A stretch of DNA of 64,000 nt. Origin: Cryobacterium arcticum. Lineage in GTDB: Bacteria; Actinomycetota; Actinomycetes; Actinomycetales; Microbacteriaceae. The stretch is taken from assembly GCF_003185895.1 (NCBI RefSeq), contig NZ_QHLY01000009.1, positions 141,916 through 205,915 of the forward strand, given 5' to 3'. The position numbers were made by a program, and so were the translations under genes. Shown here piece after piece: positions 1 to 64,000 of the stretch. Position 1 is the first letter of the stretch, and each line of letters starts with the position of its first letter. Under the pieces are notes generated by a model. The model was not told where the DNA came from. It did not search any database and was given only the letters and a program-made list of their open reading frames with translations.

Positions 1-126
1 AGCCCTTTCTTCGTTTTGGCGGGGAATTCGGTCGCATTCTTAATGAGCAGGACGAAATTACCGCTCCCGCCCCTCGTTTTTGCCCCATCCGGAGCATGCC
101 CAGCCGTAGCAGAGGAAGGCCAGACC

Positions 127-2004
127 ATGACCGTCACCCACCCCGTCCGCAGCGATATCCGCGCCCACGCCGCCCCCACGACACCGACCGTGGTCTACGG
201 CGCTCCGACCGGCACCACCGACCCGGCCCTGCAGGCCTGGGTCGACGAGATCGCCCGGCTCACCCGGCCGGATGTCGTGGTTTGGTGCACCGGTACCGCC
301 CAGGAGGCCGATGTGCTGTCGAAGCAGCTCGTCGCCGAGGGCAAGCTGATCCGGCTCAACCCGGAATGGCGGCCGAACAGTTTTCTCGCCCGCACCAGCC
401 CGTCGGACGTTGCCCGGGTCGAGGACCGCACCTTCATCTGCTCCACGCACCGCGATGACGCCGGCCCCACCAACAATTGGGCCGAACCGACCGAGATGCG
501 CGCCGAACTCAACGCAGCGTTCGCCGGCAGCATGCGCGGCCGCACGATGTACGTGGTGCCGTTCTCGATGGGTCCGCTCGGCGGCCCCATCTCGCAACTC
601 GGCGTGGAGATCACCGACTCGCCCTACGTCGTGCTGAACCTGGGCATCATGACCCGGATGGGCACGAATGTGCTGCGCCTGATCGAGGCCGGCACCCCGT
701 GGGTGCGTACGGTGCACAGCGTGGGTTTCCCGCTCGTCGACGCCGAGGGCGTGCGCCGGGCCGACGTCACCTGGCCCAGCAACGACACCAAGTACATCGT
801 GCAGTTCCCCGAGGACCGGGAGGTCTGGTCGTTCGGATCCGGCTACGGCGGCAATGCGCTGCTGTCCAAGAAGTCGTTCGCGCTGCGGATTGCCTCGGTG
901 ATGGCCCGCGACGAGGGCTGGCTGGCCGAACACATGCTGCTGATCAAGGTGACGTCGCCCGAGGGCGGCAGCTACCATGTGGCCGCCGCGTTCCCCTCGG
1001 CCTGCGGCAAGACCAACCTGTCGATGCTCAAGCCCACCGTGCCCGGCTGGAGCGTGGAGACCATCGGCGACGACATCGCCTGGCTGCGCCCCGGCGACGA
1101 CGGCCGGCTCTGGGCGATCAACCCGGAGGCCGGGTTCTTCGGAGTGGCGCCCGGCACCGGCGAGTCCACCAATCCCACCGCGGTGCAGACGGTGTGGGGT
1201 AACACCATCTTCACCAACGTCGCCCTCCGCGACGACGGCGACGTCTGGTGGGAGGGCCTGACTGATACCCCGCCCGCGCACCTCACCGACTGGGAGGGCA
1301 ATTCCTGGACGCCGGACAGCAATCGTCCGGCCGCGCATCCGAACTCCCGGTTCACCGTGCCGGCGGCGCAGTGCCCGTCGATCGCCGACAGCTGGGAAGA
1401 CATCGGGGGTGTGCCCATCGACGCGATCCTGTTCGGTGGCCGCCGCGCCACGAACGTGCCCCTGGTCGCGGAGGCCCGCAGCTGGAAGCACGGCGTATTC
1501 ATGGGCGCCACCATCTCCTCGGAGAAGACCGCCGCCGCCGAAGGCACCGTGGGGGAGTTGCGCCGCGACCCGTTCGCGATGCTGCCGTTCTGTGGCTACA
1601 ACATGGCCGACTACTGGGCGCATTGGCTGCGCGTGGGCCGGGGTCTCGGCACCCAGGCGCCGGCGGTGTTCCAGGTCAATTGGTTCCGCAAGGGCGACGA
1701 CGGCAGCTTCCTCTGGCCCGGGTTCGGCGAGAACTCCCGGGTGCTCGAGTGGATCATCCGCCGGGTGGAGGGCGCGGCCGATGCGGTCGACACCCCGATC
1801 GGCCTGCTACCGGTGGAGGGCGCCCTCAACCTCGATGGGCTCGATGTGAGCCCGGATGCGCTCGAGCAGCTGTTCCGCATCGACCCGGCCTCGTGGCTGG
1901 CCGAGTGTGACCTCACCGAGGAGTTCTTCGCCCGGTTCGGCAGCCGGGTGCCGCCTGCCCTGCACGCCGAACTGGCCAGCGTGCGCTACCACCTCGCCCA
2001 CTAG
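127..2004 (+). CDS. pckG: Phosphoenolpyruvate carboxykinase (GTP)
   Basis: Cytosolic enzyme that interconverts oxaloacetate + GTP and phosphoenolpyruvate + CO2 + GDP, the entry step of gluconeogenesis. The 625-residue product has the usual length of GTP-type PEPCK. The kinase-1a loop FPSACGKTN carries the hyper-reactive cysteine at about residue 293, followed by the [10 protein letters not shown] metal/nucleotide segment and the [12 protein letters not shown] and FGGRR motifs; this separates it from ATP-type PckA. The frame is open upstream to position 16, but ATG 127 is preceded by AGAGGAAGG and starts where homologues start. It reads alone, with a palindrome (2029-2110) separating it from the downstream mannosidase gene. 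Its neighbours do not share its pathway, although the glycerol genes in this window would also feed gluconeogenesis. Confidence 0.97.
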
Positions 2005-2028
2005 CCCGCCCCGGCTAGCCCAGGCGGC

Positions 2029-2110
2029 CGAATGCCGATTCGCGGGCACCGCGCCGTTTCGCGGGTGGCGCGCCGCTCGCGCAGCGGCGCCTGACACGCG
2101 AATCGCTGCG
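2029..2110. repeat. Intergenic palindromic repeat, family B copy 1
   Basis: A GC-rich palindromic segment lies between pckG and the GH38 gene, which run in the same direction. GATTCGCG (2037-2044) pairs with CGCGAATC (2097-2104), and the interior holds GCGGGTGGCGCGCC and GCGCAGCGGCG. The same blocks recur in the same order at 23817-23869. No U-tract follows, so it is not a classical terminator. Function is unknown. Confidence 0.6.
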
Positions 2111-2163
2111 CACGTCCGTCCATCCCGCGGATCGGGCTAGGGTGCCCGCGAGCGGAGGCGATC

Positions 2164-5100
2164 ATGCATCACAACGAACGACTGCACGATGAACGACTCG
2201 AGCGGGTGCTGCGGGAGCGGCTGTTGCCCGCCGTGTACCGGGCACGGCATCCGCTCGAAGTGGCCGCATGGTCGGCGGATGCGGCGGTCGCCGACCCGCC
2301 CGTCGGCTTCGACGAGGCCGTGCGCCAGACATTCTCCCCGAGCGGCCCCGGCGCCGGCTGGGGTGCGCCCTGGGGCACCACCTGGTTGCACATCACCGGC
2401 GACGTGCCCGCGGAGTGGACCGGCATCTCCGGCACCCAGCCGGAGGTGGTCATCGATCTGGGCTTCACCGCCGCGATCCCCGGGTTCCAGGCGGAGGGTC
2501 TGGTGTATGCCGCGGACGGCATGGTGATCAAGGGGCTGCAGTCCCGCAACCGCTGGGTGCCCGTGCCCGCCGGGACCCCGGCCGACGACGGCACCTCACC
2601 GGCCGCGGTGGCCACCAGCCCCGGCGGTCCGATCGACCTCTACGTGGAGGCCGCGTCGAACCCCGACCTCGTGCACGACTTCGGCTTCGCCCCGACCGCG
2701 CTCGGCGACCCGGCCACCCTCGGCCCCGGCCCGTTGTACACCCTGGGCCGGGTGGATGTGGCGCTGCGGGACCTCACGGTGTGGAACCTTGTGCAGGACA
2801 TCCGGGCCCTCGACGGCCTGCAGCGCGTGCTCCCCGCTGCATCCACCCGCCGCGCGCAGCTGCGTGCCGGGCTGGAGCGCTGCCTGGACCGGCTCGACCC
2901 CGACGACGTGGCCGGCACCGCGGCCGAGGCCCGGGCGGAGCTGGCGCCACTGCTCGACCGCCCGGCCACAGCCAGCGCCCACCACGTATACGCCGTCGGG
3001 CACGCCCACATCGACAGTGCCTGGCTCTGGCCGCTGCGGGAGACCCCGCGCAAGGTCGCCCGCACCCTCGGGAACGTGCTCGCCCTGCTGGAGGAGAACC
3101 CCGACTTTCACTTCGCCATGTCGTCGGCGCAGCAGTTCGCGTGGGTCAAGGAGTACGACCCTCAGTTGTTCGAGCGGGTGCGTGCGGCGGTGGCGGCGGG
3201 CAGCATCGTGCCCGTGGGCGGGATGTGGGTGGAATCGGACACGAACCTGCCCGGCGGCGAGGCCCTGGTGCGGCAGTTCGTGGCCGGCCAGCGGTTCTTC
3301 AGAGCGGAGTTCGGTGTCGAACCGGCCGAGGTGTGGCTGCCCGACTCGTTCGGCTACTCGGCGGCGTTCCCGCAGATCGCCCGGCTGGCCGGCATGCGCT
3401 GGTTCCTCACCCAGAAGCTCTCCTGGAGCGACACCAATGTGTTCCCGCACCACACCTTCCTCTGGGAGGGCATCGACGGCAGCCGCATCTTCACCCACTT
3501 CCCGCCCGTCGCCGACTACAACGCCGAACTGACCGCCGCCGAACTCGCCCGCGCCGAGCGCCTGTTTGCCGAGAAGGCGCACGCCACGGTGTCGCTCGTG
3601 CCGTTCGGTTGGGGCGACGGCGGGGGAGGACCCACCCGGGAGATGCTCGCGGCCGCCCACCGTACCCGCGACCTCGAGGGTTCGCCCACCGTGGAACTCT
3701 CGACGCCGCAGCGGTTCTTCCAGGCGGCCGAGGCGGAGCATCCGTCGCCGCCGGTGTGGTCGGGGGAGCTGTACCTCGAGTTCCACCGGGGCACGTACAC
3801 CTCGCAGGCTCGAACCAAACGCGGCAACCGTCGCAACGAACACCTGCTGCGGGAAGCCGAGCTGTGGGCGGCCACCGCCGCGGTGCGCACCGGGGCGGCC
3901 TATCCGCACGCCGTGCTGGAGCGGGCCTGGCAGACTGTGCTGCTGCTGCAGTTCCACGACATCCTGCCGGGCACCTCGATCGCCTGGGTGCACCAGGAGG
4001 CCGAGCGTCGGCACGCCGACACGGCGCACGCCCTCGCCGGCGTCATCGACGACGCAGTACGCGCCATCGCGGGCGCGGGCGAGCGCAGGCTGCGCCTCAA
4101 TGCCGGCCCGTATGCGGTGGATGGCGTGCCCGCGCTGGGTGCGGACGCCGACGGTGCCCTCGCCCAGCCCGGCTACGCCGCTGCCTTGATCGAACGCACC
4201 CCGGCCGGCTTCGTGCTGCGCAACGACCGTCTCGCTGTCACCATCGACGCGGACGGGCTCATCCCCTCGCTGCTCGACGTGCTGGCGGGCCGCGAGCTCA
4301 TCCCGGCCGGACTTCGGGGCAACCTGCTTCAACTGCACCGAGACGCTCCCACCCGCTGGGATGCCTGGGACATCGACGCGTCACATCGGCGCACGGTGAC
4401 GAACCTCACCACCGCCGAGACCGTGCAGGTGAGCGTGGAGAGCGACGAACTCGTGGCGGTGCGGATCGTGCGCAGCTTCGGCCGCTCGCGGGTGGAGCAG
4501 CATCTCACCCTCCGGGCCGGATCGCCCACCCTCGATGTGCGCCTGGTGATCGATTGGCACGAGCGGCAGAAGCTGCTGCGGCTGGTGTTCCCGTTCGACG
4601 TGCACGCCGAGCGGGCCGCCTCCGAGATCCAGTTCGGGCACGTCTTCCGGCCGACGCACGCGAACACCAGCTGGGATGCGGCCCGGTTCGAAACCGTGGC
4701 GCACCGCTGGGTGCACGTTGGGGAGCCCGGCTACGGGGTGGCGGTGGCGAACGACTCCACCTACGGCCACGCCATCGACCGCACGCCCCCGGTCGCCGGC
4801 GAGGCTGCCGAGCGCACGGGGGCGATGGGCGAGCGAGCCGGTACCACGGTGCGGCTGAGCCTGCTCCGCGCTCCGCTCTACCCCGATCCCGGCGCCGACC
4901 AGGGCCGGCATCAGCTGCACGTCGCCGTGCGGCCCGGTGCGGGCATCGCCGAGGCCGTGGCCGAGGGTTACCGGCTGAACCTGCCGCTACGCACCGTCAC
5001 CGGGGTCGCCGCGCCGAGCATCGAGCCGCTCGTGCGCATCGACAACCCGGCCGTGGTTGTGGAGGCGATCAAGCTGGCCGAAGACGCCAGCGGCGACCTG

Positions 5101-5346
5101 ATCGTGCGGCTCTACGAGGCGCACGGCAACCGGTCGACCGCGCGGCTCATCCGGCACTTCGAGGCGACGGATGTGGTCGAAGCCGATCTGCTCGAACGCC
5201 CTCTGGCCGTGCCCCGCGTCGAGCTCGCCGCCGGGGCGCCGCTGCCAGAGGAGTCGTCCGAGGAGCCTCCGCCCGGGCCCTCCCGCGAGCTGATCCTCAC
5301 GCTGCGCCCCTTCGAAATCGTCACGCTGCGCTTCATCCGCCCCTGA
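2164..5346 (+). CDS. Alpha-mannosidase, glycoside hydrolase family 38
   Basis: Retaining exo-acting alpha-mannosidase of the cytosolic bacterial/class II type, probably trimming mannosyl oligosaccharides. The 1060-residue product has an N-terminal domain, then the GH38 catalytic core with metal ligands in GHAHIDSAWLWP (H280, H282, D284) and the catalytic nucleophile in LPDSFGYSAAF (D394), a middle three-helix domain (QFHDILPGTSI) and C-terminal beta-sandwich domains (RSRVEQHLTL). No signal peptide is visible. GGAGG at 2154-2158 supports ATG 2164. No mannose transporter or regulator is adjacent, so the in vivo substrate is open. A very long overlapping frame is only a shadow. Confidence 0.95.
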   Translation: MHHNERLHDERLERVLRERLLPAVYRARHPLEVAAWSADAAVADPPVGFDEAVRQTFSPSGPGAGWGAPWGTTWLHITGDVPAEWTGISGTQPEVVIDLGFTAAIPGFQAEGLVYAADGMVIKGLQSRNRWVPVPAGTPADDGTSPAAVATSPGGPIDLYVEAASNPDLVHDFGFAPTALGDPATLGPGPLYTLGRVDVALRDLTVWNLVQDIRALDGLQRVLPAASTRRAQLRAGLERCLDRLDPDDVAGTAAEARAELAPLLDRPATASAHHVYAVGHAHIDSAWLWPLRETPRKVARTLGNVLALLEENPDFHFAMSSAQQFAWVKEYDPQLFERVRAAVAAGSIVPVGGMWVESDTNLPGGEALVRQFVAGQRFFRAEFGVEPAEVWLPDSFGYSAAFPQIARLAGMRWFLTQKLSWSDTNVFPHHTFLWEGIDGSRIFTHFPPVADYNAELTAAELARAERLFAEKAHATVSLVPFGWGDGGGGPTREMLAAAHRTRDLEGSPTVELSTPQRFFQAAEAEHPSPPVWSGELYLEFHRGTYTSQARTKRGNRRNEHLLREAELWAATAAVRTGAAYPHAVLERAWQTVLLLQFHDILPGTSIAWVHQEAERRHADTAHALAGVIDDAVRAIAGAGERRLRLNAGPYAVDGVPALGADADGALAQPGYAAALIERTPAGFVLRNDRLAVTIDADGLIPSLLDVLAGRELIPAGLRGNLLQLHRDAPTRWDAWDIDASHRRTVTNLTTAETVQVSVESDELVAVRIVRSFGRSRVEQHLTLRAGSPTLDVRLVIDWHERQKLLRLVFPFDVHAERAASEIQFGHVFRPTHANTSWDAARFETVAHRWVHVGEPGYGVAVANDSTYGHAIDRTPPVAGEAAERTGAMGERAGTTVRLSLLRAPLYPDPGADQGRHQLHVAVRPGAGIAEAVAEGYRLNLPLRTVTGVAAPSIEPLVRIDNPAVVVEAIKLAEDASGDLIVRLYEAHGNRSTARLIRHFEATDVVEADLLERPLAVPRVELAAGAPLPEESSEEPPPGPSRELILTLRPFEIVTLRFIRP

Positions 5347-5380
5347 CTCGCGGGCTGAGCACCTGACTCGGGGTGGAGTA

Positions 5381-5448
5381 TCTCGCGAAAGCGGCAAAGT
5401 GGTTGCTTCCGGGGCGCCCAAGCATCCACGCGCCCGCTTTAGCGGGCT
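5381..5448. repeat. Palindromic repeat, family A copy 1 (degenerate right arm)
   Basis: First of three tandem copies filling the gap between the convergent GH38 and ABC exporter genes. The left arm TCTCGCGAAAGCGGC is intact and is followed by AAAGTGGTTGCTTC. The right arm has decayed to GCCCGCTTTAGCGGGCT. The inner arms GTGGTTGCTT and AAGCATCCAC also pair partly. Confidence 0.65.
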
Positions 5449-5487
5449 GGGGCACGCACACGAGCGGCCGCCACGTGGGTGGGGTAT

Positions 5488-5552
5488 TCGCGAGAGCGGC
5501 TCAGTGGTTGCCACGCGGGCACCAAGCAGCCACAAGACCGCTGTCGCGAGAT
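5488..5552. repeat. Palindromic repeat, family A copy 2
   Basis: Second tandem copy. The left arm TCGCGAGAGCGGC (from 5488) pairs with CCGCTGTCGCGA (5538-5549). The interior GTGGTTGCC...AGCAGCCAC corresponds to the same position in copies 1 and 3. The arm changes are partly compensatory, which suggests that pairing matters. Confidence 0.65.
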
Positions 5553-5557
5553 GAACA

Positions 5558-5625
5558 TCTCGCGAAAGCGGCAAAGTGGTTGCTTCGCGAGTGCCCAGGC
5601 AGCAACACGACCGCTTTCGCGAGAT
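5558..5625. repeat. Palindromic repeat, family A copy 3
   Basis: Best conserved copy of the tandem trio: TCTCGCGAAAGCGG (5558-5571) is the exact reverse complement of CCGCTTTCGCGAGA (5611-5624), with a ~39-nt interior that contains further imperfect pairing. It ends 20 bp before the stop codon of the ABC exporter gene on the minus strand, so it could act as a transcript-end hairpin for either convergent gene. A fourth copy lies at 10672-10733. Confidence 0.7.
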
Positions 5626-5644
5626 GCGTGGGGGCAGCCGGCCG

Positions 5645-7651
5645 TTAGACCAGCAGCTGGTGCTTGGCCAGGTCGCGGTAGAGCGGCGTGGAGACGACCA
5701 GCTCGGAGTGGGTGCCGGTGCCGACGACCTCGCCGTGGTCGAGCACCACGATCTGGTCGGAGTCGACCACGGTCGACAGGCGGTGGGCGATCACGATCAG
5801 GGTGCGATCCACCGCCACGGCGTCGATCGCCTCGCGCATCAGCTGCTCGTTCATGCCGTCCAGGCTCGAGGTGGACTCGTCGAGCAGCAGGATGGGCGGG
5901 GCCGCGAGCAGGGCGCGGGCGATCGCGAGGCGCTGGCGCTCCCCGCCGGAAAGCTTGACGCCGTCTTCGCCGACCGCCGCGCCGAGGCCGGCCGGGTCGC
6001 GGTCGAGCACCTCGCCGAGGTTCACGGCGTGCAGCACCGCCACGCACTCCTCGTCGGTGGCGTCAGGGCTGGCGAGCGTGAGGTTGTCGCGCAGCGAACC
6101 GGCCAGCACCGGGGCGTCCTGTTCCACGTAGCCGATCTGGCCGCGCAGGTCGGTGCGGTCCAGGCTGCGGATGTCGAGGCCGCCGAGCCGCACCACGCCG
6201 GAATCGGCGTCGTAGAACCGCTCGATCAGGGCGAGGATGGTGCTCTTGCCGGCGCCGGACGGCCCGACCAGGGCGGTGCGGAGGCCCCGCGGAGCGTTGA
6301 ACGACACCCCGCGCAGCACCGGCTTGCGTTCCGCCGGGCCGGCCTCGATGGTGGTGTCCGTGGGCGCGGCCGGCGTCGATCCGTCTTCGGCCGCGAGCAC
6401 GGCCGCGGCGGCGGTGGCGGGCGCGAGGGCGCCGGGAATGACGGCGGCCAGGGGTTCGCCGGTCACGGCATCCGTCGTGGCAATGGCAGTGGCCGCGTAG
6501 GAGAAGCGCACGTCTTCGAACGAGATCGCCGGCGCCTGCGGGTTGACCTTGGCGTTGGCGGCACCGACCACGATCGCCAGCGGGGCGATGTCGCGGTCGA
6601 ACTGGTCCTCGCTGGGCAGGTCGATGATCTCCTGGATGCGGCCGAGCGCGCCAAGCGCGGAGTTGACCGAGGTGATCGCGCCGAAGAACTGGCCCAGCGG
6701 CATGATCATCATGAACAGGAACAGGATGAACGACACCAGGTTGGCGATCGTGATGCTGCCGTCGGCCACCCGGAAGCCGCCGACACCCAGCACCACGAGC
6801 AGTGACACCTGCAGGGCGATGCCGGCGATCGGCACGACCAGGGCGGAGATCTTGGCGACCTTGATGCCCATCTGCCAGGCGCCCTGGGCGTCCTTTTCCA
6901 CCACGGCGATCTCGCGCTGGGTGGCGTTCGCGGCCCGCACGGTGCGCACGGCGCTGATGGCGCGTTCCACGCTGGCGGCGAGGTCACCGACCTTGGTCTG
7001 TGCGGCCAGGCTGGCGGTGCGGATGCGCTGGGAGAGCAGCACCACGGTGACCACCGAGACGCCGATCACGAGCACGGTGAGGCCGAGCAACACCGGGTCG
7101 ATGATGAGCATCGCGATGATGGCGCCAATGAAGGTGAGCGAGCCGCCGATGGCCTCCACAGCGCCCTGGGTGAGCACGGCGCGCAACAGGGTGGTGTCCG
7201 AGCTCACCCGGGAGACCAGATCGCCGGTGCGGCGGGCGTCGAACTGGCTGATCGGCAGGTTGAGCATCCGGGCGATCAAGCGACGACGGCTGGAGAGAAC
7301 CACGCCCTCGCCGGTGCGCTGCAGCAGGTAGTGCTGGTAGCCGCTGATCAACGCGGACACCACGACTAGGGCCACGAGGCCGCCGACGATGCCGTCGAGC
7401 GGGTCGCCCTTCTCGACCAGGGTGATCACCTGGCTCACTAGCAGCGGCTGGGCCAGGCTGGCGGCGGCGCCGAGCACGCTGAGCACCACGACCACGCTGA
7501 GCACGGCCTTGTGCTCGTAGAGGTAGGGCAGCAGCTGGCTGAAGGATGCGCGCGGCCCCTCGGTCGGCGCGCCGCGGCGGCCCATCCGCGAGCGGGGCTT
7601 CGAGGCGGGGGCGGTCGATGGGGTGCTGGAACCGGGGGCTGTCGTACTCAC
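5645..7651 (-). CDS. ABC exporter, fused transmembrane and ATP-binding domains
   Basis: Half-size type I exporter (MsbA/multidrug class) expected to act as a homodimer in the membrane; substrate unknown. The 668-residue product has an N-terminal membrane domain with about six helices (residues ~30-330) and a C-terminal nucleotide-binding domain with Walker A GPSGAGKST (~465), signature LSGGERQRLAIARALL, Walker B ILLLDESTSSLD and switch His in VIAHRLSTV. The start is GTG at 7649-7651. Odd: an Ala/Pro/Thr-rich insert of about 60 residues lies between the first NBD strand (FEDVRFSYAAT) and the next one (KPVLRGVSF), which are normally joined by a short hairpin. The gene is followed by the HTH gene upstream on the same strand with ~70 bp between them. 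Confidence 0.93.
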   Translation of the reverse strand: MSTTAPGSSTPSTAPASKPRSRMGRRGAPTEGPRASFSQLLPYLYEHKAVLSVVVVLSVLGAAASLAQPLLVSQVITLVEKGDPLDGIVGGLVALVVVSALISGYQHYLLQRTGEGVVLSSRRRLIARMLNLPISQFDARRTGDLVSRVSSDTTLLRAVLTQGAVEAIGGSLTFIGAIIAMLIIDPVLLGLTVLVIGVSVVTVVLLSQRIRTASLAAQTKVGDLAASVERAISAVRTVRAANATQREIAVVEKDAQGAWQMGIKVAKISALVVPIAGIALQVSLLVVLGVGGFRVADGSITIANLVSFILFLFMMIMPLGQFFGAITSVNSALGALGRIQEIIDLPSEDQFDRDIAPLAIVVGAANAKVNPQAPAISFEDVRFSYAATAIATTDAVTGEPLAAVIPGALAPATAAAAVLAAEDGSTPAAPTDTTIEAGPAERKPVLRGVSFNAPRGLRTALVGPSGAGKSTILALIERFYDADSGVVRLGGLDIRSLDRTDLRGQIGYVEQDAPVLAGSLRDNLTLASPDATDEECVAVLHAVNLGEVLDRDPAGLGAAVGEDGVKLSGGERQRLAIARALLAAPPILLLDESTSSLDGMNEQLMREAIDAVAVDRTLIVIAHRLSTVVDSDQIVVLDHGEVVGTGTHSELVVSTPLYRDLAKHQLLV

Positions 7652-7719
7652 CAGTCGAGCTTAACTCTCAGGCTTGCGCCGGTCCGTGCGAGGGCCGGGC
7701 GCGGCGGCGGCTCCGTGCC

Positions 7720-7935
7720 TCACTTGCGGCCGTACTTCTTGTGCACGGCCTGGCGGGAGACCTCGAGGGCCAGGGCGATCAGCTGCCAGGAGGCGTTGTT
7801 GTTCCGTGCCCGCCGTACGGCCACGGCCTCCGCGCGGTCGAGGTCGTGGCGTGCGGCCTTGATGGCTCGCAGCGCGTCGATCGGGTCACCCGAGCCGGCG
7901 TTGCCAAGGAGTGTGCGTCCGGTGTCATCCAACAT
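7720..7935 (-). CDS. Small helix-turn-helix DNA-binding protein (71 aa)
   Basis: A 71-residue basic protein consisting of an N-terminal helical part (IDALRAIKAARHDLDRAEAV) and a C-terminal helix-turn-helix (SWQLIALALEVSRQAVHKKY). It lies between two ABC exporter loci: 69 bp upstream of the fused exporter on its own strand, and divergent from the DrrA-like gene. I infer that it is a repressor of one or both, because two 16-bp palindromes of GTCAAC-N4-GTTGAC form lie just before its start. The start is ATG 7933-7935. No Shine-Dalgarno is visible; the ATG comes 7 nt after a -10 hexamer, so the mRNA is probably leaderless. I cannot name a ligand. Confidence 0.82.
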   Translation of the reverse strand: MLDDTGRTLLGNAGSGDPIDALRAIKAARHDLDRAEAVAVRRARNNNASWQLIALALEVSRQAVHKKYGRK

Positions 7936-7938
7936 GTC

Positions 7939-7983
7939 GTCAACTTTAGTTGACGGTCGGTCGGCCTGTCAACCAAGGTTGAC
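7939..7983. promoter_or_regulatory. Twin operators overlapping the HTH gene promoter
   Basis: Two 16-bp palindromes with centres 29 bp apart: GTCAACTTTAGTTGAC (7939-7954) and GTCAACCAAGGTTGAC (7968-7983). On the minus strand TTGACA (7967-7972) and TAAAGT (7943-7948) are separated by 18 nt, a near-consensus sigma70 promoter. The distal palindrome covers the -35 and the proximal one covers the -10. ATG follows the -10 by 7 nt. The layout suggests autorepression of a leaderless mRNA; the second palindrome also lies 47 bp from the divergent GTG 8031. Confidence 0.72.
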
Positions 7984-8030
7984 GCCCGCGCCGAGTCGCG
8001 GTGTCGCACCCCCGGCCTACAGTAGGAGCT

Positions 8031-8957
8031 GTGCCAGATCCCGTCATCGTCGCCCAGGACCTCAGGAAGACCTACGCCGGCTTCGCCGCGGTGGATGGCA
8101 TCTCGTTCGCGGTGGAACGGGGCGAATCCTTCGGCCTGCTCGGCCCCAACGGCGCCGGCAAATCCACCACCATGCGCATGGTCGGCGCGGTGTCCACCCG
8201 CACCGGCGGCAGCCTGAGCGTGCTCGGGCTCGACCCCGACCGGCACGGCCCCGAGATCCGCTCGCAACTGGGCGTCGTGCCCCAGTCCGACAATCTCGAC
8301 ACCGAGCTGCGGGTGCGCGAGAACCTGCTGGTCTACGGCCGGTACTTCGGCCTGCCGCGTGCCCAGGTGGCCCGTCGTGCCGACGAGCTGCTCGCTTTCG
8401 CCCAGCTCGAGGACAAGGCGAAGGCCAAGGTGGATGCCCTCTCCGGCGGCATGAAACGCCGCCTCACCATCGCCCGGGCGCTGATCAACGACCCCAGCAT
8501 CCTGCTGCTCGACGAACCGACCACCGGCCTCGACCCGCAGGCCCGGCACATCCTCTGGGACCGGCTGTTCCGGCTCAAGGAACAGGGCACCACGCTGCTG
8601 CTCACCACCCACTACATGGACGAGGCCGAGCAGCTCTGCGACCGGATCGTGGTCGTCGACAAGGGCGCCATCATGGCCGAGGGCTCACCCGCCGAGCTGA
8701 TCCGCCGGTACTCCTCCAAGGAAGTGCTCGAGGTGCGCTTCGGCTCCAGCCGCAACAGTGAGGTCGCCGAGCGGCTGCAGGGCATCGGCGACCGGGTCGA
8801 AGTGCTGCCCGACCGCATCCTCATCTACACCGGCAACGGCGAGGCCGAGCTCGTGCGCCTCACCGACGCCGGCCTGCACCCGATCACCAGCCTCGTGCGC
8901 CGGTCCAGCCTGGAAGACGTCTTCCTGCGCCTGACCGGGCGCACCCTGATCGAATGA
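8031..8957 (+). CDS. ABC transporter ATP-binding protein, DrrA-like
   Basis: ATPase subunit of an ABC-2 exporter of the daunorubicin-resistance (DrrA) type, probably for drug or lipid-like compounds; substrate unknown. The 308-residue product has Walker A LGPNGAGKST, Q-loop VVPQSDNLD, signature LSGGMKRRLTIARAL, Walker B LLLDEPTTGLD and switch TTHYMDEAEQL. The C-terminal segment SSLEDVFLRLTGRTL is characteristic of the DrrA group. The frame is open from 8001, but AGGAG (8024-8028) fixes GTG 8031 as the start. It overlaps the next permease gene by 4 bp (ATGA) and is divergent from the small HTH gene. Confidence 0.93.
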   Translation: MPDPVIVAQDLRKTYAGFAAVDGISFAVERGESFGLLGPNGAGKSTTMRMVGAVSTRTGGSLSVLGLDPDRHGPEIRSQLGVVPQSDNLDTELRVRENLLVYGRYFGLPRAQVARRADELLAFAQLEDKAKAKVDALSGGMKRRLTIARALINDPSILLLDEPTTGLDPQARHILWDRLFRLKEQGTTLLLTTHYMDEAEQLCDRIVVVDKGAIMAEGSPAELIRRYSSKEVLEVRFGSSRNSEVAERLQGIGDRVEVLPDRILIYTGNGEAELVRLTDAGLHPITSLVRRSSLEDVFLRLTGRTLIE

Positions 8958-9835
8958 GCACGCCAGACGCCGCCCGGCCACAGGCCCCGGCCGCCTCCGC
9001 CGGCGGGCAGTCGGATGCGGCCGCGCGCGCCATCCGCGCCACCCGGAACAGCCGGCGCTGGGGCTCCTGGTACGTCGCCGAGCACCGCTTCCGGGTGATG
9101 CGTTCCTACGCCCAGACGGTGCTCGTCACCGCGATCGGCAACCCGGTGATCTACCTCTACGCCATGGGCGTCGGCCTGGCCACCCTGGTCGACGGCAATC
9201 TCGGCGCCGACGCCGTGACCGGGGTCGACTACCTCACCTTCGTCGCCCCTGCCTTGCTGTGCAGCGCCGCGATCAGCGTGGCCAGCGAGGAGTTCACCTA
9301 CCCGGTCATGCTCGGGTTCAAGTGGAACCCGGTCTTCTACGGCATGAACGCCAGCCCCATCCAGCCGGGCCAGATCATCAACGGCCTCGTCATCTCGGTG
9401 GCGGCGCGGATGCTGGTCACCTGCGGACTGTACTTCGGCTTCATGCTGCTCTTCGGGGCCGTGCCCAGCCCGACCGGCTTCCTCGCGATCTTCGCGGCCC
9501 TGCTCACGGGCATGGGCTTCGGTGCGCTGCTGATGGGGTACACCAGCACCCTCACCGAAGACACCGGCCAGCTGGCCATGGTGATGCGGTTCATCATCCT
9601 GCCGATGACGCTGTTCTCCGGCACGTTTTTCCCGCTAGACCTGCTGCCGCTGTACCTGCGCTGGATCGGCTGGATCTCCCCGCTCTGGCACGGCACCGAG
9701 CTGTCGCGGGTGTTCGCCTACGGCGCCGTCGAGCCGGTCTGGCTCAGCGTGGTGCACGTGCTCTACCTGGCGGCGCTGCTGATGATCGGCTGGGTGTGGG
9801 CCCGCCGGGTTGCCGTGCGGAGGTTGAACAAATGA
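8954..9835 (+). CDS. ABC-2 type permease (DrrB-like), first subunit
   Basis: Membrane subunit of the exporter, 293 residues. After a ~35-residue hydrophilic Ala-rich N-terminus come about six transmembrane helices in the ABC-2 arrangement (ARQ/YTQ-like RSYAQTVLVTAIGNPVIYLY at ~50-70, last helix VLYLAALLMIGWVWARR). The conserved FSGTFFPLDLLPLYLRWI element before the last helices is typical of DrrB/NodJ permeases. ATG 8954 overlaps the ATPase stop and its own stop overlaps the next gene, which indicates translational coupling. Presumed heterodimer with the following permease. Confidence 0.92.
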   Translation: MSTPDAARPQAPAASAGGQSDAAARAIRATRNSRRWGSWYVAEHRFRVMRSYAQTVLVTAIGNPVIYLYAMGVGLATLVDGNLGADAVTGVDYLTFVAPALLCSAAISVASEEFTYPVMLGFKWNPVFYGMNASPIQPGQIINGLVISVAARMLVTCGLYFGFMLLFGAVPSPTGFLAIFAALLTGMGFGALLMGYTSTLTEDTGQLAMVMRFIILPMTLFSGTFFPLDLLPLYLRWIGWISPLWHGTELSRVFAYGAVEPVWLSVVHVLYLAALLMIGWVWARRVAVRRLNK

Positions 9836-10659
9836 GCGTCGGCACCCAGACCAACCCCCACCTCGCCCCCACCCGGCCGCTCGGGGCGCTGTACGCGGGC
9901 AACGCCCGCAGCGTCATGCTGCGCGGTTGGCGGGCCACCGCGAGCACCAACTGGCTGGTCATGCTGAGCGGGTTCTTCGAGCCGATCTTCTACCTGCTCT
10001 CGATGGGCCTGGGACTGGGCGCCCTGGTGGGCACCATCACCACCGAGGCCGGTCAGGAGATCCCCTACGCCGCCTACATCGCGCCGGCGCTGCTGGCCGT
10101 CGCGGCCATGAACGGGGCGATCTACGACTCCACCTGGAACGTGTTCTTCAAGATGCAGTTCGCCAAGCTCTACGAGGGCATGCTGTCCACCTCGCTCGGG
10201 CCGCTCGACGTGGCGCTGGGCGAGATTTCGCTGGCGCTGCTGCGCGGCGCCCTGTATGCCACCGGGTTCATGTTCGTGATGCAGGTGCTCGGGCTCAACC
10301 TGTCGTGGTGGGCGCTGTTGGCCCTGCCGGCGGTGCTGCTGATCGCCTTCGGTTTCGCCAGTGTGGGCATGGCGGTGACCAGCTACATGAAGACCTTCCA
10401 GCAGATGGACTGGATCAACTTCGTGCTGCTGCCGATGTTCCTCTTCTCGGCCACGTTCTACCCGCTCAGCGTGTACCCGCCGGGCCTGCAACTCGTGATC
10501 CAGGCGCTGCCGCTCTGGCACGGGGTGGAGCTGGTGCGCGGCCTCACCACCGGTCTGGTCGATGCCGGCATGCTCTGGCACGTGCTCTACTACCTCGTGA
10601 TGATCGCCCTGGGCCTGGTCTTCACCACCCGCCGTTTGCGCGCCCTCTTCCTGGACTGA
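9832..10659 (+). CDS. ABC-2 type permease (DrrB-like), second subunit
   Basis: Second membrane subunit, 275 residues, paralogous to the preceding one: same order of helices, with FEPIFYLLSMGLGLGAL at ~45-60 and FSATFYPLSVYPPGLQ in place of the FSGTFFPLDLLPLYL element. The start ATG 9832 overlaps the upstream stop (ATGA); the longer open frame from 9259 runs inside the first permease and is not used. Two different permeases plus one ATPase predict an A-B-B' exporter. The operon ends in the palindrome at 10672-10733. Confidence 0.92.
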   Translation: MSVGTQTNPHLAPTRPLGALYAGNARSVMLRGWRATASTNWLVMLSGFFEPIFYLLSMGLGLGALVGTITTEAGQEIPYAAYIAPALLAVAAMNGAIYDSTWNVFFKMQFAKLYEGMLSTSLGPLDVALGEISLALLRGALYATGFMFVMQVLGLNLSWWALLALPAVLLIAFGFASVGMAVTSYMKTFQQMDWINFVLLPMFLFSATFYPLSVYPPGLQLVIQALPLWHGVELVRGLTTGLVDAGMLWHVLYYLVMIALGLVFTTRRLRALFLD

Positions 10660-10671
10660 CGCCCCCCAGGT

Positions 10672-10733
10672 ACGCGAAAGAGGCCATGTGGTCACCTCAA
10701 TGAATTGAGGCAACCCCATGGCCGCTTTCGCGA
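10672..10733. repeat. Palindromic repeat, family A copy 4
   Basis: The most complete hairpin of family A: 30-nt arms 10672-10701 and 10704-10733 match at 25 of 30 positions around a 2-nt loop. Outer arms are CGCGAAAGAGGCCATG and CATGGCCGCTTTCGCG; inner arms are CCTCAAT and ATTGAGG. It fills the gap between convergent stop codons (10659 and 10743) and may serve as a bidirectional transcript end. Confidence 0.75.
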
Positions 10734-10742
10734 CCTGTTGTA

Positions 10743-12098
10743 TTAGCGCTCGATGTCTAGGTCGCGGGTTTCGCGGCTCAGGTAGAGCGCCACCAGGGTG
10801 ATCACGCCCATCACCGAGAGGTAGATGCCCACCCAGAACGGGCTGCCTTCGCCGAGCGTCCACAGCCAGACCGCGATGAACGGGGCCACGGCGGCACCGA
10901 GGATCGAGCTCATGTTGTAGGCGAACGCCGAACCGGTGTAACGCACGTTGGTGGGGAACAGCTCGGGCAGCAGGGCGCCCATCGGGCCGAAGGTCATGCC
11001 CATCAGCGTGAAGCCGAGGATGAGGAAGATCATCACGCCGAGGAAGCCGGCGCCGAGCAGCGGCACGAACAGGAAGCCGAAGACGATGATGCCCGCGGTC
11101 ACCCAGAGCAGCGTGCGGCGGCGGCCGAACTTGTCGGCCCAGGGGCCGGAGGCGAGGGTGAAGATGCCGAAGAACACCACGCCGGCGATCATCATCAGCA
11201 CGAACGTCGTGTAGCTGTAACCGAGGCCGGCGACCGGCGCATCCGTTGCCGCACGGCCGTAGCTCAGGCTGAAGGTCGTCATCAGGTAGAACAGCACGTA
11301 GGTGGCGAGCATGATGAACGTGCCTAGGATGAGTTCACGCCAGTTGGTCTTGAACACCGCGGCCAGGGGCAGCTTCTGCACCTTCTTGGTCGTGACGATC
11401 TTGGTGAACGCGTCGCTCTCCACCAGGCGCAGGCGCACCCAGAGGCCGATGATGACCATGACCGCGCTGAACAGGAACGGCACCCGCCAGGCCCATTCCA
11501 GGAACGCGTCCGACGGACGGGTCGGGTCGTCGGAGGGCAGCAGCAGGGCGATCAGCAGGAACAGGCCGTTGGCGATGATGAAGCCGAGCGGCGCGCCCAC
11601 CTGGGGGAAGGTGCCGTACCAAGCACGCTTGCCCTTCGGCGCGTTCTCGGTGGCCACCAGGGCGGCTCCGCTCCATTCGCCGCCGAGCGCGAAGCCCTGG
11701 GCCAGGCGCAGGATGACGAGCATCAGCGGGGCGAACCAGCCGACCATCGAGTAGGTCGGCAGCACGCCGATCAGGAAGGTGGCGATGCCCATGGTGAGCA
11801 GGGCGCCGACGAGGGTGGCCTTGCGGCCCTTCTTGTCGCCGAAGTGGCCGAAGAACAGGGCGCCGAGCGGGCGGGCGACCATGGCGGCTCCGAAGACGGC
11901 GAAGGAGGCCAGCAGGGCGGTCGTGTCGTTGCCGGTGGGGAAGAACAGGTGCGGGAAGACCAGCACCGCGGCCGTGGCGTAGACGTAGAAGTCGTAGAAC
12001 TCGATCGTGGTGCCGATGAGGCTGGCCAGGATGACGCGACTGCGGGGGTTCGTGGGCGCGGGGGCGGCGGGAGTGGCCGCCGCAGTGGATGTCGACAT
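10743..12098 (-). CDS. MFS transporter, metabolite:H+ symporter (MHS) family
   Basis: Inner-membrane proton symporter of the ProP/KgtP/ShiA group, for an organic acid or compatible solute that cannot be decided here. The 451-residue protein has 12 predicted helices, the N-terminal IGTTIEFYDFYVYATAA typical of MHS members, the loop 2-3 motif FGHFGDKKGRK and the repeat-like PWADKFGRRRTL in the second half, plus LRLAQGFALGGEWSGAALVATENAPKGKR after helix 4 (split here only for description). Start ATG 12096-12098; no clear ribosome site precedes it. No catabolic gene is adjacent. Confidence 0.9.
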   Translation of the reverse strand: MSTSTAAATPAAPAPTNPRSRVILASLIGTTIEFYDFYVYATAAVLVFPHLFFPTGNDTTALLASFAVFGAAMVARPLGALFFGHFGDKKGRKATLVGALLTMGIATFLIGVLPTYSMVGWFAPLMLVILRLAQGFALGGEWSGAALVATENAPKGKRAWYGTFPQVGAPLGFIIANGLFLLIALLLPSDDPTRPSDAFLEWAWRVPFLFSAVMVIIGLWVRLRLVESDAFTKIVTTKKVQKLPLAAVFKTNWRELILGTFIMLATYVLFYLMTTFSLSYGRAATDAPVAGLGYSYTTFVLMMIAGVVFFGIFTLASGPWADKFGRRRTLLWVTAGIIVFGFLFVPLLGAGFLGVMIFLILGFTLMGMTFGPMGALLPELFPTNVRYTGSAFAYNMSSILGAAVAPFIAVWLWTLGEGSPFWVGIYLSVMGVITLVALYLSRETRDLDIER

Positions 12099-12189
12099 GA
12101 GGGAAGGCGCTTTCGAAGAAGGAAGTGGCGGGAACGTCGTCGGCGCGAGACGGCGGTCAGTCGTCGGGGGCGGGCGGTTTCGCTGCGCA

Positions 12190-12218
12190 AAAAGTGTGGC
12201 CGCTCGTGACGGCCACCA
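12190..12218 (-). terminator. Intrinsic terminator of the MASE1 kinase gene
   Basis: On the minus strand GTGGCCG (12216-12210) and CGGCCAC (12202-12196) form a 7-bp GC stem with a 7-nt loop, followed by ACTTTTTG. It begins 9 bp after the kinase stop codon at 12225, and the T-run fits Rho-independent termination. Confidence 0.75.
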
Positions 12219-12224
12219 TTCACC

Positions 12225-13880
12225 CTACATTCGGGGCGCGCCGCCCGACGAATCGGCCCGCGAGAGCTCCTCCGGCCCCGCCGCGGGGTGCCGGGGCAGT
12301 GCGACGGTCACGTGGGTGCCGGTGCGCCCATCTGACTGCAGGTCGATGCTGCCGCCGAGCCGGTCGACCAGGCCCTTGGTCAGGGGCAGACCGAGGCCGG
12401 TGCCCGGCAAGGACTCGGCGCTGGCCGAGCGGTAGAACCTGTCGAAGACCCGCTCGATGTCTGCCGGCGGGATGCCGATGCCGTTGTCGCTCACGGTGAC
12501 CAGCACGCTCTCGGTGTCGGCGAACACCCCGACCCAGACCTGGCCGTCGGCGGGCGTGAACTTGACCGCGTTCGACACCAGGTTCGTCAGCATCCGACGC
12601 ACGTCGGAGGCCGAGGTGCGCAGTCGCAGCGGTCCGTCGCTGAACTCGGCCGTCAGGCTCACCCCGGCCTCGTGGGCCTGCGGGGCCAGCTCTTCGACAC
12701 AATCGACCACGAGTGTGCGGAGGTCCACGGACTCGAGCGCGGCCGTGTCGGACTGGGTGCTCATGCGGGAGAGATCCAGGAGGTCTTCCACCAGTTGCGC
12801 CAGCCGGTGGGAGTTGCGCACGATCACCCGGGTGTACCGGGCCTGGGCGGCGTCGAGCTCGGTGTCCTCCAGCTCCTCGGCGTAGCCCAGGATGCTGGTG
12901 ATCGGGGTGCGCAGTTCGTGGCTGACCGACGACACGAAGTCGTCCTTCTGCCGGTTGAGGTCGAGCAGGGCCTGCACCACCTGCCGCTCGCGCTCGAGCA
13001 GGTCGTCGCGCTGGGCGAGTTCGGCGGCCAGCAGCAGCACCGACACCGCATAGGTGAGGAGGAAGATCTGCACGAGGGATCCGGCCGCGGCGGTGTTGCC
13101 CTGGCCCACGGTGAAATAGCCCACGCCCACCGAGTTCACGGCGGAGGCGATCAGCGCGGTGCCGCAGAGTTCCCAGCCCACCACCCGGATGCCGAATCTG
13201 AACGCGGCCCAGGTGAGCAGGGGCAGCAGCAGGAACGACAACGGCAGCGGCTGGCCGGGTGCGTAAGCGACCCCGAGCACCAGGAGCATGCAGCCCACCT
13301 GGATGAGCATCTCCAGCCGGCGGTGCCGGTTGATCGGGCGCCGCCGCACGAGCGCCAGCGGCACCAGCACGAATACCGCGAAGGCGTGCGAGGGAATGGC
13401 GGAGAGCAGTACAGCGCCGAACTCGCCGCTGCTGAACAGGGTGAGGGTGACGGCGGCGCCCAACCCGATGACCAGGCTGCCGCTGAGCACGGCGATGGTG
13501 AACCGCATCACGTCACGCACGGTGTCGAGCCGGGCCGGTTCGTCCCGTCGGCTGAGGATCGCTGCAACCACGACGGCCTCGAGCGCATTGGCCAGCCCGA
13601 AGCCGATGGCCACGGGCAGCGGGCGGCCGCCGCTGAGATTCGCGGCGGCGCTGACGAGCCCCACCAGAACGGCGACCGGCCAGCGTTCGAGGCCGCGCGC
13701 GACGCAGAGGGCGAGCACCCCGCCGGCGGCGGCCGGCCACCAGGCGGCGACGCCGCTGGCGGAGGAGGGCGCCGTCAACGCGGCGAGGCCGAGCAGGTAC
13801 ACCAGAACGAGGAGCCCGGCGATGGCCGCGTATCGCCAGTTGCGGGGCACGGCCCACAGCCAGGAAACGACATTGTTCAC
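12225..13880 (-). CDS. MASE1-type membrane sensor histidine kinase
   Basis: Two-component sensor, 551 residues. The N-terminal ~290 residues hold about eight hydrophobic helices in MASE1 style (GGRPLPVAIGFGLANALEAVVVAAIL, PLPLSFLLLPLLTWAAFRFG described only as positions ~95-270). A HisKA domain follows with phospho-acceptor His in VSHELRTPITSI (~340) and then HATPase with N-box NLVSNAVKF, DNGIGIP and GTGLGLPL. The frame is open to 14201, but that would overlap the divergent receiver gene; GTG 13878-13880 has AGGGGGG upstream at suitable distance. The divergent receiver-only regulator 14002-14373 is the likely partner. MASE1 signals are generally unknown. Confidence 0.88.
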   Translation of the reverse strand: MNNVVSWLWAVPRNWRYAAIAGLLVLVYLLGLAALTAPSSASGVAAWWPAAAGGVLALCVARGLERWPVAVLVGLVSAAANLSGGRPLPVAIGFGLANALEAVVVAAILSRRDEPARLDTVRDVMRFTIAVLSGSLVIGLGAAVTLTLFSSGEFGAVLLSAIPSHAFAVFVLVPLALVRRRPINRHRRLEMLIQVGCMLLVLGVAYAPGQPLPLSFLLLPLLTWAAFRFGIRVVGWELCGTALIASAVNSVGVGYFTVGQGNTAAAGSLVQIFLLTYAVSVLLLAAELAQRDDLLERERQVVQALLDLNRQKDDFVSSVSHELRTPITSILGYAEELEDTELDAAQARYTRVIVRNSHRLAQLVEDLLDLSRMSTQSDTAALESVDLRTLVVDCVEELAPQAHEAGVSLTAEFSDGPLRLRTSASDVRRMLTNLVSNAVKFTPADGQVWVGVFADTESVLVTVSDNGIGIPPADIERVFDRFYRSASAESLPGTGLGLPLTKGLVDRLGGSIDLQSDGRTGTHVTVALPRHPAAGPEELSRADSSGGAPRM

Positions 13881-14001
13881 CGGCGCGGTGTCCCCCCTGT
13901 GAAGCCGACCATGGTGCGGTTGGATAAAGTCAACGTAGCGCGTCACGAGCCCGAGGGCCGCGATCAACGCGAGAACATGGCCGAACCAGGGGACAGCACT
14001 G

Positions 14002-14373
14002 ATGCCACGTATTTTGATCGTCGAGGACGACGAAGACGTCAGGGCGCTCATCGCCCACAAACTCCGCAGGGCCGGGCATGACGTCTTCGAAGCCGGCGAC
14101 GGGCAGGAAGGCCTCTCCGCGGCGCACGAGGTGCTGCCCGACCTGATGGTGCTGGACTGGATGATGCCCAAGCTCACCGGCATCGAGGTGTGCGCGAGCA
14201 TCCGCGCCGATACCGGGATGGCTCAGCCGCGAATTCTCATGCTGACCGCGAAGTCGCAGGACAGCGACATCGCCCTGGCGCTGAACACCGGGGCGGATGG
14301 CTACCTGATCAAGCCGTTCCGCGCCAACGAGCTGCTCGAACGGGTGACCGCGCTCCTCGCCGCTTCGAAATAG
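14002..14373 (+). CDS. Receiver-only response regulator (CheY-like)
   Basis: A 123-residue single receiver domain with no output domain. Acidic pocket E8-D9-D10, phospho-acceptor D52 (VLDWMMPK), T82 (MLTAK) and K104 (LIKPF) are all present, so it should be phosphorylatable. Start ATG 14002 follows AGGGGA. It is divergent from the MASE1 kinase gene with 121 bp between the starts, the natural pair. No chemotaxis genes are nearby; it may relay phosphate or bind a target protein, but the output is not visible here. Confidence 0.9.
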   Translation: MPRILIVEDDEDVRALIAHKLRRAGHDVFEAGDGQEGLSAAHEVLPDLMVLDWMMPKLTGIEVCASIRADTGMAQPRILMLTAKSQDSDIALALNTGADGYLIKPFRANELLERVTALLAASK

Positions 14374-14390
14374 AGGTCGCGACCCTCGCT

Positions 14391-14550
14391 GCTCGAGCTC
14401 GTCGAGACCCTCGTGACCCGGTCTGCGCGCCGTGCCCACTCGTTGGTCGAGCTTGTCGAGACCTCGTGACTATGCCTTGGGTCGGTACCGTCGGCGAGAT
14501 AGTCTCACCTGGTCTCGACAAGCTCGACCAGCGGGCAGAGCTCGACCAGC
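14391..14550. repeat. Inverted repeat array of the GGTCTCGACAAGCTCGACC type
   Basis: TGGTCGAGCTTGTCGAGACC (14444-14463) and its exact reverse complement (14511-14530) form a 20-bp perfect inverted repeat with a 47-nt interior. Two degenerate partial copies flank it: GCTCGAGCTCGTCGAGACC at 14391-14409 and GAGCTCGACCAGC at 14538-14550. It fills the gap between the convergent receiver gene and ribH. The motif resembles repeats I recall as widespread in Microbacteriaceae genomes. Confidence 0.75.
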
Positions 14551-14553
14551 GTT

Positions 14554-15027
14554 CTACCGGGCGCGCAGCTGCTTGAGCACCAGGGCCGTGGACAACGCCG
14601 CGGTAGCGGCCTCCTCGCCCTTGTCCTCCTTCGAGCCGGGCAGCCCGGCCCGGTCCAGGCCCTGCTGCTCGTCGTCGAGGGTGAGCACGCCGAAGCCGAC
14701 CGGCTTGCCGGTGTCCAGCGCCACCCGGGTGAGGCCATCCGTCGCCGCCGCCGAGACGTACTCGAAGTGCGGGGTGCCGCCACGGATGATCACGCCGAGC
14801 GCCACCACCGCGTCGGCGCCGCTGTCCAGCGCCACCTTGCTCGCCACGGGCAGCTCGAAGCTGCCGGGCACGCGCACCAACGAGTACGTGGCCCCGGATG
14901 CCTCGAGCACCCGGGTGGCTCCGGCGATGAGGCCGTCGGTGATCACATCGTGCCAGCGGCCGGCAATGATCACGACCTCCAGTCCGGTGCCGTCGACAGT
15001 GATGTCGGGGGAGCCTGCTCCACTCAT
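14554..15027 (-). CDS. ribH: 6,7-dimethyl-8-ribityllumazine synthase
   Basis: Condenses 5-amino-6-ribitylaminouracil with 3,4-dihydroxy-2-butanone 4-phosphate to give lumazine, the penultimate step of riboflavin synthesis. The 157-residue product has the family's usual length, with [24 protein letters not shown] (catalytic His in the HFEYV segment) and [16 protein letters not shown]. Last gene of the rib operon; its ATG overlaps the ribBA stop (ATGA). Controlled with the operon by the FMN riboswitch at 18148-18278. Confidence 0.97.
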
Positions 15028-16286
15028 AGTGCGAGTCCTTTCACGATTTGGTGTGCTGAGATTTCATGGCCCATGCGGTCACGCTTGGCGGCGAGGTAGT
15101 CCTCGTTGTGGCTGCCGACGCCCACGACGAGCGGCACCCGTTCGGTCACGGTCACGCCGTGGGCTTCCAGCTGGCGCACCTTCTCCGGGTTGTTGGTGAG
15201 CAGGCGCACCGAGCCGACCCCGAGTTCGTCCAGGATCGCGGTGGCGGCCCCGTAGTCCCGGGAATCGGCGGGCAGGCCCAGGGCGAGGTTGGCGTCCAGG
15301 GTGTCCAGGCCGTCTTCCTGCAGCTTGTAGGCACGCAGCTTGTTGATCAGACCGATGCCCCGGCCCTCCTGGCCGCGCAGGTAGATCACCACGCCGCCGC
15401 CCTGCTCAATGGTGTCCAGCGCGGCCTGCAGCTGCGGGCCGCACTCGCATTTGAGCGAGCCGAACGCCTCACCGGTGAGGCACTCGGAGTGCACCCGCAC
15501 GAGCGCACCATCGGCGGGGGTGCCGGAGACGATGGCCACGTGGTCGGCCCCGGTCATCCGGTCGCGGTAGGCGCGGATCTGGAAGGCGCCGTGGCTGGTG
15601 GGAACCGTGGTCTCCACCTCGAAGTCCACCCGCGGGGATTCCCGGATCGGGCTGATCGAGGCCAGAGGGGCGCCGCCGTGGAACTCCTCGAGGTAGACGA
15701 TGAGGTCGGCGATGGTGATCACCGGCACGCCCTCACGCTCGCCGAGCACGAGCAGGCCGGGTAGGCGCATCATCTCGCCGTCGTCGGCGACGATCTCGGC
15801 GATGCCGGCCACCGGGGTGAGCCCGGCGAGCTTCATCAGGTCGACGGCAGCCTCGGTGTGACCGTCGCGTTCCCGCACGCCACCATCCATCGCGCGCAGC
15901 GGCAGGATGTGCCCGGGCCGGTTGAGGCTGGCCGGGGTAGAGCTCGGTTCGGCCAGCACGCGCAGGGTGTGGGCGCGGTCGGCGGCGCTGATGCCGGTGC
16001 TCAGGCGATCGGCGGCGTCTACGGTGACCGTGTAGTTCGTGCCGCGCGGGTCTTCGTTGTTGAGCACCATCACGGGCAGGTCGAGGGTGTCGGCGATGTC
16101 GTTGGTCATCGGCGCGCAGATGAAACCGCTGGAGTTGCGCACGGTCCAGGCGATCCATTCCTGGGTGGCGAGCTGGGCGGAGATGATCACGTCGCCCTCG
16201 TTCTCGCGGCCCTCATCGTCGGCGACGATGACGGGCTTGCCGAGCCGGAGTGCCGCCAGTGCGGTGGGGATGTCGGCGAGGCTCAT
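15024..16286 (-). CDS. ribBA: Bifunctional 3,4-dihydroxy-2-butanone-4-phosphate synthase / GTP cyclohydrolase II
   Basis: A 420-residue fusion that supplies both branches of the riboflavin pathway. The N-terminal half (~1-205) is Rib[13 protein letters not shown] metal/substrate loop and [10 protein letters not shown]. The C-terminal half is RibA with the zinc cluster [33 protein letters not shown] and LLTNNPEK. All three zinc cysteines are present. AAGGAG before ATG 16284-16286 fixes the start; the open frame continues upstream into ribE and is not used. ATGA overlaps on both sides link it to ribE and ribH. Confidence 0.97.
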
Positions 16287-16978
16287 GGGGTGCTCCTTAG
16301 AACTGCGGATGGTGCGGATGTGTCGGAAGGTGCCGCGGGGTCTGCTGAGGGGGCCGCCTGGCCGGTCTGCGCGGCGGCGAGGGCGAGCATCCGCTCCACG
16401 TGCCGGGCCAGGATGTCGGTTTCGAGGTTGACCTGGTCGCCGACGGCCTTGCTGCCCAGGGTGGTGGCGGCGAGGGTCTCGGGAATGAGCGAGACCTCGA
16501 ACCACTGCTCGACAACCGTGGCGGGGGAGATGTTGCTCACCGTGAGGGAGACGCCGTCGATGGCGATCGAGCCCTTGTCCACCACCAGCGGCGCCAGCTG
16601 TGGGCTGAGGCTGAACCGCACCACCTGCCAGGCCTCGCCGGGGCGCACGGCCAGTACGGTGCCGGTGCCGTCGATGTGGCCCTGCACGATGTGCCCGCCG
16701 AGCCGGCCGCCGACCAAGGCAGCGCGTTCCAGGTTCACCGGCGTGCCGGGTGCGGCGCGCTCCAGGGTGGACATCGACAGGGTCTGCGCCATCACGTCGG
16801 CGGTGAAGGTGTCCGGGGTCTGGTCGACCACGGTGAGGCAGACGCCGTTGACCGAGATGGAGTCGCCGTGGCCGGCGCCGTCGACCACGAGCGGCCCGCG
16901 GATGGTCAGCCGGGCGGCATCACTCGTGCGCTCGACGTGCTCGATGGTGCCGAGCTCCTCAATGATTCCGGTGAACAT
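16283..16978 (-). CDS. ribE: Riboflavin synthase, alpha chain
   Basis: Dismutates two lumazine molecules to riboflavin. The 231-residue product shows the two homologous barrels of the family: MFTGIIEELG at the N-terminus with GDSISVNGVCLTV, and the second barrel with GGHIVQGHIDGTG and KGSIAIDGVSLTV. The C-terminal tail of ~25 residues (AAAQTGQAAPSADPAAPS) is longer and less conserved than usual. Start ATG 16976-16978 has AGAGGA upstream and lies 11 bp after the ribD stop; its stop overlaps ribBA. Confidence 0.96.
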   Translation of the reverse strand: MFTGIIEELGTIEHVERTSDAARLTIRGPLVVDGAGHGDSISVNGVCLTVVDQTPDTFTADVMAQTLSMSTLERAAPGTPVNLERAALVGGRLGGHIVQGHIDGTGTVLAVRPGEAWQVVRFSLSPQLAPLVVDKGSIAIDGVSLTVSNISPATVVEQWFEVSLIPETLAATTLGSKAVGDQVNLETDILARHVERMLALAAAQTGQAAPSADPAAPSDTSAPSAVLRSTP

Positions 16979-16989
16979 GGTGGTCCTCT

Positions 16990-18063
16990 TCACTTCTCGG
17001 TGACGCTCAAGGCGGGGGCGGTGTGGTCGGTCGTGGGGGTCTGGCTCGAGGCGGGGCGGGCGATGAGCAGGATGTCGTCGCCGAGCCGCACCAGGTCGTC
17101 GATCGCCAGGCGGCGCTGCCCGGTGATGCTGCCGACGCCGATGTCGCCGAGGGCGAGCTTTTCGCCGCCGAGCAGGGTGGGCGCGAGGTAGACGAGGTAC
17201 TCGTCGGCCAGGCCGGCGCGCACGAAGGCGCTGGCCAGGGTGGGGCCGCCCTCCACGAACACCCGGCGGATGCCGCGCTCGTGCAGCTCGCGCAGCAGCG
17301 CGTTCGGGTCGTGCCCGGCCACGAACCACGGGGCGAGAGGATGCCGGTGCACGGCGGCGTCGGCCGGCACCGGGCGGTCGCCCGCCACAACGGGTTGCGG
17401 CTGATGCGGCAGCAACGTGCCGTCATCGGCGCGGGCGGTGAGGGACGGGTCATCGGCGAGAACGGTGCCGGTGCCCACCACGATCGCGTCGGCCGCAGCA
17501 CGGCGCAGGTGCACGTCGTGCCGGGCGGCGGGGCCGGTGATCCACTGACTGGAACCATCCGCTGCCGCGGCGCGGCCGTCGAGGCTCGACGCCCACTTCA
17601 CCGTGACGAACGGGCGGCCGAGCCGGGCGGAGACCAGCCAGTCGGCCAGGAAGACTTCGACCTCGTCGGCCAGGAGCCCGCCGGTCACGTCCACGCCGGC
17701 GGCTCGCAGCCGGTCACCGCCGCCGGAAGAGTGCCGGCCGGGGTCGGCGACGGCGTAGACCACCCGGCTGATGCCGGCGTCGATCAGCGCGAGCGCACAC
17801 GGGCCGGTTCGGCCGGTGTGGTTGCAGGGTTCGAGGGTGACCACGGCGGTGGCGCCGCGAGCGGCGGCAGGGTCGAGCTGGGCCAGGGCATCCACTTCGG
17901 CGTGGCAGGTGCCGGCGCCGCGGTGCCAGCCCTCGGCGAGGAGTTCACCGGCGGGGCTGAGGATCACGCAACCGACCCGGGGGTTGACGCCGGCGGCGGG
18001 TCCGTTGCCGGCCAGCTGCAGGGCTCGGCGCATCGCGCTGTCGAGCGTGTGCTGCTGCTGCAT
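16990..18063 (-). CDS. ribD: Bifunctional diaminohydroxyphosphoribosylaminopyrimidine deaminase / 5-amino-6-(5-phosphoribosylamino)uracil reductase
   Basis: Catalyses the deamination and side-chain reduction steps after GTP cyclohydrolase II. The 357-residue protein has the N-terminal deaminase domain with zinc motif CHAEVDAL and CNHTGRTGPC, then the reductase domain (from ~150) with FVTVKWASSLDGR, VGTGTVLADDPSLTAR and FVEGGPTLASAF. First gene of the operon ribD-ribE-ribBA-ribH; an FMN riboswitch lies 85 bp upstream. Start ATG 18061-18063 with ACAGGGA just before it. Confidence 0.96.
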   Translation of the reverse strand: MQQQHTLDSAMRRALQLAGNGPAAGVNPRVGCVILSPAGELLAEGWHRGAGTCHAEVDALAQLDPAAARGATAVVTLEPCNHTGRTGPCALALIDAGISRVVYAVADPGRHSSGGGDRLRAAGVDVTGGLLADEVEVFLADWLVSARLGRPFVTVKWASSLDGRAAAADGSSQWITGPAARHDVHLRRAAADAIVVGTGTVLADDPSLTARADDGTLLPHQPQPVVAGDRPVPADAAVHRHPLAPWFVAGHDPNALLRELHERGIRRVFVEGGPTLASAFVRAGLADEYLVYLAPTLLGGEKLALGDIGVGSITGQRRLAIDDLVRLGDDILLIARPASSQTPTTDHTAPALSVTEK

Positions 18064-18147
18064 TCCCTGTCCCGTCGTTCAGACGCTCCGGGAGGGGGAT
18101 TTCGCGTGCGCGAAAGCCGTCGACGGTCCACAAGTGAACCCTCGATT

Positions 18148-18278
18148 CGTGTCTCCTCCCATCCGGACTTTAACCGTCGGTGCTGGAATTTCACCAGCTC
18201 AACCGAAACCCAACGATCAGGTTTCGGCTCGCGGACTTTCACCGCCGGTTCGGATTCTCACCGACCCCGGAGCACGTT
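18148..18278 (-). promoter_or_regulatory. FMN riboswitch (RFN element)
   Basis: Read on the minus strand, this segment contains the conserved RFN blocks in order: GGGGTCGGTGAGAATCC, ACCGGCGGTGAAAGTCCGCG, a variable stem-loop with AACCTGATCGTTGGGTT, GGTGAAATTCC, ACGGTTAAAGTCCGGATGGG and the closing GGAGACACG that pairs with CGTGCTCC. It precedes ribD and should shut the rib operon when FMN is abundant. Between aptamer and ribD lie a TTTCGCG/CGCGAAA hairpin (18115-18100) and a C-rich stretch. Confidence 0.95.
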
Positions 18279-18352
18279 TCTATAGTCAGTTATATCTCAA
18301 CGCAGCCGGAGTTGAGCTATTCCCATGCGTCGCAGATGACGTTCCGAGTCGG

Positions 18353-19327
18353 TCAGATCGACGCCACCAGCGCACGGGCGGTGCTCTCGTCGACAAACAA
18401 ATCGGTGATCAGTTCTGCTTTCAGCGCCCCGCGAAGGCTGGGCAGTTTGGCCTGGCCAGAAACCACACAGAGGCGGCGCGGAGTCTGGCGCAACACCTCG
18501 AACCCGGGGCCGGTGCCGCGGGCGTTGAGCAGGATCCCGTCGGTGGAGCCGTCGGCGCGGTAGAACACCGTCGCCACGTCACCCACCACGCTGGCCCGGC
18601 TGAGCGAGGCGTAATCGCCCTCTTCGAGGTAGCCGCCGGCATAGACGTGGCTGGGCACCTCGGAGAACGGTGAGCCGAGTCCGAACAGGGCCACGTCCAT
18701 CCGCGCCTGCATCTCGAGCAGCCGGAGAACACTGCGTTCCCGCCACAGCGCCTGCTTGGTGGCGGGGCTGTCGAAGAACGCCGGCACCGGGAACTGGTGC
18801 ACATGCGCGCCGAACGCGTAGCCGAACCGCCCGAGGATCTCACTGGCGTAACTGAGCCCCGTGGTGCGGTGGTTGCCGGCCCCGTTGAGTTGGATGATCT
18901 GCGAGTTGTGGGTCTGCTTGGGTGTGACGTGCCGGCTGATCGCGTTCATGGTGGAGCCCCAGGCGATGCCCATGACCATGTTGGAGTCGAAGAACTGGCC
19001 GAGAATCCGTGCAACCGACAGCGCCACCCGCTCCAATCTGTCGACGTCGGTGGCGTGATCGGGCACCGGAACGACGTGTGCGGTGATGTTGAACCGCTCC
19101 TGAATCAGCAGTTCCAGCCGGCTCGGGGCGTCGAGGGGAGAGCGGATCTGGATGTCGACGAGGCCGGTCGCGCGGGCATGACTGAGCAGGCGGGACACGG
19201 AGGAGCGGGAGGTGTGGAGCTCGTGGGCGATGGCATCCATCGTGAGGTCCTGCATGTAGTAGAGGTGCGCGGCAGTGAGGGCGTCGCGTACCCGGTCGGA
19301 CTGTGCCGACTCATCAACGAGGCTCAC
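18353..19327 (-). CDS. SorC/DeoR-like sugar-binding transcriptional regulator
   Basis: A 324-residue regulator of the SorC type: N-terminal HTH with MDAIAHELHTSRSSVSRLL (~25-45) and a ~250-residue C-terminal sugar-phosphate effector domain (GIAWGSTMNAI, QLNGAG, LFGLGSP, GDVATVFYRADG, CVVSGQAK). Divergent from glpD with 174 bp between, so I infer that it controls the glycerol operon in response to a phosphorylated effector such as glycerol 3-phosphate. The frame is open to 19342, but AAGGAGG lies inside that extension and points to GTG 19325-19327. A palindrome GTTGATCAAC in the shared promoter region is a candidate operator. Confidence 0.88.
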   Translation of the reverse strand: MSLVDESAQSDRVRDALTAAHLYYMQDLTMDAIAHELHTSRSSVSRLLSHARATGLVDIQIRSPLDAPSRLELLIQERFNITAHVVPVPDHATDVDRLERVALSVARILGQFFDSNMVMGIAWGSTMNAISRHVTPKQTHNSQIIQLNGAGNHRTTGLSYASEILGRFGYAFGAHVHQFPVPAFFDSPATKQALWRERSVLRLLEMQARMDVALFGLGSPFSEVPSHVYAGGYLEEGDYASLSRASVVGDVATVFYRADGSTDGILLNARGTGPGFEVLRQTPRRLCVVSGQAKLPSLRGALKAELITDLFVDESTARALVASI

Positions 19328-19361
19328 AGCCCCTCCTTGCACGTTTGTTCACTCGGCTTGA

Positions 19362-19392
19362 CCGTATGTGTTGATCAACTCAAGCTTGATTA
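19362..19392. promoter_or_regulatory. Candidate operator between the SorC-type regulator and glpD
   Basis: A perfect 10-bp palindrome GTTGATCAAC (19370-19379) sits in the 174-bp divergent gap, flanked by TTGACC upstream and by AAGCTTGATTAA downstream, an AT-rich island in otherwise GC-rich DNA. Position and symmetry fit a binding site for the adjacent regulator. No promoter hexamers can be assigned with confidence. Confidence 0.4.
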
Positions 19393-19501
19393 ATCCACAT
19401 CGGACCGCCCCCGCGCAAACCCGGCTGGGCATTCCGAGCTAATTCGAGTGGTATTGCGCCTCGGTGCTGCCGTCTCGGATGACGAACAAAGGTAGTGAAC
19501 A

Positions 19502-21235
19502 GTGCTGTCAACCCCTCCCTCCTCACCTGCAGACGCTGCCCGATCGGCCCTCCAGGAACGCCCGAACGCCCAGGTTCTCATCATCGGCGCCGGCATCAAC
19601 GGCATCGCCACCTTCCGTGACCTCGCCCTGCAGGGCGTCGATGTCACCCTCGTCGACCGGGGCGACTACGTCTCCGGCGCCTCGGCCGCGTCGTCGCACA
19701 TGATCCACGGCGGCATCCGTTACCTCGAGAACGGTGAGTTCCGGCTGGTCAAGGAGTCGGTGACCGAGCGGAACGCGCTGCTGAAGATCGCTCCGCATTA
19801 TGTGAAGCCGCTCAAGACCACCGTGCCGATGTTCTCCGCGCTCTCCGGGGTGCTCGCCGCCCCGCTGCGGTTCCTCACCCACAAGCAGGGCAAGGCGCAG
19901 GAGCGCGGCGCCCTGCTGATCAAGGTGGGGCTGGTGCTCTACGACTCCTTCTCCCGTGACGGCGGCTCCGTGCCCCGGCACGAATTCCACGGCCGCAAGA
20001 AGTCCCTGCAGCGCCTGCCGCGGCTGAACCCTGGCCTCAAGTACACGGCCACGTACTACGACGCATCCATGCACGACCCGGAGCGGCTCGCGCTCGACGT
20101 GCTTCGCGACGGCCTCGACACCGGCGCGCACGCTCGCAGCGCCAACTACATCGAAGCCGTGGGCATGGACGCCGACGGCGTTCGCCTGCGCAACACCGTC
20201 ACCGGCGAGGAATTCAGCTTCGCCGCCGACGTCGTGGTGAACACCTCCGGCCCGTGGACCGACCTCACCAACGCGGCCCTCGGCGCGGCCAGCAGCTACA
20301 TGGGCGGCACCAAGGGCTCGCACATCGTGCTCGACCACCCCGAGCTCCTCGCGGCCACCGGCGGCGGCGAGATCTTCTTCGAGAACAGCGACGGCCGGAT
20401 CGTGCTCATCTACCCGCTCGCCGGCCGGGTGCTGATCGGCACCACCGACCTCGAGCACGACATGCGCGAACCCATCCGCACCACCGAAGACGAGATCGAC
20501 TACTTCTTCGACCTGGTCTCGCACGTTTTCCCGGATATCACGGTCGACCGTTCGCACATCGTCTTCCGGTTCTCCGGGGTGCGCCCGCTGCCCCGGCACG
20601 ACGACGAGGCGCCCGGTTTCGTCTCCCGCGACTACCGCATCGAGTCCAGCCCGCTGGCAGATCGCCCCGGCACCCTGCTCAGCCTGGTGGGCGGCAAGTG
20701 GACCACGTTCCGTGCGCTGGCCGAACACCTCAGCGGTGACATCCTCACCCTGCTCGGCCTGCCGCGCCGGGTGTCGACCGAGGGCCTCGCGATCGGCGGC
20801 GGCAAGGACTTCCCCAGCACCGAGGCCGCGCACACGGTCTGGCTCGCCGCGCACGGCGACGAGGTCGGCCGCCCCCGCGCCCAGGCCCTGCTCACCCGCT
20901 ACGGCACCCGAGCGGGCGCGATCATCGACTTCCTCACCGATGCCACGGATGCCCCGCTTGTGCACAATCCGCTGTACACCCGGCGGGAGATCGAGTACCT
21001 GGCCGCGGAGGAGCAGGTGACCCACCTGCTCGACCTGCTGCTGCGCCGAACCAGCCTGGCCTTCGTCGGTGGGCTCAGCCTGCCGCTGCTGGAGGAACTG
21101 GCCGGCGTGCTGGCTCCCGTGCTCGGCTGGGACGCCGCCCAGAACGCCGCAGAGGTGACCGCGGCAGCCCAGGAGCTCGCCGAGGTGCACGGCGTAGACC
21201 TGATGGGCGCGCCAGAGGCCGTTCCGGCCCCGTAA
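19502..21235 (+). CDS. glpD: Aerobic glycerol-3-phosphate dehydrogenase
   Basis: FAD-dependent membrane-associated enzyme that oxidises glycerol 3-phosphate to dihydroxyacetone phosphate and passes electrons to quinone. The 577-residue product has the dinucleotide fold LIIGAGINGIATFRDLALQG (~27-46), FAD/substrate motif SSHMIHGGIRYLENGEF, and FSGVRPLPRHDD with GGKWTTFRALAEH near the middle. The C-terminal DAO domain is complete. GTG 19502 is preceded by AAAGG. Leads glpD-glpF-glpK, with 139 bp before glpF, so a second promoter there is possible. Confidence 0.95.
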   Translation: MLSTPPSSPADAARSALQERPNAQVLIIGAGINGIATFRDLALQGVDVTLVDRGDYVSGASAASSHMIHGGIRYLENGEFRLVKESVTERNALLKIAPHYVKPLKTTVPMFSALSGVLAAPLRFLTHKQGKAQERGALLIKVGLVLYDSFSRDGGSVPRHEFHGRKKSLQRLPRLNPGLKYTATYYDASMHDPERLALDVLRDGLDTGAHARSANYIEAVGMDADGVRLRNTVTGEEFSFAADVVVNTSGPWTDLTNAALGAASSYMGGTKGSHIVLDHPELLAATGGGEIFFENSDGRIVLIYPLAGRVLIGTTDLEHDMREPIRTTEDEIDYFFDLVSHVFPDITVDRSHIVFRFSGVRPLPRHDDEAPGFVSRDYRIESSPLADRPGTLLSLVGGKWTTFRALAEHLSGDILTLLGLPRRVSTEGLAIGGGKDFPSTEAAHTVWLAAHGDEVGRPRAQALLTRYGTRAGAIIDFLTDATDAPLVHNPLYTRREIEYLAAEEQVTHLLDLLLRRTSLAFVGGLSLPLLEELAGVLAPVLGWDAAQNAAEVTAAAQELAEVHGVDLMGAPEAVPAP

Positions 21236-21374
21236 TCCAGACGGGAGGTGGGGGACTTCCCCGCCTCCCAATCTGCACAAACGTGCGCCCGGGGCTACCA
21301 TTCTGCGGTTTTTGGCTCGATAACGTGTCAGGACCGCACAATTTCCCGCGGGCACGCAAACACGAAAGGTCAAT

Positions 21375-22139
21375 GTGGACAATCTCGGTGTTGTATTCCT
21401 CTCGGAGCTGGTGGGCACAGCCCTCCTGGTGCTCCTCGGCTGTGGCGTTGTCGCCAACGTCGCCCTCACGAAGAACAAGGGCTTCGGAGCCGGCTTCCTC
21501 ATGGTCACCATCGGTTGGGGCCTCGCGGTCTTCGCCGGTGTGATCGTCTCGTACAACTCCGGTGCGCACCTGAACCCGGCGGTCACGCTGGGCCTGGTGT
21601 CCTCCGGCGCCACCGAGTTCGGCTCGGGTGTGCCGGTGAACGTCGTCTCGGTGCTGGTCTACATCGCTGCCCAGATGATCGGTGCCATCATCGGCGCCGT
21701 CGTGGTCTGGCTGGCGTACAAGCAGCACTTCGACCAGGAACCGGAGCCGGCGAACAAGCTCGGCGTCTTCTCCACCGGTCCGGCCATCCGCTCGTACGGC
21801 TGGAACCTGGTCACCGAGATCATCGGCACCTTCGTGCTGGTGTTCGTGGTGATCGCGTTCGGCGGCGGTCGCCAGGGTGAGAACGGCGGCCTCGCGGCCC
21901 TTGGCGCCCTGCCCGTTGCGCTGCTGGTTATCGTGATCGGCACCTCGCTCGGCGGACCGACCGGCTACGCCATCAACCCGGCCCGTGACCTCGGTCCGCG
22001 CATCGCCCACGCCCTGCTACCCATCAAGGGCAAGCGCGGATCCGACTGGTCCTACTCGTGGGTTCCCGTCGCCGGACCCGTCATCGGCGGCGTCTTGGCC
22101 GGCTGGGCCTCGCTGGTGCTTCTGCCCATCCTCACCTGA
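21375..22139 (+). CDS. glpF: Glycerol uptake facilitator (aquaglyceroporin)
   Basis: MIP-family channel for glycerol entry, 254 residues with six helices and two half-helices. Both NPA boxes are present: [12 protein letters not shown] (N67) and [11 protein letters not shown] (~N200); the Asp-Leu-Gly-Pro-Arg after the second box is the glycerol-facilitator signature rather than the water-channel one. GTG 21375 follows GAAAGG. Located between glpD and glpK, 73 bp before glpK. Confidence 0.95.
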
Positions 22140-22212
22140 CCAGCCCCTCGATTCACCCATCAATCTCAACAACTCAATCTCAACAGCCACGTCCCAACAC
22201 AGGAGTTCCGAC

Positions 22213-23730
22213 ATGAGTGACAAGTACATTTTCGCCATCGACCAGGGCACGACGAGCACCAGGGCCATCATCTTCGACCACTCCGGGTCGATCGTCTCCA
22301 CCGGCCAGCTCGAGCACGAACAGATCTTCCCGCGGGCCGGCTGGGTCGAACACGACCCGATGGAGATCTGGGGCAACACCCGCCAGGTGATCGGCCAGGC
22401 GCTGTCCAAGGCCAACCTCACCCGGCACGACATCGAAGCGGTCGGCATCACCAACCAGCGCGAGACCGCTGTGGTCTGGGACCGCACCACCGGGCTGCCG
22501 GTGTACAACGCCATCGTCTGGCAGGACACCCGCACCCAGCCGATCGTCGACCGGCTCGCGGCGGATGGCGGCGGCGACAGGTTCAAGTCCGTCGTGGGCC
22601 TGCCGTTGGCCACGTACTTCTCCGGCACCAAGATCGTCTGGATCCTCGAGAACGTCGAGGGTGCCAGGGAGAAGGCCGAACGCGGCGACCTGATGTTCGG
22701 CACCACCGACTCCTGGGTGCTCTGGAACCTCACCGGCGGCCTGGAGGGCGGGGTGCACGCCACCGACGTCACCAACGCCAGCCGCACCCTGTTCATGAAC
22801 CTCGAGACCCTGGAATGGGATGACGAGATCCTGAAGACATTCGGGGTGCCGCGGTCCATGATGCCCGAGATCCGCTCGTCCAGCGAGGTCTACGGCACCG
22901 TCAACTCGCACAGCCTGCTGCGCGAGGTGCCGATCGCCGGCATCCTCGGCGACCAGCAGGCGGCCACGTTCGGCCAGGCCGCGTTCGACCAGGGTGAGGC
23001 GAAGAACACCTACGGCACCGGTAACTTCCTGATCTTCAACACCGGCACCGAGATCATCCACTCGAAGAACGGCCTGCTCACCACGCTGGGCTACAAGCTC
23101 GGCGACGCCGAACCGCACTACGCGCTTGAGGGCTCGATCGCGGTGACCGGCTCGCTGGTGCAGTGGCTGCGCGACAGCCTGGGCCTGATCTCATCGGCGA
23201 GCGAGATCGAAACCCTCGCCCGCACCGTGGACGACAACGGTGGCGCCTACTTCGTGCCGGCGTTCAGCGGCCTGTTCGCACCGTACTGGCGCTCGGATGC
23301 CCGCGGTGCGCTGGTGGGACTCACCCGCTTCGTGAACAAGGGCCACATCGCCCGGGCGGCGCTGGAGGCCATCGCCTTCCAGACCCGCGAGGTCATCGAC
23401 GCCGTCAACGCCGACTCCGGTGTTCCGCTGACCGAGCTCAAGGTCGATGGCGGCGCCACCGGCAACAACCTCCTGCTGCAGTTCCAGGCCGACATCCTGG
23501 GTGTGCCCGTCGTGCGCCCGGTCGTGGCCGAGACCACCGCGCTCGGCGCCGCCTACGCGGCCGGCCTGGCCGTTGGCTTCTGGAGCGGCCTGGGCGAACT
23601 GCGCGCCAACTGGCAGGAAGACGCCCGCTGGGAGCCCGACATGGAGGAGGCCGAGCGCGCCCGTCTGCTGCGCAACTGGAAGAAGGCCATCACCAAGACC
23701 CTCGACTGGGTCGACGAGGACGTGCTCTAG
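22213..23730 (+). CDS. glpK: Glycerol kinase
   Basis: FGGY-family kinase that phosphorylates incoming glycerol and traps it. The 505-residue product matches family length, with [19 protein letters not shown] at the N-terminus, [28 protein letters not shown] and the C-terminal [21 protein letters not shown] (segments given separately as landmarks). AGGAG at 22201-22205 supports ATG 22213; the longer frame to 21985 overlaps glpF and is rejected. With glpF and glpD it completes glycerol use. Confidence 0.97.
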
Positions 23731-23816
23731 CCCCACCAAGCATCCGCTCGGCATCCGCCAGCCGCGCCCATCTGACGCCGCATCCGCCGCCTTTTCCGAG
23801 GCGCGCGGGTGCGGCG

Positions 23817-23869
23817 CCGATTCGCGGGTGGCGCGCCTCGCGCGCAGCGGCGTTTTGCCCGCGAATCGG
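23817..23869. repeat. Intergenic palindromic repeat, family B copy 2
   Basis: CCGATTCGCGGG (23817-23828) and CCCGCGAATCGG (23858-23869) are perfect 12-bp arms around a 29-nt interior that carries GTGGCGCGCC and GCGCAGCGGCG, the same blocks as copy 1 at 2029-2110. It lies between the convergent stop codons of glpK and the HAD gene. Confidence 0.7.
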
Positions 23870-23891
23870 GCGGCGTCCGCTCGCGCGGTGC

Positions 23892-24689
23892 CTAGGTCCG
23901 CGTGCCGGCGGAGGACTCGGGGGCGAGGAGGTCCGGCAGGGCGGCGAGGGTGGTGAGACGGATGACGCCTCGGTCGCGGGCCTCGACCAGGTCGGCCCCA
24001 GGCGGGGGAGGGCCGGCGGAACCGACTCGGTCCAGCCACACGCCGGTGAGCCCCGCGGCCGCGGCGCCGATCGCGTCGGTGCGCAGCCGGTCGCCCACGT
24101 ACACCGCGGAACCCGGGTCGGCACCGAACAGGGCGCAGGCGTGCCGGAAGATTTCCGGCCGCGGCTTGCTCAGGCCGAACTCGGCCGAGGTGATCACGTG
24201 TTCCACCCGGGCGTCCAGGCCCGTGTCGGCCAGTTTCACGCTCTGGTAGGCCAGTTCGCCGTTGGTGATCAGGCCGAACCGCACGCCGGGGATGCGCCGG
24301 GCGACCTCGTCCAGGCACGGCAGGGCATCGTCGTGCAGCTGCCAGTGCGCCCGGTAGTGCTCGAAATAGTCGTTGAACCAGGCTGTCGCCTCGGCCTCGG
24401 TGAGGTCCACGCCGTGGGCGGCGGCGAAGTCGCGAGCCCGGGCGCTGCGTTGCCCGGCGAAGTCCAGTTCGCCGGCGAGGTAGGCGTGGTAGTGCTGCTC
24501 TTCGAGCGCGTTCCAGAGGGCAACGACCGAGTGCGGGTCGGCGGCCGCACCCCGGCCACCCTGCGCGGCGACGTGGCCGAGGATGCCCGCGGCTACGGCC
24601 GCCCGGTGCGCGAACAGGGTGTCGTCCAGGTCGAACAGCACCAGTCGGGGAGCGACCGGTTCAGTCGGCACCGTCCGGGCCGGGCGCAT
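23892..24689 (-). CDS. HAD-superfamily hydrolase
   Basis: Phosphatase-type HAD protein with substrate unknown. Motif I LVLFDLDDTLF is near the N-terminus, followed by an alpha-helical cap domain, motif II LITNG, motif III Lys in FGLSKPRPEIF and motif IV VYVGDRLRTDAIGA. About 265 residues from ATG 24689, which has GAGG 5 bp upstream. Longer starts at 24776 (GTG, also with GAGG) or 24794 would add an Ala-rich, low-complexity N-terminus of 30-35 residues, which I judge less likely. Downstream of the GNAT gene on the same strand. Confidence 0.82.
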   Translation of the reverse strand: MRPARTVPTEPVAPRLVLFDLDDTLFAHRAAVAAGILGHVAAQGGRGAAADPHSVVALWNALEEQHYHAYLAGELDFAGQRSARARDFAAAHGVDLTEAEATAWFNDYFEHYRAHWQLHDDALPCLDEVARRIPGVRFGLITNGELAYQSVKLADTGLDARVEHVITSAEFGLSKPRPEIFRHACALFGADPGSAVYVGDRLRTDAIGAAAAGLTGVWLDRVGSAGPPPPGADLVEARDRGVIRLTTLAALPDLLAPESSAGTRT

Positions 24690-24822
24690 TACAGCCTCAG
24701 TGGCCTGTGCCGCCTCAGCTTGCGCGGCCGCCGCAGCATTCACTGTGGCTGCGACCCCCTCCGTCCCAGCGCTCACAGTGACCTCACCGGGCACAGCAGC
24801 GCGCAGGCGCGTGCGGCGGCGC

Positions 24823-25461
24823 TCACGCGGCCGTCACCGCAGCCGGCCAGCCCGGGCGCGGTGTGCGGTCGTCAGCGGCGTGCAGGATGCCGTGCCACGA
24901 CATGGGATGCGACCCGTCGCGGTAGGCCGGTCGGGCCGGTGCCTCGGTGGTGAAGCTGAAGCCGGCCTTGCGCGCGGCCCGGGCCGAGCCGAGGTTGCCG
25001 GCCACGCACTCCCAGTGCACAGCATCGAGCAGGCCGCCGGCGAACGCCCAGTCCAGCACCAGTCGTTCTGCCTCCACCATCAGGCCCTGGCCTCGGTGCG
25101 GGGCGCCGAGCCAGAAGCCGATCGAGCCGGTGCGGGCGCCGGTACCGGCGGCCCGCCGGGGCGGCAGGCTCAGGCTGATCACACCGAGCAACGGCGACCG
25201 CGTCGCGCCCGGCACCCCAGGCACGGCCGCCGGCGCAACCGGAGCCCGCAGCGCCCAGGTGTACTCGTTGTCGTCGGCCCAGCCGGAGGGCACATGCCCG
25301 GAGATGAAGCCGGTGGCATCCTCCGGCCGGTAGGGCCACGGCATGGCCGCCAGGTACCCCTTGAACAGCGGGTCCTGGCAGTACTCGAAGACCAGGTCGG
25401 CATCCTCCGGGCGCGGCTGGTCGAGGCGCAGTAGTGGCGACGACAACTCAACGGGTCGCAT
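24823..25461 (-). CDS. GNAT-family N-acetyltransferase
   Basis: A 212-residue acetyltransferase of the RimJ/RimL-like group. Visible elements are LRLDQPRPEDADLVFEYCQD at the N-terminus, the core strand IGFWLGAPHRGQGLMVEAERLVLDWAF whose RGQG is the acetyl-CoA pyrophosphate loop, and NLGSARAARKAGF near the C-terminus. An Ala/Pro-rich linker sits at ~80-95. GGAGGTGAG before ATG 25459-25461 fixes the start. Acceptor substrate unknown; could be a protein N-terminus or a small amine. Confidence 0.88.
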   Translation of the reverse strand: MRPVELSSPLLRLDQPRPEDADLVFEYCQDPLFKGYLAAMPWPYRPEDATGFISGHVPSGWADDNEYTWALRAPVAPAAVPGVPGATRSPLLGVISLSLPPRRAAGTGARTGSIGFWLGAPHRGQGLMVEAERLVLDWAFAGGLLDAVHWECVAGNLGSARAARKAGFSFTTEAPARPAYRDGSHPMSWHGILHAADDRTPRPGWPAAVTAA

Positions 25462-25491
25462 CAACTCACCTCCACCGGTCCGGTCACGCTA

Positions 25492-26496
25492 TCAGCGCCG
25501 GGGCAGGAAGCCCATGCGCTCGAATGCTGTCGCCAGGGTGACATCGGCTACGGCTGCGGCCTTGTCGGCATTGCCGGCCAGGATCCGGTCCAGTTCGGCC
25601 GGGTCGTCGAGCAGCTCGAGCGTGCGCCCCCGGATCGCGCCGAAGGTCTCGGTGACCACCTCGGCCAGGCCCTTCTTGAAGTCACCGTAGCCCTTGCCGG
25701 CATATTCGTTCTCGAGCGACTCCACCGAGCGCTCCGCCATCACCGAGTAGATCGTCAGCAGGTTGGCCACCCCGGGCTTGTTCTCCCGGTCGAAGACCAC
25801 ACCGCCCTCGGCGTCGGTCACGGCGCGCATGATCTTCTTGGCCGTCACGGACGGCTCGTCGAGCATCCAGATCACGCCGGCGTGCGACTCGGCCGACTTC
25901 GACATCTTCGACGTCGGGTTCTGCAGGTCGTAGATCTTCGCGGTATCGCGGATGATCGAGGCTTCGGGCATGGTGAAAGTGTCGCCGAAACGGGAGTTGA
26001 ACCGGGCGGCCAGGTCGCGGGTGAGCTCAACATGCTGGCGCTGGTCTTCGCCGACCGGCACGATCTCGCTCTGGAACAGCAGGATGTCGGCGGCCATCAG
26101 CACCGGGTACGCGAAGAGGCCGACGGTGGTGGCGTCGGCGCCCTGCTTCAAGGACTTGTCCTTGAACTGGGTCATCCGGCTGGCCTCACCGAAGCCGGTG
26201 ATGCTGTTCAGCGCCCAGGCCAGCTGGGCGTGCGCGGCCACATGCGACTGCACGTACAGGGTGGATTCGGCCGGGTCGATGCCGGCGGCGATGTACTGGG
26301 CGGCGGTGGCGCGAGTGTTCTCGCGCAGCTTGGCCGGGTCCTGCGCCACGGTGATGGCGTGCAGGTCCACGATCGAGAAGAACGCGTCGTGGGTCTGCTG
26401 CAGCTTCTTCCAGTTCAGCAGCGCACCGATGTAGTTGCCGATCTGCAGGGAGTCGGCGGAGGGCTGCATGCCGGAGTAGAGGCGGGTCTTGGTCAT
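25492..26496 (-). CDS. trpS: Tryptophanyl-tRNA synthetase
   Basis: Class I aminoacyl-tRNA synthetase charging tRNA-Trp. The 334-residue product has [19 protein letters not shown] (HIGH-equivalent GNYIG) at the N-terminus, [25 protein letters not shown] and the KMSKS loop [11 protein letters not shown] (~194). Length and start at ATG 26494-26496 agree with bacterial TrpS; the frame extends to 26787 but overlaps xthA. No attenuator or T-box-like element is obvious upstream. Confidence 0.97.
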
Positions 26497-26548
26497 GATG
26501 GGGTGTCTTTCGTCAAGCGGTGGGCCGCAATAGCGGCGAGGAGAAGAA

Positions 26549-27406
26549 TCAGATGGCGTAGTCGACGACCACGGGGGCGTGGTCACTCCAGCGCTGGTCG
26601 TAGGCATCCGCCCGGTCGACCGTGTAATTAACGACGGATGCCGCCAGTGCGGGCGTCGCGAGCTGGTAGTCGATGCGCCAACCGGTGTCGTTGTCGAAGG
26701 CCTGGCCCCGCCACGACCACCAGGTGAACGGTCCGTCCACTTCGCCAGCGGCCTTGCGACCGATGTCGACCCAGCCGAGGCCGGCACCGTTGTTGTAGTC
26801 GGTCTCGTCTTCGGCGCCCAGGATCTTGTCGAAGTAGGCGCGTTCCTCGGGCAGGAAGCCGGCCCGCTTCACGTTGCCCTTCCAGTTCTTGATGTCGAAC
26901 CGGCGGTGACCCACGTTCAGGTCGCCGAGCACCACGACCCGGTCGCTGTGCGCGGCCAGTTCGGGCAGGCGGGTGAGCATGGAGTCGAGGAAGGTGAACT
27001 TCTCGACCTGCTTGGGGGTGTCCACCTCGCCGGAGTGCACGTAGGTGCTCACCACGGTTACGATCTTGCCGTTGACTTCGTAGTCGGCCTCGAGCCAGCG
27101 GCCGGCGCTGTCGAAGTCGGGGTGGCCCAGTTCGACCCGGTGGATCGAGGCGCTCTTCCGGCTGGCGATCGCCACGCCCGCGCGGCCCTTGGCCGACGCG
27201 GCATCATGCAGGATGCTCCACTCCGGGCCGAGCAGGCCTTCGATATCTTCCGTCGACGCGCGCACTTCCTGGATCGCCAGGATGTCGACGTCCCGGGTGG
27301 CGAGCCAGTCGCCCATGCCCTTGCGGAACGCGGCGCGGATGCCGTTGGTGTTGATGCTGGCGATGCGAAGCGGCTGGGTGGAATCTGTAACGGGAGAAGA
27401 CGGCAT
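26549..27406 (-). CDS. xthA: Exodeoxyribonuclease III / AP endonuclease
   Basis: Mg-dependent AP endonuclease of base-excision repair, 285 residues. Motifs of the exonuclease-endonuclease-phosphatase fold are complete: [23 protein letters not shown] (metal Glu), [19 protein letters not shown] (catalytic Asp/Asn), TWWSWRG and [11 protein letters not shown] (catalytic Asp-His). 52 bp upstream of trpS on the same strand and 39 bp after the YihY gene. Could be co-transcribed with both. Confidence 0.96.
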
Positions 27407-27445
27407 GGGCCGATTCTACCGAGTGCCGCCGACAGCGGCTGGGGT

Positions 27446-28525
27446 CTACCGCTCGGCCGGCTCGGTCACGCCGTACTTCTCGGCGCGCTGCTGCGCCTTC
27501 TTCAGCCGGCGGTTGCTGGCGGGCCGTTGCAGCCAGGATGCGCCCTCCCGCGCCAGCCGGGCCTGCCGCAGTTCCACGGTCGCGGCCAGGCGGAGCGCCT
27601 CGGCTTCCTTCTCTTCTTCGAGTTTCTTCGCCTCGTCTGCGTTCAGGCTCGACGGCGGGATGCCGGCATCGTTCATGCCGACCGCGATCCAGGAGGCCGA
27701 GATCAGGGTGACGGTGGAGGTGAGGTTGAACCAGATCAACAGACCGATGATCACCGCAAAACCGGCCAGCAACGGGTTCTTGGCCGCACCGCCGAGCAGG
27801 GCGGCGCCGAGCACTTTGAGCACACCCAGCGCCACGGCGCCCAGCAGCGACCCGACCAGCAGATTCCGCAACGGAATACGCACGTGCGAGAGCACCCGGA
27901 ACAGGGCGGCGAGGGTGATGGTGTCGATGATGAGCACGATCAGCAGCGCCACGCCCTGGGTGGAGGCGATGAACCAGAACGAGTCGGTGCCCTGGCCGAG
28001 CAGCCCCAGGAACCAGCGCAGCGCTTCGGTGCTCAGGATCGAGATCACGGCGGATACCACCAGGGCGAGTCCGAAGAGCAGGCCGAGGCCGAGCTCGCGC
28101 AGTTTGACCAGCACGAAGAAGGTGGTTTCCTGGCCCATCCCGAAGATGCCGCGTACGGCCTGCGAGGTGGTGTTCAACCAGCCGAGGGTGGTCGCGAGCA
28201 GGCCGACGAGGGCGATGGCGCTGCTCCAGGTGAGCGCTCCGGTGTTGCCCAGGGTGTCCTGGTCCACCACGCCACTGCCATCCGTGCCGATCAGGCCGGG
28301 TACGGACTTGTTGATCAGCACGAACAGCTGGTCCATCAGCTGGGGGTTGCTGGCCAGCCACAGCCCGGCGACGGAGAAGACCAGCCAGAGCGCGGCGAAG
28401 ATCGCGAAGATCGCCTGGTAGGCCATGCCGGCGGCGAGCACGGGCCCGCGGCTCTGGCCGAAATGGGTGTACACCCGCGCCGGCCGGGACTCCATGACGC
28501 GCTTGACGAGGTCACCGATCTTCAT
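27446..28525 (-). CDS. YihY/BrkB-family membrane protein
   Basis: Integral membrane protein of the YihY/virulence-factor BrkB family, 359 residues, function not settled for the family. About six helices occupy residues ~40-285 (ILAAGMAYQAIFAIFAALWL, GNTGALTWSSAIALVGLLATTLGW, FAVIIGLLIWFNLTSTVTL as landmarks). A charged C-terminal tail of ~70 residues (AKKLEEEKEAEALRLAATVE and following) is predicted coiled and cytosolic. Start ATG 28523-28525. Heads the minus-strand run toward xthA and trpS. Confidence 0.9.
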   Translation of the reverse strand: MKIGDLVKRVMESRPARVYTHFGQSRGPVLAAGMAYQAIFAIFAALWLVFSVAGLWLASNPQLMDQLFVLINKSVPGLIGTDGSGVVDQDTLGNTGALTWSSAIALVGLLATTLGWLNTTSQAVRGIFGMGQETTFFVLVKLRELGLGLLFGLALVVSAVISILSTEALRWFLGLLGQGTDSFWFIASTQGVALLIVLIIDTITLAALFRVLSHVRIPLRNLLVGSLLGAVALGVLKVLGAALLGGAAKNPLLAGFAVIIGLLIWFNLTSTVTLISASWIAVGMNDAGIPPSSLNADEAKKLEEEKEAEALRLAATVELRQARLAREGASWLQRPASNRRLKKAQQRAEKYGVTEPAER

Positions 28526-28569
28526 CGCCCCAGCCTAGCCAGAGGGCGCGGCCGCCCCGGGCGTTAACG

Positions 28570-28599
28570 ACGAACGGCGGCCAGATGGCCGCCGTTCGT
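28570..28599. terminator. Hairpin terminator between yihY and sdhB
   Basis: A perfect 13-bp stem: ACGAACGGCGGCC (28570-28582) and GGCCGCCGTTCGT (28587-28599) with a 4-nt loop. It lies 16 bp after the sdhB stop on the minus strand, hence the likely end of the sdhCDAB transcript. The following U-tract is weak (GTCGTTAACG), common in GC-rich genomes. Confidence 0.7.
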
Positions 28600-28615
28600 T
28601 AGGAACTCGTAAGGG

Positions 28616-29377
28616 TTACGGCTTGCCGCGCATGATCGCCTGCTTGACCTCGGCGATGGCCTGGGTCACCTGGATGCCACGCGGGCAGGCTTCGGTGCAG
28701 TTGAAGGTGGTGCGGCAGCGCCACACGCCTTCCTTGTCATTGAGGATGTCGAGGCGCACGGCGGCGTTCTCGTCGCGGGAGTCGAAGATGAACCGGTGCG
28801 CGTTCACGATCGCGGCCGGGCCGAAGTACTGTCCGTCGGTCCAGAACACCGGGCAGCTTGACGTGCACGCGGCGCAGAGGATGCACTTGGTGGTGTCGTC
28901 GAAGCGCTCGCGCTGGGCGACGGTCTGGATGCGCTCCTTGCCGTCCTTGGGCGTGTTCTGCGCCATCAGGAACGGCTGCACCTCGCGGAAGGACGCGAAG
29001 AACGGCTCCATGTCCACGATCAGGTCCTTCTCCAGCGGCAGGCCCTTGATCGCCTCGACGGTGACCGGCTTGGTGATGTCGAGGTCCTTGATCAGGGTCT
29101 TGCAGGCCAGCCGGTTGCGGCCGTTGATGCGCATCGCATCCGAGCCGCAGATGCCGTGCGCGCAGGAGCGACGGAAGCTCAAACTGCCGTCCTGTTCCCA
29201 CTTGATCTTGTGCAGGGCATCCAGGATGCGGTCGGTGGCGTACATCTCGACGTCGAAGTTCTCCCAGTGCGGTTCGTCATCGACCTCCGGGTTGAACCGG
29301 CGCACCGAGAGGGTGACCGTGAACGACTGGATCTCTTCGGGAACGGCCGGGGGGCTCTCGAGGGTGGGGGTGCTCAC
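28616..29377 (-). CDS. sdhB: Succinate dehydrogenase iron-sulfur subunit
   Basis: Electron-transfer subunit of complex II, 253 residues. All three Fe-S clusters are encoded: [2Fe-2S] in SCAHGICGSDAM with the distal Cys in RLACKTL, [4Fe-4S] in CILCAACTSSCP, and [3Fe-4S] in CRTTFNCTEACPRGI. Start GTG 29375-29377 overlaps the sdhA stop by one base; the open frame beyond it is inside sdhA. Last gene of sdhCDAB. Confidence 0.97.
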   Translation of the reverse strand: MSTPTLESPPAVPEEIQSFTVTLSVRRFNPEVDDEPHWENFDVEMYATDRILDALHKIKWEQDGSLSFRRSCAHGICGSDAMRINGRNRLACKTLIKDLDITKPVTVEAIKGLPLEKDLIVDMEPFFASFREVQPFLMAQNTPKDGKERIQTVAQRERFDDTTKCILCAACTSSCPVFWTDGQYFGPAAIVNAHRFIFDSRDENAAVRLDILNDKEGVWRCRTTFNCTEACPRGIQVTQAIAEVKQAIMRGKP

Positions 29378-31188
29378 TAGTACTTCCTCTCCATCGGCTG
29401 GTAGCGCGTAATGGTCACGGGCTTCCAGTCGAGCGAAATGTGGTCGGCCGCATCCGCCGACAGGGCGTCGCCGGACAGGTAGGCCATGGTGTGCTGCATG
29501 TAGTTGACGTCGTCGCGCAGCGGGTAGTCGTCGCGCATGTGGCCGCCGCGGCTTTCCTTGCGGTTGCGGGCGGAGTACACGACCACTTCGGCCAGGTCGA
29601 GCAGGAAGCCCAGTTCGACGGCCTCGAGCAGGTCGGTGTTGAACCGGCGGCCCTTGTCCTGCACGCCGATGTTCTTGTAACGCTCGCGCAGGGTGTGGAT
29701 GATCTCGGTCACTTCGCGCAGGGACTCGTCGGTGCGGAACACCTGCGCCTTGGCGTCCATGACTTCCTGCAGCTCGCGACGGAGCACCGCGATGCGTTCG
29801 GTGCCGGTGGAGGTGCGGATGGTGGCGAGCAGCTCGCGCACGAACTTGGCCGGGTCCTCGGGCAGCGGCACGAACTCGGCCGTCTTGACGTACTCGACGG
29901 CGTTGTTGCCGGCGCGCTTGCCGAACACGTTGATGTCCAGCAGCGAGTTGGTGCCCAGCCGGTTGGAGCCGTGCACCGAGACGCAGGCGCATTCGCCGGC
30001 CGCGTAGAGGCCGGGAACGACGGTGGTGTTGTCGCGCAGCACCTCGGCCTTGACGTTGGTGGGGATGCCACCCATGGCGTAGTGCGCGGTGGGCATCACG
30101 GGCACCGGCTCTGTCACCGGGTCGACACCGAGGTAGGTGCGGGCGAACTCGGTGATGTCTGGCAGCTTGGTCTCGAGCACTTCTGCACCCAGGTGGGTGC
30201 AGTCCAGGTAGACGTAGTCCTTGTTCGGACCGGCGCCGCGGCCCTCCGCGACCTCCTTGACCATGCACCGGGCCACGATGTCACGCGGGGCGAGGTCCTT
30301 GATGGTGGGTGCATATCGTTCCATGAACCGCTCGCCGGAGGCGTTGCGGAGGATCGCGCCCTCACCGCGAGCACCCTCGGTGAGCAGGATGCCCAGGCCC
30401 GCGAGGCCGGTCGGGTGGAACTGGAAGAACTCCATGTCCTCCAGCGGCAGGCCCTTGCGCCAGATGATGCCCACACCGTCGCCGGTGAGGGTGTGCGCGT
30501 TCGAGGTGGTCTTGTAGATCTTGCCGAAACCGCCGGTGGCGAAGATGAACGCCTTGCCGGAGAAGACGTGCAGTTCACCGCTGGCGAGGTCGTAGGCGAC
30601 CACACCGGAGGGCTGGTCGACGCCGTCGACGTTGGTCATGATCAGGTCGAGCACGTAGAACTCGTTGAAGAAGTTGATGCCGCGCTTGACGCAGTTCTGG
30701 TACAGCGTCTGCAGGATCATGTGGCCGGTGCGGTCGGCGGCGTAGCAGGCGCGGCGCACCGGGCTCTTGCCGTGGTCACGGGTGTGGCCGCCGAAGCGGC
30801 GCTGGTCGATCTTGCCCTCTGGGGTGCGGTTGAACGGCAGGCCCATGTTTTCGAGGTCGATGACGGCGTCGATGGCTTCCTTGGCGAGGATCTCCGCCGC
30901 GTCCTGGTCGACGAGGTAGTCGCCGCCCTTGACGGTGTCGAAGGTGTGCCACTCCCAGTTGTCTTCCTCCACGTTCGCCAGTGCGGCGGCCATGCCGCCC
31001 TGCGCTGCACCGGTGTGCGAGCGGGTGGGGTAGAGCTTGGAGATCACGGCGGTGGATGCGTTCGGTCCGGCCTCGATGGCGGCCCGCATGCCCGCCCCTC
31101 CCGCTCCGATGATCACGATGTCGAACTGGTGGTAGTGCACCCCGTCGACGATGGTGGATTCGGGATTGGTCACAGGTGCATCCGTCAT
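29377..31188 (-). CDS. sdhA: Succinate dehydrogenase flavoprotein subunit
   Basis: Catalytic subunit of complex II, 603 residues, oxidising succinate to fumarate. N-terminal FAD fold [18 protein letters not shown], covalent-FAD histidine in [15 protein letters not shown], active-site [20 protein letters not shown] and FHPTGL, and the capping HYAMGGI/GECAC segments are present. ATG 31186-31188 begins 26 bp after the sdhD stop; AAGGAG lies somewhat far upstream (14 nt). The open frame to 31593 is inside sdhD and not used. Confidence 0.97.
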
Positions 31189-31214
31189 GGAAGTGTTTGC
31201 AGCTCCTTGGGGGC

Positions 31215-31667
31215 CTAGAGGGCCTGGCAGAAAGTGGGAAGAAGGTCGGCAGGCTGGCCGGCCGGGCAGGCGTCGAAGGTGAACACCACGAGGGTGCCGA
31301 GCACGATCAGCACGACCACGGCGACGAGGATCGCCGACTTGAGAATGCCGCGGGCGACCCGGGTGGTGGCGTAGTCGTTCACCAGGGTGCGCATGCCGTT
31401 GCCGCCGTGGATCAGGGCGAGCCAGAGCATCGACACGTCCCACCACTGCCAGAACGGGTTGGACAGCTTGCCGGCGACGAAGGCGAAGTCCAGGGCGCTG
31501 ACGCCCTCGCCCACCAGGAGGTTCACGAACAGGTGGCCGAAGATCAGCACGACCAGCACAACGCCGGAGACGCGCATGTAGATCCAGCCCCACTTCTCCC
31601 AGTTCACACCGTTCTTACGCGGGGCGCGGGCGTACGGGCTGCGGGGGGCTGCGATTGTCGAAGTCAT
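31215..31667 (-). CDS. sdhD: Succinate dehydrogenase membrane anchor subunit
   Basis: Hydrophobic membrane anchor of complex II, 150 residues with three helices: [41 protein letters not shown] and [21 protein letters not shown] as landmarks. Histidines in GHLF and LIHGG are candidates for haem/quinone contacts. AGGAGG before ATG 31665-31667. It lies 14 bp after sdhC and before sdhA, the usual actinobacterial order. Confidence 0.93.
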
Positions 31668-31681
31668 AATCTCGAGGCCTC

Positions 31682-32098
31682 CTAGTGGCTGAACACGTTG
31701 ATCAGGTGGCGGGGAGCGAAGCCGATCATGGTGATCACCCAGAGCCCGATTACGACGTAGAACAGCACCCGCTGGTACTTGGCGTTCCAGAAGTCGATGG
31801 CGATGATCCGCAGGCCGTTGAAGGCGTGGAAGACGATCGCGGCGACGAGGGCGGTCTCGCCCAGGCCCATCAGCGGGGTCTGGTACTGGCTGATCACGGC
31901 GTTGTACGCCTCGGGGCTGACCCGCACGAGGGCGGTGTCGAGAATGTGCACCAGCAGGAAGAAGAAGATCGCCACCCCGGTGATGCGGTGCAGCACCCAG
32001 GACCACATGCCCTCTCGGCCACGGTAGAGCGTTCCGGCCGGGCGACGCGAGGCCGTCTTCCGCTTGGCTGTCAGGGTCTCTGCCGAATTCTGTGGCAT
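31682..32098 (-). CDS. sdhC: Succinate dehydrogenase cytochrome b556 subunit
   Basis: Haem-binding membrane subunit of complex II, 138 residues, three helices. GREGMWSWVLHRITGVAIFF is the family's N-terminal signature with the conserved His-Arg, and FHAFNGLRIIAIDF the second signature with the probable haem ligand. The frame is open to 32158, but GGGAGGG 6-7 bp before ATG 32096-32098 fixes the shorter start. First gene of sdhCDAB. Confidence 0.95.
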   Translation of the reverse strand: MPQNSAETLTAKRKTASRRPAGTLYRGREGMWSWVLHRITGVAIFFFLLVHILDTALVRVSPEAYNAVISQYQTPLMGLGETALVAAIVFHAFNGLRIIAIDFWNAKYQRVLFYVVIGLWVITMIGFAPRHLINVFSH

Positions 32099-32199
32099 GA
32101 CCAACCCTCCCTGGCTGAGTCGTGACCCCTGCAAGAACGAGGTGTCATCGTTGAACAAACACGTATCGACATTCTATGTCTCGACAACGAGATAAGTCT

Positions 32200-32217
32200 G
32201 GTTAGGGCTGCCTTACC
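32200..32217. promoter_or_regulatory. Weak iron-box-like palindrome upstream of sdhC
   Basis: GGTTAGGGCTGCCTTACC is an 18-bp near-palindrome about 100 bp before the sdhC start. Compared by eye with the DtxR/IdeR consensus TWAGGTTAGSCTAACCTWA it agrees at 13 of 19 positions on the minus strand, below what is usual for a functional site. Iron control of sdh is known in some actinobacteria, so it is listed, with low confidence. Confidence 0.3.
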
Positions 32218-32294
32218 GGATGCGACGGGCCGCGGTGACCAGAGGCTTTGGACCCTGTCTTACGAGCAGGTTCAATCGCCGCCGGGGGTGCCGG

Positions 32295-33449
32295 TCAGCG
32301 GCGTTGGGCGGCCGGTACCAGCGTCTCGGCCTGCAGGCTCAGGCCCTCGTCGATCACCTGCTGGTAGAAGCCGAACAGGCTGCCGCACACGTTCTCCCAG
32401 CTGCGACCGAGTACCGCGCGCCGGCCGGCCTCGCCCATCCGGTGCCGCAGCGCGCTGTCGGCCACGAGTACGGCCACGTGCCGGCGCAGGTCACGGTCGT
32501 CGTCGGGGGTGAAGAGGAAGCCGTCGGTGCCGTGCTCGATCAGGTCGATCGGGCCGCCGGCGCGCGGGGCGACGACCGGAAGCCCGGCGGCGTGGGCTTC
32601 CTGCAGGGTCTGTCCGAAGGTCTCCTCCGTGCCGGCGTGCACGAACAGGTCGAAGCTGGCGTAGGCGGCGGCCAGCTCAGCCCCGGCGAGCCGGCCGAGC
32701 CAGGTCACCGGCATGCCGGCGAGTGCCTTGGCCACCAGGGGAGTGGACGGGCCGTCGCCGACCAGGGCGATGCTGATGCCGGCCAGGCCCCGGAGCGCCC
32801 TGAGCCGTTCCACCTGTTTCTCCGGGGCGATCCGGCCGACGTACCCGATCACCACCTCGTTATTCGGGGCGAGCCTCCGGCGCAGCGCTGCCACGGCGGG
32901 GTCCCGCCGGTTGTTGGGGTGGTAGCCGTCCAAGTCCACGCCCCGGGCCCAACGGTCCAGGCGCTGCACCCCGATACGGCGGAGGTCCCGCATCGACGCC
33001 GTCGAGGGCACCAGGGTGAGGTCGGCGCCGTCGTGCACCCACTTGACGAACCGCCAGGCCAGACGAGTGGCCTGGCCGAGGTGGTTGCGACTGGCGTAAC
33101 CGGCCACATCCGTCTGGAACACGGCCACGCTCGGCACTCCGAGGCGCCGGGCGGCGGCGATGCCCTGGGCGCCGAGTAGGAAGGGAGACGCCGCGTGCAG
33201 CACGTCGGGTCGGAAGTCGGCCAGCAGCCGCAGCACCCGCGGGTTGGGCAGCCCGACCGGGAACTGGCGGTAGGACAGCGCGGGCACTGTGTGCACCGGA
33301 AACCCCGCGAAACTGGCCGGGGCGCCGGACGGCGCGATCACCATGGCCTCGTGTCCGGTGCGGCGCAGTTCCTGCAACACCTTGCAGACGCTGGTGGTGA
33401 CCCCGCTGATGGTGGGGAGGAAGCTTTCACTGACGACGGCAACCCTCAT
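32295..33449 (-). CDS. Glycosyltransferase family 4, MgtA-like (probable GDP-mannose-dependent)
   Basis: A 384-residue GT-B glycosyltransferase: N-terminal VSESFLPTISGVTTSVCKVLQEL, then the Rossmann-like C-terminal half with GYVGRIAPEKQVERL (phosphate-binding RxxxEK) and the donor EX7E-type region GTEETFGQTLQEAHAAGLPVVA (landmarks). Resembles actinobacterial alpha-mannosyltransferases that work on phosphatidylinositol or glycolipid mannosides; donor assignment is inference, supported by the divergent manC gene that makes GDP-mannose, 78 bp away. Start ATG 33447-33449 at MRVAVV; the upstream open frame is rejected. Confidence 0.87.
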   Translation of the reverse strand: MRVAVVSESFLPTISGVTTSVCKVLQELRRTGHEAMVIAPSGAPASFAGFPVHTVPALSYRQFPVGLPNPRVLRLLADFRPDVLHAASPFLLGAQGIAAARRLGVPSVAVFQTDVAGYASRNHLGQATRLAWRFVKWVHDGADLTLVPSTASMRDLRRIGVQRLDRWARGVDLDGYHPNNRRDPAVAALRRRLAPNNEVVIGYVGRIAPEKQVERLRALRGLAGISIALVGDGPSTPLVAKALAGMPVTWLGRLAGAELAAAYASFDLFVHAGTEETFGQTLQEAHAAGLPVVAPRAGGPIDLIEHGTDGFLFTPDDDRDLRRHVAVLVADSALRHRMGEAGRRAVLGRSWENVCGSLFGFYQQVIDEGLSLQAETLVPAAQRR

Positions 33450-33527
33450 GCCGTCACAGTAGGCAGCGCGCACAACAGCCCGGTGAACCATTGATGAACA
33501 GGGGCAGAGGACCGGTAGTCTGGCGCA

Positions 33528-34649
33528 ATGTCCCACTCCACTGACGCCCTCGCCCGCTTCTACAGTGTGATCCCCGCCGGCGGGATCGGCTCACGACTGT
33601 GGCCGCTGTCCCGAGCGGATGCGCCCAAGTTCCTGCACGACCTCACCGGCAGCGGCCAGACCCTGCTGCGCGCCACCTGGGACCGCCTGGCACCTCTCGC
33701 CGGCGACCAGCGCATCATGGTCGTCACCGGGCGCGCGCACCGCGCCGCCGTCGAGGACCAGCTGCCCGAACTCGCCGACCTGAACGTGGTGCTCGAGAGC
33801 GAACCACGGGACTCGTCCGCTGCGATCGGCCTCGCCGCCGCGATCCTCGAACGCCGGGAGCCCGGCGTGATCATCGGCTCGTTCGCCGCCGACCACGTGA
33901 TCAAGGGACCGGCCGCGTTCCGCCAGGCCGTGGTCGAGGCGATCGCCGCCGCCGACACCGGCCTCATCGTCACCATCGGCATCCAGCCCACCGAGCCGGC
34001 GATCGGCTTCGGCTATATCAAGACCGGCGCGGCGCTCGACATCGACGGCGCCCCGAGCGCCCAGTCGGTCAACTCGTTCGTGGAGAAGCCCAGCGTCGCC
34101 ACCGCCAAGCGTTACCTCTCCAGCGGCCAGTACCTCTGGAACGCCGGCATGTTCATCGCCCGCGCCGACCGCCTGCTCGAGGAGATCGGCGCGTCGGAGC
34201 CCGAACTGCTCGCCGGCCTGCTCGAACTCGCCGAAGCCTGGGACACCCCGCGCCGCGGCGCCGTCGTCGACCAGGTCTGGCCCAAGCTCAAGAAGATCGC
34301 CATCGACTACTCGGTGGCGGAGCCCATCGCCGCGAAGGGCGGCCTGGCCGTGATCCCCGGTCAGTTCGACTGGGACGACGTGGGCGACTTCGCGTCGATC
34401 GCCAAGATCCACGCCAACGGACGCAAGCGCGACCTGGCGATCCTCGGCGAGGGCGCCCGGGTGCTCGCCGACTCCTCCAGCGGCATCGTGGTCAGCCACA
34501 CCAAGCGCATGATCGCCCTGATCGGGGTGGAGGACATCGTCGTGGTCGACACCCCCGACGCGCTGCTGGTGACCACGAGCGCGAACGCCCAGAAGGTCAA
34601 GGCCGTCGTCGACGCTCTCCGGCTCTCCGGCAGCTCGGATGTGCTCTAG
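33528..34649 (+). CDS. manC: Mannose-1-phosphate guanylyltransferase
   Basis: Makes GDP-mannose from mannose 1-phosphate and GTP. The 373-residue protein has only the nucleotidyltransferase domain and lacks the C-terminal isomerase domain of bifunctional enzymes. Signature GGIGSRLWPLSRADAPKF (the usual PKQF shortened to PKF), FAADHVIKG, FVEKP and WNAGMFI are present. No ribosome site is seen before ATG 33528; a -10-like TAGTCT (33516-33521) with TTGATG (33491-33496) leaves only 6 nt before ATG, so a leaderless mRNA is possible. Divergent from the glycosyltransferase gene. Confidence 0.93.
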   Translation: MSHSTDALARFYSVIPAGGIGSRLWPLSRADAPKFLHDLTGSGQTLLRATWDRLAPLAGDQRIMVVTGRAHRAAVEDQLPELADLNVVLESEPRDSSAAIGLAAAILERREPGVIIGSFAADHVIKGPAAFRQAVVEAIAAADTGLIVTIGIQPTEPAIGFGYIKTGAALDIDGAPSAQSVNSFVEKPSVATAKRYLSSGQYLWNAGMFIARADRLLEEIGASEPELLAGLLELAEAWDTPRRGAVVDQVWPKLKKIAIDYSVAEPIAAKGGLAVIPGQFDWDDVGDFASIAKIHANGRKRDLAILGEGARVLADSSSGIVVSHTKRMIALIGVEDIVVVDTPDALLVTTSANAQKVKAVVDALRLSGSSDVL

Positions 34650-34843
34650 ACGTCTGCGAGGCTTTCTCAGGATTTGCCCCGGTAGATGACCGTTTGTGTC
34701 GGCATGATTTCGAGAATGTCGCGGCTTGATAACCTTTTGGCTACAGTGTCGCTTTGCTCATCTGAGCAGGGATGTTCTGGGTAACGTGTACTCCATATAC
34801 CAGCCCGTGCGATTCCACGCCGGGCCTCATCTGGAGGTCAATC

Positions 34844-35944
34844 TTGACAATCACGACCCGCAAGGCAACGCTCGGCGGCCTTGCCTCTCTCGGCGTTCTC
34901 GCTCTGCTCGCGGCGTGTGCGCCGGCCCCCACCGACGAGGGTTCGAGCGATGGCGCAGCCGCAGACTTCCTGCCCTGCATCGTGTCCGACTTCGGCGGCT
35001 TCGACGACAAGTCGTTCAACCAGTCCAGCTTCGATGGCATCTCCAACGCGGCAGACGAGCTGGGTGTTGAGTTCAAGCAGGCAGAGTCCACCTCTGAGGA
35101 CCAGTACGCCGGCAACGTGACCAGCATGGTCGACCAGGGCTGCAACTTCATCCTCACCGTCGGTTTCGCCCTGGCCAACGCCACCCGCGACGCCGCCCAG
35201 GACAACACCGATGTCGAGTTCGCGATCATTGACTCCGCCCTCTCCAACGACGACTTCAGCCCGCTGACGCTCGACAACGTGAAGCCGGTCCTCTACGACA
35301 CCGCGCAGGCCGCCTTCCTGGCCGGCTACCTCGCCGCAGGCACCACCAAGACCGGCATCGTCGGCACCTTCGGTGGCATGCAGTACCCGTCCGTCACCAT
35401 CTTCATGGACGGCTTCGCCGACGGCATCGACTACTACAACGAGGCCAAGGGCACCGACGTCCAGCTCTCCGGCTGGGACAAGGCCACCCAGGCCGGCGTC
35501 TTCGCCGGTGGCTTCGATGACATCAGCGCTGGCAAGACCCTCAGCCAGGGCCTGATCGACGCTGGCGCCGACATCATCCTCCCGGTCGCCGGACCGCTCT
35601 TCCAGGGCACCGCGCAGGCCATCACCGAGTCGGGCAAGGACGTCGCCATCGTCGGCGTCGACAGCGACCTGTTCGAGACCACGCCGGAGTTCAGCGCGCT
35701 GTACCTCACCTCGATCATGAAGTCGATGACCGACGCCACCGACACCATCATCACCGACGCGGCCGGCGGGGACTTCTCCTCCGACCCGTACGTGGGCACG
35801 CTCGAGAACGAAGGCGTTGGCCTGGCCCCGCTGCACGACTGGGAGTCCAAGGTTGACCCGGCCCTCGTCACCGAGGTCGACGACCTCAAGGCGCAGATCA
35901 TCAGCGGCGACATCGTCGTGACCAGCGACGCAACGCCCAAGTAG
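34844..35944 (+). CDS. BMP-family substrate-binding lipoprotein (nucleoside uptake)
   Basis: Extracytoplasmic binding protein of the BmpA/PnrA/Med family, which bind purine nucleosides. The 366-residue precursor has a basic N-terminus, hydrophobic core and lipobox LLAAC with lipidated Cys25, then a periplasmic-binding fold (CIVSDFGGFDDKSFNQSS, GTFGGMQYPSVTIFMDGFADG, VDSDLFET). The start is TTG 34844 with GGAGG 7 nt upstream; the frame is open to 34772, but that would add 24 residues before the signal peptide. An intrinsic terminator lies between it and the transporter genes, so it may be made in excess over them. Confidence 0.93.
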   Translation: MTITTRKATLGGLASLGVLALLAACAPAPTDEGSSDGAAADFLPCIVSDFGGFDDKSFNQSSFDGISNAADELGVEFKQAESTSEDQYAGNVTSMVDQGCNFILTVGFALANATRDAAQDNTDVEFAIIDSALSNDDFSPLTLDNVKPVLYDTAQAAFLAGYLAAGTTKTGIVGTFGGMQYPSVTIFMDGFADGIDYYNEAKGTDVQLSGWDKATQAGVFAGGFDDISAGKTLSQGLIDAGADIILPVAGPLFQGTAQAITESGKDVAIVGVDSDLFETTPEFSALYLTSIMKSMTDATDTIITDAAGGDFSSDPYVGTLENEGVGLAPLHDWESKVDPALVTEVDDLKAQIISGDIVVTSDATPK

Positions 35945-35995
35945 TTCGACAGTTCCACCGGCACTACCGTTTAGCACGACCGCCCGTCAGGGCAC

Positions 35996-36030
35996 CGGGG
36001 AGGCCAGCGTTCCGCTGGTCTCCCCGTTTT
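35996..36030 (+). terminator. Intrinsic terminator between the binding protein and the transporter genes
   Basis: CGGGGAGGCCAGCG (35996-36009) pairs with CGCTGGTCTCCCCG (36013-36026) over 14 bp with one mismatch and a 3-nt loop, followed by TTTTGTT. It lies 52 bp after the binding-protein stop and 72 bp before the ATPase start. Confidence 0.85.
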
Positions 36031-36101
36031 GTTGCGTGACCTACCGGGCCAGGGCGATCCCCACCGCCCGCGCGGGCCGCACCTCAATAGAATCGAAGAC
36101 T

Positions 36102-37619
36102 ATGAAGCTCGAACTTCGCGGCATTACGAAGAGATTCGGTGCCCTGGTTGCCAATGACGACATCAACCTCACCATCGAGGAGGGCGAAATCCACGCCCTG
36201 CTCGGCGAGAACGGAGCCGGTAAGTCAACGTTGATGAACGTGCTCTACGGCCTGTACCGCGCCGAAGAGGGCGAGATCCTGCTGGACGACGTCGCGCAGC
36301 ACTTCGCCGGCCCCGGCGACGCCATGGCCGCCGGCATCGGCATGGTGCACCAGCACTTCATGCTCATCCCCGTGTTCACCGTCGCCGAGAACGTGATGCT
36401 CGGCCACGAGCAGACCAAGGCGGGCGGCCGGCTCGACCTCGCCGCCGCCCGCACCCGGGTACGGGAGATCTCCGATCGGTTCGGGTTCAACGTTGATCCC
36501 GATGCCCTCGTCGAGAACCTTCCCGTGGGCGTGCAGCAGCGGGTCGAGATCATCAAGGCCCTCTCCCGCGACGCGAAGGTGCTCGTCTTCGACGAGCCCA
36601 CCGCCGTGCTCACCCCGCAGGAGACGGATGAGCTGATGAACATCATGCGCCAGCTCAAGGCCGCGGGCACCTCCATCGTGTTCATCACCCACAAGCTGCG
36701 CGAAGTGCGCGAGGTCGCCGACCGCATCACCGTCATCCGCCTGGGCAAGGTCGTCGGCACCGCCTCACCGACCGCGAGCAACGAAGAGCTCGCCACCCTG
36801 ATGGTCGGCCGCGCCGTCGACCTCACTGTCGACAAGGCGCCGGCCACCCCCGGCGCCCCGGCGCTGGTTGTGACGGGCCTCACCGTGATCGACCCGCTCG
36901 GCCAGATCTTGGTCAACGACGTCAGCTTCGACGTCAAGGTGGGCGAGATCCTCGCCATCGCCGGTGTGCAGGGCAACGGTCAGACCGAACTCACCGAAGC
37001 GCTGATGGGCCTCCAGCCCCGCGTCGTCGGCGAGATCACGCTGGACGGCAAATCGCTGCGCGGTCACTCCGTGCGCCAGGTGCTTGACGCCGGTGTCGGG
37101 TTCGTGCCGGAAGACCGCACCAGGGACGGCCTGGTCGGCGGCTTCACCATCGCCGAGAACCTGATGCTCGACCGGTCGAACAAACTGCCGTTCGTCAAGC
37201 GGTTCAACCTGCAGCTGGCCTACCTGGCCGACTTCGCCCGCAGCAAGGTGAAGGAATTCGACGTGCGGTCCCAGGGCATCGACACCCCCGTCGGCCGGCT
37301 CTCCGGCGGAAACCAGCAGAAGGTCGTGCTCGCCCGCGAACTCAGCCGCGACCTGCGCCTGTTCGTCGCGGCGCAGCCCACCCGCGGCCTGGACGTCGGC
37401 TCGATCGAATTCGTGCACGAGCAGATCGTCGCCACGCGCGATGCCGGCACCCCCGTGATCGTGATCTCCACCGAACTCGACGAAGTCGCCGCCCTCGCCG
37501 ACCGCATCATGGTGATGTACAGCGGCCGCATCGTCGGCATCGTTCCCGGCGACACCCCCCGATCCGTTCTGGGTCTGATGATGGCGGGCGAAGTCCCCGC
37601 AGAAGGAGCCGCAGCATGA
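36102..37619 (+). CDS. Nucleoside ABC transporter ATP-binding protein (two NBDs)
   Basis: Tandem ATPase of the RbsA/NupO type, 505 residues. NBD1 has canonical Walker A GENGAGKST (35-43), a degenerate signature LPVGVQQRVEIIKAL and Walker B VLVFDEPTAVL. NBD2 has the degenerate Walker A GVQGNGQTE, a canonical signature LSGGNQQKVVLAREL and AQPTRGLDVG; this asymmetry is normal for the group. ATG 36102 begins MKLELRGITKRFG; the open frame upstream to 36036 lacks homology. ATGA overlap with the first permease gene. Confidence 0.95.
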   Translation: MKLELRGITKRFGALVANDDINLTIEEGEIHALLGENGAGKSTLMNVLYGLYRAEEGEILLDDVAQHFAGPGDAMAAGIGMVHQHFMLIPVFTVAENVMLGHEQTKAGGRLDLAAARTRVREISDRFGFNVDPDALVENLPVGVQQRVEIIKALSRDAKVLVFDEPTAVLTPQETDELMNIMRQLKAAGTSIVFITHKLREVREVADRITVIRLGKVVGTASPTASNEELATLMVGRAVDLTVDKAPATPGAPALVVTGLTVIDPLGQILVNDVSFDVKVGEILAIAGVQGNGQTELTEALMGLQPRVVGEITLDGKSLRGHSVRQVLDAGVGFVPEDRTRDGLVGGFTIAENLMLDRSNKLPFVKRFNLQLAYLADFARSKVKEFDVRSQGIDTPVGRLSGGNQQKVVLARELSRDLRLFVAAQPTRGLDVGSIEFVHEQIVATRDAGTPVIVISTELDEVAALADRIMVMYSGRIVGIVPGDTPRSVLGLMMAGEVPAEGAAA

Positions 37620-38884
37620 GTGCCGCGCAGCAGCCCACCACGACCCCGGCGGCACCCACCCCGGCTGGCCCGGACGAACCGTCCCGCTGGCACAACGTCT
37701 TCCGCGAGATCACCACCGGCAACGCGATCATCTCGGTGCTCGCCGTGGTGCTGGCCCTGCTGGTGGGCGCGGTGATGATCGCGTTCACCAACGACACCGT
37801 GCAGGAAACCGCCGGGTACTTCTTCTCCCGCCCCGGCGACCTGCTCAACGCGGTCTGGGACGCCGTGTCCGGCGCCTACTCGGCCCTGTTCCAGGGGTCC
37901 GTGTACAACTTCCGCCGGCCCAGCTTCGCCGACGGCATCAAGCCGCTCACCGAAACCCTCACCTACGCCACCCCGCTGATCGCGGCCGGCCTCGGTGTCG
38001 CGCTCGGCTTCCGCGTCGGCCTGTTCAACATCGGCGGCCGCGGCCAGATGCTCATCGCCGCCACCCTCGGCGGCTGGGTCGCCTTCGCCGTCGAACTGCC
38101 CGCAGGCATCCACATGGTGGCCGCTCTGGTCGCCGGTGTCATCGGCGGCGCCCTCTGGGGCGGCCTGGTCGGCCTGCTCAAGGCCCGCACCGGCGCGCAC
38201 GAGGTGATCACCACGATCATGCTCAACTACGTGGCCTTCTACCTGGTCAGCTTCCTGCTGCGGGACGGGTTCCTCAAGACGCCCGGCTCGAACAACCCAA
38301 AGAGCCCGGCCACGAAGGAGACCGCGGTCTTCTTCGACCTGCTCGGCCCGAACTACAACCTGCACTTCGGCTTCATCCTGGTGATCGCCGCCACCGTCTT
38401 CACCTGGTGGCTGCTGGGCCGTTCCAACCTCGGCTTCAAGTTCCGCGCCGTCGGTGAGAACCCCAACGCCGCCCGCGTGGCCGGCATCAGCGTGTCGCGC
38501 ATGTACATCTACGCGATGCTGCTCTCGGGCGGGCTGGTCGGCCTGGCCGGCATCAACCAGGTGCTCGGCACCACCACCAGCGGCTTCGGTGCCGGCATCG
38601 ACTCCGGCATCGGGTTCGACGCGATCACCGTGGCGCTGCTCGGCCGGTCCAAACCCTGGGGCGTCTTCGCCGCCGGCATCCTGTTCGGCGCGTTCAAGGC
38701 CGGCAGCTTCTCGATGCAGGCCGCCGAGGGTGTGCCCATCGATATCGTGCTCGTGGTGCAGTCGCTGATCGTGCTCTTCATCGCCGCGCCACCGTTGGTG
38801 CGCGCGATCTTCCGTCTACCCGCGCCCGGGGCTCCCCGGCGCAGACCCGTTCCGAACGTGACCCAGGAGGTGGCGGCGAAATGA
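37616..38884 (+). CDS. Nucleoside ABC transporter permease, first subunit
   Basis: Membrane subunit of the BmpA-NupOPQ-like importer, 422 residues with about nine helices. Family marks are LTYATPLIAAGLGVALGFRVGLFNIGGRGQ (around residue 125) and GAHEVITTIMLNYVAFY, then GENPNAARVAGISVSRMY. The N-terminal ~25 residues are Pro/Ala-rich and cytosolic. Overlaps the ATPase stop and the second permease start by 4 bp each, so the three are one translational unit. Confidence 0.94.
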   Translation: MSAAQQPTTTPAAPTPAGPDEPSRWHNVFREITTGNAIISVLAVVLALLVGAVMIAFTNDTVQETAGYFFSRPGDLLNAVWDAVSGAYSALFQGSVYNFRRPSFADGIKPLTETLTYATPLIAAGLGVALGFRVGLFNIGGRGQMLIAATLGGWVAFAVELPAGIHMVAALVAGVIGGALWGGLVGLLKARTGAHEVITTIMLNYVAFYLVSFLLRDGFLKTPGSNNPKSPATKETAVFFDLLGPNYNLHFGFILVIAATVFTWWLLGRSNLGFKFRAVGENPNAARVAGISVSRMYIYAMLLSGGLVGLAGINQVLGTTTSGFGAGIDSGIGFDAITVALLGRSKPWGVFAAGILFGAFKAGSFSMQAAEGVPIDIVLVVQSLIVLFIAAPPLVRAIFRLPAPGAPRRRPVPNVTQEVAAK

Positions 38885-40179
38885 GCACGATCGCTCCCGT
38901 GAACCAGCCCACCCAGCCCGTCGAACCCGGTGACGGCCCGGCCACCACCGTGATCAAGAGCTGGAAGGTGCCGATCGTGCTCGGCGTCTTCACCGTGCTC
39001 GGCTTCCTGCTGCTCGTGGTCTTCGGCCGTTCCGGCACCAGCACCATGGTGCTGTCCACCTCGAGTGACCTGATCCAGCTGCCCGACGTGTTGCTGCCCA
39101 CCCGCGAGACCGGCATCGTCGTCAGCGTGCTGATGCTCGCCATCACCGGCGTCAGCATCTGGATGGTGCAGACGCACCGCAAGACGCCGCTCTGGCTGAT
39201 CTCGGTGTTCGCCCTGCTCCTGCTCATCGGCTTCCTGGCCTGGGCGTCAGCGGATGCCCGCATCCCGGTTCCCGGCCTGCTGTTCGGCTCACTGAGCCTG
39301 GCCGTACCGCTGATCTTCGGCGCGCTCGGCGGTGTCATCTCCGAGCGGGTCGGTGTGGTCAACGTGGCGATCGAGGGTCAGCTGCTCGCCGGGGCGTTCA
39401 CCTCGGCGATCGTGGCCTCCGTCACCCAGCAGCCGCTGCTCGGCCTGGTCGCCGCCATGATCGCCGGCACGCTCGTCTCATTCGTGCTCGCCGCGTTCGC
39501 GATCAAGTACTTCGTCGACCAGGTCATCGTCGGTGTGGTGCTCAACGTGCTCGTCACCGGCCTCACCGGGTTCCTCTTCTCCCAGGTGCTCGCCCCCAAC
39601 GCGGCGCTGCTCAACCAGCCGCCCAAGTTCGAGCGCATCAACATCCCCCTGCTCAGTGAGATCCCCATCATCGGGCCGGTGTTCTTCCGGCAGACGCTGA
39701 TCGTGTACATCATGTACATCGCCGTCGCCGCGGTCTACTACGGCATCTTCCACACCCGGTGGGGCCTTCGCCTCCGCTCGGTGGGCGAGCACCCGCAGGC
39801 AGCGGACACCGTTGGCATCAACGTGAACGGCACCCGGTTCTGGAACGTATCGCTCGCCGGCGCCGTCGCCGGCCTCGGTGGCGCGTACTTCACCCTCGGG
39901 TCGGTGGGCGCGTTCGGCAAGGAGATGACCGCCGGCGCCGGGTTCATCGCCCTCGCCGCCGTGATCTTCGGCCGCTGGGACCCGATCCGGGCCACCCTCG
40001 CCGCCCTGCTGTTCGGCTTCGCCAGCAACCTGCAGAACGTGCTCAGCATCATCGGTTCGCCGGTGCCGAGCGAGTTCATGCTCATGCTGCCCTACCTGGT
40101 CACCATCTTCGCCGTGGCGGGCCTGGTGGGCCAGTCCAGGGGCCCGGCGGCATCCGGCAAACCGTATCTGAAATCGTGA
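38881..40179 (+). CDS. Nucleoside ABC transporter permease, second subunit
   Basis: Second membrane subunit, 432 residues, about ten helices. Marks are GGVISERVGVVNVAIEGQLLAGAF, FVDQVIVGVVLNVLVTGLTGF and GEHPQAADTVGINVNGTRFWNV, the last matching the GENPNAARVAGIS element of the partner. Its stop (TGA 40177-40179) overlaps the GTG start of cdd, linking uptake directly to nucleoside breakdown. Confidence 0.94.
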   Translation: MSTIAPVNQPTQPVEPGDGPATTVIKSWKVPIVLGVFTVLGFLLLVVFGRSGTSTMVLSTSSDLIQLPDVLLPTRETGIVVSVLMLAITGVSIWMVQTHRKTPLWLISVFALLLLIGFLAWASADARIPVPGLLFGSLSLAVPLIFGALGGVISERVGVVNVAIEGQLLAGAFTSAIVASVTQQPLLGLVAAMIAGTLVSFVLAAFAIKYFVDQVIVGVVLNVLVTGLTGFLFSQVLAPNAALLNQPPKFERINIPLLSEIPIIGPVFFRQTLIVYIMYIAVAAVYYGIFHTRWGLRLRSVGEHPQAADTVGINVNGTRFWNVSLAGAVAGLGGAYFTLGSVGAFGKEMTAGAGFIALAAVIFGRWDPIRATLAALLFGFASNLQNVLSIIGSPVPSEFMLMLPYLVTIFAVAGLVGQSRGPAASGKPYLKS

Positions 40180-40607
40180 GCGACGTGACAGACCCGGCAA
40201 CGCCCGCCATCGACTGGGAGGCCCTGCGCACCGCGGCGGCCGAAGCGATGACGCACGCCTACGTGCCGTATTCGAAGTTCCCCGTCGGCGCCGCCGCCTT
40301 GGTCTCCGACGGCCGGGTGATCAGCGGCTGCAACGTGGAGAACGCGTCGTACGGCCTCACCCTCTGCGCCGAGTGCGCGCTGGTGTCGGTGCTGCACCTC
40401 ACCGGCGGTGGCCAGCTCGTGGCGTTCAGCTGCGTTGACGGCAACGGCAACACCCTGATGCCGTGCGGTCGCTGCCGCCAGCTGCTCTACGAACACTCAG
40501 CACCAGGCATGCTGCTCGAGACCGTCTCGGGCGTCCGCACCATCGACGAAGTTCTGCCGGATGCCTTCGGGCCCCGCCAACTCGCCGCCTACCGGGAAGA
40601 AAACTGA
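40176..40607 (+). CDS. cdd: Cytidine deaminase
   Basis: Zinc-dependent hydrolytic deamination of cytidine/deoxycytidine to uridine/deoxyuridine, 143 residues, the small homotetrameric type. Substrate loop PYSKFPVGAAAL and GCNVENASYGLT, zinc motif CAEC (Cys-Ala-Glu) and PCGRCRQLL are complete. GTG 40176 overlaps the permease stop; the longer frame from 39759 is inside the permease. Its stop overlaps the deoA ATG by one base (TGATG). Confidence 0.97.
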   Translation: MSDVTDPATPAIDWEALRTAAAEAMTHAYVPYSKFPVGAAALVSDGRVISGCNVENASYGLTLCAECALVSVLHLTGGGQLVAFSCVDGNGNTLMPCGRCRQLLYEHSAPGMLLETVSGVRTIDEVLPDAFGPRQLAAYREEN

Positions 40608-41923
40608 TGAGCTCCACCCCAGCCCGCACCATCGAGGCGTTCGACGCCGTCGACCTGATCCACGCGAAGCGTGACCACAGCGAACTTTCCACGCCGCAGA
40701 TCGACTGGTTGATCGACGCGTACACCCGCGGTTATGTGGGCGACGAGCAGATGGCCGCCATGACCATGGCGATCTTCCTCAACGGCATGTCCCGCCGGGA
40801 GATCCGCGACATGACGATGGCCATGATCAACTCCGGCGAGCGGATGAGCTTCGAGGGGCTGGGCAAGCCCACCACCGACAAGCACTCCACCGGCGGAGTC
40901 GGCGACAAGATCACCCTGCCGTTGATGCCCCTCGTGGCGGTTTTCGGTGCCGCGGTGCCGCAGCTCTCCGGCCGTGGCCTCGGCCACACCGGCGGCACCC
41001 TCGACAAGCTCGAGTCCATCCCGGGCTGGCGCGCCAACCTCAGCAACGAGGAGATGTTCGCCCAGCTGCAGGATGTCGGCGGCGTGATCTGCGCCGCGGG
41101 CAGCGGTCTGGCCCCCGCCGACGGCAAGCTCTACGCCCTGCGCGACATCACCGGCACCGTCGAGGCGATCCCGCTGATCGCCTCGTCGATCATGTCGAAG
41201 AAGATCGCCGAGGGTACCAGCGCCCTGGTGCTCGACGTCAAGTTCGGTTCCGGCGCCTTTTTGAAAGACATCGAGCGCTCCCGCGAACTGGCCCGCACCA
41301 TGGTCGCGCTCGGTGAGGACGCCGGAGTGGCGACATCCGCTCTGCTCACCAACATGAACGTGCCGCTCGGACTGGCCATCGGCAACGCCAACGAGGTGCG
41401 CGAATCGCTCGAGGTACTCGCCGGCGGCGGCCCCGCCGACGTGGTGGAGCTCACCGTGGCCCTCGCCCGCGAGATGCTGACCCTGGCCGGCATCGTCGAC
41501 GTCGACGTGGAGGCCGCCCTGAAGGATGGCCGCGCGATGGACAAGTGGAACGCGGTCATCCGCGCCCAGGGCGGAGACCCGACCGCGGTGATGCCCGTGG
41601 CGAAGGAGACCCACACCGTGCTCGCCGACCGCGACGGCGTGCTCGTCGATCAGCAGGCGCTGCCGTTCGGCATCGGTGCCTGGCGCCTCGGCGCTGGCCG
41701 CGCCCGCAAGCAGGACCCGGTGCAGCACGCTGCGGGCATCGACCTGCACGCCAAGCCCGGCGACACCGTGCGCCGCGGCGAGCCCCTCTTCACTCTCAGC
41801 GCCGACGAGCCGGAGCGCTTCGCCCGGGCCCTCGAGGCCGTCGAAGGCGCCTGGCGCATCGGCGACCCGGGTGAACCCATCCTCGACGGCGGCCCCCTGA
41901 TCGCCGAGCGCATCGGCAACTAG
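40607..41923 (+). CDS. deoA: Thymidine / pyrimidine-nucleoside phosphorylase
   Basis: Splits (deoxy)thymidine or uridine into base and (deoxy)ribose 1-phosphate. The 438-residue product contains the family signature SGRGLGHTGGTLDKLESIPGW and phosphate-binding KHSTGGVGDK, with a complete C-terminal domain. ATG 40607 overlaps the cdd stop. It is the last gene before the operon is interrupted by paired palindromes and the reversed DUF559-type gene; add resumes on the same strand at 43.3 kb. Confidence 0.96.
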   Translation: MSSTPARTIEAFDAVDLIHAKRDHSELSTPQIDWLIDAYTRGYVGDEQMAAMTMAIFLNGMSRREIRDMTMAMINSGERMSFEGLGKPTTDKHSTGGVGDKITLPLMPLVAVFGAAVPQLSGRGLGHTGGTLDKLESIPGWRANLSNEEMFAQLQDVGGVICAAGSGLAPADGKLYALRDITGTVEAIPLIASSIMSKKIAEGTSALVLDVKFGSGAFLKDIERSRELARTMVALGEDAGVATSALLTNMNVPLGLAIGNANEVRESLEVLAGGGPADVVELTVALAREMLTLAGIVDVDVEAALKDGRAMDKWNAVIRAQGGDPTAVMPVAKETHTVLADRDGVLVDQQALPFGIGAWRLGAGRARKQDPVQHAAGIDLHAKPGDTVRRGEPLFTLSADEPERFARALEAVEGAWRIGDPGEPILDGGPLIAERIGN

Positions 41924-41948
41924 CGTTCCCACCGCACGCCGGCTTCGC

Positions 41949-42004
41949 CGACTTGCCGCAAAAACCCCCTTCACGCGCGCTGACGGGGTTTTTGGCGTAA
42001 GTCG
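41949..42004. repeat. Palindromic repeat, family C copy 1
   Basis: A 56-bp hairpin: outer arms CGACTT and AAGTCG, inner arms CGCAAAAACCCC and GGGGTTTTTGGCG; 17 of the 20 outermost pairs match. The interior has CACGCGCGCTGA. GGGG-TTTTT at the right would work as an intrinsic terminator for deoA, 26 bp after its stop. Confidence 0.78.
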
Positions 42005-42020
42005 CGATGGGCGCATCTGT

Positions 42021-42077
42021 CGACTTGCCGCAAAGGCCCCCATCACGCGCGCTGACGGGGGTTTTTGGCGTAAGTCG
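42021..42077. repeat. Palindromic repeat, family C copy 2
   Basis: Near-identical direct repeat of copy 1, 16 bp further on: CGACTTGCCGCAAA at the left, TTTTTGGCGTAAGTCG at the right, with CCCCC and GGGGG inner arms around CATCACGCGCGCTGAC. Lies just before the stop of the reversed gene at 42104. Confidence 0.78.
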
Positions 42078-42103
42078 ACGCATAGGTGCGGGGCCCTGTC
42101 GGG

Positions 42104-43021
42104 TCACTTCGGCCGGGTGTGGGGGCGCCAGCCGCGCGAACGCAGCGCCTGATCGACCCGGGAGACCACGTCGGCGTCCGGCGTCGCCTTGGTCACCCTG
42201 ATGACACGCCAGTCCTCAGCCATCACCCCGTCGAGCCGATCCACATCGCGGGCGAACTGGGCGTCATCAGTGCGGTGCTGCTCCCCGTCGTACTCCACCA
42301 GGGTGCGGTACCGGAGGTAGACCAGATCTCCACGTACGCGGCGGCGCTGATGGCGCAGCGGGAGGTACACGTTGGTTTGCGGTTCGGGCAGGCCCGCCCG
42401 CACGAGCAGCAGCCGGAGGCGGGTCTCCTGGCGCGACTCGACGCGGGGCCGCACCCACTCCAGCGCCTGGCGTAGCCGACGGATACCGCGCTGGCCGGCC
42501 CGCTGGGCCACCACTGACGCGAGTTCTTCGGCCGTGTACGGAGGATCCAGCACCCCGAGGAGATGGTCCCCGAGCGCAATAAGGTCGTCCAGGCCCACGA
42601 TGGCTGCCAGGTCGCACCAGGTGGTCAGGGGGTTCTGCACGGTGAGCCCGCCGACTATCCACAGCTCGGGTCGGCTGATCACCGTGTGCCCGGCGATCCC
42701 GGCGCCCTGCGGTGCCCGGTCAGGCGCGACTGCGCTCACATGCAGACGGAGGTCGCGGGTGACGTAGCGCGGCAGGGGCATCCCGAGCAGTTGGGCCGCC
42801 GTCACCTGGCTGAAGTAGTGGCCGGTCGGCATCACCGCCGCATACGCCCTGGCCCGGTTGGATACCTCGCGCGGCGTGCCGGCTGCGACCCTGACGCCAT
42901 GGAACGGTGCTTCCAGATCGTTCGCAGACAGGCGCTTGGGTGTGACGCCGGCCAGTCGGGCCTGGGCAACGGTGAACCCGTCGGGCGGAAGGCTGCGGGG
43001 GAGCTCCGTTCGCTTGTGCAT
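42104..43021 (-). CDS. AbiEi-like N-terminal / DUF559 (Vsr-like) protein of unknown function
   Basis: A 305-residue protein of a kind common as scattered single genes in actinobacteria. The N-terminal third (FTVAQARLAGVTPKRLSANDL) resembles the winged-helix of AbiEi-type antitoxin domains. The C-terminal ~70 residues carry LVEYDGEQHRT and FARDVDRLDGVMAEDWRVIRVT, the DUF559/Vsr-like endonuclease fold with candidate catalytic Glu-Asp and Gln residues. No toxin partner is adjacent. It is reversed relative to the salvage genes on both sides, and two family C palindromes lie on each side, which suggests an inserted islet. Activity is not known; a role in DNA cleavage or defence is inference. Confidence 0.8.
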   Translation of the reverse strand: MHKRTELPRSLPPDGFTVAQARLAGVTPKRLSANDLEAPFHGVRVAAGTPREVSNRARAYAAVMPTGHYFSQVTAAQLLGMPLPRYVTRDLRLHVSAVAPDRAPQGAGIAGHTVISRPELWIVGGLTVQNPLTTWCDLAAIVGLDDLIALGDHLLGVLDPPYTAEELASVVAQRAGQRGIRRLRQALEWVRPRVESRQETRLRLLLVRAGLPEPQTNVYLPLRHQRRRVRGDLVYLRYRTLVEYDGEQHRTDDAQFARDVDRLDGVMAEDWRVIRVTKATPDADVVSRVDQALRSRGWRPHTRPK

Positions 43022-43081
43022 CCGCCCAAACTGTCAGCTCTGCGCGCTGCACGTCGGAGTTATCCACCACTGCCACCAACA

Positions 43082-43139
43082 CGACTTGCCGCACATTTGC
43101 CCTGCGCGCGACGCTCAAGGGAACTTTTGCCCGAAGTCG
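43082..43139. repeat. Palindromic repeat, family C copy 3
   Basis: A 58-bp element with left arm CGACTTGCCGCA and right arm TTTTGCCCGAAGTCG; interior CTGCGCGCGACGCTC. It belongs to family C by its arms but its interior differs from copies 1 and 2. It begins 60 bp upstream of the reversed gene's start. Confidence 0.7.
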
Positions 43140-43155
43140 AAGACGGGCCTGACGC

Positions 43156-43212
43156 CGACTTGCCGCAAAGTTGCCCGTCAGTGGAACTGATGGGGTGTTT
43201 TGCCCGAAGTCG
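43156..43212. repeat. Palindromic repeat, family C copy 4
   Basis: A 57-bp element directly following copy 3: CGACTTGCCGCAAA at the left, GTTTTGCCCGAAGTCG at the right, and an inner hairpin CGTCAGT-GGA-ACTGATG. It lies 89 bp before the add start. Confidence 0.7.
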
Positions 43213-43300
43213 AGACCCGGGCGGATGTGGCGGCGACGGAACGCTCCGAGCAGGGGAGCGATAGATTGAGTAAGTGAATACCAGCTCAGAGGAATACCTG

Positions 43301-44395
43301 ATGCCCGGCAGCGGCATCAGCATCGACGCCCTGCCCAAGGTCTCCCTGCACGACCACCTCGACGGCGGGCTGCGACCGGCCACGATCCTCGAGCTGGCCG
43401 AGACCATCGGCCTCGAGCTGCCCGCCGCCACCGAGGAGGGCTTGGCTGCGTGGTTCGCCCGCGAAGCCAACTCCGGCAACCTGGTGGACTACATCAAGAC
43501 CTTCGAAATCACCGTCGGCGTCATGCAGACCCACGACGGCCTCGCGCGCGTGGCCCAGGAGTTCGTCGAAGACCTGGCCCTCGACGGCATCATCTACGGT
43601 GAAGTGCGCTGGGCGCCCGAGCAGCACCTCACCGCCGGCCTCAGCCTCGACCAGGCCGTCGACGCCGTGCAGGAGGGCATCGAAGCCGGCATCGCCCGGG
43701 TCGCCCAGGCCGGCATGACGATCAAGATCGGCCAGCTGATCACCGCGATGCGGCACACCGACCGGAGCCTTGAGGTCGCCGAACTCGCCGTGCGCCACCG
43801 CGACCTCGGCGTGGTCGGCTTCGACATCGCCGGTGCAGAGCTCGGCTACCCGGCCGGCGCGCACACCGCCGCCTTCGACTACCTGGCCCAGAACCTCTTC
43901 CCCGTCACCGTGCACGCCGGCGAGGCCGACGGCCTCGACAGCATCCGTGGCGCGCTCTTCGCCGGCCGCGCCCTGCGTCTGGGCCACGGCGTTCGCCTGG
44001 CCGAAGACATCGAGATCGGCCGAGAAGACCAGGACAACACCTACGTCACCCTCGGCCCGCTCGCCCAGTGGGTGCGCGACCGGGAGATCCCGCTCGAGCT
44101 CAGCCCGTCGTCCAACCTGCAGACCGGAGCTATCGCCGCCTGGGGCAGCGACCTGCTCGACCACCCGTTCGACCTGCTCTACCAGCTCGGCTTCCGGGTC
44201 ACCGTCAATACCGACAATCGCCTGATGAGCGCCACCTCGCTCAGCCGGGAGCTGGCCCTGCTGACGGATGCCTTCGGCTACGACCTCGACGACCTCGAGG
44301 CCCTGCAGCTCAACGCCGCGTCGGCGGCATTCCTGCCCCTCGAAGAGCGCGAAGAACTCGCCGACGCCATCGTCGCCGGCTTCGCCGACGCCTAG
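43301..44395 (+). CDS. add: Adenosine deaminase
   Basis: Metal-dependent deamination of (deoxy)adenosine to (deoxy)inosine, 364 residues. Metal-binding HDHLDGG near the N-terminus, VHAGEADG (catalytic Glu region), LGHGVRL and ELSPSSNLQTGA, and NTDNRLMS in the place of the usual TDDP motif; this variant is typical of one actinobacterial group. AGAGGA (43288-43293) supports ATG 43301. GTG 43274 is also open in frame and follows a -10-like TAGATT by 6 nt, so a leaderless longer form is an alternative. It supplies inosine to PNP. Confidence 0.93.
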   Translation: MPGSGISIDALPKVSLHDHLDGGLRPATILELAETIGLELPAATEEGLAAWFAREANSGNLVDYIKTFEITVGVMQTHDGLARVAQEFVEDLALDGIIYGEVRWAPEQHLTAGLSLDQAVDAVQEGIEAGIARVAQAGMTIKIGQLITAMRHTDRSLEVAELAVRHRDLGVVGFDIAGAELGYPAGAHTAAFDYLAQNLFPVTVHAGEADGLDSIRGALFAGRALRLGHGVRLAEDIEIGREDQDNTYVTLGPLAQWVRDREIPLELSPSSNLQTGAIAAWGSDLLDHPFDLLYQLGFRVTVNTDNRLMSATSLSRELALLTDAFGYDLDDLEALQLNAASAAFLPLEEREELADAIVAGFADA

Positions 44396-44424
44396 GCCGA
44401 CCACCTCCAACCCTGAAAGCAGCC

Positions 44425-44907
44425 ATGTCGCTTCCCCCGCTTCCCCTCGACGCCATCGACGTCGGCCTGCACGTACCCGACTGGCGCGCCGCCGTCGGAG
44501 CCGCCGGAGCCGCCCTGGAGCGCAGTGGCTCCACCGGTCCCGGCTACACCGAGCGGATGGTGGGCGTGATCGAAGAATTCGGCGCCTACGTGGTGATCGC
44601 CCCCGGCCTGGCCCTCGCGCACGCGCGGCCCGGCCCCGACGTGCTCACCGAAGGGCTGAGCGTCGTGACGCTCGCCGAACCGGTGGTCTTCGGGCATCCG
44701 CACAACGATCCCGTCAACGTGATCCTCGGCCTGGCCGTGACCACCGGCGACGAGCACGTGCACTTCGTGGCCGAGCTCGCCAACGTGTTCAACGATTCGA
44801 GCATCATCCCGGCGCTGGCAGCGGCCCCGGACGCAGCTACCGTGCGCTCACTTCTGGGCATCACGGCACCATCCGGCCCCGAGGCCACCAATGAGGAGTC
44901 GAAATGA
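44425..44907 (+). CDS. PTS EIIA component, fructose/mannitol/ascorbate type
   Basis: Cytosolic phosphocarrier domain of the PTS-EIIA-2 family, 160 residues. The likely phospho-acceptor is H66 in GLALAHARPGPDV; VVFGHPHNDPVNVILGLA is the conserved following segment. It begins 29 bp after add and overlaps the IIB gene by 4 bp. No IIC permease gene is present anywhere in the window, so either the IIC is encoded elsewhere or the pair serves a regulatory role. Confidence 0.9.
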   Translation: MSLPPLPLDAIDVGLHVPDWRAAVGAAGAALERSGSTGPGYTERMVGVIEEFGAYVVIAPGLALAHARPGPDVLTEGLSVVTLAEPVVFGHPHNDPVNVILGLAVTTGDEHVHFVAELANVFNDSSIIPALAAAPDAATVRSLLGITAPSGPEATNEESK

Positions 44908-45176
44908 AGATCGTCGCACTGTGCGGGGTGGGAATCGGCACATCCGCCATTCTCAAGGTCAACGCGGAACGCGCGCTCGAGCGGCTGGACATCGAGGCTG
45001 ATGTCACCGCCGCCGACATCGCCAGCGTCAAGCTGGCCGCCGCCGACGCGCAGGTCATCCTCACCTCGTCGGAGCTGGTGCCGTCGATCGGCAAGACCAA
45101 CGCCGACGTCATCATCATCGACAACTTCTTCGACCTCGACGAGCTCACCGCCAAGCTCGAGGAAGCGCTCGGCTAA
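44904..45176 (+). CDS. PTS EIIB component, lactose/ascorbate type
   Basis: A 90-residue EIIB domain with the phospho-cysteine C7 in the loop ALCGVGIGTSAI, the form found in ascorbate (UlaB)-like EIIB. The rest matches a small Rossmann-like fold (AQVILTSSELVP, ADVIIIDNFFD). ATG overlaps the IIA stop, so both are made together. It is the last gene of the plus-strand salvage run and is followed by a strong bidirectional terminator. Confidence 0.9.
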   Translation: MKIVALCGVGIGTSAILKVNAERALERLDIEADVTAADIASVKLAAADAQVILTSSELVPSIGKTNADVIIIDNFFDLDELTAKLEEALG

Positions 45177-45187
45177 CAGTTAAACCA

Positions 45188-45227
45188 GAACGCACGGATG
45201 CCCCGGCCGGGACATCCGTGCGTGTTC
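45188..45227. terminator. Bidirectional terminator between the PTS genes and the mutase gene
   Basis: CGCACGGATG (45191-45200) pairs with CATCCGTGCG (45213-45222), extended inward by CCC/GGG around the centre. It lies 11 bp after the IIB stop and just before the convergent mutase stop at 45229, with short A/T runs on both sides. Confidence 0.8.
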
Positions 45228-45228
45228 A

Positions 45229-47109
45229 TCAGCCGATCAGCGCGCGCATGCCCCGGTCGAGGTCGGCGAGGGCGGCAGAGGCGGTCTCCGTGCGCTCGGC
45301 GAGGGTGCCGACGGCGCTGGACGTGTCGAGGTAGACCTTGAGCTTGGGCTCGGTGCCGCTGGGCCGCACCATCACCCGGGAGCCGTCGGTGAGTACGATG
45401 CGCAGCACGTCGCTCGGCGGCAGGCCGTTGAAGCCCCCGCTGAGGTCGTCGATGTGGTCGACCCGGCTGCTGCCGATCAGCGCCGGCGGGCTCTCCCGCA
45501 GGCGGGCCATCACCCGGTCGATTTCGCCGAGGTCGGTGACCCGCACCGAGATCTGGCCGGAAGCGAAGTAGCCGAACTTCTCCGCGAACGCATCCAGGTG
45601 CTCGGCCAGCGTCGACCCGGCGGCCTTGAGCTCACTCGCCAGCGAGAGCAGTGCGACGGCGGCCGAGATGCCGTCCTTGTCGCGCACGGTGCCGGGGTTG
45701 ACGAGGTAGCCCAGGGCCTCTTCGAACCCGAAGATGATGCCCGGCGCGCGGGAGACCCACTTGAACCCGGTGAGGGTGTCGGCGAAGTCCAGCCCGTATT
45801 CGTCGGCGACGGCCTTGAGCGCGGGGGAGGAGACGATAGAGCAGGCCAGGGTTCCGTTCGCGCCGCCGTCGCCGGGAGCCTGGGCGGCGATCTCTGCCGC
45901 ACGCCAGCCGAGGATGTTGCCCACCTCGTTGCCGCTCAGCCGGCGGTAGCCTTCCGCGGCCGCGGCGTCGGGGATGGCGATGGCGAGCCGGTCGGCATCC
46001 GGGTCGTTGGCGATGATCAGCTCGGCCCCCGCCTCGCGGGCGGTCTGGTAGGCCAGGTCCATGGCGCCGGGCTCTTCTGGGTTGGGGAAGGCGACGGTGG
46101 GGAACGCCGAATCGGGCGCGATCTGCGCGTCGACGAGGGTGGGCAGGTCGAACCCGGCGGCGTCGAGCACCCGCCGGGTGGTGTCCCAGCCCACGCCGTG
46201 TAGCGCGGTGTACACGGTGTTGACCTGTGCGGTCGGGGCCGGCGCCAGTGCGGCGGTGGCGTCGACGTAGGCCTGCACCACCGACTCCGGCGCGGTCTCG
46301 TACGCGGCGCGCGGCAGGTCGGGTACGAGCTGGGTGTCGGCCACCCGCTGGATCTGCCGGGCGATGGCGACGTCGTCGGGGGAGACGATCTGCGAGCCGT
46401 CGTTGGCGTCGCCGAGGTAGACCTTGTAGCCATTGTCGTTCGGCGGGTTGTGCGAGGCGGTGACCATGACGCCGGCGCTGGCCGCCAGGTGCCGTACCGC
46501 AAAGGCAAGCACGGGGGTGGGCAGCAGGCGGGGCAGCAGGATCGCGCGGATGCCGGCGCCAGCCATGATCGACGCGGTGTCGGTGGCGAAGACGTGCGAG
46601 TTGCGGCGGCCGTCGTAGCCGATCACCACGGAGGGGATGCCGCCGGGGCGCACCTGGTCGACCTGCTCGAGCAGGTAGGCGGCGAGGCCGGCCGCAGCCT
46701 GGGAGACGAGCACCCGGTTCATGCGGTTGGAGCCGGCCGCGATCTCGCCGCGGAGGCCGGCGGTGCCGAAGGCGAGCCGCTCGTCGAACCGGGCGTGCAG
46801 CGCGGCGACGCCGGCGGGGTCGCGGTCTTCGGCCTGCTGCAGGAGCACCCGGAGTTCGGCGCGGGTCTCCGGGTCGGGGTCCTGGGCCAGCCAGGCGGTG
46901 GCGGTGGTGATCAGGGCGCTGACCGGGTCGACGGCCGTGGTGTCGAGCACGGCGGTCGCGGCGGGCACCTCGGTGTCGACGGTGTCGAGCACCGCGGTCT
47001 TGGGTTCGCGCTCGTCGCCGACCGCGGCATCCGGAGTGGGCTCGGCGGCGTGGGCGCCACGCGGGCGGGTGGGCTCCGGTTCGACCGGGGTGCCGTCGTT
47101 GAGGCTCAC
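45229..47109 (-). CDS. Phospho-sugar mutase (phosphoglucomutase/phosphomannomutase family)
   Basis: Alpha-D-phosphohexomutase superfamily, 626 residues, longer than usual (~550-570) because of a disordered Pro/Ala/Asp N-terminal stretch of ~60 residues. The phospho-serine loop VTASHNPPNDNGYKVY, metal loop NDPDADRLAI, sugar loop GFEEALGY and phosphate-binding RPSGTEPKLKVYLDT are complete. The GTG start overlaps the PNP stop, so the two are coupled; I infer action on (deoxy)ribose 1-phosphate released by PNP and DeoA, although glucose or mannose phosphates are equally allowed by the family. Confidence 0.9.
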   Translation of the reverse strand: MSLNDGTPVEPEPTRPRGAHAAEPTPDAAVGDEREPKTAVLDTVDTEVPAATAVLDTTAVDPVSALITTATAWLAQDPDPETRAELRVLLQQAEDRDPAGVAALHARFDERLAFGTAGLRGEIAAGSNRMNRVLVSQAAAGLAAYLLEQVDQVRPGGIPSVVIGYDGRRNSHVFATDTASIMAGAGIRAILLPRLLPTPVLAFAVRHLAASAGVMVTASHNPPNDNGYKVYLGDANDGSQIVSPDDVAIARQIQRVADTQLVPDLPRAAYETAPESVVQAYVDATAALAPAPTAQVNTVYTALHGVGWDTTRRVLDAAGFDLPTLVDAQIAPDSAFPTVAFPNPEEPGAMDLAYQTAREAGAELIIANDPDADRLAIAIPDAAAAEGYRRLSGNEVGNILGWRAAEIAAQAPGDGGANGTLACSIVSSPALKAVADEYGLDFADTLTGFKWVSRAPGIIFGFEEALGYLVNPGTVRDKDGISAAVALLSLASELKAAGSTLAEHLDAFAEKFGYFASGQISVRVTDLGEIDRVMARLRESPPALIGSSRVDHIDDLSGGFNGLPPSDVLRIVLTDGSRVMVRPSGTEPKLKVYLDTSSAVGTLAERTETASAALADLDRGMRALIG

Positions 47110-47939
47110 AGTGCGGCCACGATCCGGGCGAGAAGGGCGCTGATGGCCGCTTCGGCCTGCTGGCCGGCCTCGAGCACCTCGCCGTGGCTGAGCGGTGTCT
47201 TCTGGATGCCGGCGGCCAGGTTGGTGATCAGCGACATGCCGAGAATCTCCATGCCGGCCTGACGGGCGGCGATGGCCTCCAGGGCGGTGGACATGCCCAC
47301 GATGTGGCCGCCGATGGCCTTGGCCATCTGCACCTCGGCAGGGGTCTCGTAGTGCGGACCGCGGAACTGGCAGTAGACGCCTTCGTCAAGGCTGGAGTCG
47401 ATGCCGCGGGCCAGGTCACGCAAGCGCTGCGAGTACAGGTCGGTGAGGTCGATGAAGGTGGCGCCCTCGAGGGGAGAATCGGCGGTGAGGTTGATGTGGT
47501 CGCTGATCAGCACCGGGGTGCCGGGCTTCCAGGTCTCGCGGATGCCGCCGGCCCCGTTGGTGAGGATCATGGTCGTGGCCCCGGTGGCGGCGGCGGTGCG
47601 CACGCTGTGCACCACGCGGCGCACGCCGTGTCCTTCGTAGTAGTGGGTGCGGGCGCCGATCACGAGGGCGCGCTTGCCGCTGGGCAGCAGCACCGAGCGC
47701 AGGGTGCCGGCGTGGCCCGCCAGTGCCGGTGCGCTGAAGCCGGTGATCTCCTGCGCGGGGATCGTGTGGGTGGTCTCGCCGATCAGGTCGGCGGCCTTGC
47801 CCCAGCCGCTGCCCAGGGTGAGGGCGACGTCGTGGTGGTCCACACCCGTGGCTGCGGCGATCTCCTGGGCCGCGAGCTTCGCCACCTCAAACGGGTCGGT
47901 TTCGGGCGCGTCAAGAGGATTGATCTCGGTCGTGAGCAT
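47106..47939 (-). CDS. Purine-nucleoside phosphorylase
   Basis: Trimeric-type PNP, 277 residues, splitting inosine/guanosine and deoxy forms into base and pentose 1-phosphate. LTLGSGWG at the N-terminus, HYYEGHG (phosphate and substrate contact), TNGAGGIRE, GPHYETPAEVQMAK and MSTALEAIAARQ are all in place. AGGAGG lies before ATG 47937-47939. Co-transcribed with the mutase; together with cdd, deoA and add it completes nucleoside breakdown. Confidence 0.96.
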   Translation of the reverse strand: MLTTEINPLDAPETDPFEVAKLAAQEIAAATGVDHHDVALTLGSGWGKAADLIGETTHTIPAQEITGFSAPALAGHAGTLRSVLLPSGKRALVIGARTHYYEGHGVRRVVHSVRTAAATGATTMILTNGAGGIRETWKPGTPVLISDHINLTADSPLEGATFIDLTDLYSQRLRDLARGIDSSLDEGVYCQFRGPHYETPAEVQMAKAIGGHIVGMSTALEAIAARQAGMEILGMSLITNLAAGIQKTPLSHGEVLEAGQQAEAAISALLARIVAAL

Positions 47940-48009
47940 CCTCCTACTCTAAACGCCCCGGGGTGCCCGTGGTTTGGCTAAGGAGGTGAGGGAACGACAG
48001 AATAAGTGA

Positions 48010-49449
48010 ATGCCTTATGAGTTTGAACGCAAACAGCGCATTGCCATCATCGGCGGCGGCCCCGGTGGTTACGAGGCGGCTCTGGCCGGAGCGCAGCAGG
48101 GCGCTGAAGTCACCCTGATCGAACGAGTCGGTGTCGGCGGAGCCGCTGTGCTCACCGACGTCGTTCCGTCGAAGTCTCTGATCAGCACCGCCGAGGCGTC
48201 GAACTCCATTCGCGAAGCCACCGACCTGGGTGTGCAGTTCTTCGTGCGTGACGGCTCCGGCAAGCCGCACCACCCCGAGGTGGCCATCAACCTGGCCGCG
48301 GTGAACAAGCGTCTCCTGGCGCTCGCCCGGCAGCAGTCCGAGGACCTGCGCACCGCACTGGTCACCGCCGGCGTGAAGATGCTCAGCGGCCACGGCCGGC
48401 TGGACGGCCGCGACGCCGTGGTCGTCTCCACCGGCGATGACGGCTCCGGCACCGACTTCGACCGCATCGACGCCGACACCATCGTGCTGTCGGTTGGCGC
48501 GAGCCCGCGCGTGCTGCCGTCGATGATGCCCGACGGTGAACGCATCCTCACCTGGACCCAGCTCTACAACCTCAAGTCGGTGCCCAAGCACCTGATCGTG
48601 GTCGGTTCCGGCGTCACCGGCGCCGAGTTCGCCTCCGCCTACCGGGCGCTCGGTGCCGAGGTCACCCTCATCTCCAGCCGCGACCAGGTGCTGCCCGGCG
48701 AAGACGTCGACGCCGCCGCGGTGATCGAGAACGTGTTCAAGCGCAACGGAATGGTGGTGCTGAGCAAGTCTCGCGCCGCATCCGTCGAACGCACCGCCAC
48801 CGGCGTGCTGGCCACCCTCGCCGACGGCCGCACGGTGGAGGGCAGCCACTGCCTGATCGCCGTCGGCGCCGTGCCCAACACCACCGGCCTGGGCCTGGAG
48901 GAAGCGGGCGTGCAGCTGGACGAGACCGGCCACATCCGGGTGAACCGGGTGGCGCGCACGTCGATCCCCAACATCTACGCGGCCGGCGACTGCACCACCG
49001 AGATGCCGCTGGCCTCTGTCGCCTCGATGATGGGCCGCACCGCGGTCTACCACGCCATGGGCGACGCCGTGAATCCGATCGAGATCCGCAACGTGGCCGC
49101 CAACATCTTCACCCAGCCGGAGATCGCCACCGTCGGTTGGACCCAGAAGGAGATCGAAGAGGGCGTGCGCCGGGGCGAGGTCTACAAGATGCCGCTGGAG
49201 TCCAACCCGCGGGCGAAGATGATGGGCATCAAGGACGGCTTCGTCAAGCTCATCGCCTCCCGCGGCACCGGCACCGTCATCGGCGGCGTCATCGTGGGCC
49301 CCAAGGCCAGCGAGCTGATCTTCCCGCTCACCCTCGCGGTGGAGCACGGCCTCACCGTCGACCAGGTCGCCGAGGCCTTCACTGTCTACCCGTCGCTGAC
49401 CGGCTCCATCACGGATGCCGCCCGCGCGATGCACAAGGTGCACTACTGA
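48010..49449 (+). CDS. lpdA: NAD(P)H-quinone dehydrogenase, LpdA (Rv3303c) type
   Basis: Flavoprotein of the pyridine nucleotide-disulfide family, 479 residues, with FAD fold IIGGGPGGYEAALAGAQQG, NAD fold VVGSGVTGAEFASAYRALG and the C-terminal dimerisation domain. The redox-active CxxxxC of true dihydrolipoamide dehydrogenases is absent: the segment reads GVGGAAVLTDVVPSK, with Ala/Val/Asp/Val in place of the Cys pair. This is the mark of the mycobacterial quinone reductase LpdA. The C-terminal His-Glu pair is also replaced (AFTVYPSLTGSI). Start ATG 48010; an AAGGAGG lies 20 bp or more upstream. Confidence 0.9.
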   Translation: MPYEFERKQRIAIIGGGPGGYEAALAGAQQGAEVTLIERVGVGGAAVLTDVVPSKSLISTAEASNSIREATDLGVQFFVRDGSGKPHHPEVAINLAAVNKRLLALARQQSEDLRTALVTAGVKMLSGHGRLDGRDAVVVSTGDDGSGTDFDRIDADTIVLSVGASPRVLPSMMPDGERILTWTQLYNLKSVPKHLIVVGSGVTGAEFASAYRALGAEVTLISSRDQVLPGEDVDAAAVIENVFKRNGMVVLSKSRAASVERTATGVLATLADGRTVEGSHCLIAVGAVPNTTGLGLEEAGVQLDETGHIRVNRVARTSIPNIYAAGDCTTEMPLASVASMMGRTAVYHAMGDAVNPIEIRNVAANIFTQPEIATVGWTQKEIEEGVRRGEVYKMPLESNPRAKMMGIKDGFVKLIASRGTGTVIGGVIVGPKASELIFPLTLAVEHGLTVDQVAEAFTVYPSLTGSITDAARAMHKVHY

Positions 49450-49483
49450 CCCGCATCCGCTGACCCGCGCGCCCTGGAGAGCT

Positions 49484-49549
49484 AACTGTTGCCCGTGCGG
49501 AATTCTGCGCCCGGTGTGCCAGCCGCAGAAGTCCGGTTCGGGAACAGTT
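49484..49549. repeat. Intergenic palindrome, type D
   Basis: AACTGTTGCCCG pairs with CGGGAACAGTT, and the inner arms CGGAATTCTGCG and CGCAGAAGTCCG pair with one mismatch; total length 66 bp. It lies between the convergent lpdA and biotin carboxylase stops. One copy in this window. Confidence 0.65.
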
Positions 49550-49565
49550 GGCGAGCCGCGGGTGG

Positions 49566-51329
<1,764 letters not shown>

Positions 51330-51441
51330 AGGTACTGAGCCTATTGGTCGGCACCGTCGCCTTTTTGGTTCTTTCCCACAAAAACCACTTCAAGAACAGT
51401 GCGGATGGCTACAAGCGCCTCTCGGTGGCCCTGAATTCTGC

Positions 51442-52098
51442 TCAGATCGCGCCGGGCCGATTCCACAGGCTCGGCCAGTCATAGCCCAGCGTGCGCACCA
51501 ATCTGCGCAGTGTCGGCAGTGACAGCCCCACCACCGTGGACGGGTCGCCGTCGATCCGGCTGATGTACGGCGCGCCGAGACTGTCGATGGTGAAAGCACC
51601 CGCGACATAGAGCGGTTCTCCCGTTGCGATGTAGGCGTCGAGCTCGGCATCCGGCATGTCGTCGGCGAACGTCACCGACGCCTGCGCGACGGCGCCGACG
51701 GCCCGGCCCGGCCGCCCACCCGTGTGTTCGATCAGCCAGTGGCCGGAATACAACACGCCGGTGCGGCCGCGCTGCGCCAGCCAGCGCTCCTTCGCCTTCG
51801 CCGGGGTGTGCGGCTTGCCGTAGATCACGTCGTCGAGCACGAAGACCGAGTCGCCGCCGAGCACGAGCCCGTCGATGGCCGGCCCGTCGGTCGAGCCTGC
51901 GGCGACCACGGCCTCGGCCTTCGCCCTGGCCAACAGCTCCACCAGCTGTACCGGCGCGAGGGGAGCGCCCGCGCGCGCCGCACCCGCGGCCGCGGCCGCA
52001 TCCTCGTCGACGTCGGGGGAGACCGTCACCGGCTCGATGCCGGTCTGGCGCAGCAGCGCGAGGCGGGCGGGGGAAGTGGAGGCGAGGTAGAGGCGCAT
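51442..52098 (-). CDS. maf: Maf-family nucleoside triphosphate pyrophosphatase
   Basis: House-cleaning pyrophosphatase on non-canonical or modified nucleotides, 218 residues. N-terminal LYLASTSPARLALLRQTGI, central GLVLGGDSVFVLDD (GADTVV-like loop) and YVAGAFTIDSLGAPYISRIDGD near the end are family marks. Start ATG 52096-52098; the much longer open frame upstream is a shadow of the divergent methyltransferase. 112 bp upstream of the biotin carboxylase gene. Confidence 0.93.
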   Translation of the reverse strand: MRLYLASTSPARLALLRQTGIEPVTVSPDVDEDAAAAAGAARAGAPLAPVQLVELLARAKAEAVVAAGSTDGPAIDGLVLGGDSVFVLDDVIYGKPHTPAKAKERWLAQRGRTGVLYSGHWLIEHTGGRPGRAVGAVAQASVTFADDMPDAELDAYIATGEPLYVAGAFTIDSLGAPYISRIDGDPSTVVGLSLPTLRRLVRTLGYDWPSLWNRPGAI

Positions 52099-52143
52099 GG
52101 GACCCTTCGTGCGTGCCGGGAGGCGATGTGGGATGCTCAATGG

Positions 52144-53457
52144 ATGGGCACCAACACTAATCGTCAGCCGAGTTCGAGCATTCCCGAAGGCGAGATCGGC
52201 ACTGAGCTTGAGCTCGACGTCACCAACGTAGCCCACGGCGGCATCTTCGTTGCCCGGCACGAGGGCCGGGTGGTGTTCGTGAGCGACACCATGCCCGGCG
52301 AGCGGGTGCGCGTGCGGCTGACTGACGCCAACAAGAAGAGCTTCTGGCGCGCGGAGACCGTCGAGGTCCTCGAGGCCGCCCCCGAACGCCAGCCGCACAT
52401 CTGGGCCGCCGCGGCTCTCGACCGTGACCCGGCCGACCGCGCCGGCGGCGCCGAGTTCGGCCACATCGAGCTCGGCCACCAGCGCGAACTCAAGCGTCAG
52501 GTTCTCACCGACGCCCTGCACCGCATGGCCGGCATCGACTCCGACGTCGCCGTCGAGGCTGTTCCGGTGGCGGCGGATGCGTCCCCCGGCGACGCCATGG
52601 ACGGCACCGGCTGGCGCACCAGGGTGCGCCTGCACGTCACCGAGAGCGGCATTGTGGGCCCGTACGCGGCCCGGTCGCACCGGGTGATCCCCGTCGACGA
52701 TCTGCCCCTGGCGGTGCACGCGCTGGAGATGGCCGCGCCGTTGGACCGCCTCTTCGCCGGCGCCGCATCCGTCGACGTCATCGCCCCCAGCACCGGAGAC
52801 GTGCAGATCCTCGTCGCCGAACAGGACGACAAGGGCCGTCGGCGCCGCACCGCGCCCAAGCCGATCACCGAGCTCGTCGGCGACCGCGAGTTCCGGCTCG
52901 ACGCCGCCGGGTTCTGGCAGGTACACGCCCGCGCCGCCGAAACCCTCTTCGCCGCCGTTCAGGAGGCCATCGACCCCGACCGGTTCGACCCCAAGGCCGC
53001 CAACCTCGACCTCTACGGCGGGGTGGGCCTGCTCGCCGCGGCCGTCGGCGAGAAGTTCGGCCCCGACGTGCGCATCACGTCGGTGGAGAGCGACGCCCAG
53101 GCCACCGGGTTCGCCGCCGAGAACCTCGCCGAATGGGTCGGTGCCAGCGCCCACACCGACAGGGTCGACAGGTTCCTGGCCGGTCTCACCCGCGATGCGA
53201 CCGCCGCCGACCGGGGTCGTCAGCAGGCTGCAACGGTGATCCTCGACCCGCCCCGCTCCGGCGCCGGCGCCGACGTTGTCGACAAGCTGGCCCTCCTGGG
53301 TCCCGCCCAGGTGGTCTATGTGGCCTGCGATCCGATCGCCCTCGCCCGCGACGTCGCCCTGTTCGCGGGGCACGGTTACACGTTGTCCACCCTGCGGGCG
53401 TTCGACTTGTTCCCGAATACCCACCACATCGAGGCCATCGCCCTACTCACCAAATAG
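52144..53457 (+). CDS. Class I SAM-dependent RNA methyltransferase, TrmA/RumA family
   Basis: Predicted uridine-C5 RNA methyltransferase, 437 residues. N-terminal TRAM domain (ELELDVTNVAHGGIFVARHEGRVVFV), then a central insert and the Rossmann domain with LDLYGGVGLLAAAVG, motif IV ILDPPRSGAG, catalytic Cys in VYVACDPIALARD and the general-base Glu in HHIEAIALL. The four Fe-S cysteines of RumA are missing: where family members have the CGGC-type cluster this one reads DRAGGAEFGHIELGHQ. Whether it modifies rRNA or tRNA is open. Divergent from maf by 45 bp. Confidence 0.9.
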   Translation: MGTNTNRQPSSSIPEGEIGTELELDVTNVAHGGIFVARHEGRVVFVSDTMPGERVRVRLTDANKKSFWRAETVEVLEAAPERQPHIWAAAALDRDPADRAGGAEFGHIELGHQRELKRQVLTDALHRMAGIDSDVAVEAVPVAADASPGDAMDGTGWRTRVRLHVTESGIVGPYAARSHRVIPVDDLPLAVHALEMAAPLDRLFAGAASVDVIAPSTGDVQILVAEQDDKGRRRRTAPKPITELVGDREFRLDAAGFWQVHARAAETLFAAVQEAIDPDRFDPKAANLDLYGGVGLLAAAVGEKFGPDVRITSVESDAQATGFAAENLAEWVGASAHTDRVDRFLAGLTRDATAADRGRQQAATVILDPPRSGAGADVVDKLALLGPAQVVYVACDPIALARDVALFAGHGYTLSTLRAFDLFPNTHHIEAIALLTK

Positions 53458-53489
53458 CTAGTCTTAGCCCAGACACCGAATAACGACAG

Positions 53490-54200
53490 ATGGATGCAAT
53501 CGTGACCGAGCTTGCTGCAGCGCCCGACGTGGTCGACCACCCCGTTCGCGTCGGAATCGCCGACGACCACGAGTCGGTCCGGCTCGGCATCAAGGCGGCC
53601 TGCGAGAACGCCGGGTTCAACGTGATCTTCGCCGCGGCCACGGTGCGTGAGCTCGTTGACGGCATCGGTGGGCGTGAAGTGGATGTGATCGTGCTCGACC
53701 TGTCGCTCGGCGACGGCTCCCTGGTCACCGACAATGTGCACCTGGCCCGCAGCACCGGCGCTTCGGTGCTCGTGCACAGCATCGCCGACCGAGTCGCCCT
53801 GGTTCGCGAGGCCCTCGCGGCCGGCGCGGCCGGCGTCATCCCCAAGTCGTCTCCGACCACCACCGTGATGGCCGCCGTTGCCTCCGTCGCCCGTGGTGAC
53901 GTGCTGAACAACCTCGAGTGGGCCACGGCGATCGACGCCGACCGAGACTTCGCCAAGGCCCAGCTCGGCCGCCGCGAACGCGATGTGCTGCACCTGTACG
54001 CGTCCGGCCTGCCGTTGAAGATGGTCGCGATGCAGCTGGGCATCGCCCACTCCACCGCGAGGGAGTACCTCGACCGCATCCGGGTGAAGTACGTGGAAGT
54101 GGGTCGCCCCGCCCCCACCAAGGTCGACCTGCTCCGGCGCGCCGTCGAAGATGGCATCCTGCCTGGGCTCGACCCGGATGGCGGGGATGGTCGCGGCTAG
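53490..54200 (+). CDS. LuxR/NarL-family response regulator
   Basis: A 236-residue regulator with an N-terminal receiver (D25, D26; phospho-acceptor D70 in VIVLDLSLGDGS; K119 in VIPKSSP) and a C-terminal LuxR HTH (~158-215: LGRRERDVLHLYASGLPLKMVA, STAREYLDRIRVKY). First gene of a three-gene module with the kinase at 54220 and the kinase-like membrane protein at 55491. It starts 32 bp after the methyltransferase stop, with no hairpin between, so read-through is likely. Confidence 0.92.
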   Translation: MDAIVTELAAAPDVVDHPVRVGIADDHESVRLGIKAACENAGFNVIFAAATVRELVDGIGGREVDVIVLDLSLGDGSLVTDNVHLARSTGASVLVHSIADRVALVREALAAGAAGVIPKSSPTTTVMAAVASVARGDVLNNLEWATAIDADRDFAKAQLGRRERDVLHLYASGLPLKMVAMQLGIAHSTAREYLDRIRVKYVEVGRPAPTKVDLLRRAVEDGILPGLDPDGGDGRG

Positions 54201-54219
54201 ACCTGCGGAGGCCGCGCCG

Positions 54220-55494
54220 ATGCGGTCCTTCAGGTTGTCCCCATCCAGGGTTGCCCCTGACCAGCTCGGCGCTGACCTGCTCAACGAGTCGCGCCAGCCC
54301 CGCAAACCGATCAGCCGGGCCCAGATCGAACGGGTCGTGTCCCGCGCGGTCGGCGGTGTCGGCCTGATCTTCGCCCTGCAGACCTATCCGGCCATGCTCG
54401 ACCAGCTGGACAGTCTGAGGCCCGGTATCGGGATCGCCCTGACCGTCGCGATTTTCGGCGGGCTCGGCATCGCGATCATCGCCACCCTGGTGAAGCGTTT
54501 CATCATCTTCACCAGCGGGATGTTCGCGGTGCTCTACCTGGTTGCGCTGATCGCCTGGCCCGCACTGCTGAACACGCCGGATGGCGTGCTCGACGGCAAG
54601 CCGTGGCTCTGGTACCTCTGTACCGTCGCCACGTCCTGCGCGGCCGTCTCGTTCCCGTTGTGGTGGGCGATGACCTACACACTGCTGGCGCCGATCACCT
54701 ACGGCATCGTGCGGGTGCTGCCCGCCGGCGGCGGAGCAGACCCGATGCTCGGCGCCCTCGACGCGTTCTACGCCATCCTGCTGGGCCAGGTGGTGCTCAT
54801 CATCATCACCATGCTGCGGCAGGCCACCGCCGCCGTGGACACAGCGCAGACCAACGCCCTGCACACCTACTCCGCCGCGGTGCGCCAGCACGCCACCGAG
54901 GTCGAGCGGGTGCAGGTCGATGCCATCGTGCACGACAGCGTGCTCGCCGCCCTGCTCTCGGCTGCCGCCGCAAGCACTCCGAAAGCGTCGGAACTCGCCG
55001 CCGGCATGGCCAGGGATGCCATCACCCAGCTCAACGAGGCGGGTTCCATTCCGGCCAACGACGAGAACATGGTGCCGTTCGCGACGCTGAAAGACCGCAT
55101 CCGCGCCATGGCCGATCGGTTCGACGAGCCGATCGAGTTCATCGACTGTGAGGCCGAGAATCTCAGTCTTCCGGCGCACGCCAGTGAGGCGCTCTACTCC
55201 GCCAGTGCGCAGGCCATCGTCAACAGCATCCAGCACGCCGGTGCGCCGGGAGAACGTGTCGCCAGAAGCGTTCGGATGAATTCGAATCTGCTCGGTGGCT
55301 GCACCATCGAGATCGCCGACTCCGGCGTCGGGTTCGACCCGTCCGCTGTGCCCAGCGAACGCCTCGGCCTGCGCATTTCCATCCGGGAACGAGTGGCGAC
55401 GGCCGGCGGTGTGGTGCATGTGCAGAGCGGCATCGGCCGGGGCACCTCGATCCTGATCGAGTGGCCTCTGGGTGACGGCGGGAACGACGAATGA
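54220..55494 (+). CDS. Membrane sensor histidine kinase, HisKA_3-like
   Basis: A 424-residue kinase with about five to six helices (residues ~40-205). The helical dimerisation segment holds the likely phospho-acceptor His in IVHDSVLAALLSAAA, the HD form used by NarL-type kinases. The HATPase domain has N-box AIVNSIQHAG, G1 ADSGVGFDPS and a GRGTSI G2 loop. The frame is open from 54151, overlapping the regulator; GGAGG 8 nt before ATG 54220 supports this start. Its stop overlaps the next gene (ATGA). Partner of the LuxR regulator directly upstream; signal unknown. Confidence 0.88.
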   Translation: MRSFRLSPSRVAPDQLGADLLNESRQPRKPISRAQIERVVSRAVGGVGLIFALQTYPAMLDQLDSLRPGIGIALTVAIFGGLGIAIIATLVKRFIIFTSGMFAVLYLVALIAWPALLNTPDGVLDGKPWLWYLCTVATSCAAVSFPLWWAMTYTLLAPITYGIVRVLPAGGGADPMLGALDAFYAILLGQVVLIIITMLRQATAAVDTAQTNALHTYSAAVRQHATEVERVQVDAIVHDSVLAALLSAAAASTPKASELAAGMARDAITQLNEAGSIPANDENMVPFATLKDRIRAMADRFDEPIEFIDCEAENLSLPAHASEALYSASAQAIVNSIQHAGAPGERVARSVRMNSNLLGGCTIEIADSGVGFDPSAVPSERLGLRISIRERVATAGGVVHVQSGIGRGTSILIEWPLGDGGNDE

Positions 55495-56552
55495 TCACCG
55501 TTCCCCGCGGCCTGGTGCTCTCGCTCGCCGCGCTGTTCTCCAGTTATCACGTGATCTTGGCGTTGTACTCCTTGGATGCGCCGACCTCACCGGTGCCGCC
55601 CCTGATCGCAATCGTGCTCTACGCGGTCGCCACGGCGATGAGCCTGTGGCCCACCAGCCCCGCCCGGATGTCGCTGTGGCTGGGTTTCTTCAATGTGGCC
55701 GTGTGTATCGCCGTGCCGTTGCTCGTGGGCAGCCAGCTGGATGGTTCGGTCAGCGACAACGGCTACGCCACCTGGTACGTCGCCGCGGTAGGTACCCTGA
55801 TGACCATCACAGCCACCCGCAGGCGCGCGACCCTGGCCTGGGCGGGGGTCGGCTTCCTCTTCGCCCACACGATCGTCTGGGCGGGCCCAGGCGCTCTCGC
55901 GTCGATGGGTGTGATCGGCAGCATGGTGTGGGTGCTCGTGGCCGTCATGCTGTCCAGGTCGCTGGCCAAGGCCGGCCGGGACGCTCGGCAGTACGGCCTC
56001 GCCGAACGTGAGGCGACCGAGTGGCAGGCTGCGCAGGAGGCGCACCTCTATGAGCGGCAGGTGCGCCTGGCCCAGACCATCCGCCTGGCGGCGCCGATGC
56101 TGCGGCGCATCATCCAGGAGGGCGGCAGCCTGAGCGAGGCGCAGCGCCAGGAATGCCGCTACCTCGAGGGCGCCATCCGGGACGAGATCCGCGGACGCAA
56201 GTTGCTCAACGACGCTGTTCGCCGCGAGGTCATGTCGGCCAGGCGCCGTGGTGCGATCGTGACCCTGCTCGACGAGGGGGGCATCGACGACCTGGATGGT
56301 GCCGACCTCGAGGTCGTGCTCAACACGCTGGCCGATGCGATGGCCGCCACCACGGCCGCGACGATCATCGCCCGCACCGCGGCCGACGGCTCCGGCACCG
56401 CAGTGACCGTTGTGGGCATCAACAGTCCGGACCCGCGGTTGAGCGCGCTCGGCCAGGATTCCCCCGACGAAGAAGTCGACCTGTGGCTGGAGATCCCGCG
56501 CGCCAGTCACGCCCTCGGCGAGACCGTGGGCCGGGCCACGCGCCGGCACTGA
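55491..56552 (+). CDS. Kinase-like membrane protein with degenerate ATPase domain
   Basis: A 353-residue protein coupled to the kinase gene by an ATGA overlap. Five or six helices (1-160) are followed by a coiled segment (AEREATEWQAAQEAHLYERQ, ~170-190) in which the phospho-His is absent (TIRLAAPMLRRIIQEGG), and by a C-terminal region that aligns by pattern with a HATPase N-box (LEVVLNTLADAMAATTAATI) but lacks the Asn, the DxGxG and the GxGxG loops. I infer a pseudokinase or signal-input subunit that works with the kinase and LuxR regulator. No family name is recognised. Confidence 0.8.
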   Translation: MITVPRGLVLSLAALFSSYHVILALYSLDAPTSPVPPLIAIVLYAVATAMSLWPTSPARMSLWLGFFNVAVCIAVPLLVGSQLDGSVSDNGYATWYVAAVGTLMTITATRRRATLAWAGVGFLFAHTIVWAGPGALASMGVIGSMVWVLVAVMLSRSLAKAGRDARQYGLAEREATEWQAAQEAHLYERQVRLAQTIRLAAPMLRRIIQEGGSLSEAQRQECRYLEGAIRDEIRGRKLLNDAVRREVMSARRRGAIVTLLDEGGIDDLDGADLEVVLNTLADAMAATTAATIIARTAADGSGTAVTVVGINSPDPRLSALGQDSPDEEVDLWLEIPRASHALGETVGRATRRH

Positions 56553-56873
56553 GCTGCGTCCGGCCAACCCGCAGGTTCTCGCCCGAACACTGACGAGCTC
56601 CGGAACACGGACGAGCCGTGGCGGGTGTCCGGGAGGGTCTATCCTCAACCGGACATGCGAAAGGGGACCAACCCTGAGGCGGTCCCCTTCCGACATTCCG
56701 TGTCGGGGCGACAACCCGAATGTCGCCCTGACGCGCCCCCAACACATTCGCCTGCTTACCCTAGTCGGCGAATGATTGGTGGTGTTTACCCGAAGGCAAC
56801 ACCCAGCAATAACTATGATGGTGCCCCGGCGTGACACTGGAAAGTCGTCATTTAGGGGGACAGTGGGAACCGG
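56553..56873. other. Intergenic region after the signalling module
   Basis: A 321-bp stretch without a convincing gene, between convergent units. It holds a 9-bp hairpin AAGGGGACC/GGTCCCCTT (56661-56669 and 56681-56689, 11-nt loop, no T-run) and a second inverted repeat GACATTC/GAATGTC (56692-56724). From ~56755 to 56820 the DNA is AT-richer than its surroundings (AATGATTGGTGGTGTTTACC, AATAACTATGATGG). It probably ends the module's transcript and may hide a small promoter on the plus strand, but no ORF with a ribosome site follows. Confidence 0.5.
56661..56689 (+). terminator. Hairpin after the signalling module
   Basis: A 9-bp GC-rich stem (AAGGGGACC with GGTCCCCTT) and an 11-nt loop, 108 bp after the pseudokinase stop. 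No U-tract follows on either strand, so termination is plausible but not certain. Confidence 0.45.
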
Positions 56874-57116
56874 CTAGACGCCGAAGCCGCGCCAGCGTCC
56901 CTCGCCACGGGCCAAGGCGGTGCGCAACGGCCGCTGGCTGTCCTGCCAGGCCGTTTTGGCACCGTGCGGAGTGGCGGCGTGCAGGGTGTCGGATTCGGCG
57001 CGCAGCAGCGCCCTGAGCACCGCCGTCACCGCGGCCGCCTCCTGGTCGGTCACCCCGCTGGTGACGAAGGTTAGGTCGGCCGGGTCGAAGCTGTTCTGGG
57101 TCTCTGGACTGGTCAT
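56874..57116 (-). CDS. accE: Acyl-CoA carboxylase epsilon subunit
   Basis: An 80-residue AccE protein, the small subunit that stabilises actinobacterial acyl-CoA carboxylase complexes. The family mark is VTDQEAAAVTAVLRALL in the middle and a Trp-rich C-terminal part (AWQDSQRPLRTALARGEGRW). Start ATG 57114-57116, 11 bp after the accD stop, so both are co-translated. Short proteins of this kind are easily missed. Confidence 0.9.
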   Translation of the reverse strand: MTSPETQNSFDPADLTFVTSGVTDQEAAAVTAVLRALLRAESDTLHAATPHGAKTAWQDSQRPLRTALARGEGRWRGFGV

Positions 57117-57127
57117 GGCGTGCCGCC

Positions 57128-58735
57128 CTAGAGCGGGATGTTCCCGTGCTTCTTCGCCGGCAGACTGGCCCGCTTGGTGCGCAGCGCCCGCAGCGCCTTC
57201 ACGACCGACACCCGCGTTGCCGCGGGTTCGATGACCCCGTCGAGCTCGCCGCGCTCGGCGGCGAGGAACGGGCTTGCCACGTTGTAGGTGTACTCGTTCG
57301 CCAGTCGGCTGCGCACGGCCGCGACATCCTCGCCGCCGTCCTCGGCCTTCTTGATCTCGGCCCGGTAGAGGATGTTCACGGCGCCCTGGCCGCCCATCAC
57401 GGCGATCTCGGCGGTCGGCCAGGCCAGGTTGATGTCGGCGCCGAGCTGCTTGGAGCCCATCACGATGTACGCGCCGCCGTAGGCCTTGCGCAGGATCACG
57501 GTGATCAGCGGAACGGTGGCCTCGGCGTACGCGTAGAGCAGCTTCGCGCCGCGGCGGATGATGCCGGTCCACTCCTGGTCGGTGCCGGGCAGGAAGCCGG
57601 GCACGTCGACCAGGGTGAGGATCGGGATCGAGAACGCATCGCAGAACCGCACGAACCGGGCGGCCTTCTCGCCGGCCGGGATGTTGAGGGTTCCGGCCAT
57701 CGCGTTGGGCTGGTTGGCGACGATACCGACGCTGCGGCCCTCGATGCGGGCGAAGCCCACGACGATGTTCGGCGCGAACAGCGGCTGGGTCTCGAGGAAG
57801 TCGCCGTGGTCGACGATGTGCTCGATCACGGTCTTCACGTCGTACGGCTGGTTGGGCGAATCCGGGATCAGCGTGTTGAGCTTGAGGTCGGCATCCGTGG
57901 TCTCGAGTTCGACCTCGCTGTCGAAGACGGGCAGCTCGGCAAGGTTGTTGTCTGGCAGGAAGCCCAGCAGGGTGCGCGCGTAGTCGAGCGCGTCGGATTC
58001 GTCGCTGGCCAGGTAGTGCGCCACGCCGGAGACCGAGTTGTGCGTGAGCGCACCGCCGAGCTCCTCCATGCCCACGTCTTCGCCGGTGACGGTCTTGATC
58101 ACGTCGGGGCCGGTGACGAACATCTGGCTGGTCTTGTCGACCATGATCACGAAGTCGGTCAGGGCGGGGGAGTACACCGCGCCGCCGGCCGCGGGGCCGC
58201 AGATGATCGAGATCTGCGGGATGACCCCGGATGCCGCGGTGTTGCGGCGGAAGATCTCGCCGTACTTGCCCAGCGCCACGACACCCTCCTGGATGCGCGC
58301 TCCGCCGGAGTCGAGGATGCCGATGATCGGTACGCCGGTCTTGAGGGCCAGGTCCATCACCTTGATGATCTTCTCGCCGGCGACCTCGCCGAGCGACCCG
58401 CCGAAGATGGTGAAGTCCTGGGAGTACACGGCCACCTGGCGGCCGTGGATGGTGCCGGTGCCGGTGACGACGGAGTCGCCGTACGGGCGCTTCTTCTCCA
58501 TGCCGAACGCCACGGTGCGGTGCCGCACGAACTCGTCGAGTTCCACGAACGAGCCCTCGTCGAGCAGCTCGGCCACCCGCTCCCGGGCGGTCATCTTGCC
58601 CTTGGCGTGCTGCTTCTCAATCGCAGCCTCACCACTGGCCGTGACGGCCTCGTGGTAGCGCAGTTTGAGGTCGGCGAGCTTGCCCGCCGTTGTGTACAGG
58701 TCAGGTCCGGTCGAGTTCTCAGTCACGCCGTTCAC
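57128..58735 (-). CDS. accD: Acyl-CoA carboxylase beta chain (carboxyltransferase)
   Basis: Carboxyltransferase subunit of acetyl/propionyl-CoA carboxylase, 535 residues. Both oxyanion-hole regions are present: [21 protein letters not shown] with [18 protein letters not shown] in the N-terminal half and [54 protein letters not shown] in the C-terminal half (first and last residues given as landmarks only). Start GTG 58733-58735, with an alternative GTG 9 nt further in. Uses the biotin carboxylase/BCCP at 49566-51329 located 6 kb away. Confidence 0.95.
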
Positions 58736-58797
58736 TCTACCGGCCCCGCCTCACCGGCCCCCAGAGTCCAACGGCCTCAGCCGGCCGCCCGTAGCTA

Positions 58798-58860
58798 CTG
58801 CAATTCCGCGCTCGGCCGGCCGGAATCCCCGGTCGGCTCCCAAACTGGGCAGAATTGCAG
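58798..58860. repeat. Intergenic palindrome, type E
   Basis: CTGCAATTCCGC (58798-58809) pairs with GCAGAATTGCAG (58849-58860) with one mismatch. Unlike most palindromes in this window it lies in a divergent gap (accD and birA starts), so it cannot be a plain terminator for either; an operator or dispersed repeat are the options. Confidence 0.6.
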
Positions 58861-58900
58861 GAGTTATGAATCCCGGTCGGGGTGAGAAGAGGCGTGAGTG

Positions 58901-59740
58901 ATGGAGTTTCCGAGCAGCCGCGGCATCGGGGCACGGTTTGAGTACCTGGCAGAGGCCGGGTCGACCAACGACGTGTTGGTGACCCGCGCGACCGGTCCGG
59001 ATGCCTCCGGCTGGCCGGACCTGTCGGTGATCGTGACCGACAACCAGACCAGCGGCCGTGGCCGGCTCGGCCGTAGCTGGTCGGCCCCCAGCGGCAAGGC
59101 GTTGGCGATCTCGGTGTTGCTGCGGCCGCGCCTGGCCGACGGTGCCTTGCCGGCCAACCGGTTCGGCTGGATCCCGTTGCTGGCCGGCGCCGCCATGACC
59201 CGGGCCGTGCGCTCTGTCGTTGCCGCGGCGACGCCGCCCACGACGGCGGGGGAGGACGAGGCACCCCGGCACGAGGTCACCCTGAAATGGCCCAACGACG
59301 TGTTGATCGACGGGTACAAGGTCTCCGGCATCCTCACCGAGCTTCTGCCCGACCTGAGCGGGGTGTGCGTCGGTGCCGGTCTCAACCTCGCCCTTGACGA
59401 ACACGACCTGCCCACCCTCACCTCCACCTCGCTGCTGCTGGTGACCGGGGTGGCGCCCGACCCCGATGCCGTCCTCGCCGCTTACCTGACCGAACTGCGC
59501 GACCTCACCGGCGTGTTCCTCGCTGCCGGCGCCGATCCGGTCGCCAGCGGGTTGCACGCCGAGGTCAGCGCGCTCTGCGGCACCCTGGGTGCCCCGGTGA
59601 GGGTGGAACTGCCCGGCGGCCACGACCTGGTCGGCACCGCGGTGGCCCTGGATGCAGACGGCCGACTGATCGTCGAGGACCAGGCGACGGGGGAGCCCAC
59701 CGCCGTCGCCGCGGGCGACGTCACCCACCTGCGGTACTGA
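58901..59740 (+). CDS. birA: Biotin--[acetyl-CoA carboxylase] ligase
   Basis: Attaches biotin to the BCCP lysine, 279 residues. Monofunctional type: there is no N-terminal HTH, so it is not a repressor. AEAGSTNDVL, the adenylate loop SGRGRLGRSW, KWPNDVLIDGYKVSGILTE and the C-terminal SH3-like domain are visible. An Ala/Pro/Glu-rich insert sits at ~108-120. AGAGG supports ATG 58901; GTG 58898 is one codon earlier. Divergent from accD, whose partner BCCP is its substrate. Confidence 0.95.
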   Translation: MEFPSSRGIGARFEYLAEAGSTNDVLVTRATGPDASGWPDLSVIVTDNQTSGRGRLGRSWSAPSGKALAISVLLRPRLADGALPANRFGWIPLLAGAAMTRAVRSVVAAATPPTTAGEDEAPRHEVTLKWPNDVLIDGYKVSGILTELLPDLSGVCVGAGLNLALDEHDLPTLTSTSLLLVTGVAPDPDAVLAAYLTELRDLTGVFLAAGADPVASGLHAEVSALCGTLGAPVRVELPGGHDLVGTAVALDADGRLIVEDQATGEPTAVAAGDVTHLRY

Positions 59741-59778
59741 CCGGCCGACGGCCGACGCAACTGATGTATTAATGGGTT

Positions 59779-60342
59779 ATGACCAACCCAGCGAGCACGA
59801 CACCCGGCCTGCCCCCGCCGGTGCAGGCGCCAGAAGTGGTGCTCGCCCGGCTGCGCTCGCACGCGCGGGCGCTGTTCTGGCCTACCCTGCTCCTCATCGG
59901 CGTCTGTGCCGTCACCGGCTACTACTTCGGCAGCCTGCCGGAGCCCTGGCAGAACACCCTGGTGCTCGTGGCGGCGGCGGTGCTGGTCGTGCTGTTCTGG
60001 CTGCTGCCGCTGGTGTCCTGGCTGACCCGGCGGTACACCCTCACCACCCGGCGCATCATCTTCGTGCACGGCATCTTCGTGCACGTGCGCCAGGAACTGT
60101 TGCACAGCCGAGGGTATGACGTGAGCGTGCGCCGAACCTGGCTGCAGTCGCTGTTCCGCTCCGGCACCGTGCGCATCAACTCCGGCCTCGAGCACCCCCT
60201 CGAACTCAGGGACGTGCCGGACGCGGGCCTGGTGCAGCAGGTGCTCGCCGATCTGTCGGAACAGTCCCAGACCGTGATGGGTGCCAGACGCCAGGAGCAG
60301 TCAGCGCTCGGGAACGAGACCTCGTTCTGGACCGGCCGGTAG
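59779..60342 (+). CDS. PH-domain membrane protein (YdbS-like, bPH2)
   Basis: A 187-residue protein with two hydrophobic helices (ALFWPTLLLIGVCAVTGYYF and TLVLVAAAVLVVLFWLLPLV) followed by a bacterial PH domain: RRYTLTTRRIIFVHGIF, and GTVRINSGLEHPLELRDVPD near the end. Function of the family unsettled. Its 3' end overlaps the convergent GtrA gene by 42 bp. Unremarkable start at ATG 59779. Confidence 0.88.
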   Translation: MTNPASTTPGLPPPVQAPEVVLARLRSHARALFWPTLLLIGVCAVTGYYFGSLPEPWQNTLVLVAAAVLVVLFWLLPLVSWLTRRYTLTTRRIIFVHGIFVHVRQELLHSRGYDVSVRRTWLQSLFRSGTVRINSGLEHPLELRDVPDAGLVQQVLADLSEQSQTVMGARRQEQSALGNETSFWTGR

Positions 60343-60855
60343 CCGTAACGCGGCCGTCGAACCGGTAGCGGGAACCGGGGTCGCCGTCGTGGTGGGGGCC
60401 CGACGGGACGGCGAGAACACCCAGTAGCGATAGAGCGTGAACCTGAAGACCGCGCCGAGCGCCAGCCCGATCACGTTCGAGGAGATGTTGTCGGCGACGA
60501 CGCTGGTGTAGCCGAGCAGGTAGTGGCTCACCCACAGGCAGGCCAGTCCGATGCCCATGCCGACCAGGCTCACCGCGAAGAACTCCAGGCCCTCCCGCAG
60601 CGTCTGCGACTGCCGGTTCTTGGAGAACGTCCAGTAGCGGTTACCCACCCAGTTGGTCAGGATCGCCAGGACTGTGGAGACCACCTTCGCCCAGATCGGG
60701 CCGGAGTCCAGCGCCTCCGGTGAGAAGACCGTGGCCCGCAACAGGTTGAAGACCGTGATGTCGACGGCGAAGCCGACCAGCCCCACCATGCCGAACTTGG
60801 CGAGCTGCGCACCGAATGCGAGCACACGATGCTTCCTGAGCGTCATTCTCGACAT
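60301..60855 (-). CDS. GtrA-family membrane protein
   Basis: Small four-helix membrane protein, 184 residues, of the GtrA/DPMS family that helps move polyprenyl-linked sugars across the membrane. AKFGMVGLVGFAVDITVFNLL, the conserved NWVGNRYWTFSKNRQ after helix 2, and RFTLYRYWVFSPSR after helix 4. The C-terminal ~30 residues (ATPVPATGSTAALRLPAGPE) are unstructured and are the part that overlaps the PH gene. Divergent from purK. Confidence 0.92.
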   Translation of the reverse strand: MSRMTLRKHRVLAFGAQLAKFGMVGLVGFAVDITVFNLLRATVFSPEALDSGPIWAKVVSTVLAILTNWVGNRYWTFSKNRQSQTLREGLEFFAVSLVGMGIGLACLWVSHYLLGYTSVVADNISSNVIGLALGAVFRFTLYRYWVFSPSRRAPTTTATPVPATGSTAALRLPAGPERGLVPER

Positions 60856-60994
60856 GCATCCGTCCGGTCGATAAGTGAAAATAGAACATGGAGCGGGATA
60901 ACGCGCTTCTTTCGCAGTCTACGACGCGGCATTTTTCCCATCCTGAGAGTTCGTAGCCCTCGGGATGAACGCTCGCACAGAAATTGGTGAACAG

Positions 60995-62131
60995 ATGAGC
61001 ACGATCGTTGGCGTGATCGGCGGAGGCCAGTTGGCCCGCATGATGATTCCTGCAGCGGTGAACCTCGGCGTTGATATCCGGGTTCTCGCCGAAGCCGACG
61101 GGATGTCCGCTGAACTCGCCGCGGCTTCGGTGGGGGACTACCGGGATCTGGCGACGGTGCTCGCCTTCGCCGAGACCGTCGATGTGGTCACCTTCGACCA
61201 CGAGCACGTACCCCAGGCCGTGTTGAAGGAACTGGTGGCGCGGGGCGTCGCCGTGCACCCCGGCCCCGACGCCCTGCTCTACGCGCAGGACAAGCTGTTG
61301 ATGCGCAAGCGCCTCGCCGAGCTCGGGCTGCCGGTGCCCGACTGGGCCAGCGTCACCGATGCCGATGAGCTGGCCGTTTTCCTCGCCGACCACGGTGGCC
61401 GCGCCGTCGTGAAGACCGCCCGCGGCGGATACGACGGCAAGGGGGTGCGGGTGGTCTCCCACGCCCACGAGGCCGACGACTGGTTCCTCGCGCTCGCCGA
61501 AGACGGCAACGACGGCGCCCTGCTGGTGGAGGAACTCGTCGACTTCCGCCGCGAACTGGCCCAGGTCGTCGCCCGGCGCCCATCCGGTGAGATCGCGATC
61601 TGGCCGGTCGTGGAGACCGTTCAGCTCGGCGGGGTGTGCGCCGAGGTCATCGCGCCCGCGCCGAAGTCGGCCGGGCGACTCAGCGACCTGGCCGCTGACA
61701 TCGCCGAGCGGGTGGCGAACGGCATCGGCGTGACCGGTGTGCTCGCTGTGGAACTCTTCGAGACCACCGACGGCCGGCTGCTCGTCAATGAGCTGGCCAT
61801 GCGACCGCACAACAGCGGCCACTGGTCGATCGACGGCTCGATCACCAGCCAGTTCGAACAGCACCTCCGCGCCGTGCTCGACCTGCCGCTGGGCGGCACC
61901 GCACTCCGCGAACCGTGGTCGGTGATGGTGAATGTGCTCGGCGGACCGTCGGAGGGCTCAATGGCCGATCGTTACCCGGCGGCCTTCGCCGAGCAGCCGA
62001 CCGTGAAGGTGCACAACTACGGAAAAGACCCCCGTCCGGGCCGGAAAATCGGTCATGTGACGGCATCCGGTGCCGATCTGGACACTGTCACCTACCAGGC
62101 GCGTGCCACTGCGGCGTTTTTTCAGGACTGA
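60995..62131 (+). CDS. purK: N5-carboxyaminoimidazole ribonucleotide synthase
   Basis: ATP-grasp enzyme of purine synthesis making N5-CAIR from AIR, ATP and bicarbonate, 378 residues. [16 protein letters not shown] at the N-terminus, [31 protein letters not shown] and [24 protein letters not shown] are complete. ATG 60995 has GGTGA 4-5 nt upstream and starts where homologues start; ATG 60965 in the same frame would add ten residues and has a poor ribosome site. Followed by purE after 17 bp. Confidence 0.94.
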
Positions 62132-62148
62132 AGCCTAAGATCGTCTCC

Positions 62149-62685
62149 GTGCCAGACAACCCCGTGACTCCCGCAGCCGACCCTGTACCCGACCCCACCG
62201 TTCGTGTCGGTGTCGTGATGGGGTCGGACTCCGACTGGAACGTCATGAGCGACGCCGCCGCGCTTCTGACCGACTTCGGCGTCGCCCATGAGGTGCAGGT
62301 CGTGTCGGCGCACCGCACCCCGGAGAAGATGATCCGATACGGCCAGGAGGCACAGGCGCGTGGCCTCAAGGTCATCATCGCCGGAGCCGGCGGCGCCGCC
62401 CACCTGCCCGGCATGCTCGCTGCCGTGACCACCCTGCCCGTGGTCGGTGTTCCCGTGCCGTTGGGCCGGCTCGACGGCCTCGATTCCCTGCTCTCCATTG
62501 TGCAGATGCCGGCCGGCGTGCCTGTCGCCACGGTGTCGATCGGCGGCGCGCGCAACGCGGCCTTGATCGCGGTCAAGATCCTCGCCACCGCCGACGACTC
62601 CCTGCGCCTCCAGCTGGAGCGTTACGCCGCCGACCTCGCCGACCAGGTGGAGCAGAAGAACACGGCCCTGCAAGCGAAGCTATGA
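62149..62685 (+). CDS. purE: N5-carboxyaminoimidazole ribonucleotide mutase (class I)
   Basis: Converts N5-CAIR to CAIR, next step after PurK; 178 residues. [28 protein letters not shown] (catalytic His), [14 protein letters not shown] and [21 protein letters not shown] are present. The N-terminal ~22 residues are Pro-rich and outside the conserved core; GTG 62149 is the most 5' reasonable start and its ribosome site is weak. The stop overlaps the LCP gene by 4 bp. Confidence 0.95.
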
Positions 62686-64000
62686 CCAGCGCCAGCAGCC
62701 CGATCCGGTACCCGAACTCCGGCTCCAGCCAGGTCATGACGCGCCGGGCCTGGTGGCTCGTCGTGCTCAACATCGTCATCCCCGGCTCGGCCCAGGTGCT
62801 CGCCGGCAGCCGGGGCCTCGGCCGGTTCGGACTGCGGGCCACCCTCGCTTTCCTCACCCTCGCGGTGATCGCCGGCGTGGTCTACGCGCTCAATCCTGAG
62901 ATCATGCTCACGATCGCCACCAATTCCATCGGGCTGTGGACCATCGCCGCCGTGATGGTCTTCTACGCCGTGGTCTGGGTGATCCTGACCTTCGACACCA
63001 TCCGCCTGGTGCGGCTGGTCAAGGCTCGACCCAAGGCCCGCCCGTTCATCGCCGGGCTCGCCACCGTCGTCATGGTCGCCGTCGCGGGAACAGCGGGGTA
63101 CGGCGCCTACGTCGCCACCACGGCCAGCGGTTTCCTGTCGTCGGTGTTCACCGCCGGGCCGTCCGAGCCCCCGGTCGACGGTCGGTACAACATCATGCTG
63201 CTCGGCGGGGACGCCGGCGCCGACCGGGAGGGTCTGCGCCCCGACAGCACCTCCGTGGTCAGCATCGACGCCGAGACCGGCAAGGCCGACATCATCGGTC
63301 TGCCGCGCGACCTCGAGAATGTGCCGTTCCCGGCGGGCTCGCCGATGAACGCGGCGTATCCCAACGGCTACGGCTACAACGACACCTGCGACGTGGATGT
63401 CTGCCAGCTCAACTCGATCTACACCGAGGTGGAGCTGAAGAGCCCGGAAATGTACCCGGATGCCGTGGCGCAAGGCAGCGAACCCGGCATCGAGGCCATG
63501 CGTGACGCCGCCAGCGGCGTCACCGGTCTCACCATCCAGTACTACGTGCTCATCGACATGCAAGGCTTCTCCCAGCTCATCGACGCCCTCGGCGGCGTGG
63601 ACATCAACGTCGAGGAACGGCTGCCGATCGGCGGCCAGGAAGAAGACCTCAGCGACGTCGAGGGTTGGGTGGAAGCCGGTCAGCAGCACATGGACGGTTT
63701 CACGGCCCTCTGGTACGGCCGGGCCCGGCACGGCACGAGCGACTACGACCGTATGTCCCGTCAGCGGGTGCTGCAGGGCGCGATCCTGCAGCAGTTCAAC
63801 CCGGCGAACGTGCTCACCAAGTTCCAGGGTGTGGCGCAGGCCGGCCAGCAGGTCGTCAAGACCGATGTGCCGCAGGGCATGCTCGGCTACTTCACCAACC
63901 TCGCGACCAAGACCAAGGAACTCCCGGTCGGTGCCGTCGAACTGGTGCCAGACAACGGTGTCGACCCGACCGACCCCGACTACGACTACATCGCCGGACT
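62682..64000 (+). CDS. LytR-CpsA-Psr (LCP) family protein, partial (3' end beyond the window)
   Basis: Open to the window edge after about 439 residues, without a stop codon. The first ~140 residues hold four hydrophobic helices ([76 protein letters not shown]), more than the single anchor of classical LCP. The LCP catalytic domain begins near residue 165 with [28 protein letters not shown] and IIGLPRDLE, then [14 protein letters not shown] and [18 protein letters not shown]. Family enzymes attach polyprenyl-linked glycopolymers to peptidoglycan. ATG 62682 overlaps the purE stop. Confidence 0.92.

Follow-up and report, generated by a model that had tools for sequence, protein, structure and literature searches.

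The 305-amino-acid gene that lies antisense between deoA and add, together with the four palindromes surrounding it, is probably the master locus of a REP-like system, in which the encoded nuclease would bind, cut, and spread or turn over its own palindromes. With somewhat less assurance, we favor the broader reading of a second, independently evolved REP-type system, in which AbiEi-Vsr endonucleases would cut private palindromes of about 60 bp as double-stranded dimeric sites, so that across Actinobacteria these would multiply, turn over, and invert; the specificity would re-evolve along with the enzyme, and several private pairs could be present per genome.

The window, which is the whole stretch of 64,000 nucleotides that was analyzed, corresponds to G000:C13:141916-205915, where G000 denotes the window's own genome (a 4.3-Mb assembly of 13 contigs); the closest homologues with a name come from Cryobacterium. 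The genes deoA (40604-41923) and add (43274-44395) on either side of the reversed reading frame are both on the plus strand, and the neighbors were identified by Pfam as pyrimidine nucleoside phosphorylase (deoA), adenosine deaminase (add), and cytidine deaminase (cdd); with the starts chosen in this analysis, the overlap of cdd with deoA is 4 nt. The original prediction of a reversed gene inside a salvage operon was borne out by these features, and re-reading of the sequence confirmed its description of four palindromes with a common start, a common end, and interiors differing between the sides. The palindromes, two per side and 56 to 58 bp long (Table 1), all start with CGACTTGCCGCA and end with AAGTCG, and their second arm is specific to the side, reading CGACTTACGCC.. 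toward deoA and CGACTTCGGGC.. toward add. Searched with up to one mismatch, the 12-mer CGACTTGCCGCA matched four times in the window, each time exactly, with 0.87 matches expected and four matches reached in 1 of 100 shuffles. The whole G000 genome contains eight exact matches, namely, the four in the window, one in the solo pair L003 (C9:1657723-1657852), and three in apparently coding sequence. The pair on the add side is imperfect, and the ungapped hairpin finder (score 12) picked up the deoA-side pair only. A second kind of palindrome in the window, family B, is the cognate of a paralogue at G000:C11:11669-12577. The paralogue L090/L097 has an intact frame of 304 amino acids.

Table 1. Palindrome-associated gene, its predicted domains, and family C and B palindromes in the window (R1 and R2, profile models of the two families)
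Feature	Position	Strand	Evidence
Palindrome-associated AbiEi-Vsr-like gene, 305 aa	42104..43021	-	ORF, AF2 model, fold matches, Pfam/PADLOC matches of relatives
AbiEi-like DNA-binding half, residues 3-191	42449..43015	-	VIA-align 6y8q Z 9.3, 1zel (Rv2827c) Z 6.8
Vsr/EDxHD-like nuclease domain, residues 196-298	42128..42436	-	VIA-align 3r3p Z 11.8, 1cw0 Z 9.5; conserved residues
Family C palindrome 1, deoA side	41949..42004	+	Sequence, hairpin finder, R1
Family C palindrome 2, deoA side; start 72 bp past start of palindrome 1	42021..42077	+	Sequence, hairpin finder, R1
Family C palindrome 3, add side	43082..43139	+	Sequence, R1
Family C palindrome 4, add side; start 74 bp past start of palindrome 3	43156..43212	+	Sequence, R1
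Solo family B palindrome, first of tandem pair; start 72 bp before the next	5489..5548	+	Read by eye; not among the R2 matches listed
Solo family B palindrome, second of tandem pair	5561..5621	+	R2 match G000:C13:147476-147536; one of the 10 sequences building R2
Solo family B palindrome; gap with other hairpins or none in other species	10673..10732	+	R2 match (also a sequence building R2), alignment

The AlphaFold2 model of the protein, made with a 48-row alignment, was confident (pLDDT 93.5, pTM 0.89), and in it the 305 residues appear as two halves joined in one chain, a DNA-binding half resembling AbiEi and a nuclease half resembling Vsr and I-Bth0305I. Foldseek alone gave no match to the model at E <= 0.001; the fold assignment comes from re-scoring of Foldseek's candidates by VIA-align 2 and covers the families in that candidate list. 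By this re-scoring, residues 196-298 matched the catalytic domain of the homing endonuclease I-Bth0305I (3r3p_A; Z 11.8, rmsd 2.4, 94 residues) and residues 194-297 matched Vsr (1cw0; Z 9.5), and the first half matched the AbiEi antitoxin of Streptococcus agalactiae (6y8q; residues 3-191, Z 9.3, rmsd 6.0, 176 residues) and Rv2827c (1zel; residues 1-192, Z 6.8). The combination of an AbiEi-like winged helix with a Vsr/DUF559-like nuclease, predicted originally, appears to have been a good guess in the light of the model and its fold matches. Pfam matches of the window protein were weak (DUF559, E 0.076; MTES_1575, E 0.083); among 48 aligned family members, DUF559 was matched in 42 and MTES_1575 in 40, and no Y1 transposase model was present among the six Pfam families matched by these members (the two named and minor ones).

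Residues E199, R203, D232, G246, H249, D259, and R262 were invariant in all 55 full-length members found by profile search in the 26 Cryobacterium genomes, position 243 being E in 53 and D in 2 of them, position 245 being D in 20, and Q248 varying too. Conservation is quoted from this set because the peptide VEYDGEQH had itself served as a search pattern for homologues. Given the fold match of the nuclease half and these invariant, active-site-like residues, a working nuclease in the putative Vsr-like half is plausible. Identity along the protein, measured over 265 pairs, was 54% for residues 1-60, 62% for 61-192, and 75% for 193-305, the DNA-binding half being the more variable.

This protein family is bracketed by palindromes of about 61 bp in many Actinobacteria. 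In a search of 396 genomes from the phylum, with up to five candidates scored per genome, 131 had homologues at E <= 1e-10. Flanks were analyzed at 80 mutually non-independent homologous loci from Cryobacterium, Agromyces, Herbiconiux, Microbacterium, Agreia, Leucobacter, Arthrobacter, Mycolicibacterium, and others, and a palindrome was counted as long at a score of at least 12 and a length of at least 40 nt, cut-offs that were fixed after a first look at the data. Upstream, 56 of 77 testable loci had such a palindrome at a distance of up to 300 bp; downstream, 44 of 80 had one at up to 250 bp. Both sides were occupied in 33 of the 80 homologues and at least one side in 67, and 13 had no palindrome on either side at this cut-off. 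Control genes from the same loci had a palindrome upstream in 13 of 192 cases and downstream in 16 of 192, and palindrome density was 1.96/kb in the gene flanks versus 0.10/kb elsewhere. At a looser cut-off, 64 gene loci of the 26 Cryobacterium genomes (nearly all above 200 bits, and a part of the family genes in these genomes) showed a palindrome upstream of 34 and downstream of 43 genes. Upstream palindromes were found in 15 of 30 loci from the phylum search and in none of the eight most distant DUF559-like loci (L119-L126). The median palindrome length was 61 (interquartile range 57-63, n = 192, some genes being counted twice). The suggestion that other DUF559 genes might also be bracketed by family C held for the bracketing, which is common, and not for the family: these genes carry palindrome kinds of their own, and family C was rejected as a trait of all DUF559 genes.

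Palindromes on the two sides of one gene match each other, and their sequence changes with the protein. At the 33 two-sided loci, the local similarity of upstream and downstream palindromes averaged 36.1, versus 9.3 (SD 4.0) across loci. The gene's own partner was strictly the best in 28 of these loci, one other palindrome was equal or better in 4, and partner matching failed at one locus (L013), where 12 other palindromes were equal or better. Palindrome similarity followed protein identity among the 94 genes with palindromes, out of 108 (Mantel r 0.56, reached in 0 of 500 permutations; Spearman 0.26). Sharing of palindromes (score of at least 20) was seen in about 1% of gene pairs at 30-50% protein identity, 11% at 50-60%, 18% at 60-70%, and 82-84% above 70%. 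This co-divergence is in part mere inheritance of flanks by orthologues.

Dispersed copies were searched for with profile models for family C (R1), family B (R2), and a mycobacterial kind (R3); R1 works as a sequence profile, because RNAalifold gave it only 3 base pairs. Since R1 and R2 were built in part from the palindromes of the window, the scores of these are given by construction. Counted as two-strand matches among the best 150 candidates per genome, with one palindrome often counted twice, R1 matched in 9 of 26 Cryobacterium genomes (at least 150 in G417, 100 in G418, 79 in G398, 50 in G405, 32 in G401, 26 in G000, 19 in G415, 12 in G397, and 1 in G411) and gave no match in the other 17. 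Under the same counting, R2 matched in 22 of 26 genomes, most strongly in the clade of family C, and R3 matched in 18 of 21 mycobacterial genomes, with the highest scores at the genes it was built from and copies above 55 bits on several further contigs of G430. Of the 64 gene loci, only the deoA-linked genes of G000 (by construction), G417, G418, and G398 had strong R1 flanks, with one match or more reaching 58 bits, and the G415 gene had weaker ones; strong R2 gene flanks were found in G000, G398, G417, and G418, the others reaching at most 41 bits. Genomes G401 and G405 hold family C, yet the orthologue beside deoA has other palindromes there, and both also hold family B without a family B-flanked gene among the genes examined. 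These copies are read as relics, and they weaken the one-to-one link between gene and palindrome. Families C and B, moreover, centre on one clade of near relatives and are confounded with descent.

The clearest evidence that the gene and the scattered palindromes belong together is dispersal in the owner genome. Arm patterns read off the palindromes of L238 and L142 were searched with up to 3 mismatches in the 26 genomes. The L238 pattern gave 90 + 87 matches in its owner G400, where one solo copy of this kind was already known before the search, and 0 matches with the reversed control; each of the other 25 genomes gave 0-8 matches, with reversed controls at 0-6. The L142 pattern gave 21 + 24 matches in its owner G397, one each in G400 and G412, and none in the remaining 23. 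Since a palindrome can match once per arm, these counts correspond to roughly 90 copies in G400 and 20-30 in G397. Palindrome kinds are scattered through genomes, the two tested in this way being limited to their owners, with background in the other 25. The occurrence of family C at many other gaps, named beforehand as an argument against the gene link, was indeed found; the link stands nonetheless because the scattered copies look like the gene's cognate repeats.

Turnover of copies was observed at equivalent gaps. At the site of the solo pair L003 (11 rows aligned), two palindromes are present in G000, G417, and G401, three in G418, one partial copy in G398, and none in G405. The gap at window position 10673 (12 rows aligned) carries family B in G000, G417, G418, and G398, the kind of its own gene L238 in G400, another kind in G408, unrelated hairpins in some others, and no palindrome in G405 and G401. 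No clear target duplication was seen at the gain and loss sites in these two alignments.

Family C occurs in G417 singly or in arrays, as judged from 79 copies at 43 sampled loci, one of these being from G418. At sites picked among the top-listed matches, five of them (L249-L253) on account of pairs noticed earlier, all 32 family C neighbor intervals below 200 bp measured 72 bp (5 cases) or 73 bp (27 cases), roughly seven turns of the helix, and family B (53 copies at 27 loci, 24 from G417) showed intervals below 100 bp of 71-73 bp (15), 82 bp (two), 93 bp (two), and 88 bp (one). The spacings of family C in the window are 72 and 74 bp. The period of 72-73 bp is a hint that proteins may sit on the same face of the double helix.

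AbiEi repressors bind inverted repeats, and the AbiEi-like half might be an autorepressor with the palindromes as its operators or terminators, the nuclease idle or otherwise employed, and no mobilization. This would agree with the AbiEi-fold match, with the upstream palindromes at Microbacteriaceae loci, which mostly end about 50-150 bp ahead of the start codon, and with arms that look like independent double-stranded half-sites; it is nevertheless unlikely in view of the additional downstream palindromes, the tens to roughly 90 scattered copies, their gain and loss at equivalent gaps, and the nuclease-site residues invariant in 55 of 55 members. Movement of MITE/REP-like palindromes by some other enzyme, with the gene hitchhiking between them, would account for solo copies and 72-73-bp-period arrays away from the gene and for the relic copies in G401 and G405. 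The gene-specific matching of palindromes, the co-divergence, and the owner-only dispersal in two tests are unexpected of a random passenger, however, and the absence of a Y1 transposase model from the Pfam matches of the 48 members also speaks against this explanation, which we regard as quite improbable.

The junction of deoA and add was compared in the 26 Cryobacterium genomes, the window's own included. In 12 of them, the gene and deoA are no more than 1.5 kb apart, add directly follows deoA in 7 (G399, G402, G406, G410, G413, G419, and G420), and other arrangements occur in 7. One gene-tree group (99/70, below the firm-support mark of the tree tool) includes 18 of the 19 deoA- or add-linked rows, L025 from Diaminobutyricibacter falling outside it, and because of this shared group the gene looks like an old, mostly vertically inherited resident of the junction, not a fresh insertion. 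The one-gene islet proposed originally is thus supported in part: seven junctions are uninterrupted, and the gene tree speaks against a recent arrival. The gene is opposite to deoA in 10 of 10 rows of the window clade and has the same direction as deoA in another clade, except for the opposite orientation in G411; this pattern therefore indicates at least two orientation changes, which may have arisen by recombination or cutting at the flanking palindromes. Judged by sequence identity, the gene appears to evolve faster than deoA and add, with values for gene, deoA, and add of 68%, 95%, and 89% between the window and L010, and 53%, 89%, and 76% between the window and L013.

Defence, at which the original prediction hinted, would make the protein a restriction-like enzyme and the scattered palindromes its self marks, decoys, or regulatory sites. 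Several matches of the 48 family members point that way, namely, one PADLOC AbiEi model in 21, mREase_II in 5, PDC-S37 in 2, and NCBIfam antiphage_ProA in 1 (E 0.00014), as do the restriction enzymes AbaSI and PvuRts1I among the lower-ranked fold matches. The PADLOC and NCBIfam scans, in contrast, gave no family matched by the window protein itself, its neighbors are nucleoside-salvage genes with no defence genes beside it in the window, and each of the two palindrome kinds tested is confined to a single genome and dispersed in it; a role in defence is very improbable. The recent insertion of a defence islet was rejected, since the gene looks old at the locus and nothing defence-like lies beside it in the window.

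Arm pairing in the 79 family C copies was 0.741, versus a shuffled mean of 0.733 and a maximum of 0.750 in 300 shuffles, and no covariation was found; complementarity of the arms is not maintained within individual copies. Arm mismatches read in gene sense showed no wobble bias, with 67 G-T versus 71 A-C upstream and 65 versus 68 downstream. With neither covariation nor G-T bias, there is no sign in favor of an RNA hairpin, and a DNA hairpin is not required either. Among 40 copies in G400, the inner 9-nt modules occurred in mixed combinations in the two halves (both halves alike in 10 of 28, versus 14.3 when shuffled, 95% range 10-19), and with module rules set after looking, half-site reassortment in these copies is suggestive only. 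Transcribed hairpins that are bound or processed by the protein, as might be imagined from palindromic sequences often located near gene ends, are the least probable explanation, given the missing wobble bias, the array period of about seven helical turns, and the absence of any Rfam match at gathering score in nine loci.

For the preferred reading, a nuclease acting on its own palindromes, the starting point is the observed architecture, association, cognacy, co-divergence, dispersal, and turnover, from which we infer dimer binding, cutting, and a spread caused by cutting. The protein would bind a palindrome as a dimer, with one AbiEi-like half per arm of about 25 bp; this is proposed because I-Bth0305I, as described in the cited text, dimerizes on a target almost 60 bp long (PMC3943268), comparable to the median palindrome length of 61 bp. 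The Vsr-like halves might then cut or nick within the palindrome, and repair of the break could copy, delete, invert, or rearrange palindromes and, now and then, the gene between them. The repeats and the gene would persist as a selfish or domesticated pair, and the specificity of the protein would diverge together with its palindromes, giving rise to new private repeat families.

If this is true, a dedicated enzyme with private palindromes would be a recurring solution, reached convergently in Actinobacteria with a Vsr/homing-endonuclease-like enzyme, and some of the intergenic sequence of these genomes, rich in repeats, would have an explanation. The gene-palindrome pairs would also provide a natural series of proteins and targets with many specificities for studying the evolution of DNA-binding specificity, and the DUF559/AbiEi-like orphan genes in these genomes would gain a testable function.

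Compared with known systems, the locus resembles AbiE (AbiEi, Rv2827c) in the fold of residues 3-191 (Z 9.3 and 6.8) and in the one PADLOC AbiEi model matched by 21 of 48 members, but the AbiEi-like half is fused to a nuclease, and no AbiEii nucleotidyltransferase toxin gene is present beside the gene in the window, where the neighbors are deoA and add. The C-terminal fold and the Pfam matches of relatives connect it to the Vsr/DUF559/MTES_1575 nucleases. The EDxHD homing endonuclease I-Bth0305I is the best fold match of the modeled nuclease half (Z 11.8); in contrast to it, the gene is located outside an intron, the AbiEi-like half is additional, and whole palindromes lie on both sides, so that the gene does not split one site, assuming the palindrome to be its target. 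In the form seen in the window, this is not an AbiE system, and it is not a standard homing endonuclease either.

The closest functional analogy is to RAYTs, the REP-associated tyrosine transposases that were first described in Gammaproteobacteria as the dedicated enzymes of REP palindromes, and for which the cited text gives as hallmarks flanking REPs, co-evolution, fast evolution, and abundance following gene presence (PMC2817692); related genes flanked by terminal inverted repeats are reported from some other groups (PMC3733652). The likeness includes a gene flanked by matching palindromes (33 of 80 on both sides, with the gene's own pair ranking strictly first in 28 of 33), cognate copies in tens to hundreds with abundance tracking the gene (for families C and B only partly), gene-palindrome co-divergence, a gene evolving faster than its neighbors, and tandem, BIME-like arrays. 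The enzyme, in contrast, is of AbiEi and Vsr-like make-up, unrelated to the HUH/Y1 (IS200/IS605) tyrosine transposase, the palindromes are about 61 bp long versus 20-40 for REPs according to the cited text (PMC3733652), and the system is found in Actinobacteria, not in the Gammaproteobacteria in which RAYTs were first described (PMC2817692). GTAG was located within 6 nt of an end in 1 of 104 gene-flanking palindromes (L009-L088), GTRG in 7, and CGTC in 8, and the arms look like double-stranded half-sites. The open-licence literature, bioRxiv not included, yielded no description of DUF559 with palindromes, inverted repeats, or AbiEi. With no Y1 match and almost no GTAG heads, the AbiEi-Vsr system would, by its functional analogy to REP/RAYT, work like a REPtron without being one.

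Within the family C arrays of Cryobacterium genome G417 (loci L251, L253 and L260-L296), the palindromes recur with a period of 72-73 bp and are separated by linkers of 15-16 nt that show weak likeness to one another. At L251, the linker recurs after the last palindrome in the array. In the palindrome kind belonging to the homologous gene of genome G400, the centre spans approximately 17 bp (loci L362-L401). This centre is made up of a few apparently exchangeable half modules, namely, GCTAAAACG, GTCATTCGG, and GTTCTGA... The flanks are rich in C on the left and in G on the right.

Two or more reversals of orientation have occurred in the gene linked to deoA, as seen in the G411 copy (L149/L329) and homologue loci L013-L017. 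At L042 (4880-5780), imperfect palindromes of a single kind were densely clustered next to a frame-broken copy of the gene. The cognate gene of the solo family B palindromes in the window is the intact paralogue at G000:C11:11669-12577, not the gene at 42104-43021.

Paralogues and repeats in the C. arcticum genome (G000)
Feature	Location	Remarks
Broken paralogue, two pieces	G000:C9:1383203-1384157	L092, L094; same genome as window
More distant paralogue	G000:C9:1312160-1312948	L093; another palindrome kind on both sides, CAACTGTTGCCCGTGCGGACATTTGCGCC..
Inverted repeat, 30 nt	window 28570-28599	Sequence unrelated to families B and C
Solo family B palindromes	window 5489-5621 and 10673-10732	CGCGARAGCGG..CCGCTYTCGCG
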